This document shows, one piece after another, positions 1-33,621 of a stretch of DNA of 33,621 nt (position 1 is its first letter; every line of letters starts with the position of its first letter). The stretch is from an uncultured Eubacteriales bacterium (lineage in GTDB: Bacteria; Bacillota; Clostridia; Monoglobales; Monoglobaceae): NCBI GenBank assembly GCA_948468535.1, contig CAOKIL010000009.1, positions 1 to 33,621 of the forward strand. Reading direction: 5' to 3'. The translations under genes were made by a program, and so were the position numbers. Below the pieces are notes generated by a model that saw only the letters and a program-made list of their open reading frames with translations, had not been told where the DNA came from and did no database searches.

Positions 1-77
1 TGGCATGGCGGAATATGGGTTCGGCATTGATTTCAAAGGCAAAGCCTTTGCTGAAATTGATTTTTTCTACACACTAC

Positions 78-104
78 GGCGGACATTTTGTCCGCCTCTT
101 TTTT
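78..104 (+). terminator. Rho-independent terminator of an upstream unit
   Basis: A 7-bp stem (GGCGGAC 78-84 with GTCCGCC 90-96), a 5-nt loop and a T-rich tail (97-104). It should end a transcript entering from the left. The gene it belongs to is outside the window. Positions 1-77 hold another hairpin (CAAAGGC/GCCTTTG, 34-50) and no coding sequence I can defend. Confidence 0.8.
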
Positions 105-113
105 AATACTATA

Positions 114-143
114 AAAATAAATCGTTATGATACGATTTATTTT
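114..143. promoter_or_regulatory. 12-bp-arm inverted repeat upstream of the GH43 promoter
   Basis: Perfect inverted repeat: AAAATAAATCGT (114-125), 6-nt spacer, ACGATTTATTTT (132-143). It ends 13 bp upstream of the predicted -35 of the glycosidase gene. It could be a binding site for a sugar-responsive regulator. It is AT-rich and sits just after a terminator, so it may instead be a second weak terminator stem. Confidence 0.4.
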
Positions 144-156
144 GTTTAATATTATC

Positions 157-185
157 TTGCATACGGCGGTGATATGTGATAGAAT
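157..185 (+). promoter_or_regulatory. Promoter for the GH43 gene
   Basis: -35 TTGCAT (157-162), 17-bp spacer, -10 TAGAAT (180-185) preceded by a TGTGA extended element. It lies about 55 bp upstream of the chosen start codon and fits a sigma-A type promoter. Confidence 0.6.
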
Positions 186-239
186 GGTGAGCAAAATTGA
201 TTAAAAATTTTGAGTAACATTTCTAAATTTGGAGGCAGT

Positions 240-1784
240 ATGATATATAATAATCCGGTTCACAGAGGATTTTTCCCTGATCCGTCGGTTATAAGGGTTG
301 GTGAAAATTATTATAAGGTGAATTCATCATTCCAGTACTTCCCGTGTATTCCGGTTTCACACTCCAGGGACTTAATCCACTGGGAGATTATCGGTCACGC
401 GGTGACAGAGCCTGAATATCTGGACTTGTCAGAAATAAAAGATTCGCATGGCATATGGGCACCTGATATATTCTATTATAATAATGAATTTTATGTAGTG
501 GCAACAATGCGGCTTAACGATAATTTTGAAGATAAAAATTATGCTGCCAGACAGCAGATTCTGATGAAGTCTAAAAATCCCGAAGGACCGTATTCAAAAC
601 CGGTATGGCTTGACGCCAACTCGATTGACCCGTCTCTTTTTGTGGACGATGATGGCAGGAAGTATATGGTCACTGCAAAGGCGGCTACAGTCTATGAGCT
701 GAATGATGATTTTACAGAGATTATTGCACCGCCGCGTACTGCGTGGCAAGGAACCGGCGAACGCTGCTCCGAAGGACCGCATATAATGAAGAAGGACGGA
801 TACTATTATGCTATAGTCGCAGAGGGAGGAACAGGTTACGGTCACGGAATTAATGTGGCAAGAAGCAAAGAACTCTTTGGTGAATACGAGGAGTGTCCGT
901 ATAACCCCGTTATGCGTCAGATCGATCCTGAAAAGCCTATCCAGAGAGCAGGACACGGTAAGTTGGTAGAGGATACAAACGGTGATTGGTGGGCATATTA
1001 TCTGTGCGGCAGACGAAACGGCGGCAACTACACTACGCTCGGCAGAGAGACTGCAATGAACCCGGTTACATGGACGGATGACGGCTGGTTTTTGATAAAC
1101 CAAGGCGAAGGTCCGAGTGAAGTCCAGAACGGACCAAATATACCGATGTGCGGTGAGGAGAAAAAATCGTTCTTTGACGATTTTGATTCCGATAAGCTGA
1201 GTCTTGAATGGGAGTTTGTCAGAAACCCTGATTACTCTAATCTTTCGCTGAACAAAGAACGCGAATGCAACCTTAGAATTTGGACGGGTGATGACAACTT
1301 AGATAATATCAGTGCGAAGAATACACTTTTGCACCGCGAAAGTGAATTTTGTTTCACTGCTGAAACAAAAGTTGAGTTTGAAGCAGACGAGAATTGCAGA
1401 GCCGGATTGACGTGTTATTACAGCACGGCTACATATGTACGATATAACATTACGAGAAAGCAGGGCAAAAAGATTGTTGAGCTTGTGCTGAACCGTAATA
1501 ATGGAGAAGAACTCGTTGCAGAGTCTGAGATACCTGAAAACACGCCGGTATACTTGAAGGTTCGTACAGAAGGTCAGAAACGCGAGTTTATGTTTAGTAC
1601 GGATATGGAGAATTATATGGTGACAGGAATTGTCAGTCCGTGCACGTTTTTGTGCGATGAGGGTGTTCCTGAGGACAGAAAACGTCATACAGGTACACTT
1701 ACAGGGGTGTTTGCCAACAACGGCGGGACAGGAAATAGGATACCCGCTGACTTTGATTGGTTCGGTATAAAGTTTGAATGCTAA
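240..1784 (+). CDS. Glycoside hydrolase family 43 (beta-xylosidase / alpha-L-arabinofuranosidase type)
   Basis: Probably a cytoplasmic enzyme that removes xylose or arabinose from short plant-polysaccharide fragments; no signal peptide is visible. The N-terminal half is a five-bladed beta-propeller of GH43: the opening NPVHRGFFPDPS gives the catalytic base Asp14, SIDPSLFVDDDG the pKa-modulating Asp130, and CSEGPHIMKKDGYYY the catalytic acid Glu178. From about residue 300 there is a beta-sandwich (concanavalin-A-like) domain typical of the larger GH43 beta-xylosidases. The frame is open from a TTG at 210, but ATG 240 is preferred: GGAGG lies 4 nt upstream and homologues begin near this NP motif. 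That gives 514 residues, usual for this architecture. The gene has its own promoter and appears monocistronic. Substrate preference cannot be fixed from sequence alone. Confidence 0.88.
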   Translation: MIYNNPVHRGFFPDPSVIRVGENYYKVNSSFQYFPCIPVSHSRDLIHWEIIGHAVTEPEYLDLSEIKDSHGIWAPDIFYYNNEFYVVATMRLNDNFEDKNYAARQQILMKSKNPEGPYSKPVWLDANSIDPSLFVDDDGRKYMVTAKAATVYELNDDFTEIIAPPRTAWQGTGERCSEGPHIMKKDGYYYAIVAEGGTGYGHGINVARSKELFGEYEECPYNPVMRQIDPEKPIQRAGHGKLVEDTNGDWWAYYLCGRRNGGNYTTLGRETAMNPVTWTDDGWFLINQGEGPSEVQNGPNIPMCGEEKKSFFDDFDSDKLSLEWEFVRNPDYSNLSLNKERECNLRIWTGDDNLDNISAKNTLLHRESEFCFTAETKVEFEADENCRAGLTCYYSTATYVRYNITRKQGKKIVELVLNRNNGEELVAESEIPENTPVYLKVRTEGQKREFMFSTDMENYMVTGIVSPCTFLCDEGVPEDRKRHTGTLTGVFANNGGTGNRIPADFDWFGIKFEC

Positions 1785-1846
1785 TATACAGTGTGTGGTG
1801 TAATGTCTATTATGTTGCATATTATATTTTTATGTATAAAAAATAC

Positions 1847-1875
1847 TTGCTAAAATGTGTAAAATGAGTTACAAT
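1847..1875 (+). promoter_or_regulatory. Promoter for glgP
   Basis: -35 TTGCTA (1847-1852), 17-bp spacer, -10 TACAAT (1870-1875). It lies about 80 bp upstream of the glgP start, in an AT-rich gap with no obvious terminator for the preceding gene. Confidence 0.6.
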
Positions 1876-1954
1876 AGAAAAACAGTGTTTTTTTGTTTTA
1901 CTTTTATAATAATATGTAATAGTGTGATACAAAAACGCATAAGGAGGAAATAAA

Positions 1955-4489
1955 ATGGAAAATAAAGAGATTGCTTCTAAGAAAAGAGCAGCGAACAAGG
2001 CAGAAGAGGCTGTGATATACCATAAGGCGCTGAAGCCCGGCACAGCTGAATTTGACAAGAAAAAGGAATTTATCAAATCCCAAATCACCGGCAAGGTAAA
2101 ACGTTACTTTGGTAAGCCGTTGACAAAGGCGGTTGACTTTGAGATTTACAGAGCTGCGGCTTTGACAATCCGTGATGAAATCATGGAGAAGTGGGTCAGC
2201 TATCAGGAAGAGGTTGACAAGAAGCCTCAAAAGGAGCTTTACTATTTATCATTTGAATTCCTGATGGGTCGTGCAATGGGCAACAACCTGATGAATATAA
2301 TGGAAACGGAAGTTTACAGACAGGCTATTAAAGAGCTTGGCTTTGACCTTGATAATATAGAAGAAGTTGAGACAGATGCAGGTCTCGGTAACGGAGGTCT
2401 CGGACGTCTTGCCGCATGCTTCCTTGATTCTCTCACTAATCTTGAGCTTCCGGCTTACGGCTGCGGTATCAGATACGAGTATGGTCTGTTTAAGCAAAAG
2501 ATAGTTGACGGCTATCAGATTGAGATGCCTGACCCTTGGCTCCAGAGCGGTAATGTTTGGGATATAGCAAGACCTGAGGATACAAAAGAAGTTCACTTCA
2601 ACGGACGTATTATCGAAAAGTGGGAAGACGGACAGATGAAGTTCGAGCATGTTGACTACAATACGGTAATTGCAGAGCCGTACGACATGCCGATTACAGG
2701 TTTTGATACCAATACAGTAAACACTCTCAGACTTTGGAAGGCATGTTCGCCTGAGGTTATTAACATGACCGAGTTTAACAGGGGCGATTATGCAAAAGCT
2801 AATGAGAACAGAAACCTTGCCGAAGTTATTTCAAAGGTTCTCTATCCTGAGGATAATCATTACGAGGGTAAATTGCTCAGACTTAAACAGCAGTACTTCT
2901 TTGTATCTGCTACAATTCAGTGGATTATTTCAAAGCATAAGCAGAAAAACTTATCATTGTTTGATATTCCTGATTATGTACAGATTCATATCAACGATAC
3001 TCATCCGACAATCGCTATACCTGAGCTCATGAGGATTCTCATGGACGAGGAGGGTATGTCATGGGATGACGCATGGAACATTGTCGGTAAAACATTTGCC
3101 TACACAAATCATACCATATTGTGTGAAGCTCTCGAAAAATGGCCGATGGAAATGGTTGATTCACTCCTTCCGCGTCTTGGACAGATTATACACGAAATCG
3201 ACAGACGCCAGAAGATAGCGTTAAATGACCGTTTCCCCGGAGACTTTGGCAAGATTGAATATATGTCTGTTATCCATAACGACGGACAGGTGAGCATGGC
3301 AAACCTGTGTCTCACAGCTTGTCACAGCGTAAACGGTGTGGCTGCGCTTCATACCGAGATTCTCAAAAAAGAAACATTTAAGGATTATTACAGCATCTAT
3401 CCGTATAAGTTTAAAAACATGACAAACGGAGTTACATTCAGAAGATGGCTGTATAAAGCGAATCCTGAGCTTTCAAATCTCATCTGCGATTCAATAGGCG
3501 ACGGCTGGGTTAAGGATTATAAGCAGCTCGAAAAACTTGTTCCATTTGCAGATGACAAGGTTTTCAGAGAGAAGTTTGCAAAGATTAAGCGTGATAATAA
3601 AGAAAGACTGGCTAAATATATCTTAGATCATAACGGCATCACAGTAGACCCGGATTCATTGTTTGATGTACAGATAAAGAGACTGCACGAGTACAAGAGA
3701 CAGCTTCTCAAAGCTTTCCATATCGTTTACAGATATAAGTCAATCATTGACAACCCCGAAACCGCCAACATGATGCCGGAGACATTTATTTTTGGTGCAA
3801 AAGCGGCTCCCGGTTATCATATGGCAAAGCTTATCATTAAGTTTATCAATAATGTTGCAAAGGTAGTAAACAACGATCCGAGAACAAAGGATATACTTAA
3901 AGTTGTATTTATCGAAAATTATAATGTTTCGGTTGCCGAGAAGATTGTTGCTGCTGCTAACCTCAGTGAGCAGATTTCAACTGCAAGCAAAGAGGCGTCC
4001 GGTACAGGTAACATGAAGCTCATGCTCAACGGTGCGCTTACTATGGGAACAATGGACGGAGCAAACGTTGAAATCAGAGAACAAGTCGGAGATGACAATA
4101 TCTTTATATTCGGTCTCTTGTCTGATGAGGTTCTCGGACTTTATTCAACAAACCGCTCACCGAGCCCGGAGCTTTATGCTACAAATATGGGAATCAAGAG
4201 TATAGTTGACACTCTTATCGACGGTACATTCTCAGACGGTGATCATAACATGTTCTATGATATATACAGATCACTGGTTCAGACGGGCGGAAACAGCTTT
4301 GCGGATCCGTATCTGCTGCTTGCTGACTTTGAGTCATACATCAGCGCATGTCATACGGCAAATAAACTTTATAAAGAAGATCAGGACGCATGGACAAAGA
4401 AGGCTATAATCAATACGGCCAAGGCGGGCTTCTTCAGCAGTGACAGAACAATAGAGGATTATAACAGAGAGATTTGGCATCTAAGATAA
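1955..4489 (+). CDS. glgP: Glycogen/starch/maltodextrin phosphorylase (GT35)
   Basis: Cytoplasmic enzyme that phosphorolyses alpha-1,4-glucan from the non-reducing end to give glucose 1-phosphate. The PLP-site motif EASGTGNMK is present, with the PLP-binding lysine at residue 688, followed by the family-typical NGALTMGTMDGANVEI. The N-terminal half carries GLGNGGLGRLAACFLDS and the RYEYGLFKQKI stretch of the family. At 844 residues it is slightly long because of a Lys/Ala-rich extension of about 30 residues before the conserved core. AAGGAGG is positioned just before ATG 1955. It is flanked by its own promoter and a strong terminator, so it is a single-gene unit; its position beside the ribosomal operon looks incidental. 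Confidence 0.96.
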   Translation: MENKEIASKKRAANKAEEAVIYHKALKPGTAEFDKKKEFIKSQITGKVKRYFGKPLTKAVDFEIYRAAALTIRDEIMEKWVSYQEEVDKKPQKELYYLSFEFLMGRAMGNNLMNIMETEVYRQAIKELGFDLDNIEEVETDAGLGNGGLGRLAACFLDSLTNLELPAYGCGIRYEYGLFKQKIVDGYQIEMPDPWLQSGNVWDIARPEDTKEVHFNGRIIEKWEDGQMKFEHVDYNTVIAEPYDMPITGFDTNTVNTLRLWKACSPEVINMTEFNRGDYAKANENRNLAEVISKVLYPEDNHYEGKLLRLKQQYFFVSATIQWIISKHKQKNLSLFDIPDYVQIHINDTHPTIAIPELMRILMDEEGMSWDDAWNIVGKTFAYTNHTILCEALEKWPMEMVDSLLPRLGQIIHEIDRRQKIALNDRFPGDFGKIEYMSVIHNDGQVSMANLCLTACHSVNGVAALHTEILKKETFKDYYSIYPYKFKNMTNGVTFRRWLYKANPELSNLICDSIGDGWVKDYKQLEKLVPFADDKVFREKFAKIKRDNKERLAKYILDHNGITVDPDSLFDVQIKRLHEYKRQLLKAFHIVYRYKSIIDNPETANMMPETFIFGAKAAPGYHMAKLIIKFINNVAKVVNNDPRTKDILKVVFIENYNVSVAEKIVAAANLSEQISTASKEASGTGNMKLMLNGALTMGTMDGANVEIREQVGDDNIFIFGLLSDEVLGLYSTNRSPSPELYATNMGIKSIVDTLIDGTFSDGDHNMFYDIYRSLVQTGGNSFADPYLLLADFESYISACHTANKLYKEDQDAWTKKAIINTAKAGFFSSDRTIEDYNREIWHLR

Positions 4490-4500
4490 TATAGGCATAT

Positions 4501-4531
4501 AAATACCGCTCATAAAAATGAGCGGTATTTT
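4501..4531 (+). terminator. Terminator after glgP
   Basis: A 13-bp perfect stem (4501-4513 with 4518-4530) and a 4-nt A loop; the right arm itself supplies the terminal T run (ATTTTA). It lies 11 nt after the glgP stop codon and isolates glgP from the ribosomal promoter. Confidence 0.85.
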
Positions 4532-4608
4532 AATGTTCAACATACAAAAATGTGCAATAAAATGCCGGTCAAAGGCTGAAATTTGTGTAGTTTTTGCCGA
4601 AAATTTTC

Positions 4609-4637
4609 TTGACATTTTTTTGCAAAGATAGTATAAT
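4609..4637 (+). promoter_or_regulatory. S10 operon promoter (perfect consensus)
   Basis: -35 TTGACA (4609-4614), 17-bp spacer, -10 TATAAT (4632-4637): an exact match to the sigma-A consensus with optimal spacing, as expected for the main ribosomal-protein promoter. An AT-rich stretch upstream (4591-4608) could act as an UP element. Transcription should start near 4644. Confidence 0.88.
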
Positions 4638-4643
4638 GGTTAG

Positions 4644-4928
4644 GCGTGACAGAGACATACGATGAACTCGGAGGTGGCAAACCTGCGTAAATACGCTGGT
4701 TTGGAAATTTCGGGGGAGATTGTCCGGTTTTCAAAACAGGGCGGAAGGTCACACTTAAAACAGAATACACCTATGCCTTTTTTGCATTATGCTGGTGCGA
4801 ATGTGCGTAGTACTGTGTTAATTCCACCCGAATTATGCCTGTTTGGCGGCAATTTCGGGTTTAATTTTGTAACCGTGCGAAACGCCCGGCACGGTGTAAA
4901 CTTATTACAATAAGGAGGGTACATTTTC
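4644..4928 (+). promoter_or_regulatory. Structured 5' leader of the S10 operon
   Basis: About 285 nt of mRNA leader with no convincing gene. Hairpins visible: AAACCTGCGT/ACGCTGGTTT (4679-4688 with 4693-4702, one T-T mismatch); a long arm 4826-4834 with 4851-4860 enclosing GCC/GGC; and ACCGTGC/GCACGGT (4872-4878 with 4889-4895) with the 10-nt loop GAAACGCCCG. The last hairpin is about 17 nt before the rpsJ ribosome site, so it could affect rpsJ translation. S10-operon leaders in other bacteria bind L4; whether this one does is unknown. An 83-codon frame (4662-4913) is judged spurious. Confidence 0.55.
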
Positions 4929-5237
4929 ATGGCAACAGAGAGAATCAGAATCAGACTTAAAGCTTACGATTCAAATCTTATCGACCAGAGTGCCGCTAAG
5001 ATTGTTGAAACAGCTAAGAGAACAGGCGCAAAGGTATCGGGTCCTATCCCGCTTCCTACCAGAAAGGAAGTTGTTACAATCCTGAGAGCTGTTCATAAGT
5101 ATAAGGACTCTCGTGAGCAGTTTGAGCTCAGAACCCATAAGAGACTTATCGATGTTCTTAACCCGAACGGCAAGACAATCGATGCTCTTAAACACCTTGA
5201 CTTGCCGGCAGGTGTTGATATCGAACTGAAGATTTAG
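4929..5237 (+). CDS. rpsJ: 30S ribosomal protein S10 (NusE)
   Basis: Binds the head of the 30S subunit and, with NusB, takes part in rRNA transcription antitermination. The 102 residues match the family length. Hallmarks are the start [18 protein letters not shown], the central [21 protein letters not shown] part and the end [13 protein letters not shown]. It is the first gene of the operon, with an AAGGAGG site upstream of ATG 4929. The usual str-operon genes (rpsL, rpsG, fusA, tuf) are not upstream here; glgP is. Confidence 0.98.
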
Positions 5238-5391
5238 TTTAATAAGGCCGAATATACAGACATAGCGTTCGGCAGCGGCAAAACAAAAACAGTTTACCAA
5301 AAATTTCGGTTATGTTGGGGATTACTCAACCGCTGACCCGCAGGTATGTTTAATTTTAAACCAATGCTTGTGTATATAGGAGGAAAGAAAC
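5238..5391 (+). promoter_or_regulatory. rpsJ-rplC intercistronic region with two hairpins
   Basis: A 154-nt gap. Hairpin 1: GCCGAA/TTCGGC (5247-5252 with 5268-5273), loop 15 nt. Hairpin 2: CGGTT/AACCG (5307-5311 with 5328-5332). Neither is followed by a T run, so they are not typical terminators. They may set mRNA processing or the translation of rplC. No promoter is evident. Confidence 0.4.
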
Positions 5392-6027
5392 ATGAAGAAG
5401 GCAATCTTAGGTAAAAAGATTGGCATGACACAGATTTTCACTGAGGACGGAGTACTCATTCCGGTTTCCGTAATTCAGGCAGGTCCGTGTCCGGTAGTAC
5501 AAAAAAAGACCGAAGAAGTTGATGGTTACACAGCTGTTCAGGTCGGATTTGAGGACAAGAAAGAAAAACGCGCAAACAAGCCCGAAAAAGGTCACTTCAG
5601 CAAGGCCGGCGTTCCGGTTAAGAAGCACCTTAAAGAGTTCAAGCTTGAAAATGCGGCAGAGCTTAATGTAGGTGATAATCTCACAGTTGAGCAGTTCGCA
5701 GACGGTGATGTTGTTGATGTTACCGGAACAAGCAAGGGTCATGGTTTTGCAGGTACAATCAAGAGATGGGGAACACACAGAGGTCCTATGACACACGGTT
5801 CTCACTATCACAGAGGTCCGGGTTCACTCGGCGCTTGTTCAGACCCATCAAGAGTGTTCAAGGGCAAGAAGATGCCGGGACATTACGGTGTGGATAAGGT
5901 TACAATCCAGAATCTTGATTTAGTTAAAATAGATACAGAGCGCAATCTTCTGTTGGTTAAAGGTTCTATTCCGGGACCTAAGGGCGGCTTGGTTGTTGTT
6001 CGCGACGCAGTTAAGGCAAGCGTATAA
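5392..6027 (+). CDS. rplC: 50S ribosomal protein L3
   Basis: Early-assembly 23S rRNA-binding protein whose long loop reaches the peptidyl-transferase centre. The 211 residues match the family. The N-terminal [19 protein letters not shown] and the signature loop [18 protein letters not shown] through [29 protein letters not shown] (about residues 113-166) are intact. A GGAGG site precedes ATG 5392. Overlapping start positions further upstream of the next gene inside this 3' end are not credible. Confidence 0.98.
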
Positions 6028-6052
6028 ACCACAGAGAGAGGAGGATATAGAA

Positions 6053-6676
6053 ATGCCTACATTAGACGTTTATAACGTTGACGGCAAGGCTGTCAGCAAG
6101 ATAGATTTGAATGAAAACGTTTTTGGTATAGAAGTAAACAAAGACGTTATGCACGAAGTAGTAGTGAATTACTTGGCAAACCAGAGACAGGGCACACAGT
6201 CAACTCTGACCCGTACAGAGGTTAGAGGCGGCGGTATCAAGCCTTGGAGACAGAAAGGTACAGGCCGTGCAAGACAAGGTAGTATCCGTGCTCCACAGTG
6301 GGTCGGAGGCGGTGTTGCTATCGGTCCTAAGCCGAGAAGTTACAGATACACTGTAAATAAAAAGGTTAGACAGTTGGCTTTAAAGTCAGCATTGTCTTCT
6401 AAAGTTCAGGAGAACGAACTTATCGTTTTGGATTCACTTGAGTGCAGCGAATACAAGACAAAGCAGATTGCAAGTATGCTTGCTAATCTTAATGTTTCAG
6501 AAAAGGCTTTGATAGTTCTTCCGGAGAACGATAAGAAAATCGTAAACTCAGCAAGAAACATTAGAGGTGTTGACACAACATTTGTTGGTGCAATAAACAC
6601 ATATGAAGTATTGAATCACACAAAGTGCATTATCTTAAAGGATGCAGTAGCGAAACTTGAGGAGGTGTACGCATAA
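6053..6676 (+). CDS. rplD: 50S ribosomal protein L4
   Basis: Binds 23S rRNA domain I and lines the exit tunnel through an extended Arg/Gly-rich loop, seen here from about residue 45 to 95 ([35 protein letters not shown]). In many bacteria L4 represses its own operon, making it a candidate ligand for the leader upstream of rpsJ. ATG 6053, after GAGGAGGAT, gives 207 residues starting [11 protein letters not shown], the family start; an in-frame extension back to 5993 overlaps rplC and is rejected. The stop codon overlaps the rplW start by one base (TAATG), implying translational coupling. Confidence 0.97.
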
Positions 6677-6960
6677 TGGTAGCACACGATATTATCAGAA
6701 GACCCATCATTACTGAAAAGAGTATGGATCAGACAGCGGACAAAAAGTACACTTTTGAAGTTGCTAAGAACGCAAACAAGATTGAGATTAAAAAGGCTGT
6801 TGAAGAAATCTTCAAGGTAGAGGTTGAAAAGGTTACTACAATCAACTACAAGGGCAAGCCGAAAAGACAGGGTGTGTTTGCAGGTAAGAGAGCAGACTGG
6901 AAGAAAGCAGTTGTAAAGCTCACACCGTCAAGCAAGACCATCGAGTTGTTTGAGTCTTAA
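6676..6960 (+). CDS. rplW: 50S ribosomal protein L23
   Basis: Sits at the tunnel exit and is a docking point for trigger factor and SRP. The 94 residues carry the family start [15 protein letters not shown] and the [26 protein letters not shown] segment. It overlaps rplD by one base, with the GGAGG site lying inside the rplD 3' end. Confidence 0.97.
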
Positions 6961-6998
6961 TCTAAACCTTAAATTTTGCAGATAAGGAGATATAGAAA

Positions 6999-7832
6999 AT
7001 GGGAATTAAGAAATATAATCCTACTACACCTTCACTGCGTCAGATGACATGTTCTACTTTTGAAGAGATAGATAAAGTAGCGCCGGAGAAATCGCTGCTC
7101 CGTCCTCTTCACAGCAAAGCAGGACGTAACGCTAACGGCAGAATCACTGTCAGACACCGCGGTGGTGGTACAAAGAGAAAGTACAGAGTTATTGACTTTA
7201 AGAGAAATAAGGACGGAATAGAAGCAACTGTTCAGTCTATAGAGTACGATCCGAACAGATCAGCAAACATCGCACTTCTTCAGTATGAAGACGGCGTAAA
7301 GACATATATCATTGCACCTGTTGGTCTGAAAAAGGGCGACAAGGTTATCTCGGGCGAAGGCGCAGATATTAAGCCGGGTAACGCAATGGAAATAAAGGAT
7401 ATCCCTGTTGGTACAATGATTTACAACATCGAACTTAACCCGGGCAAGGGCGGTCAGATGGTTAGAAGTGCAGGCAATACAGCTCAGCTTATGGCTAAAG
7501 AGAACGGTTTTGCACAGGTTAGACTGCCAAGCGGTGAGGTTAGAATGATTAGACTTAACTGTCGTGCAACAATCGGTCAGGTTGGTAATACAGATTATGA
7601 AAACATCAATCTCGGTAAGGCAGGAAGAAAGCGCCATATGGGTTGGAGACCTACCGTTCGTGGTGTTGTTATGAACCCGAATGACCATCCGCACGGCGGT
7701 GGTGAAGGTAAGTCACCTATCGGTATGCCGAGTCCTGTTACTCCGTGGGGTAAGCCGGCACTGGGTTATAAGACAAGAAATAAGAAGAAAGCGTCTGACA
7801 AGTTCATTGTTAAGAGACGTAATGCTAAATAA
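6999..7832 (+). CDS. rplB: 50S ribosomal protein L2
   Basis: Primary 23S rRNA-binding protein needed for subunit association and peptidyl-transferase activity. The 277 residues are typical. Conserved segments include [18 protein letters not shown], the [16 protein letters not shown] stretch and [26 protein letters not shown], with the functionally important His-Pro-His at residues 230-232. It lies 38 nt after rplW with its own AAGGAG site. Confidence 0.98.
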
Positions 7833-7846
7833 GGAGGGAATATAAT

Positions 7847-8119
7847 ATGGGCAGAAGTGTTAAGAAGGGACCTTTCGTTGACCAGAAGCTTCTTGCAAGA
7901 ATCGTTGCAATGAATGAGAAGAACGAGAAGAATGTATTAAAGACATGGTCTAGAGCTTCCACAATATTCCCTGAGATGGTAGGACATACCATAGCAGTAT
8001 ATGATGGAAGAAAGCATGTTCCGGTATATGTAAGCGAGGACATGGTTGGTCACAAGCTCGGCGAGTTTGCTCCTACAAGAACATATAGAGGTCATGCCGG
8101 CGCAAAAACAACCGGTTAA
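7847..8119 (+). CDS. rpsS: 30S ribosomal protein S19
   Basis: Forms a complex with S13 in the 30S head near the A-site tRNA. The 90 residues start [15 protein letters not shown] and contain the conserved [30 protein letters not shown] and [14 protein letters not shown] stretches. AAGGAGGG lies shortly before ATG 7847 and the gene follows rplB by 14 nt. Confidence 0.98.
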
Positions 8120-8224
8120 GCCTAAGCTTGCTTATTTGGAACTGTAGAGACAAAGACTGGTCAAAATAATTATTTGACTGAATTGATTTAATATTGATTT
8201 AGTATTGAAAGGAGCCATACAGAT

Positions 8225-8560
8225 ATGGAAGCAGTAGCAAAAGTTACTCATGTCCGCATTGCGCCGAGAAAGGTAAGAGTTGTAATTGACCTTATCAGAA
8301 ACAAGCCTGTTGGCGAAGCAATCGGTATCTTGAAGAACACTCCTAAGGCTGCAAGTCCTGTTGTAGAGAAGCTGCTCAATTCTGCAATCGCAAATGCTGA
8401 AAACAACCATCAGATGGATGTTGAAAAGTTGTATGTTGCAGAGGTATATGCAGACCAGGGACCAACGCTTAAGAGAATTCAGGCAAGAGCGCAGGGACGT
8501 GCATTTAGAATAAACAAGAAAACAAGTCATATTACAATAAAACTTCAGGAGAAGGAATAA
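8225..8560 (+). CDS. rplV: 50S ribosomal protein L22
   Basis: Its long beta-hairpin lines the nascent-peptide tunnel beside L4, where macrolide-resistance changes occur. The 111 residues contain the conserved [21 protein letters not shown] start and the hairpin [20 protein letters not shown]. The 105-nt gap before it (8120-8224) is longer than usual and holds only one weak stem, GTCAAA/TTTGAC (8160-8165 with 8173-8178). The start is set by AAAGGAG upstream of ATG 8225. Confidence 0.97.
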
Positions 8561-8577
8561 GATAGGAGGACAAAAGC

Positions 8578-9300
8578 ATGGGTCAGAAAGTTAATCCGCA
8601 TGGTCTCAGAGTCGGTGTTATTAAGGACTGGGATTCACGTTGGTTTGCAAACAAAAAGGACTTCGGCGACAGCCTCGTAGAGGACTATAACCTCAGAGTA
8701 TTCTTAAAGAAAAAGTTATTCCAGGCCGGAGTTGCAAAAATCGAGATAGAAAAATTTGCGAATAAAGTTCGTATTTCAATCCACGCCGGTAAGCCGGGTA
8801 TCGTAATCGGTAAGGGCGGTAGCGAGATTGAGAAGCTCAAGAAAGAGCTTGAAAAGATGACAGGCAAGACTATCATCTTAAACGTAATAGAAGTTAAGAA
8901 TCCTGATTTGGACGCACAGTTAGTTGCTGAGAACATTGCATCACAGCTTGAGAGACGTATTTCTTTTAGAAAGGCTATGAAGCAGTGTATGGGCAGAGCT
9001 ATGAAGCTTGGCGCCAAGGGTATCAAGACACAGGTAGCAGGTCGTGTCGGCGGCGCCGAAATCGCAAGAACAGAGCATTATCATGAGGGAACCATTCCGC
9101 TTCAGACACTCAGAGCGGACATCGATTACGGATTTGCTGAGGCAAATACAACATACGGAAAAATCGGTGTTAAGACATGGATATACAGAGGTGAAGTTCT
9201 CGCAGATAAGGGCGCGCGTACTCAGAGAAGAGAGCAGCCCAGAAGAGAAGCTCCAGGAAGACAGCAGAGAAGTGCAGGTCAGAGAGGAGGCAGAAGATAA
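8578..9300 (+). CDS. rpsC: 30S ribosomal protein S3
   Basis: Lies at the mRNA entry channel and contributes to helicase activity. The N-terminal [21 protein letters not shown] is conserved, a type-II KH domain follows with its GKGG loop at residues 78-81, and the C-terminal S3 domain has the GCKG-like [20 protein letters not shown]. At 240 residues it ends in an Arg/Gln/Gly-rich tail of about 25 residues, a common and variable feature. The stop overlaps the rplP start by one base. Confidence 0.98.
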
Positions 9301-9731
9301 TGTTATCTCCAAAAAGAGTAAAATACAGAAGAGTTCATCGCGGACGCATGAAGGGCACAGCTCATCGCGGAAATAAAGTTGTATACGGTGATTTTGGACT
9401 TCAGGCGCTTAGCCCTGCATGGGTTACAAGCAATCAAATCGAGGCTGCCCGTGTTGCTATGACACGTTACACCAAAAGAGGCGGTAAGGTTTGGATTAAG
9501 ATATTCCCTGACAAGAGCGTAACAAAAAAGCCTGCTGAAACTCGTATGGGTAAAGGTAAGGGCGCACCGGAGTACTGGGTAGCAGTTGTTAAGCCGGGCA
9601 GAGTTATGTTTGAGATAGGCGGCGTTAGCGAGGAAGTTGCACGTGAGGCATTGCGTCTTGCTATGCACAAGCTTCCTATGAAGTGTAAGTTTGTCAGAAA
9701 AGCTGACCAAGAAACGGAAGGTGATAGTTAA
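9300..9731 (+). CDS. rplP: 50S ribosomal protein L16
   Basis: Organises the A-site and peptidyl-transferase region. The 143 residues start [25 protein letters not shown], as in the family, and retain [21 protein letters not shown]. It is coupled to rpsC (TAATG overlap) and to rpmC by the same one-base overlap, so these three cistrons are likely translated together. Confidence 0.98.
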
Positions 9732-9943
9732 TGAAAATAAATGATATAAGAGACCTTTCAACGCAGGAACTTGAAGATAAGGTTCAAGACTTAAAGGAAG
9801 AACTTTTTAACCTTCGTTTTCAAAACGCTACCAACCAACTCGAAAATCCAATGAGAATGGTTAGCGTTAAGAAAGATATTGCAAGGTGTAAGACAGTTTT
9901 AAAAGAAAAAGAACTCGGTTTGAATACAAACCTGAACGCGTAG
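9731..9943 (+). CDS. rpmC: 50S ribosomal protein L29
   Basis: Small two-helix protein near the tunnel exit next to L23. The 70 residues contain the family pattern [35 protein letters not shown]. The ATG overlaps the rplP stop codon by one base. Confidence 0.96.
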
Positions 9944-9956
9944 GAGGTGCAGATAA

Positions 9957-10214
9957 ATGGAAGAACGTAATTATCGTAAGACTCGTATCGGCGAGGTTGT
10001 AAGCAACAAGATGGATAAGACAATTGTGGTTGCAATCAAAGAGAACGAAAAGCACCCGCTCTACGGCAAGGTAATGAAGAGAACCTATAAGCTGAAGGCG
10101 CATGACGAGAACAACACATGTTCAATAGGCGACAGAGTTAAGGTTATGGAAACAAGACCGCTCTCAAAGGATAAGAGATGGAGACTTGTTGAAATTGTTG
10201 AGAAGGCTAAATAA
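9957..10214 (+). CDS. rpsQ: 30S ribosomal protein S17
   Basis: Primary 16S rRNA-binding OB-fold protein. The 85 residues start [26 protein letters not shown] and contain [19 protein letters not shown] and the [28 protein letters not shown] end of the family. A GGAGG site 9 nt upstream sets ATG 9957. Confidence 0.97.
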
Positions 10215-10267
10215 TATTTTTTGGCTGAACTTGATTTATTAAGTTAAAGAATAGGAGGAAATCCGTT

Positions 10268-10636
10268 ATGGTACAACAGCAAACTATTTTAAAGGTTGCT
10301 GACAACAGCGGTGCTAAGGAAATTCTTTGCATCCGTGTAATGGGCGGTTCGTTCAGACGTTACGGAAACATAGGCGACGTTATTATCGCTTCTGTTAAAA
10401 AAGCAACGCCCGGCGGCGGTGTTAAGAAGGGTGATGTTGTTAAGGCTGTAATCGTTCGTACAAAGAACGGTGTTAAGAGAAATGACGGTTCTAAGATATG
10501 CTTTGATGAGAACGCAGCAGTTTTAATCAGAGATGACAAGACACCGAGAGGCACTCGTATATTTGGTCCTGTTGCAAGAGAACTCAGAGACAAGGATTAT
10601 ATGAAGATATTATCTCTTGCACCTGAGGTACTCTAA
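10268..10636 (+). CDS. rplN: 50S ribosomal protein L14
   Basis: Forms an intersubunit bridge and is the binding site of the silencing factor RsfS. The 122 residues include [26 protein letters not shown] and the conserved [23 protein letters not shown] end. It is the last gene before a 530-nt non-coding interval; in most Firmicutes rplX follows almost at once. Confidence 0.98.
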
Positions 10637-10880
10637 AATTTGCATTTATCTCGGAGGTTCGGATTATTTGCGTATAGAATATACGCGGCATACTCCTGCA
10701 CCATCAAGCTAAACACAAATTTACAATTTACACTCATCCGGTTCGGCGGTTCGAGTTACTTGCGTATCTTGATACGCGGCGTAGCTCTGCACCATCAAGC
10801 TAATTAAATAATTTACATTTTACATCTATCACAGTGGTTAGGATTACTGGTATAATATATGCAGTAAGAATCCTGCACCA
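10637..10880 (+). repeat. Three tandem copies of an unrecognised, covarying RNA element
   Basis: Core units at 10656-10702, 10748-10793 and 10836-10879 (period 92 and 88 nt). Each runs GGT, 2 nt, a 5-6-nt arm, an inner hairpin, the partner arm, TGC, ACC, so GGT/ACC closes a nested stem. Outer arms: GGATTA/TACTCC in copy 1, GAGTTA/TAGCTC in copy 2, GGATT/AATCC in copy 3. Inner stems: GCGTATA/TATACGC, GCGTATC/GATACGC, ACTG/CAGT. The changes are compensatory, which indicates selection for RNA structure. The internal-loop bases (TC or TA opposite TGC) are conserved. Copies 1 and 2 share TGCACCATCAAGCTAA at the 3' side, and units 1 and 3 align over the 19 nt before GGT. No T run follows, so these are not terminators. 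No coding frame of note crosses the region. Confidence 0.72.
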
Positions 10881-11166
10881 CCTAAAAAGGCGTCAAATGC
10901 GAAACGCTCGGCTCCTCGTAAGGTGTAAAAATGTAAAAACAACAGTGCAATGCAACCGGTTTGAGATGAAGATGTGAAAGACCTAAAAGGGTTGAATTTG
11001 AGTTATTTGAGATATAAATTCGATTTAATTATAGCGCAATGATGATTGCGGATGCACTTGCTGAGAGTTTGCGATATTGTAACACAAGATTCGTTAACCA
11101 CGTTTAGCTGTGCTAACTTATGAAAATTGCTTCGGTAATTTTCTGAATATGAATAGGAGGAATACA
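10881..11166 (+). promoter_or_regulatory. Remainder of the rplN-rplX gap: rplX leader with several hairpins
   Basis: Starts with a 17-nt motif (10898-10914) nearly identical to one in the S10 leader, bracketed by CACCT (10878-10882) and AGGTG. Further hairpins: CGCAAT/ATTGCG (11035-11040 with 11045-11050) and, shortly before the rplX ribosome site, GAAAATTGC/GTAATTTTC (11122-11130 with 11135-11143, one G-T pair) closed by a cUUCGg tetraloop. A weak internal promoter is possible (TTGAGA 11007-11012, 17 bp, TATAGC 11030-11035) but is far from consensus. No gene was seen. Confidence 0.5.
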
Positions 11167-11487
11167 ATGTCTACTAAGATGCACGTCAAGACCGGCGACG
11201 AAGTAATCGTTAGAAGCGGTAAGGACAAGGGCAAAAAGGGCAAAGTTCTTTCGGTTAACACCGAAAAGCGCACTGTCATTGTCGAAGGCGTTTCTATGGC
11301 TACAAAGCATAAGAAGCCACGTAAAATGGGCGAAGTTGGTGGAATTATTAAGCAGGAAACACCGATTTATGCTTGCAAGGTTATGAATGTTTGTGACAAG
11401 TGCGGAGCTCCGACAAGAGTTGGACGCAAGGTGCTTGAGGACGGTTCACACGTTCGTTACTGCAAAAAGTGCGGAGAAACATTTTAA
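11167..11487 (+). CDS. rplX: 50S ribosomal protein L24, zinc-ribbon form
   Basis: Assembly-initiating 50S protein that contacts 23S rRNA domain I. The KOW motif is in KTGDEVIVRSGKDKGKKGKVL. The C-terminal part carries two CxxC pairs (CDKCGAPTRVG and CKKCGETF), a zinc-ribbon variant found in many anaerobes. ATG 11167 lies 6 nt after AGGAGG and gives 106 residues; the frame stays open to 11110, but that extension covers the tetraloop hairpin and is not L24-like. It follows the non-coding gap, so its translation may be controlled separately from rplN. Confidence 0.96.
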   Translation: MSTKMHVKTGDEVIVRSGKDKGKKGKVLSVNTEKRTVIVEGVSMATKHKKPRKMGEVGGIIKQETPIYACKVMNVCDKCGAPTRVGRKVLEDGSHVRYCKKCGETF

Positions 11488-11520
11488 CCTAAATTAATAC
11501 GGAAGGAGGTAAGAGTCTAA

Positions 11521-12057
11521 ATGAGACTTGAAGAGAAATATACAAAAGAGATTAAGGACGCATTGATGTCTAAGTATAATTACAAGAGTACAATGCAAAT
11601 TCCTAAGCTCGTTAAAGTTGTTATCAACATGGGCGTAAGTGATGCAAAGGAAAACTCAAAGGCGTGCGAGAGCGCAGCAGCAGATTTGGCGCTTATAACA
11701 GGTCAGCAGCCGATTATTACAAAGGCAAGAAAATCAGTCGCTACGTTTAAAGTAAGAGAAGGCATGAACTTGGGTTGTAAGGTTACACTCAGAAGATCAC
11801 AGATGTATGAGTTTGTAGACAGATTGTTCAATGCTGCACTTCCTCGTGTGCGTGACTTCAGAGGAATTAATCCTAACTCATTTGATGGTAGAGGAAACTA
11901 TAACCTCGGTATCAAAGAGCAGCTTATCTTCCCTGAAATTGAGTATGATAAGATTGATAAAATCAGAGGTATGGACATCACATTTGTTACAACGGCTGAA
12001 ACCGATGAGGAGGCAAAAGAGCTTCTGACATTGATGGGTGCACCGTTCACAAAATAG
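11521..12057 (+). CDS. rplE: 50S ribosomal protein L5
   Basis: Binds 5S rRNA and contacts P-site tRNA and S13. The 178 residues contain the conserved [23 protein letters not shown], the [24 protein letters not shown] segment and [39 protein letters not shown] precedes ATG 11521. In enterobacteria the S8 repressor site lies at this gene's start; no equivalent is obvious here. Confidence 0.98.
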
Positions 12058-12081
12058 TACCGAATAGGAGGATAAAAGCTT

Positions 12082-12267
12082 ATGGCTAGAAAGTCAATGG
12101 TTTTAAAGCAACAGAAAAAGCAGAAGTATTCAACACGCGAATACAACAGATGTAAGATTTGCGGCAGACCGCATGCTTATCTTCGTAAGTTTGGTATTTG
12201 CAGAATATGCTTCCGTGAGCTTGCTTATAAGGGTCAGATTCCGGGCGTAAAGAAAGCTTCTTGGTAA
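12082..12267 (+). CDS. rpsN: 30S ribosomal protein S14, type Z (zinc-binding)
   Basis: Late-assembly 30S head protein. The 61-residue short form has the zinc knuckle Cys24-Cys27-Cys40-Cys43 ([20 protein letters not shown]) and the usual end IPGVKKASW. It is the zinc-containing paralogue; the zinc-free long form is not in this window. Confidence 0.98.
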
Positions 12268-12426
12268 ATCCGAGATAAAAAACAGTCCGGCAAAAATACA
12301 GTAATTCAAATATGACAGAGATAAGGTGGTCTTAAAATAAGCAGTTCAATTCAAATTGGCTGCGATTAATCGAGACGGAAAACCAAACCAATCTCTAAAG
12401 TCCGATAAAAAGGAGGTAAGTCTTTA
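12268..12426 (+). promoter_or_regulatory. rpsN-rpsH intercistronic region, nested RNA structure
   Basis: A 159-nt gap that can fold as an outer stem AGAGAT/ATCTCT (12317-12322 with 12391-12396), TGGT/ACCA (12327-12330 with 12382-12385) and an inner hairpin GCAG..CAAT/ATTG.CTGC (12341-12350 with 12355-12363) with a 2/1 internal loop. It ends about 14 nt before the AAGGAGG of rpsH. By position it might be a feedback site for S8 or S14; this is inference. Confidence 0.42.
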
Positions 12427-12825
12427 ATGCATATTACAGATCCGATAGCAGATATGCTAACAAGAATCAGAAACGCTAATAACGCAAGACACGAATCCGT
12501 AGATATTCCGGCTTCAAAGATGAAGAAGTCAATCGCTGATATATTGGTTCGTGAAGGATATGTTAAGAGTGCCGAAGTAATAGACGACGGTATTCAGGGT
12601 ATAATCCGTATCACACTCAAGTATGCGGAGAACAAACAGAAGGTATTGACAGGTCTCAAGAGGGTTTCAAAGCCCGGTCTTAGATCATATGCTTCAAAAG
12701 ATGAGCTGCCGAGAGTTCTTAAAGGTCTTGGTATAGCAATCATCTCAACATCAAAGGGTGTAATGACAGACAAAGAAGCCCGTCAGCAGAACGTAGGCGG
12801 AGAAGTACTGGCATTTATTTGGTAG
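12427..12825 (+). CDS. rpsH: 30S ribosomal protein S8
   Basis: Central-domain 16S rRNA-binding protein and, in enterobacteria, the translational repressor of the spc operon. The 132 residues include [16 protein letters not shown], the IIRITLKY strand and the C-terminal [27 protein letters not shown] signature. AAAGGAGG lies upstream of ATG 12427. Confidence 0.98.
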
Positions 12826-12841
12826 AAAGGAGGAGAATTCA

Positions 12842-13387
12842 TTGTCACGTATTGGAAACATGCCGATTACAGTACCTTCAGGAGTTACTGTTACAGTCGG
12901 TGCTAACAATGAAGTTACCGTAAAGGGTCCAAAGGGTGAACTCAAGCAGAATTTACCTGCGGACATTATTATAGAACAAAACGGCGAGACGATAGACGTA
13001 AAGCGTCCGTCTGAGTCAAAGCAGCACAAATCACTTCACGGTCTTACTCGTACTTTGCTGAACAACATGATTGTCGGTACAAGCGAGGGATTCAAGAAGG
13101 AGCTGCAAATCAACGGCGTTGGTTACAGAGCTGCAAAGCAGGGCAATAAGTTGGTTATGAACCTGGGATATTCACACCAGGTTGAGATGGAGGAAACCGG
13201 TAATATAACTATCGAGGTTCCGCAGCCCAACACAATCATCATTTCCGGTCCCGACAAGCAGAAGGTAGGTCAGTTCGCTGCTGAAGTCAGAGAAAAGAGA
13301 CCGCCGGAGCCGTATAAGGGTAAGGGTATTAAGTACATTGATGAACGCATCATTCGTAAGGAAGGTAAGACCGGTTCTAAGAAGTAA
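12842..13387 (+). CDS. rplF: 50S ribosomal protein L6
   Basis: Binds near the sarcin-ricin loop. The 181 residues start MSRIGNMPITVPSGV and end with the conserved VREKRPPEPYKGKGIKYIDERIIRKEGK. The start codon is TTG (12842): it is directly preceded by AAAGGAGG at good spacing and gives exactly the family N-terminus, while no ATG is available there. It follows rpsH by 16 nt. Confidence 0.97.
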   Translation: MSRIGNMPITVPSGVTVTVGANNEVTVKGPKGELKQNLPADIIIEQNGETIDVKRPSESKQHKSLHGLTRTLLNNMIVGTSEGFKKELQINGVGYRAAKQGNKLVMNLGYSHQVEMEETGNITIEVPQPNTIIISGPDKQKVGQFAAEVREKRPPEPYKGKGIKYIDERIIRKEGKTGSKK

Positions 13388-13411
13388 TAGCCGTATGGAG
13401 GTGAAAATTTA

Positions 13412-13774
13412 ATGATTAAGAAGCAAAGCAGTAACGTAGCAAGACTTGCAAGACATAAGAGAGTACGCAAAAAGATATCAGGAACATCAGAGCGTCCGAG
13501 ATTATGCGTATTCAGAAGTCTTAAAAATATCTATGCTCAAATTATTGATGACACAACCGGAAACACTTTAGTCTCAGCATCATCACTTGATGCAGACTTA
13601 AAGGCTACCTACGGCGGCAACAAAGACGCTGCAAAGGCAGTAGGCGAGGCTGTTGCAAAGAAGGCAATAGCAGCCGGAATCACAAAGGTTGTATTTGACA
13701 GAGGCGGATATGTATATCACGGCAGAGTTGCAGAACTCGCCGCAGGCGCGCGTGAAGGCGGTCTGGAATTCTAA
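13412..13774 (+). CDS. rplR: 50S ribosomal protein L18
   Basis: Binds 5S rRNA together with L5 in the central protuberance. The 120 residues contain [44 protein letters not shown] and the conserved [27 protein letters not shown] end. GGAGG lies 11 nt upstream of ATG 13412. Confidence 0.97.
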
Positions 13775-13805
13775 TTAATTCGATAAGAAAGAGGTGAAAC
13801 GATAA

Positions 13806-14336
13806 ATGGCATTAAAAGGCGAAAGAACAAAAAAGCAGGAACGCATAGATGCAGACGTCCTTGAACTGGAAGAAAAGGTAGTATTCTTAAACCGTGTTGC
13901 AAAGGTTGTAAAGGGTGGTAGAAACTTCAGATTCAGCGCATTGGTAGTAGTAGGTGACCACAATGGTCATGTAGGCTGCGGAATGGGCAAGGCTGCTGAA
14001 ATTCCTGACGCTATTCGCAAGGGTATAGATGATGCTAAAAAGAACATGATAACTGTTCCGTTGGTAGAGACAACTATCCCTCATGAAATTATCGGTGAGT
14101 TTGGCGCCGGCAGAGTGCTGCTTAAACCGGCGGCACAAGGTACCGGAGTTATCGCAGGCGGTCCCGCGCGTGCGGTACTTGAGCTTGCGGGTATAAAAGA
14201 TATCAGAACAAAGTGCTTGCGCAGCAACAACCCGAAGAATGTTGTAGCTGCAACAATCGAAGGTTTGGCTTCACTCAAGAGTCTTGAGGAAGTAGCAAAA
14301 CTCAGAGGAAAGAAAGCGGAAGAAATTTTGGGTTAA
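13806..14336 (+). CDS. rpsE: 30S ribosomal protein S5
   Basis: Contributes to decoding accuracy and the mRNA entry site. The 176 residues show the N-terminal double-stranded RNA-binding domain ([27 protein letters not shown]) and the C-terminal part with [36 protein letters not shown]. The start ATG 13806 follows a GAGGTG site. Confidence 0.98.
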
Positions 14337-14379
14337 TAAACGCACAAGCGAGCGAGCAATAAGATAGGAGGAAATATCC

Positions 14380-14559
14380 TTGGCTAAACAAATAAAAGTA
14401 ACTTTAACCAAGAGCACTATCGGTGCGAAGAAGGACCAGATTGCCACAGTTGAGGCGCTGGGTCTGAGAAAACTTCATCAGACAGTTGAAAAGCCTGATA
14501 ATCCTCAGATTAGAGGTATGATTTTCAAGGTTAAGCATCTGGTGACGGTAGCTGAGTAA
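14380..14559 (+). CDS. rpmD: 50S ribosomal protein L30
   Basis: Small 23S rRNA-binding protein of 59 residues. Reading from TTG 14380 gives [20 protein letters not shown] and later [23 protein letters not shown], the L30 signature. The start is TTG rather than ATG, supported by TAGGAGGA at correct spacing and the family N-terminus. It lies between rpsE and rplO as in other Firmicutes. Confidence 0.96.
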
Positions 14560-14638
14560 TTTATTTGCTTAGGTACTGCAATATACAAATGGATTTTTGA
14601 AGAAAGAATTTTGGATAAAGAAGGAGGAGGTGGACTCA

Positions 14639-15079
14639 ATGAAACTTCACGAATTATCTCCAAGTGAGGGCTCAAAGAAGAAAGCTTTTAGAGTCGGCAG
14701 AGGTCACGGAAGCGGTAACGGTAAGACATCAGGCAGAGGTCAAAAGGGTCAGAACTCTCGTAGCGGCGGCGGTGTACGTCCAGGTTTTGAAGGTGGACAG
14801 ATGCCTATTTACAGAAGACTTCCGAAGCGCGGATTCACAAATATCTTTGCTAAGAAGTATACTTCTGTTAACGTAGAAGATTTAAATAAGTTCGAGAACG
14901 GCGCCGAAATCACAGCTGAAATGCTTAAAGAGAACGGTGTTATAAAGAAGATTAACGATGGTCTTGTTGTTTTGGGTCGTGGCGACTTAAACAAGAAGCT
15001 CGTAATTAAGGCTAAGAGATTCAGCAAGAGTGCTGAAGAGAAGATTAATGCAGCAGGCGGAAAGGCTGAGGTGATTTAA
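14639..15079 (+). CDS. rplO: 50S ribosomal protein L15
   Basis: Late-assembly 23S rRNA-binding protein. The 146 residues start [15 protein letters not shown] and carry the Gly/Arg-rich N-terminal extension [26 protein letters not shown] and [20 protein letters not shown] 14639 is chosen because AAGGAGGAGG precedes it and it gives the family start; an in-frame ATG at 14597 adds 14 unrelated residues. secY begins 2 nt after its stop. Confidence 0.96.
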
Positions 15080-15081
15080 TC

Positions 15082-16362
15082 ATGTTTGAAACTATACGCA
15101 ACGCATGGAAGATTATTGACCTCAGAAAGAAAATCATATATACTATTATTATGATTATAATTTTCCGTCTTGGTTCGTGTATACCGGTTCCGCTTTTGGA
15201 TCCGGCAGCAATGAAAGAGATTTTTACATCAGATAATTCGTTATTCGGATTTATTGATGTTATCTCCGGTGGTGCGTTTCAGAATGCAACTATTTTTGCA
15301 ATGAGTATCACACCATACATCAACTCGTCAATTATCATGCAGCTTTTGACAGTTGCGATTCCTGCTCTTGAAAGACTTTCAAAGCAGGGTGACGACGGAA
15401 GAAAGAAGATAGCACAGATTACAAGATATGGTACAGTTGTGCTTGCGTTTATTCAGGCTATTGGTCTTTACTTTATGCTTAAGAGTTTCGGCGCTGTTAC
15501 AAATCCCGGATTCCTCACCGCAATCGTTGTTATATTCACGTTTACGGCAGGTACCGCATTCCTTATGTGGCTCGGTGAGCAGATTACCGAGAAGGGCGTT
15601 GGTAATGGTATATCGCTTATCATCTTTGCAGGTATCGTTTCACGTCTGCCAAGTATGGCTCAGTCTCTTTACGCATATGCTCAGGGCGGAACAATCGGTC
15701 TTTTAGGCGTAGTTCTTCTGCTTGTACTGATTGTAGTTGTAGTTGGTCTCGTTGTCATGATGAACGAGGCTGAGAGACGTATTCCTGTACAGTACGCAAA
15801 ACGTATGGTTGGCCGAAAGATGTACGGCGGACAGAGTACACATATCCCGATTAAGGTTGCATCTGCCGGTGTTATTCCGATTATCTTTGCGATGTCGATT
15901 ATGTCATTCCCCGGAACTATAGCAGGCTTTTTTGGCGTTACATCTCAGTCGGGCGGTTTCTGGGGAGGATTCCTCAAGGTATTCTCTTCATCGTCATGGA
16001 TATATGCTATATTGTACTTCTTGCTTATCATCTTCTTCACTTATTTCTATACGGCTATACAGTTTAATCCGATAGAAATGTCAAACAACATGAAGAAGAA
16101 CGGCGGATTTATTCCGGGTATCAGACCGGGGCGTCCTACATCGGAATATATTTCAAAGGCACTTTCAAGAATTACTCTCGTTGGTGCAATATTCCTCGGA
16201 TTAATTGCAATCCTTCCTATATTCATTAACTTGGGACTTGGAATTTCCAATTTCTCAATAGGTGGTACTTCACTGCTTATCGTAGTAGGTGTTGCACTTG
16301 AAACCGTTAAGGATATGGAATCACAGATGCTGATGAGACATTACAAGGGTTTCTTGGAATAA
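15082..16362 (+). CDS. secY: Protein translocase subunit SecY
   Basis: Channel subunit of the Sec translocon in the cytoplasmic membrane. The 426 residues show about ten hydrophobic segments, the first at roughly residues 19-36. Conserved stretches include SITPYINSSIIMQLLTVAIPALERLSKQGDDGRKKIAQITRYGT and the cytoplasmic loops EAERRIPVQYAKRM and NPIEMSNNMKKNGGFIPGIRPGRPTSEYI, which contact ribosomes and SecA. It is immediately downstream of rplO (2-nt gap), so probably coupled. Confidence 0.98.
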   Translation: MFETIRNAWKIIDLRKKIIYTIIMIIIFRLGSCIPVPLLDPAAMKEIFTSDNSLFGFIDVISGGAFQNATIFAMSITPYINSSIIMQLLTVAIPALERLSKQGDDGRKKIAQITRYGTVVLAFIQAIGLYFMLKSFGAVTNPGFLTAIVVIFTFTAGTAFLMWLGEQITEKGVGNGISLIIFAGIVSRLPSMAQSLYAYAQGGTIGLLGVVLLLVLIVVVVGLVVMMNEAERRIPVQYAKRMVGRKMYGGQSTHIPIKVASAGVIPIIFAMSIMSFPGTIAGFFGVTSQSGGFWGGFLKVFSSSSWIYAILYFLLIIFFTYFYTAIQFNPIEMSNNMKKNGGFIPGIRPGRPTSEYISKALSRITLVGAIFLGLIAILPIFINLGLGISNFSIGGTSLLIVVGVALETVKDMESQMLMRHYKGFLE

Positions 16363-16528
16363 TCTGACTTTAACAATATTAACTATGATTGTTTGCGATA
16401 CGAGTAGGTGTCACTCACACATCGAAGTGTGATTAAACGCCTGCTCTATCCGTTTTTATGGATGAAATCAAATTATTAAATTGATTTATTCTATTGCCGA
16501 TTGGCATAAGATTTGGAGGTAGTAAACT
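16363..16528 (+). promoter_or_regulatory. secY-adk intercistronic region with a long stem-loop
   Basis: A 166-nt gap. Main structure: GATA/TATC and GAGTAGGTG/CGCCTGCTC (16397-16410 with 16438-16450, two G-U pairs, one bulged C), a 5/6-nt internal loop, then CACAC/GTGTG (16416-16420 with 16427-16431) closed by ATCGAA. A second AT-rich hairpin AAATCAA/TTGATTT follows at about 16465-16487. There is no T run and no good promoter. It may be an adk leader or a processing site. Confidence 0.45.
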
Positions 16529-17161
16529 ATGAAACTGATTTTATTGGCAGCACCGGGTGCCGGAAAAGGTACTCAGGCTGAAAAACTAAGTGAGCATTTT
16601 AATATACCCACTATTTCCACAGGAGCAATCCTAAGAAAGAATATTAAAGATGAGACCGAGCTCGGTAAAATTGCAGCAGAATATATCAATGACGGTAAAC
16701 TTATTCCGGATGACGTAATGATTAGTGTGATGGCAGACAGACTTGGCGAGGATGATTGTAAAAACGGATTTATTCTTGATGGTTTTCCGAGAACTTTGGC
16801 TCAGGCAGAAGCGCTCAGTGCATCGAGTATACAAATAGACAAGGTTCTGATGATTGATGTCGCTGATGAAAAAATAATCAAAAGACTTTCAGGTCGTCTT
16901 GAATGTGAGAAATGCGCGACAACATATCACAAAGACTTCAGACCGCCGGCTAAAGATGGCGTGTGCGATAAGTGCGGCGGAAATTTGACTGTCCGCAAGG
17001 ACGATAAGCCGGAGACTGTTAAAGAACGTCTTAATACTTATCATACTCAGACGGAACCGCTTATTGAGTACTACAAGAACATAGGCATACTCAGAGTTGC
17101 TAAAGGTCAGGAAGAAATTGTCGACACAACCAAAGAAGTTTTAAAGGCTCTGGAGGCGTAA
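16529..17161 (+). CDS. adk: Adenylate kinase, zinc-lid form
   Basis: Interconverts ATP + AMP and 2 ADP in the cytoplasm. The 210 residues have the P-loop AAPGAGKGT (7-15), the AMP-binding DGFPRT (84-89) and a long LID with Cys126, Cys129, Cys146 and Cys149 that should bind zinc, as in Gram-positive enzymes. Odd point: residue 7, nearly always Gly in this P-loop (LLGAPGAGKGT), is Ala. The gene follows the structured gap and is 6 nt from map; adk and map inside the spc region are standard for Firmicutes. Confidence 0.97.
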   Translation: MKLILLAAPGAGKGTQAEKLSEHFNIPTISTGAILRKNIKDETELGKIAAEYINDGKLIPDDVMISVMADRLGEDDCKNGFILDGFPRTLAQAEALSASSIQIDKVLMIDVADEKIIKRLSGRLECEKCATTYHKDFRPPAKDGVCDKCGGNLTVRKDDKPETVKERLNTYHTQTEPLIEYYKNIGILRVAKGQEEIVDTTKEVLKALEA

Positions 17162-17167
17162 TCAGAA

Positions 17168-17935
17168 GTGGTTATTTTAAAATCTAAATCAGAGATAGAA
17201 AAAATGAAAGTCGCCGGAAGAATCACCTATGAAGCTTTGCAGAAAGTTTCTGAAGCGATTAAACCCGGCGTTACCACGCGTGAACTCGATAGGATTGCCG
17301 AGAACTATATCAAATCACAGAACTGTACTGGGTCGTTTAAAGGCTATGGCGGATTTCCCGGTACTATATGTGCAAGTGTTAATGATTGTATTATCCACGG
17401 ATTTCCTGATGATATACCGCTTAAAGAAGGTGATATCGTGAGCGTTGATACGGGGGCGTGCTATCAGGGTTATCACGGCGATGCTTGCCGTACTTTTAAG
17501 GTTGGCAGTGTAGATGCCGAGAGTGAACGTTTAATACAGGTTACAAGACAGTCGTTTTTTGAGGCGCTGAATTTCGCAAAAGAGGGATACAGGATTTCGG
17601 ATATTTCACGCGCGGTTCAAACATATGTTGAAGAAAACGGTTTTTCTGTGCTGAGGAATTACTGCGGTCACGGTGTTGGCGCAGACTTGCATGAGGACCC
17701 TGAGGTTCCGAATTATGTAACAAAATCAAAGGGTATTAAACTCAGAGCAGGAATGGTTATAGCTATTGAACCCATGATTTGCGCTGGCAAAAAAGATGTT
17801 TATGTTGCCGATAATGAATGGGCGGTAATCACAAAAGACGGCAAGAATACAGCCCACTATGAAAACACCGTTCTGATTACCAAAGACGAACCTGTATTGC
17901 TGACCTTCCCGAAAGGCAGTCCGGAGGTAGAGTGA
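17168..17935 (+). CDS. map: Methionine aminopeptidase, type I
   Basis: Removes the initiator methionine from nascent proteins. The five metal ligands of the pita-bread fold are present: Asp94, Asp105, His168, Glu201 and Glu232; the substrate-binding His77 sits in the IIHG motif. The 255 residues match the type Ia length. The start codon is GTG (17168), 6 nt after adk, which gives the family N-terminus VILKSKSEIEKMKVAGRI; the ribosome site is the GGAGG inside the end of adk. Confidence 0.97.
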   Translation: MVILKSKSEIEKMKVAGRITYEALQKVSEAIKPGVTTRELDRIAENYIKSQNCTGSFKGYGGFPGTICASVNDCIIHGFPDDIPLKEGDIVSVDTGACYQGYHGDACRTFKVGSVDAESERLIQVTRQSFFEALNFAKEGYRISDISRAVQTYVEENGFSVLRNYCGHGVGADLHEDPEVPNYVTKSKGIKLRAGMVIAIEPMICAGKKDVYVADNEWAVITKDGKNTAHYENTVLITKDEPVLLTFPKGSPEVE

Positions 17936-17968
17936 TTAAATTATTGTAAATTTAGTTTAGGTGAAGGC

Positions 17969-18229
17969 ATGAACAACACGAACGCAAAAAGACCGGCGCT
18001 GTCAGTCGGTGATATTGTAAAATCCACTGCCGGCAGAGGAAGCGGACGATTGCATCTTGTGATTGAGGTGATTGATCACGAATACGTCAGAATCTGCAAC
18101 GGCAAAAACAGAAAAATTGAAAATCCGAAGCTGAAAAAGAATTTGCATCTTGAGTATGTTGGCAAGTCTGATTTGGACATGACGGCTCTGCAGGATGCTA
18201 AAATAAGAAAAATATTAAAGGAGGTATAA
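17969..18229 (+). CDS. KOW-domain RNA-binding protein (L14e-like)
   Basis: An 86-residue basic protein with a KOW-type segment (LSVGDIVKSTAGRGSGRLHLVIEVIDHEYVRICNGKNRKIENPKLKK). Similar small proteins sit between map and infA in many Clostridia and are annotated as KOW or ribosomal L14e-like; their role is not established, but location and charge suggest ribosome or RNA binding. AGGTGAAGGC precedes ATG 17969, and infA starts 3 nt after its stop. Confidence 0.82.
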   Translation: MNNTNAKRPALSVGDIVKSTAGRGSGRLHLVIEVIDHEYVRICNGKNRKIENPKLKKNLHLEYVGKSDLDMTALQDAKIRKILKEV

Positions 18230-18232
18230 GCT

Positions 18233-18451
18233 ATGTCAAAGGAAGATGTTTTAGAGGTTGAAGGTAAGGTAATTGAAGCGCTGCCTAATGCAACATTCAA
18301 GGTTGAGCTTGAAAACGGTCATCAAATATTGGCGCATATTTCGGGAAAGCTCAGAATGCACTATATTAAAATTTTGCCGGGTGACAAGGTTACGGTTGAA
18401 ATCTCACCGTATGATCTGACAAAGGGTAGAATTACATGGCGTGCAAAATAA
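18233..18451 (+). CDS. infA: Translation initiation factor IF-1
   Basis: Binds the 30S A site during initiation. A 72-residue OB fold with the family sequence [60 protein letters not shown] within the end of the preceding gene serves ATG 18233. It is the last gene before a 382-nt gap and a new promoter. Confidence 0.98.
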
Positions 18452-18720
18452 TTGCAGCAATTTAACACTGACAAAATAGAGTTTATAATTTAAAAACAAC
18501 CATATTTTTCATATTAGCAATTCGCGGGGAGGCTGTTGTTATGTAAAAAATCGGTTTGTCTGTTTTTGTGTTTGTCTGCTGTTTGCAGGATAGTGAAAGG
18601 TAAAGATTTAATAAAACATACGAGTACGCTCGAAAAAAATCGAAGATAGCAATCTTGTCTTAAAATACAGATGAACAGGCGTAAAAGTTTGGTAAAGTTT
18701 TGGCAAAATTAATTTGTACA
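18452..18720 (+). other. infA-rpmJ gap, upstream part
   Basis: No gene seen and no clear terminator: the only small stem near infA (ATTGCAGCAAT) has no T run, so the long operon may read through into the alpha genes. A GGGGAGG (18526-18532) is followed 8 nt later by ATG TAA (18541-18546), a start codon directly followed by a stop. The 8-mer TTTGTCTG occurs twice shortly after it. Confidence 0.4.
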
Positions 18721-18724
18721 ATAC

Positions 18725-18753
18725 TTGACTAAATATAAAGTATGTGGTAGAAT
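18725..18753 (+). promoter_or_regulatory. Alpha operon promoter (rpmJ-rpsM-rpsK-rpsD-rpoA-rplQ)
   Basis: -35 TTGACT (18725-18730), 17-bp spacer, -10 TAGAAT (18748-18753). Transcription near 18760 would place the hairpin GTTCG/CGAAC (18760-18764 with 18802-18806), with an inner GGAT/ATCC option, at the very 5' end of the mRNA, just ahead of the rpmJ ribosome site. By position this could be a feedback site, for example for S4, which regulates alpha or rpsD mRNAs in other bacteria; not shown here. Confidence 0.75.
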
Positions 18754-18833
18754 ATTAGGGTTCGATTAATATGGGATTATAGGAATAAATATCCTGAAAA
18801 CCGAACATAATACAAATTTAGGAGGTGAAGGAA

Positions 18834-18947
18834 ATGAAAGTAAGACCTTCAGTTAAGCCTATTTGTGAAAAGTGCAAAATAATTAAGAGAAAAGGTAAGA
18901 TTATGGTTATTTGCGAAAACCCACGTCATAAGCAAAAGCAGGGTTAA
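18834..18947 (+). CDS. rpmJ: 50S ribosomal protein L36
   Basis: The 37-residue zinc-binding form: [23 protein letters not shown] with Cys11, Cys14, Cys27 and His32 as metal ligands. TAGGAGGTGA precedes ATG 18834. First gene of the alpha unit. Confidence 0.97.
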
Positions 18948-19075
18948 GCATTGACATAATGCGGGCAGGGTTAGGCATTAAGACCACTATATTTTTGCCG
19001 ACGCCGCAATTTTGTTGTGGGTGAAATTCTGCTCCACTTTTTCATTAGAAAATTTTATGGAGGTGAAATTTAATT

Positions 19076-19441
19076 ATGGCACGTATCGCAGGTGTGGATT
19101 TACCAAACGAGAAGAGAGTTGAAATAGGTCTCACATACATTTTTGGTATTGGTTTATCTACTTCAAAAAAGATTTTAGCAGCAACAGGAGTTAATCCGGA
19201 CACAAGAGTTCGTGATTTGACAGAGGATGAAGTTCAGTCTCTGAGAAACGAAATCGACAACTACAATGTTGAAGGTGACTTGAGACGTGACATCGCATTG
19301 GACATTAAGCGTTTGATGGAAATCAACTGCTACAGAGGAATGCGTCACAGAAAAGGTCTTCCTGTTCGCGGACAGCGCAGTAAGACAAACGCCAGAACCC
19401 GTAAGGGTCCTAAGAGAACTATCGCTAATAAGAAGAAATAA
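19076..19441 (+). CDS. rpsM: 30S ribosomal protein S13
   Basis: Head protein that bridges to L5 and contacts P-site tRNA. The 121 residues include [56 protein letters not shown] and a basic tail. A GGAGGTGA site precedes ATG 19076. The 128-nt gap from rpmJ shows no promoter. Confidence 0.98.
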
Positions 19442-19573
19442 TTTACTTATCATTGCTTATTAACAGATAGTTTTATTGATTTTGAATTTTCTTCAATATG
19501 GACAAATATTATTCAGCGAATTACAGATTCATATTGTGAGATACCGTATTTCTATTAGGAGGTGAACTAACAA

Positions 19574-19966
19574 ATGGCAAAAGTAGTAAAGAAGTCAAGA
19601 CGCCGCAAGGAGAAAAAACATATAGAGCGCGGCGCTGCACATATCAAATCTACATTTAATAATACCATTGTTACTATTACAGACGTAGCCGGAAACGCTA
19701 TATCATGGGCGAGCGCAGGCGGTCTCGGATTTAGAGGTTCTAAGAAGAGCACTCCGTTCGCAGCACAGATGGCTGCAGAGACAGCTGCAAGAGCTGCAAT
19801 GGAGCATGGTTTAAAGACAGTTGAAGTATATGTTAAAGGTCCGGGTGCCGGACGTGAAGCTGCTATCAGAGCGCTTCAGGTTGCAGGACTCGAAGTAAAT
19901 ATGATAAAGGACGTTACACCTATTCCGCACAACGGTTGCAGACCGCCGAAGAGAAGACGTGTGTAA
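19574..19966 (+). CDS. rpsK: 30S ribosomal protein S11
   Basis: Platform protein near the E site. The 130 residues carry the conserved [48 protein letters not shown] and the end [27 protein letters not shown] lies upstream of ATG 19574. The 132-nt AT-rich gap from rpsM has no obvious structure. Confidence 0.98.
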
Positions 19967-19994
19967 TAGATGATATTGTAAGGAGGAAAAAAGT

Positions 19995-20588
19995 ATGGCT
20001 AAGAATATGCAGCCTGTGCTTAAAAGATGCCGTACACTCGGTATCGAGCCGTCTGTTATGGGTATAGACAAGAGTTCAAACAGAACTTTTGACCAGAGAC
20101 GCAAAAAGCAGAGCGAGTATGGTATGCAGCTTAATGAAAAGCAAAAAGTCAGATTTATATATGGCGTACTTGAAAAACAGTTCGCAAAATACTATGTTAT
20201 GGCTACAAAGATGAACGGCGTAACAGGCGAATGTCTGCTCCGAATCTTGGAGTCAAGACTTGACAACGTTATTTTCCGTATGGGTCTCGCTAATACAAGA
20301 CGTGAGGCAAGACAGATTGTTAATCACGGTCATGTTACAATAAACGGAAAGAGAGTTAATATCCCTTCATATCTGGTTAAGCCGGGTGAGGTTATTAGTC
20401 TTAAAGAGAGCAGCAGAAACGCTGACAGAATGAAAGATATTATCGAAAGAAACTCAAACAGACTGGTTCCGAAGTGGATTGATATGAACAAAGACACATG
20501 CGAGGGGAAAATCATTGCACTTGCTGACAGAGAGGATATCGATTTCCCTGTTGAGGAGCATTTGATAGTCGAGTATTACAGCAAATAG
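19995..20588 (+). CDS. rpsD: 30S ribosomal protein S4 (cysteine-poor form)
   Basis: Primary 16S rRNA-binding and accuracy protein, often the translational repressor of its own operon. The 197 residues include an S4 RNA-binding domain (LESRLDNVIFRMGLANTRREARQIVNHGHVTINGKRVNIPSYLVKPGE). The N-terminus (AKNMQPVLKRCRTLGIEPSVMG) lacks the CxxC zinc site, as in a group of clostridial S4 proteins. Location between rpsK and rpoA is ordinary for Clostridia but not Bacillus. Confidence 0.97.
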   Translation: MAKNMQPVLKRCRTLGIEPSVMGIDKSSNRTFDQRRKKQSEYGMQLNEKQKVRFIYGVLEKQFAKYYVMATKMNGVTGECLLRILESRLDNVIFRMGLANTRREARQIVNHGHVTINGKRVNIPSYLVKPGEVISLKESSRNADRMKDIIERNSNRLVPKWIDMNKDTCEGKIIALADREDIDFPVEEHLIVEYYSK

Positions 20589-20628
20589 TAGGTGCCGCCT
20601 ACAATCCTAATTCATAGGAGGTCTAACA

Positions 20629-21576
20629 ATGATTGAAATAGAAAAGCCCAGAATTGAGTGTATCGAAGCATCTGATGATGAAAAATACGCGAAATTCGTT
20701 ATTGAACCTCTGGAAAGAGGCTATGGAACAACACTTGGTAACTCATTGAGAAGAATGCTTTTGTCATCTCTTCCGGGTGTTGCTTCTACTTCCGTGAAGA
20801 TAGATGGTGTTTTACACGAGTTTTCAACTATTCCCGGTGTTAAAGAAGATGTTACCGAGATAATACTTAATATTAAGAATCTTGCGATAAAGCTTCATGC
20901 AGACGGACCGAAAACAATCTACATTAATCAGGAAGGCGCAGGCGAAATCTGTGCCCGTGATATTAAGCATGATGCTGATGTAGAGATTATCAATGAGGAC
21001 TTGCACATTGCAACTTTGGACGATGATGCAAAGCTGTTTATGGAAATAAACATTGATAAGGGCCGCGGTTACGTTTCATGTGACCAGAATAAGGAGCTCA
21101 TACAGGGTCAGATTGGTGTTATTGCTACTGACTCAATATATACACCGGTTGAAAAAGTAAATTATTATACAGAAAAAACGCGTGTGGGAAATGTGGCCGA
21201 CTATGACAAACTGACGCTTGAGCTTTGGACAAACGGAACTATTCCGCCGGCAGAGGCAGTAAGTCTTGCTGCAAAGATAATCAGTGAGCATCTAAGCCTG
21301 TTTATTGACTTGTCCGATGATACTAAGAATGTTGAGATTATGGTCGAAAAAGAAGAAGGGCAGAAAGAGAAAGTGCTTGAGACGACAATCGAAGAACTCG
21401 ACTTGTCAGTGCGTTCGTATAACTGTCTGAAACGTGCAGGTATCAATACTGTTCAGGATTTGACCACGCGCAGTGAAAATGATATGATGAAGGTGAGAAA
21501 CCTTGGACGTAAGTCGCTTGAAGAAGTTATTGCAAAGCTTGACGCAATGGGACTGGGACTTTCAAGTGACGACTAA
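20629..21576 (+). CDS. rpoA: DNA-directed RNA polymerase subunit alpha
   Basis: Assembly platform of RNA polymerase. The N-terminal domain (about 1-225) has the conserved [28 protein letters not shown] and [18 protein letters not shown]; a Glu/Lys-rich linker follows; the C-terminal domain (about 250-310) has [22 protein letters not shown] and the helix-hairpin-helix [16 protein letters not shown] that contacts UP elements and activators. 315 residues is standard. AGGAGG precedes ATG 20629. Confidence 0.99.
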
Positions 21577-21606
21577 TACTTAAAAAATAAGGAAGAGGTG
21601 ATATAA

Positions 21607-21948
21607 ATGGCACATGAGAGAAAGCTTGGCAGACCGACTGACCAAAGACGTGCTATGCTCAGAAACCTCACAACTTCGTTTTTAGAGAACGGTAGAATCG
21701 AAACTACTACAACAAGAGCGAAAGAGGTTAAGAAGATGGCTGAGAAGATGATTACTCTCGGCAAGAAGAACACACTTCACACAAAGAGACAGGCGCTTTC
21801 TTATATTACAAAGAGAGAAGTTGTTTCAAAGTTGTTTGATGAAATAGCTCCAAAGTACGCTGAAAGAAACGGCGGATATACCAGAATCATCAAGGTAGGT
21901 CCAAGACGCGGCGATGCAGCTGAGATTTCAGTTCTTGAGCTTGTATAA
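21607..21948 (+). CDS. rplQ: 50S ribosomal protein L17
   Basis: Tunnel-exit region protein. The 113 residues start [41 protein letters not shown] and end with [12 protein letters not shown], both family features. Last gene of the alpha unit, followed 18 nt later by a strong terminator. Confidence 0.98.
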
Positions 21949-21966
21949 TTAAATACGATTATTAAG

Positions 21967-21993
21967 GCCCTGAGTATATACTTAGGGCTTTTT
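21967..21993 (+). terminator. Terminator after rplQ
   Basis: Perfect palindromic arms GCCCTGAGTAT/ATACTTAGGGC (21967-21977 with 21978-21988, one G-T pair; the central bases form the loop) followed by five T. It ends the ribosomal superlocus. Confidence 0.9.
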
Positions 21994-22015
21994 GTATATT
22001 TATCAAAATCAACTC

Positions 22016-22044
22016 TTGACAATACAGTTGATTTATTGTATAAT
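22016..22044 (+). promoter_or_regulatory. tRNA-Thr promoter
   Basis: -35 TTGACA (22016-22021), 17-bp spacer, -10 TATAAT (22039-22044): perfect consensus, 15 nt before the mature tRNA 5' end. Confidence 0.9.
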
Positions 22045-22059
22045 ATTTTGAGTGTAAAT

Positions 22060-22135
22060 GCCGATATAGCTCAGTCGGTAGAGCGATTCACTCGTAATGA
22101 ATAGGTCAGCGGTTCGATTCCGCTTATCGGCTCCA
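22060..22135 (+). tRNA. tRNA-Thr (anticodon CGU)
   Basis: A 76-nt cloverleaf. Acceptor GCCGATA/TATCGGC, D arm GCTC/GAGC, anticodon stem ATTCA/TGAAT with loop CTCGTAA (anticodon CGT, reads ACG), T stem AGCGG/CCGCT with TTCGATT, discriminator T and an encoded CCA. All stems are fully paired. It is a single-gene unit with its own promoter and terminator. Confidence 0.97.
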
Positions 22136-22136
22136 C

Positions 22137-22169
22137 ATCGGAACAAGTTTTGCTTGTTCCGATTTTTTT
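22137..22169 (+). terminator. Terminator after tRNA-Thr
   Basis: An 11-bp stem ATCGGAACAAG/CTTGTTCCGAT (22137-22147 with 22153-22163), a 5-nt loop and a run of T to 22169. Confidence 0.92.
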
Positions 22170-22347
22170 ATGCAAAAATCAATTACACGCTCCACTGTTC
22201 CTCCTTTTCCGGCAAAGTCTAAAGACTTTGCCAGATAGCTAAAAAACCTTTTAAGTTTTTTTAACAGTTATTTTATATCTCTTTAAATCATAATTACACT
22301 TTCATTATATCATCTCCCTAATACAATGTATAGCAAGTATCTAAGAG
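22170..22347. other. Non-coding AT-rich spacer upstream of the surface-protein promoter
   Basis: No gene seen. It contains the palindrome GGCAAAGTCT/AGACTTTGCC (22211-22220 with 22223-22232) and an A/T hairpin AAAAAAC/GTTTTTT further on. The first resembles other AAAG/CTTT intergenic stems of this window (34-50, 29802-29820, 33136-33166). Confidence 0.4.
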
Positions 22348-22376
22348 TTGACAAAAACCGGTTTTTGTGCTATACT
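22348..22376 (+). promoter_or_regulatory. Promoter with embedded 18-bp palindrome (surface-protein gene)
   Basis: -35 TTGACA (22348-22353), 17-bp spacer, -10 TATACT (22371-22376) with a TG extended -10. The perfect palindrome ACAAAAACCGGTTTTTGT (22351-22368) fills the spacer and overlaps the end of the -35. This is the classical place for a repressor operator. The start codon lies 65 bp downstream of the -10. Confidence 0.7.
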
Positions 22377-22441
22377 AATATTACGAATATATTACAATAC
22401 GTAAATAAAAACCAGCAATAATATAAAGGGAGGAATTTAAT

Positions 22442-25400
22442 ATGAAAAGAAAATTCATTTCATTGATTACGGTGATTAGCATGATATGTTCCATGATGCC
22501 AATACTCAGTATTACTGCATCAGCTGAGGAATATATCGCGATCTCTAACGCTGAGGAGCTTGTGAGCTTCCGCGACAGCGTGAACAGCGGCAGCGATTAC
22601 AGCGGTCAGATTGTAAAGCTGACAGCGGACATTGACCTTGGCGGCAGTGAAGAAAATCAGTGGACGCCGATAGGAACATTTGTCAACGCAAGCAACAATA
22701 ATCCGTTTGCGGGCACATTTGATGGGAACGGACATAAGATAAGCGGACTGTATATAAATAATGCAAGCAGCTATCAGGGATTGTTTTCATATAATATGGG
22801 AACAATAAAAAATCTCACTGTTGAAGGTGAAGTAACAAATACATATAGTTATAAAGCAGGAATAGTAGGCAGAAATGAAGGTACAATAGAAAACTGTATA
22901 AATAATGTAAAAGTAACCGGTGGTAATTATGTCGGGGGAATAGCCGGATGTAACACGGGCACAATAGTGGACTCAAACAATATTGGTGAAGTAAGCGGAA
23001 ACCAGTATGTTGGCGGAATAGCAGGGCAGAGTGATACGACAGGAATAATAGAAAGCAGCAAAAACAACGGAACAGTCACGTGTACATTTAGCGGAAGAAA
23101 TGGTAGTGTTTATGTTGGCGGAATAGCAGGACAGAATAATGGAAAAATAACCTCTTGTACGAACATCGCGACAGTTATCGGAGTTTCGCAAGGCAGCAAT
23201 ATCGGCGGAATAGTAGGAACTAATGTCAATGGAACAATAAGCAATAGTATTAACAGAGGTGCGGTAATAAAATGCGGCTCATACACAGGCGGAATAGCAG
23301 GTAGCAATAATGTCGGAACAATAGAAAACAGTGGAAATACCGGGGAAATAACAGGCACAATTGCAGGCGGAGTAGTTGGATATACCTACGGTGCAAGTAT
23401 TATAAAAACAAGTTATAATATAGGTGCAGTAGACGGAAGCAACACGGCAGGTGGAATAGTTGCAGTCGACAGGGAAGGTACAATACAAAACTGTTATAAT
23501 GCAGGCGCAATAACATCAAAAAGCACAGCTGGTGGAATAACATATGGAATGAATACTAAGGGGAAGGTACAAAGTTGTTATAACAGTGGAAGCATTACAG
23601 CTTCTAGCTCATATGGTTTATGCCATGATTATACTCAAGCCGAAAATAGTTTTTATCTCGACATTTGTGGAGCCAGAAGTGATAGACAAAGCGGCACAAA
23701 TATAAGTTTGGATAAGCTTGCAGATATAAACACATTCAGCGACTGGGATTTCGAAGATGTTTGGGAAATGAACGAAGTACTCGCCAGACCGACTTTGAAG
23801 TCGATACAAGAAGAGATTACAACAAATTACTATATAAAAGATAATCCGCTGATAATATCAACTAAAGAAGAGCTTGAAGCCTTTCGTGATAGTGTAAACA
23901 ATTGCAATCGTTATTATGGGCAATATGTAATTTTAGACGCAGACATAGACTTAGGCGGAAGTAAAGAAAATTCATGGTTGCCAATAGGTGAATATATCAG
24001 AAAGCCGTTTGTTGGCACATTTGATGGGAACGGACATAAGATAAGCGGACTGTATATAAATAATGCAAGCAGCTATCAGGGATTGTTTTCATATAATATG
24101 GGAACAATAAAAAATCTCACTGTTGAAGGTGAAGTAACAAATACATATAGTTATAAAGCAGGAATAGTAGGCAGAAATGAAGGTACAATAGAAAACTGTA
24201 TAAATAATGTAAAAGTAACCGGTGGTAATTATGTCGGGGGAATAGCCGGATGTAACACGGGCACAATAGTGGACTCAAACAATATTGGTGAAGTAAGCGG
24301 AAACCAGTATGTTGGCGGAATAGCAGGGCAGAGTGATACGACAGGAATAATAGAAAATAGTAGAAATACGGGCTCAGTTACGAGTACATTTAGCGGAGGA
24401 AATGTTTATGTTGGCGGAATAGCAGGACAGAATAACGGAAAAGTAACCTCTTGCACTAACGATGGAGCAGTTAAAGGAAATAGCGGTAATTATGTCGGGG
24501 GAATAGCAGGAAGTAATTTTGGAACTGTAAGCAATAGTGTTAATAATAGTGGTGAAATAACAGGTTCAGAAATAGGTGGAGTAGTAGGAACAAACTATGC
24601 CGGCATAATAGAGAATTGTGGAAATACAGGAGAATTAACAGGAAGTTTTGTTGGCGGAGTAACAAGAAATAATACTAAGGAAGGAAAAATAAGAACCAGT
24701 TATAATACAGGAACAATAAATGCACAAAATACAGCTGCCGGAATAGCTATAGTTAATGATAATAGTGAAATATCTAACTGTTATAATGCAGGAGCGCTCA
24801 ATGGAAATACAGTTGCCGGAATAACAAACTCAAACGGCAACAATAACAGAGTAATATACAGCTACAACACAGGATATCTTACGGGTTACAATGCATATGG
24901 TTTATGTTTTAATTCTTCTGTGGCAAATAGTTATTTCCTCGACATTTGCGGAGATAAATCAGGCGACAGAGTAAATGGAACATCCATCACTCTTGATGAG
25001 TTTGCAGATATAAACACATTCAGTGACTGGGATTTTGAAGGTATATGGGAGATGAGTGAAACTCTCGGCAGACCGGTACTAAAAGCTACTGTTGTAGACT
25101 TCTATACCGAAGAGAATCCTTTAATAATCGCAAGCAGAGAGGATCTTGAAGCTTTCCGTGACAGTGTAAATAACGGCAATACTTATAACAAACAGTATAT
25201 ATTAGTTACGGCTGATATAGACTTGGGCGGAAGCGAGAATAACCAATGGCTTCCGATAGGTCAATACTTTGGTGCATATAAGAGCAAACCGTTTACCGGT
25301 ACGTTTAACGGTGACGGGCATAGGATAAGCGGATTGTATATAAACAATACAAACAGTTATCAGTCGTTGTTTAGTTATAATATGGGAACAATAAAAAATC

Positions 25401-28400
25401 TTACTGTTGAAGGCACTTTAACAAGTGGATATTCAACAGCAGGAATTGTCAGCAGAAACGATGGTACTGTAGAGAGCTGTGAAAGTAATGTTACAGTAAC
25501 CGGCAGTCAGTATGCCGGTGGAGCAGTTGGCATAAATACAGGAACAATAATAGGTGTTAATAATATTGGTGATATAACATCAAGTCAGTATGTCGGGGGA
25601 ATAGCAGGACATAATATTGTCGGTGGCACGGTAGAGAATAGCAAAAATGCAGGAAACATAACAAGTATAAGCGGAGGCGATTATGCTTACGCCGGAGGAA
25701 TAGCAGGATATAATAACAGAGCTGCAGTAAAGGCGTGTATTAATGATGGAACAGTTGTAGGAAGCGGAAATTATGTCGGCGGAATATCAGCATATAATTA
25801 TATTTCCACGGTACAGGCTTGTGTTAATAATGGAGCAGTTACAGGAGAAAATTATAATATCGGCGGAGTAGTTGGAAGTAATCACACTGGTATAATAGAA
25901 TACAGCAGTAATGCCGGAGAAATAAGAGGAAAAGGTTCTTTAGGTGGAGTTGCAGGAAGTAATGTATACGAAAGTACAATAAAAACCAGTCATAATAGCG
26001 GGTCGATAGCTGAAGGTACTTCATCAGGAATAGCAGGATACAATAATGATAGCAAAATAGAAAATTGTTATAATGCCGGAGCAGTAAATGGATGCGGAAT
26101 AATAGGGGCAAATAGCAGAGGTTCTGTAAGTAACTGTTATAACTGTGGAGATGTTACCGATTACGCAGTTGCCGGTAATGCCGGAACGATAACAAACTGC
26201 TATTACCTTGACACCTGTGGAGGTGCAGGAAACGGCACACCTATAAGCAAAGAAGAACTTGCGAAAGTAGAGACATTCGTTAACTGGGACTTCAGCGGTA
26301 TCTGGAAGATGGATAAGACGCTTGGCAGACCGATACTGAGGAACGAGTTAGCGCCGACAGCAATAACAGGAAGCGGAACGAAGGAAGATCCGTATGTAAT
26401 CACATCAGCGGAAGGCTTAAAAGAGTTAAGCGAAAACGTGAATGACGGCAATAACTATGAAGGACAGTATATAGTGATTACCGAAGATATCGACTTAAAC
26501 GGAAGCGAAGAGAATCCGTGGATGCCGATAGGAACAACTGAAAATCCGTTCAGCGGAACGTTCAGCGGAGGCGGACATAAGATAATCGGCGTGCATGTAA
26601 ATGATGAGAGCGGCGAGAATAAAGGTTTGTTCGGCTATAACAAAGGCACGATAGAAAACGTTGTTGTAACAGGCAGTGTAACGGGCGGCAATAATGTCGG
26701 AGGAATAGTAGGCTGCAATGAAGGAACAGTAAAGAACTGTGGAAACCTGAGCGATGTAACAGGTAAAAACAACGTAGGCGGAATAGTAGGCGAAAACAAA
26801 GGAACAGTAGAGAACTGCTACAGTATCGGCAATGTGACCGGAGACAGCAATGTCGGAGGAGTAGCAGGCAATAACGAAAGCGGCAAAGTAACAAACAGTT
26901 ACTATAACAAAGAAGCATACACACCGGAGGATAAAACCGAGGGTGTAAGCGGCAAGAATACCGAATCGTTCAGAAACGGAGAGGTAACATATCTGCTGCA
27001 GTCATCACAAACAGAAACTGATGAAAACGGAAGCATAAAGCAGGTATGGGGCCAGGATTTGAGCGGCGAAGCTGTAGAGACATATCCGATAATCAGCAGC
27101 GAGGATTCCAAGAAGGTATACAAAGCATCGTTTAAATATGAGAAGGACGGAGAGTATAAAGAATATGCCGCGCAGTATGCAAATGCAGGAGGAAGCTTCA
27201 CAGTTCCTGAGAGTAATCCGGGAACAGAATACTACAGATTCGACCACTGGACAACGAATGCAGATGACATTACATTAAAGTATGAAGGAACAGCAAGCGT
27301 AACAGAGGATGTAACAGTGTACGCAGTGGGAGAGAAGCAGAGCATAAATCTGGAACCGGGCTCAAGCGTAACAAATAAAGGAACAACAATAGAAAACAAT
27401 AATGACGGAACGGTAACGATCAAGAAGGAAGACGGAAGCACAGCGGATATAACAATAACATTGCCGGAAAACGGAGAAGTGAGTGCGGACGAAGATAATA
27501 ACGTAACAGTACCGCCGGGAAGTAAGATAGATACCGGAAACGGAACAGAAATCACGCTTCCGACCGGAGGAACAATAGACAAGGACGGAAACATAACCGG
27601 TGAAGTGATAAAAGTGGGAGAAACGACAATCACAGCGCCGGAAGGCGGAAAAGTAAGCGCCAATAGAGATGGAGAAACAGAAGCAGCTGAAGGCAGCAAG
27701 GTAGAAAAAGACGGAGCAAGCGTGACAATTGACAGCGGAAAAGGAAAGGTGGATAAAGAAGGAACAATAACATTCCCTGAAGGCGGAGAAGTAACGGTAG
27801 ATGACGGAATCACAACAAAGCAAGAAGTGATAGAGCCAAACGGAACGGTAATACCGATGCCGGCGCCGACAGCAACACCGGAGCCAACAGCCGAACCGAC
27901 AACGCTGCCGACGGCAGAACCAACAGCAGAACCAACAGCAAGCCCAAGTTCGGAACCAACATCAGAGCCGATAGTAGGACCGACAGCAGAAGCAACGGCA
28001 AGCCCAAGTTCGACACCGGACGCAGGTTCAGAGACAAATCCGACGCCGAACCCGACAGAGGGAGCAACATCAACACCGATAGCAGAAGCAACGGCAAGCC
28101 CAAGTGCAACACCGGATACAGGTTCAGAGACAAATCCAACGCCGAACCCGACAGAGGGAGCAACAGCAACACCGATAGCAGAAGCAACGGCAAGCCCAAG
28201 TGCGACACCGGACGCAGGTTCAGAGACAAATCCGACAGCAAATCCGAGCGAAGAGCCAACAGCAACCCCGACAGCAGAAGCAACGGCAAGTCCAAGTGCA
28301 ACCCCTGATGCAGGTTCAGAGACAAATCCGACAGCAAATCCGAGCGAAGAAGCAACAGCAACCCCGGTAGTTGAAGCAACAGCAAGCCCAAGCGCAACCC

Positions 28401-29728
28401 CGGATGCAGGTTCAGAGACGAATCCGACAGCAAATCCGAGCGAAGAACCAACAGCAAGCCCGAGCGCAGGAATAACACTTCCGGTAGTTTTAAATCCGGG
28501 TGAAAGCATGAGCAACGGAGGAGTTAATATCTCTAATAATACTGACGGAACAGTTACAATAGACAATGATAATGACGGAAATGTTGAGGTAACTATTACA
28601 CTGCCTGAAATTGGAAACGTAACAGTTAACGAAGATAATAATGTAATAGTACCGGGAGTAAGTAAGGTAAAGACCGAGGACGGTACAGAAATCACACTCC
28701 CGAGCGGCGGTATATTAGACAAAGAAAGCAACATAATCGCAGGCACAGTAGAAATAGGAGATATAACTATTATAGCGCCGGATGGAGGCAAGGTTGTAAC
28801 CAATAAGGGAGGCAACACAAATATACCAACAGGCTCAACAGTTAAGAAGGATGACACAATCGTCATAATAGAAAGCGGAAACGCAGTAGTGAAAAATGAC
28901 GGAGAGGTAACATTCCCTGAAGGAGGAACAGCGACAGTAAAGACCGGAGATACAGAGAAAACAGTTACTGTAGAGGAGAACGGAACAATAAGTCCGAATC
29001 CGATACCGACAGGAACACTGCCGCCGATATCGCCGACGCCGAGACCGCACAGACCGGGAATATCATCAGGCGGCTGGATATCGTCAGCAACACCAAAGCC
29101 GACAGAAGCAGTGGCGCCTGAAGTAACGGAAGCACCGACAACAGAGGCAACCCCGAATCCGACAAATATACCTACGGATGTAAGTTCATTTACAGATATA
29201 AATGAGAAAGAGTGGTATTATTCATCAGTAAAATATGTTCTTGAAAATGGACTGATGACAGGAACAAGCGGAACGAGCTTTGCGCCTGAAACAGAAATAA
29301 CAAGAGGAATGTTTGTAACGGTACTGTATAGGCTGGAAGGAAATCCGGAAGCAGAAAGCAATTATACATTTGCAGATGTGTCGAAGGAAGAATACTATAG
29401 CAAAGCAGTAGCGTGGGGAAGCCAAAACGGAATAATAGAAGGATATTCGGCAGATGTATTTGCACCGAATGAAAACATACTCCGTGAACAGATGGCAGCG
29501 ATAGTATATCGTTACGCAAGATACAAGGGATATGACATAGGCGTAAAAGCAGCAGTAGGTTACGCAGATGCAGAAAGTATAAGCGAGTATGCAAAGAATC
29601 CTGTTGTATGGGCATCAGAAAAGGGAATAATAAACGGAAACGAAGATAATACATTCGCACCGCAGATGAACATAACAAGAGCAGAAACAGCTGCTATATT
29701 TGAAAGAGTTGCTGAAAAGCTAAAGTAA
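22442..29728 (+). CDS. Giant secreted GLUG-repeat protein with SLH cell-wall anchor
   Basis: A 2428-residue putative adhesin or surface-layer protein. A signal peptide (residues 1 to about 28, ending ITASA|EE) directs export. Four GLUG-type blocks follow (about 31-452, 469-880, 895-1298, 1308-1540), each opening with a 'DIDLGG...PIG...GTFDGNGHKISGLYI' unit (GTF at 91, 525, 953, 1372) and carrying roughly 4-10 GGI(A/V)G-N-x-G-x-I repeats, about 32 in all, expected to build beta-helices. Blocks 1-3 end in a 'WDFEGIWEM...GRP.L' closing motif. Then come an InlB/Flg_new-like repeat (about 1555-1630), an unrecognised domain (1637-1805), a Pro/Thr/Ala/Ser stalk (1806-2010), a second copy of that domain (about 2011-2185) and three SLH domains (2248-2428). 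Only SLH3 has the full TRAE motif; SLH1 has ITRG and SLH2 ILRE. SLH domains bind pyruvylated wall polymers in known cases. GGGAGG precedes ATG 22442. Ligand unknown. Confidence 0.93.
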   Translation: MKRKFISLITVISMICSMMPILSITASAEEYIAISNAEELVSFRDSVNSGSDYSGQIVKLTADIDLGGSEENQWTPIGTFVNASNNNPFAGTFDGNGHKISGLYINNASSYQGLFSYNMGTIKNLTVEGEVTNTYSYKAGIVGRNEGTIENCINNVKVTGGNYVGGIAGCNTGTIVDSNNIGEVSGNQYVGGIAGQSDTTGIIESSKNNGTVTCTFSGRNGSVYVGGIAGQNNGKITSCTNIATVIGVSQGSNIGGIVGTNVNGTISNSINRGAVIKCGSYTGGIAGSNNVGTIENSGNTGEITGTIAGGVVGYTYGASIIKTSYNIGAVDGSNTAGGIVAVDREGTIQNCYNAGAITSKSTAGGITYGMNTKGKVQSCYNSGSITASSSYGLCHDYTQAENSFYLDICGARSDRQSGTNISLDKLADINTFSDWDFEDVWEMNEVLARPTLKSIQEEITTNYYIKDNPLIISTKEELEAFRDSVNNCNRYYGQYVILDADIDLGGSKENSWLPIGEYIRKPFVGTFDGNGHKISGLYINNASSYQGLFSYNMGTIKNLTVEGEVTNTYSYKAGIVGRNEGTIENCINNVKVTGGNYVGGIAGCNTGTIVDSNNIGEVSGNQYVGGIAGQSDTTGIIENSRNTGSVTSTFSGGNVYVGGIAGQNNGKVTSCTNDGAVKGNSGNYVGGIAGSNFGTVSNSVNNSGEITGSEIGGVVGTNYAGIIENCGNTGELTGSFVGGVTRNNTKEGKIRTSYNTGTINAQNTAAGIAIVNDNSEISNCYNAGALNGNTVAGITNSNGNNNRVIYSYNTGYLTGYNAYGLCFNSSVANSYFLDICGDKSGDRVNGTSITLDEFADINTFSDWDFEGIWEMSETLGRPVLKATVVDFYTEENPLIIASREDLEAFRDSVNNGNTYNKQYILVTADIDLGGSENNQWLPIGQYFGAYKSKPFTGTFNGDGHRISGLYINNTNSYQSLFSYNMGTIKNLTVEGTLTSGYSTAGIVSRNDGTVESCESNVTVTGSQYAGGAVGINTGTIIGVNNIGDITSSQYVGGIAGHNIVGGTVENSKNAGNITSISGGDYAYAGGIAGYNNRAAVKACINDGTVVGSGNYVGGISAYNYISTVQACVNNGAVTGENYNIGGVVGSNHTGIIEYSSNAGEIRGKGSLGGVAGSNVYESTIKTSHNSGSIAEGTSSGIAGYNNDSKIENCYNAGAVNGCGIIGANSRGSVSNCYNCGDVTDYAVAGNAGTITNCYYLDTCGGAGNGTPISKEELAKVETFVNWDFSGIWKMDKTLGRPILRNELAPTAITGSGTKEDPYVITSAEGLKELSENVNDGNNYEGQYIVITEDIDLNGSEENPWMPIGTTENPFSGTFSGGGHKIIGVHVNDESGENKGLFGYNKGTIENVVVTGSVTGGNNVGGIVGCNEGTVKNCGNLSDVTGKNNVGGIVGENKGTVENCYSIGNVTGDSNVGGVAGNNESGKVTNSYYNKEAYTPEDKTEGVSGKNTESFRNGEVTYLLQSSQTETDENGSIKQVWGQDLSGEAVETYPIISSEDSKKVYKASFKYEKDGEYKEYAAQYANAGGSFTVPESNPGTEYYRFDHWTTNADDITLKYEGTASVTEDVTVYAVGEKQSINLEPGSSVTNKGTTIENNNDGTVTIKKEDGSTADITITLPENGEVSADEDNNVTVPPGSKIDTGNGTEITLPTGGTIDKDGNITGEVIKVGETTITAPEGGKVSANRDGETEAAEGSKVEKDGASVTIDSGKGKVDKEGTITFPEGGEVTVDDGITTKQEVIEPNGTVIPMPAPTATPEPTAEPTTLPTAEPTAEPTASPSSEPTSEPIVGPTAEATASPSSTPDAGSETNPTPNPTEGATSTPIAEATASPSATPDTGSETNPTPNPTEGATATPIAEATASPSATPDAGSETNPTANPSEEPTATPTAEATASPSATPDAGSETNPTANPSEEATATPVVEATASPSATPDAGSETNPTANPSEEPTASPSAGITLPVVLNPGESMSNGGVNISNNTDGTVTIDNDNDGNVEVTITLPEIGNVTVNEDNNVIVPGVSKVKTEDGTEITLPSGGILDKESNIIAGTVEIGDITIIAPDGGKVVTNKGGNTNIPTGSTVKKDDTIVIIESGNAVVKNDGEVTFPEGGTATVKTGDTEKTVTVEENGTISPNPIPTGTLPPISPTPRPHRPGISSGGWISSATPKPTEAVAPEVTEAPTTEATPNPTNIPTDVSSFTDINEKEWYYSSVKYVLENGLMTGTSGTSFAPETEITRGMFVTVLYRLEGNPEAESNYTFADVSKEEYYSKAVAWGSQNGIIEGYSADVFAPNENILREQMAAIVYRYARYKGYDIGVKAAVGYADAESISEYAKNPVVWASEKGIINGNEDNTFAPQMNITRAETAAIFERVAEKLK
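22712..23054 (+). repeat. 343-bp exact direct repeat, copy 1
   Basis: By eye identical at every base to 24014-24356, with an offset of 1302 bp (434 codons, in frame). It encodes the GTFDGNGHKISG unit and the first GLUG motifs of block 1. Synonymous sites are identical too, so the duplication or gene conversion is recent. Confidence 0.9.
24014..24356 (+). repeat. 343-bp exact direct repeat, copy 2
   Basis: Second copy, in GLUG block 2. Outside it the two blocks diverge quickly, which favours local gene conversion over simple whole-block duplication. Recombination between copies would remove exactly 434 residues in frame. Confidence 0.9.
27986..28465 (+). repeat. Five tandem 96-bp repeats coding the Pro/Thr stalk
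   Basis: Five copies of a 32-residue unit (consensus AEATASPSATPDAGSETNP then T(P/A)NP, (T/S)E and a variable end), residues 1849-2008. Units differ slightly in both DNA and protein. The 96-bp length keeps the frame whatever the copy number. Confidence 0.92.
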
Positions 29729-29751
29729 AGAATGGATTAGATTAAATCAAC

Positions 29752-29785
29752 AAGAACGACATAGCATGTGCTGTGTCGTTCTTTT
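29752..29785. terminator. Bidirectional terminator between convergent genes
   Basis: Stem AAGAACGACA/TGTCGTTCTT (29752-29761 with 29774-29783) with inner AGC/GCT and an ATGT loop; T-rich on the plus strand (CTTTT). On the minus strand it also precedes a T-rich run, so it can serve the convergent minus-strand gene. Confidence 0.82.
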
Positions 29786-29801
29786 AGTTTTATATGGGGT
29801 T

Positions 29802-29872
29802 AAAGGGGTGAAACCTCTTTGGCTAAAGCGAACTCTCAGAGTTTGCAAAGCACCGCTCGGGTGGGTGAGCGG
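29802..29872. repeat. Array of three small hairpins in the convergent gap
   Basis: AAAGGGGT/ACCTCTTT (29802-29809 with 29813-29820, one G-T pair), AACTC/GAGTT (29831-29835 with 29839-29843) and CCGCTC/GAGCGG (29853-29858 with 29867-29872) in 71 bp. No coding potential. Possibly a remnant of a repetitive intergenic palindrome. Confidence 0.45.
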
Positions 29873-29901
29873 AACGAGGCTAGGCTTATATAATAGTAAT
29901 A

Positions 29902-32235
29902 TCAAAACTTTTGTACAATCTCTATATTTTTCGGCAGACGCCAGTGTACAAGTTTTATTCGGTTATTTGTCGTTATGTCAGGAGCGTCTGCGTCATCTGC
30001 AAAGTTCTTTATACCAAAATACTGTGCCGGTGTTATTATTCCGCTGTCACCTTTGTAATAATAATGCGGACCGTAAGCGTTATAGGTTGATGCAAGCGCT
30101 CTGACTTCAATCAAATGCTGCTGACCGGCTTCAATTGCAGGCAGTTCAAGCGTATTGTTGTCACCGTATAAGTATCCTATATACTGTCCGTCAAACGATA
30201 CTTCCATTGCAGCAACGTTTCGGCAGTCAATTTGTATATAAGGATGCAGAATGTTCTCTTCTGATATAAATATTTTCTTAGCTGTTACATAATCCGTGCA
30301 GAACGGATAACCACATTCTGTCAGACTTGAATTGCTCTCCATTGTCGGATTGCTTAACACAAAGTCGTAGGTTGTCTGGAGCTGACGCTCATCATATATC
30401 AGGTATCCTTTTGATGACATTGCTTTAAAGTCGCCAAGGATACAGGCATAGATATTATTGCAGTTTTCAATAAGTATTGTGTTTTTTCCGCCCAGAATAT
30501 TATTGGTTATGTCGTAATATATTCCAAATTCGTCTTTGCTTTCAGCAGTGACAATTATATTGTTTATGCTGACGTTTGCAGTCTCGTCACTTATTAACAG
30601 CTTTATATTATTTGGCAAAAAATCAGATTCGGCTTTAAAATCACATATCGCATTTTTGCCGTCGTATTCAGGGAACAGAACAAGTCTGTTTTGTTTTGGA
30701 AATGTAATCGACCAGTCGCTTTGCTTGATTTCTGACGGAACAATCTCAAGGAGAGAGTTTTTAATCAGTTCAAGCGGTATAACCTCTGTATCTGTGGTTG
30801 GGATATCTTCAAGTATACGAACCCCGTTCGCCTTGGCTCGTTCAATATACATCATACCTTTTTTAGAGAAAGAACAGCCGGGGGTTACAAGGACAGTGCT
30901 GTATGTCGCATTACCTATTGTGATGCCCCTTTCGCCGAAAGCTGCATTGTTCTCAAAGATAGCTTCATCGGTTATATCAAAGCGTCTGCCAATCTCGTGC
31001 AGTCTGTTACAGATTTCCAAAGTTTTTTCGCTTAGTTCATATGATAGATTCATTGGCACATTTGATTTGTCAGGTACATAATTTTCCCATATTGCCTGTA
31101 TCGGAGTTATAACAAGAATATTTCTCGGCCTTTTGAACTCGATTTCAGCAAGTTTAGCCATTCTGTCAAAAATAGTTGGAATCATAGCCTTCCACGGCAT
31201 ATGTGACGGGAATGAAGCCGGGTGGTCAATAATATTACAGAACTTTAAGCCGGGCTTTGCGGCATGAAAAATAATTGTGTTGATACCGCATTCGATAAGC
31301 CATTTAATATATTGTTCAAGATCATTTGGATTGAGTCCCCAGCCCGCACCGCAAAGAGCCTTGCACATGCAGGTTCCGTCACTGAACTGACGGGAAACAG
31401 AAGAGGCTATTCTGGGATAATAAAAGTTTCCGGGATATCTGCCTAAACCCAAAACTCCGGGGATATTAACGTCTTTAAGTACTTCAAGAGCCGAACCGTG
31501 ACGCCCGGCTTGCAAAAACGGTGTATTCTCACTGCCGAGCTCTGCCATAAGCTGTTTGTCGTTTTCTCTGCACCACGTCTGAATTTGGTCATAATAGCAG
31601 ACCTTTAGTCTTTCGGTAATCAAGGCGCGGTATGCCGCCTTGAACTCTTGTGATTCTCCCTTAGGAGCAAACAGACCGGAAAGCTGTCTGTTTATATCAT
31701 CGTTATATTTTTTGCTGTAATCCGATATTATTTCATCATACCACGGAATCTCGCCTAAATCAGAGTTTTGCCCCTCTCGTACAAACTCGCTCTCATCGCT
31801 GAAAAAGCCTCTTATGTAGTTAAACGCTTCTTTTGAAAGACCTGACTTGTATCCTGTATAAGTCAGCTCTATAAATTCCTGTACGCTGCTGAAGTCAAGT
31901 GTGTTTATTCCTGAATGATAATGTTTTTCAACATAACTGTTATCGGGGGATAATTTAATGCAGCAGAATTGTTGTGCAGGGAGATTATGTTCGACTGCGG
32001 TGTTTTTATCAGAAATCCAAAAGTCTATTTTAAGTGATTTTGAGAATATAATAATATCAGAAATTACTTTCATATACTGAGCGCTTAGATATTCAGGCTC
32101 ACCGCTGTAATTTCGTATCTGAAAAACAAGACCGTCAAAACCGAGCTCTTTAATTTCGCTTATTTCTCTAAGGATTGGCTCACAGTCTTTTAGATCGTCT
32201 ATTATCAATAATGCTAACTTTTTTAGTGGTTTCAT
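29902..32235 (-). CDS. Putative glycoside hydrolase, GH106-like (alpha-L-rhamnosidase-related)
   Basis: A 777-residue, probably cytoplasmic protein (no signal peptide). The layout resembles GH106 and related unclassified clostridial hydrolases: an N-terminal TIM-barrel region with GFFSDE (143-148), AELGSE (231-236), NIPGV (257-261) and the segment KWLIECGINTIIFHA (311-325) that in relatives reads '..GIN....H'; a middle region with a Rossmann-like TVLVTPG part; and a C-terminal jelly-roll with NAYGPHYYY, like the N-x-x-GPHH motif of relatives. Where many relatives have Ser/Ala-Glu before the GxxGW loop, this protein has CKALCGAGW (291-299), without Glu. Specificity, and even activity, is therefore uncertain. 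AAAGGGGA precedes ATG 32235. It is divergent from the isomerase gene, which suggests a shared sugar-uptake role. Confidence 0.6.
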   Translation of the reverse strand: MKPLKKLALLIIDDLKDCEPILREISEIKELGFDGLVFQIRNYSGEPEYLSAQYMKVISDIIIFSKSLKIDFWISDKNTAVEHNLPAQQFCCIKLSPDNSYVEKHYHSGINTLDFSSVQEFIELTYTGYKSGLSKEAFNYIRGFFSDESEFVREGQNSDLGEIPWYDEIISDYSKKYNDDINRQLSGLFAPKGESQEFKAAYRALITERLKVCYYDQIQTWCRENDKQLMAELGSENTPFLQAGRHGSALEVLKDVNIPGVLGLGRYPGNFYYPRIASSVSRQFSDGTCMCKALCGAGWGLNPNDLEQYIKWLIECGINTIIFHAAKPGLKFCNIIDHPASFPSHMPWKAMIPTIFDRMAKLAEIEFKRPRNILVITPIQAIWENYVPDKSNVPMNLSYELSEKTLEICNRLHEIGRRFDITDEAIFENNAAFGERGITIGNATYSTVLVTPGCSFSKKGMMYIERAKANGVRILEDIPTTDTEVIPLELIKNSLLEIVPSEIKQSDWSITFPKQNRLVLFPEYDGKNAICDFKAESDFLPNNIKLLISDETANVSINNIIVTAESKDEFGIYYDITNNILGGKNTILIENCNNIYACILGDFKAMSSKGYLIYDERQLQTTYDFVLSNPTMESNSSLTECGYPFCTDYVTAKKIFISEENILHPYIQIDCRNVAAMEVSFDGQYIGYLYGDNNTLELPAIEAGQQHLIEVRALASTYNAYGPHYYYKGDSGIITPAQYFGIKNFADDADAPDITTNNRIKLVHWRLPKNIEIVQKF

Positions 32236-32259
32236 TTCTCATTTCCCCTTTAAATTAGG

Positions 32260-32288
32260 TTGACAAAACACTTAATTATCATTATACT
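32260..32288 (+). promoter_or_regulatory. Promoter for the DhuI-like gene, overlapping a divergent -10
   Basis: Plus strand: -35 TTGACA (32260-32265), 17-bp spacer, -10 TATACT (32283-32288). On the minus strand TATAAT reads at 32286-32281, which could be the -10 of the GH106-like gene, though its -35 region (TTTATT) is poor. The two promoters would share DNA, so they cannot fire independently. Confidence 0.65.
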
Positions 32289-32336
32289 ATAAAAGTAGAA
32301 AAAAATAAACATTTTTTTTGAAAAGGGGTAATAAAA

Positions 32337-32975
32337 ATGAAAATAGCTTTGATTAATGAAAATTCTCAGGCTGCAAAGAATGAGATTATTTACAATTCTT
32401 TAAAAAAGACGGTTGAACCGCTCGGTCATGAGGTATTGAACTTTGGAATGTACAGCGCTGATGATGATGCACAGCTTACATATGTTATGAACGGAATCCT
32501 TGCCGCAATTTTGCTTAACTCAAAGGCAGTTGATTTTGTTGTCACAGGCTGCGGTACAGGCGAGGGCGCTATGCTTGCGCTGAATTCGTTTCCCGGCGTG
32601 CTTTGCGGTCATGTGACAAGTCCGCTTGACGCGTATTTGTTCAGTCAGGTAAATAACGGAAACGCAATTGCTATGCCGTTTGCACAGGGTTTTGGCTGGG
32701 GAGCGGAACTCAATCTTGACTATACATTCGAGAAATTATTTTCAACCGAGATGGGCGGCGGCTATCCTAAGGAGCGCGCTGTTCCGGAGCAGAGAAACAA
32801 AAAGATTTTGGACGAGGTTAAAAAGGTAACGCATCAGGACATGATGTATATTTTGAAGAACATCGATCAAGACTTGCTCAAGACCGCGGTAAGCGGAGAT
32901 AAGTTTGCAGATTTATTCTTCCCGAACTGTCAGGTTCCCGAAATCGCAGAGTATATAAAGAGCGTGCTTGCGTAA
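32337..32975 (+). CDS. RpiB/LacAB-family sugar isomerase, probably DhuI type
   Basis: The 212 residues are longer than ordinary RpiB (about 150) and match, from memory, the streptococcal DhuI subfamily (start KIALINENSQ, then GWGAELNLDYTFEKLF and MGGGYPKERAVPEQRN). DhuI converts 4-deoxy-L-threo-5-hexosulose uronate, formed from unsaturated uronates released by polysaccharide lyases, towards 3-deoxy-D-glycero-2,5-hexodiulosonate. The RpiB-like active-site motif GCGTGEGAMLALN holds the conserved Cys72, but the SDHAG motif of pentose-phosphate isomerases is missing, so ribose-5-phosphate isomerase activity is unlikely. AAAGGGG precedes ATG 32337. With GH43 and the GH106-like gene nearby, use of pectin-derived uronates is a reasonable inference. 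The exact substrate is unproven. Confidence 0.72.
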   Translation: MKIALINENSQAAKNEIIYNSLKKTVEPLGHEVLNFGMYSADDDAQLTYVMNGILAAILLNSKAVDFVVTGCGTGEGAMLALNSFPGVLCGHVTSPLDAYLFSQVNNGNAIAMPFAQGFGWGAELNLDYTFEKLFSTEMGGGYPKERAVPEQRNKKILDEVKKVTHQDMMYILKNIDQDLLKTAVSGDKFADLFFPNCQVPEIAEYIKSVLA

Positions 32976-33135
32976 TTATTTGAATTTTATCAGGGGTGGC
33001 TGTGATTCACATGAATGATGTGGTATGTTATAACTAATGATTGTTTGTAATATAACCAAAGTCAATACATTCCTTAGTTGTTTGATTAATGTTGCCAAAG
33101 CCTTTGCTGAAAGTATGCACACATGCCCATTTTGG

Positions 33136-33166
33136 AGTTCAAAGGGGATAGAATCCCCTTTGAACT
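33136..33166. repeat. 14-bp perfect inverted repeat in convergent gap
   Basis: AGTTCAAAGGGGAT (33136-33149), AGA, ATCCCCTTTGAACT (33153-33166). It lies 4 bp beyond the stop of the minus-strand small gene. No T run on either side, so a poor intrinsic terminator, though it may still mark the 3' ends of both genes. The rest of the gap (32976-33135) shows nothing else clear apart from a 17-nt match (33096-33112) to positions 40-56. Confidence 0.6.
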
Positions 33167-33170
33167 ATAA

Positions 33171-33455
33171 TTATTCATCATAGTAATAAACAGACTTACT
33201 CGGCTGTTTATCATAATATTGTTTTAACTTTATATCACACACATTGCATAGATGCAGGTTCAGAACCTTATGTACGCCGAATTCATATCCGCACATTTCG
33301 CATCTTAAAGCAGCCGGTTTTATCACAACATGCGCCTTTCCGTCATCTGCCTCGTCAAAATCAAATTTGATATAGTTCTTTTTTAATTCATTCATTTTGT
33401 TAAGTGCTGACAGCGGCAGTGTTATCTTTCCATGTTCATCAATTTCTATCAGCAT
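33171..33455 (-). CDS. Small AbrB-like / zinc-ribbon protein
   Basis: 94 residues. The N-terminus MLIEIDEHGKITLPLSAL resembles the SpoVT/AbrB swapped-hairpin DNA-binding start. The C-terminal half carries Cys52-x2-Cys55 and Cys70-x2-Cys73, a zinc-ribbon pattern with 14 residues between the pairs. The combination would fit a small transcription regulator, but I do not recognise a named family. ATG 33455 follows AAAGGAGAG; it starts 20 nt after the upstream minus-strand gene, so the two form an operon. Confidence 0.6.
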   Translation of the reverse strand: MLIEIDEHGKITLPLSALNKMNELKKNYIKFDFDEADDGKAHVVIKPAALRCEMCGYEFGVHKVLNLHLCNVCDIKLKQYYDKQPSKSVYYYDE

Positions 33456-33475
33456 TTTATATCTCTCCTTTTATT

Positions 33476-33621
33476 TTACATCATGATAATCTTTTTCCAT
33501 TTTTGTTTTGCATATTCTAGCATTTGTGCAGCGTTGCAGGCAGGGAAATCAACATGCGAAACCACTACATCAGACTTGTCAGCCATCCACTCATTTCTTT
33601 TTGTTATAACAAATTCTTCCG
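33476..33621 (-). CDS. SLOG/DUF1273-like protein, C-terminal fragment (runs off the window)
   Basis: The last 47 codons of a minus-strand gene entering from the right edge: RNEWMADKSDVVVSHVDFPACNAAQMLEYAKQ then KWKKIIMM and a TAA at 33476-33478. The pattern R-x-x-W-M-x-D-x-S-D-V-V, then small residues, then LEYAK-x-K is like the C-terminus of DUF1273 (YpsA-type) SLOG-fold proteins, which are thought to bind nucleotide-derived ligands. In those proteins a GG often stands where CN is found here. The start is outside the window. Confidence 0.55.
   Translation of the reverse strand, partial: EEFVITKRNEWMADKSDVVVSHVDFPACNAAQMLEYAKQKWKKIIMM

Follow-up and report, generated by a model that had tools for sequence, protein, structure and literature searches.

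REP elements of the GTAG and CGTC families are dispersed extragenic palindromes of 20–40 nt, marked by a GTAG or CGTC tag, that lie just behind genes and recur at unrelated loci within a genome, usually in more than 100 copies (PMC2817692). They are found about 15–20 nt from stop codons, and their ends can provide the stop codon (PMC3733652, PMC12306157). Where a REP lies fewer than 16 nt from the stop codon, ribosome stalling and cleavage have been described (PMC12306157). A cognate Y1 transposase gene (RAYT) flanked by copies is the defining test of the REP/RAYT system. ERIC/IRU of enterobacteria is an imperfect palindrome of ~100–130 nt that is cotranscribed within operons, where it destabilises the upstream transcript in an orientation-dependent manner, and Correia RNA is a proposed RNase III target (PMC2229807). 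BOX, RUP, and SPRITE of pneumococcus are small, structured, mobile Gram-positive repeats with transcribed copies (PMC3049150). Leaders recognized by ribosomal proteins (L10, L13, L20, S4, S15, and others) are structured RNAs in ribosomal protein operons.

Here we analyzed a window of 33,621 nucleotides, the whole stretch of DNA under study, from an uncultured Eubacteriales bacterium of the family Monoglobaceae. Three hairpins between rplN and rplX belong to a previously uncatalogued, widespread palindromic repeat family of Clostridia, akin in kind to REP and ERIC. Like REP, the element is dispersed, extragenic, and linked to stop codons, but it is ~100 nt long with conserved internal loops, and at most 19 copies were found in one genome. 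It is likened to ERIC by description and is distinguished by its tie to the stop codon; TA target-site duplications are known for ERIC. MITEs of the ERIC, Correia, and RUP type are non-autonomous, shorter than ~200 bp, and bounded by terminal inverted repeats; the present element is likewise under ~200 bp, far too short for a transposase gene, and its copies in g103 have the terminal inverted repeats AAGTTTGRATAAAATCG...CGATTTTCTYTCAAACTT. BOX, RUP, and SPRITE are over-represented between convergent genes, but the gene next to the present element is codirectional in 64 of 74 cases, which is the background frequency and indicates no preference. In contrast to ribosomal-protein leaders, the element does not lie at translation starts, is not confined to ribosomal protein operons, and matches no Rfam family.

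Three hairpins between rplN and rplX

The ORF list shows that the window carries the S10–spc ribosomal protein operon. rplN (ribosomal protein L14; 10268–10636, plus strand), an orthologue of which is present in 33 of the family's 38 genomes, and the next operon gene, rplX (ribosomal protein L24; 11167–11487, plus strand), are separated by 530 nt, and the hairpins, all on the plus strand, fill the first 250 nt of this spacer. Folding and covariance model matches place copy 1 at 10630–10730 (core 10654–10704), copy 2 at 10721–10823 (core 10746–10795), and copy 3 at 10830–10882 (core 10834–10881); sequence and model search found no copy in the remainder of the enlarged spacer (10883–11166). Copy 1 is anchored by the rplN stop codon, at which its outer stem AAATTTG/CAAATTT starts.

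The first-pass annotation had described three tandem hairpins at this site. They are present, and their folds surpass those of dinucleotide shuffles (z = −2.9, −2.9, and −2.5 for copies 1, 2, and 3, respectively), as does the whole rplN–rplX spacer (z = −3.8). The cores that it gave are correctly positioned, but the element is longer, with an additional outer stem and a unit of ~90–105 nt, copies 1 and 2 together occupying roughly 10630–10823. The GGA/TCC to GAG/CTC compensatory change that it had reported between copies 1 and 2 was confirmed, and a further change, T-A to C-G, was found at the base of the apical helix. In contrast, the A-T to C-G change that it had placed at the top of GCGTAT/ATACGC does not hold, because the pair in copy 2 would close a 2-nt loop; those bases (CTTG) form a tetraloop. 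The 3′ flank described as fixed corresponds to 17 nt of the 3′ arm, CTGCACCATCAAGCTAA, identical in copies 1 and 2, whose spacing is 91 nt. Copies 1 and 2 are a tandem duplication. Copy 3 is the most diverged and is recognizable in its core only; its arms have been replaced, yet they are complementary, as had been noted. The model score of copy 3 is partly circular because this copy was in the training set.

A palindrome family in Clostridia

When the spacer was compared with 60 relatives by DNA BLAST, two short matches appeared, one of which, in a congener (L011), is the same hairpin in the rpsG–fusA spacer. The pattern of the hairpin apex is present in 9 of 12 genomes of the genus; all its matches in relatives lie in the rpsG–fusA spacer, including a tandem pair in G004, and the one left is copy 2 of the window. 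The 17-nt flank, used as a genome-wide marker, revealed no further copy of the element, and the two extra matches inspected were coding sequence.

A covariance model was built from the copies, followed by a second and a third, wider model (model length, 105). The first detected a fourth copy in the window's own genome, behind rpsG in the str operon, bringing the copies known in this 79%-complete genome to four. It also detected the element in the rpsG–fusA spacer of most Monoglobus genomes, and behind rplN and rpsG in genus g8. The second model matched 27 of the 51 genomes of the order Monoglobales. The third matched 32 of 391 Clostridia genomes at E ≤ 1e-4, representing at least seven families, and the 359 match-free genomes served as its negative control. 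In other Clostridia, two weaker matches lie at the stop codon of rpsG, which suggests that the family extends further. Looser scoring of single genomes yielded 16 copies in G320, 19 in G149, and 12 in G041. Model matches on the minus strand were rejected as separate elements, being the mirror image of the palindrome. The first-pass annotation had recognized no known riboswitch or leader in the hairpins; in agreement, Rfam 15 covariance models gave no match at gathering or relaxed thresholds. No description of the palindrome family was found in the literature searched, the coverage of which is incomplete.

The element is an imperfect palindrome of ~85–110 nt that forms one long interrupted hairpin. 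From the alignments, we infer the order A/T-rich outer stem, loop, middle stem, loop, upper stem, and apex. The loop after the outer stem appears to carry conserved AUCUY on its 5′ side and AAUCU on its 3′ side, and the loop above the middle stem is probably UUCG/CUGCA in Monoglobaceae and CA/CA in g103. Two putative types of apex can be distinguished, CUUGYGUA/UACRCGGC and CUCGSAUAU/AUAUASCUYG. Three species of family f48 (L087, L088, and L090) carry the element at one junction, apparently ruvA|ruvB, where ATTT/AAAT has changed to TTTT/AAAA in a compensatory manner.

To the helices of 20 diverse copies, 82% standard pairs were assigned, compared with 66% after shuffling, and 25 of 37 pairs had double-sided changes. 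The rpsG–fusA orthologues alone gave 79% paired versus 64% shuffled, with double changes in 26 of 36 pairs. These pairing shuffles ignore relatedness; slid controls were only 34–51% paired, well below the observed values. Outer arms paired with their own partner at a mean of −5.95 kcal/mol, compared with −4.29 kcal/mol with arms of other elements. The outer helix stops at the model ends, and sequence past them paired no better than sequences of random elements. The strong covariation in homologues supports the earlier proposal of a selected, RNA-like fold that occurs three times inside an essential operon. However, a wobble test counted 30 G-U pairs versus 41 A-C mismatches in the helices. As G-U pairs are not in excess, this test gives no support for selection on an RNA rather than a DNA hairpin.

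Stop-codon anchoring, dispersal and persistence

Among 107 nonredundant elements, 78 begin no more than 20 nt away from the stop codon that ends the sense gene upstream of them, and in all but one of these the distance from the stop codon to the 5′ end of the element was between −6 and +13. The remaining elements were mostly second or third tandem copies, or followed short or known ribosomal protein genes that the gene caller had missed. About 80 elements were in sense orientation and about 10 were reversed, nine of the latter in G041. The stop codon often lies within the outer stem. In g103 copies, the conserved end AAGTTTGAATAAAATC contains stop codons in two or more frames, and the one that is used differs between copies. 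In the rplN–rplX spacer of genus g8 (L165, 1860–1965; L163; L164), the codons with which rplN ends vary synonymously, GTG CTG TAA or GTT CTG TAA, and they covary with the distal arm, GCACTT or GAACTT, respectively; the coding end therefore seems to be part of the helix there.

The upstream genes, named by sequence recognition, include rpsG, rplN, rpsH, mnmE, pyrB, trkH, hpt, purL, ruvA, and that of an acyl-CoA synthetase. Junctions occupied in other Clostridia include ruvA|ruvB, mnmE, pyrB, trkH|trkA, hpt|gltX, and purL|fhs, with up to 16–19 unrelated loci per genome. Copies within G149 are 92–98% identical in unrelated flanks, and tandem arrays occur at other loci too. One intergenic region of G149 (L183, 1510–1815) holds three similar copies, two of them 98% identical, as an independent parallel to the trio of the window.

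The rplN–rplX site itself is occupied variably. The nine Monoglobus congeners with a readable rplN–rplX spacer have 79–112 nt there and no element, and these empty spacers are too diverged from the filled site for a target-site duplication to be read. TA at the ends inside a stem is no proof of such a duplication because TA is self-complementary. In genus g8, the number of copies at this site is zero in one species, one in two species, and two in one species; a copy also lies at rplN in G041 (L147), which belongs to another family. On the other hand, at rpsG|fusA, ruvA|ruvB, and the 3′ end of the acyl-CoA synthetase gene, different species or genera have retained the element, and it shows compensatory changes between them. 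Near-identical copies in unrelated flanks together with the empty spacers of the congeners indicate a dispersed, stop-codon-anchored, REP/ERIC-like element. The distribution is that of a repeat gained and multiplied locally, yet long retained at some sites.

Probable origin and possible function of the trio

The family, its dispersal, its anchoring to stop codons, its structural conservation, and its absence from the rplN–rplX spacer of the congeners are observed. We consider it probable that the trio represents tandem copies of dispersed Clostridia palindromes that settle at stop codons, with the hairpin acting on the mRNA. One copy would have landed at the rplN stop codon in the Monoglobus lineage of the window and then been duplicated in tandem. 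Stop-codon anchoring and the sense orientation suggest that the element acts on mRNA at or after termination. The hairpin would form in the mRNA directly behind the terminating ribosome, where it could slow termination, block 3′ exonucleases, or present an endonuclease site, and the genes on either side would then differ in expression, as has been reported for REP and ERIC. Based on the stalling at REP, the destabilization by ERIC, and the RNase III proposal for Correia, we propose that the element modulates termination, processing, or 3′ stability and so uncouples neighboring genes. Of the functions offered by the first-pass annotation, a processing or stability element is the one that we prefer.

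That the element is a purely selfish, MITE-like miniature, whose structure serves its own mobility and for which the stop codon is merely the least harmful site, with no gain to the host, is possible, and we hold it as a minority view. Near-identical copies at unrelated loci, tandem arrays, the presence of both orientations in G041, and the background frequency of codirectional neighbors are all consistent with it. Since the wobble test gave no RNA-level signal, the hairpin may also play its role as DNA or be maintained for purely selfish reasons. However, persistence at the same sites across genera with compensatory change, the strong preference for the sense strand, and stop distances almost wholly confined to −6 to +13 argue against selfishness alone.

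A farther-reaching form of the mRNA-acting palindrome is a class-wide, stop-codon-coupled, cis-acting RNA. Clostridia would have an RNA-binding protein or RNase dedicated to reading its sense-strand hairpin with conserved internal loops as the terminating ribosome leaves, and its copies would spread to new gene ends and then be kept to set operon expression ratios. We regard this form as rather unlikely. Bacterial dispersed palindromes are usually described as species-specific and short-lived, whereas the present family reaches across seven or more families of Clostridia, holds mainly one orientation relative to the stop codons at which it is fixed, and is kept at orthologous core-operon junctions across genera with compensatory changes. 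The family offers a direct test case of whether a mobile repeat has turned into a general operon-punctuation element in gut Clostridia.

Tandem use of the hairpins as autoregulatory sites bound by a ribosomal protein (L14, L24, L5, S8, or S7) is very improbable; a ribosomal-protein site and a tandem ligand sensor were both among the readings of the first-pass annotation. The element does occur in two operons of Monoglobaceae, str and spc, and, in other families, at rpsH|rplF and before rpsM. However, the same structure lies behind mnmE, pyrB, trkH, hpt, purL, ruvA, the acyl-CoA synthetase gene, and others, it sits at gene ends rather than translation starts, and the readable congeners do without it between rplN and rplX. 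The numerous unrelated intergenic copies that the first-pass annotation had said would refute its reading, as the mark of a mobile palindromic repeat, were found in relatives (16 in G320 and 19 in G149), although the genome of the window itself is known to hold just four. These results indicate that the three hairpins are very probably not a dedicated ribosomal-protein switch: the feature is real and its specific interpretation finds no support, which removes a false lead toward a supposed ribosomal-protein riboswitch.

We give equally little credence to the idea that the element is a member of the REP family whose hairpin, in single-stranded DNA, is recognized by a Y1 tyrosine transposase (RAYT) and so mobilized. 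The element is palindromic and extragenic, lies 3′ of genes, and may supply the stop codon, as REP does (PMC3733652), but at ~100 nt it is not within 20–40 nt. Moreover, Y1 transposase genes (PF01797) were absent from the copy-rich G149 and G320 and from G289 and G000, and no element was found within 1.5 kb of the Y1 genes of other genomes. A tandem ligand-sensing riboswitch or attenuator, to which the conserved internal loops and tandem arrangement might point, is barely credible, as the genes share no pathway, the sequences read show no terminator-type U tract behind the outer stem, Rfam contains no matching family, and the anchor is the upstream stop codon.

A different motif, GRAACRCYCGR, occupies the loop of a hairpin in the rpsJ leader (ACCGTGC-GAAACGCCCG-GCACGGT; window 4866–4905). 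It recurs in the rplN–rplX spacer after copy 3 (window 10895–10930) and in the same spacer of six species of genus g9, and may regulate the S10/spc operon as a separate element. Elsewhere in the window, five 96-bp repeats lie in tandem at 27979–28457.
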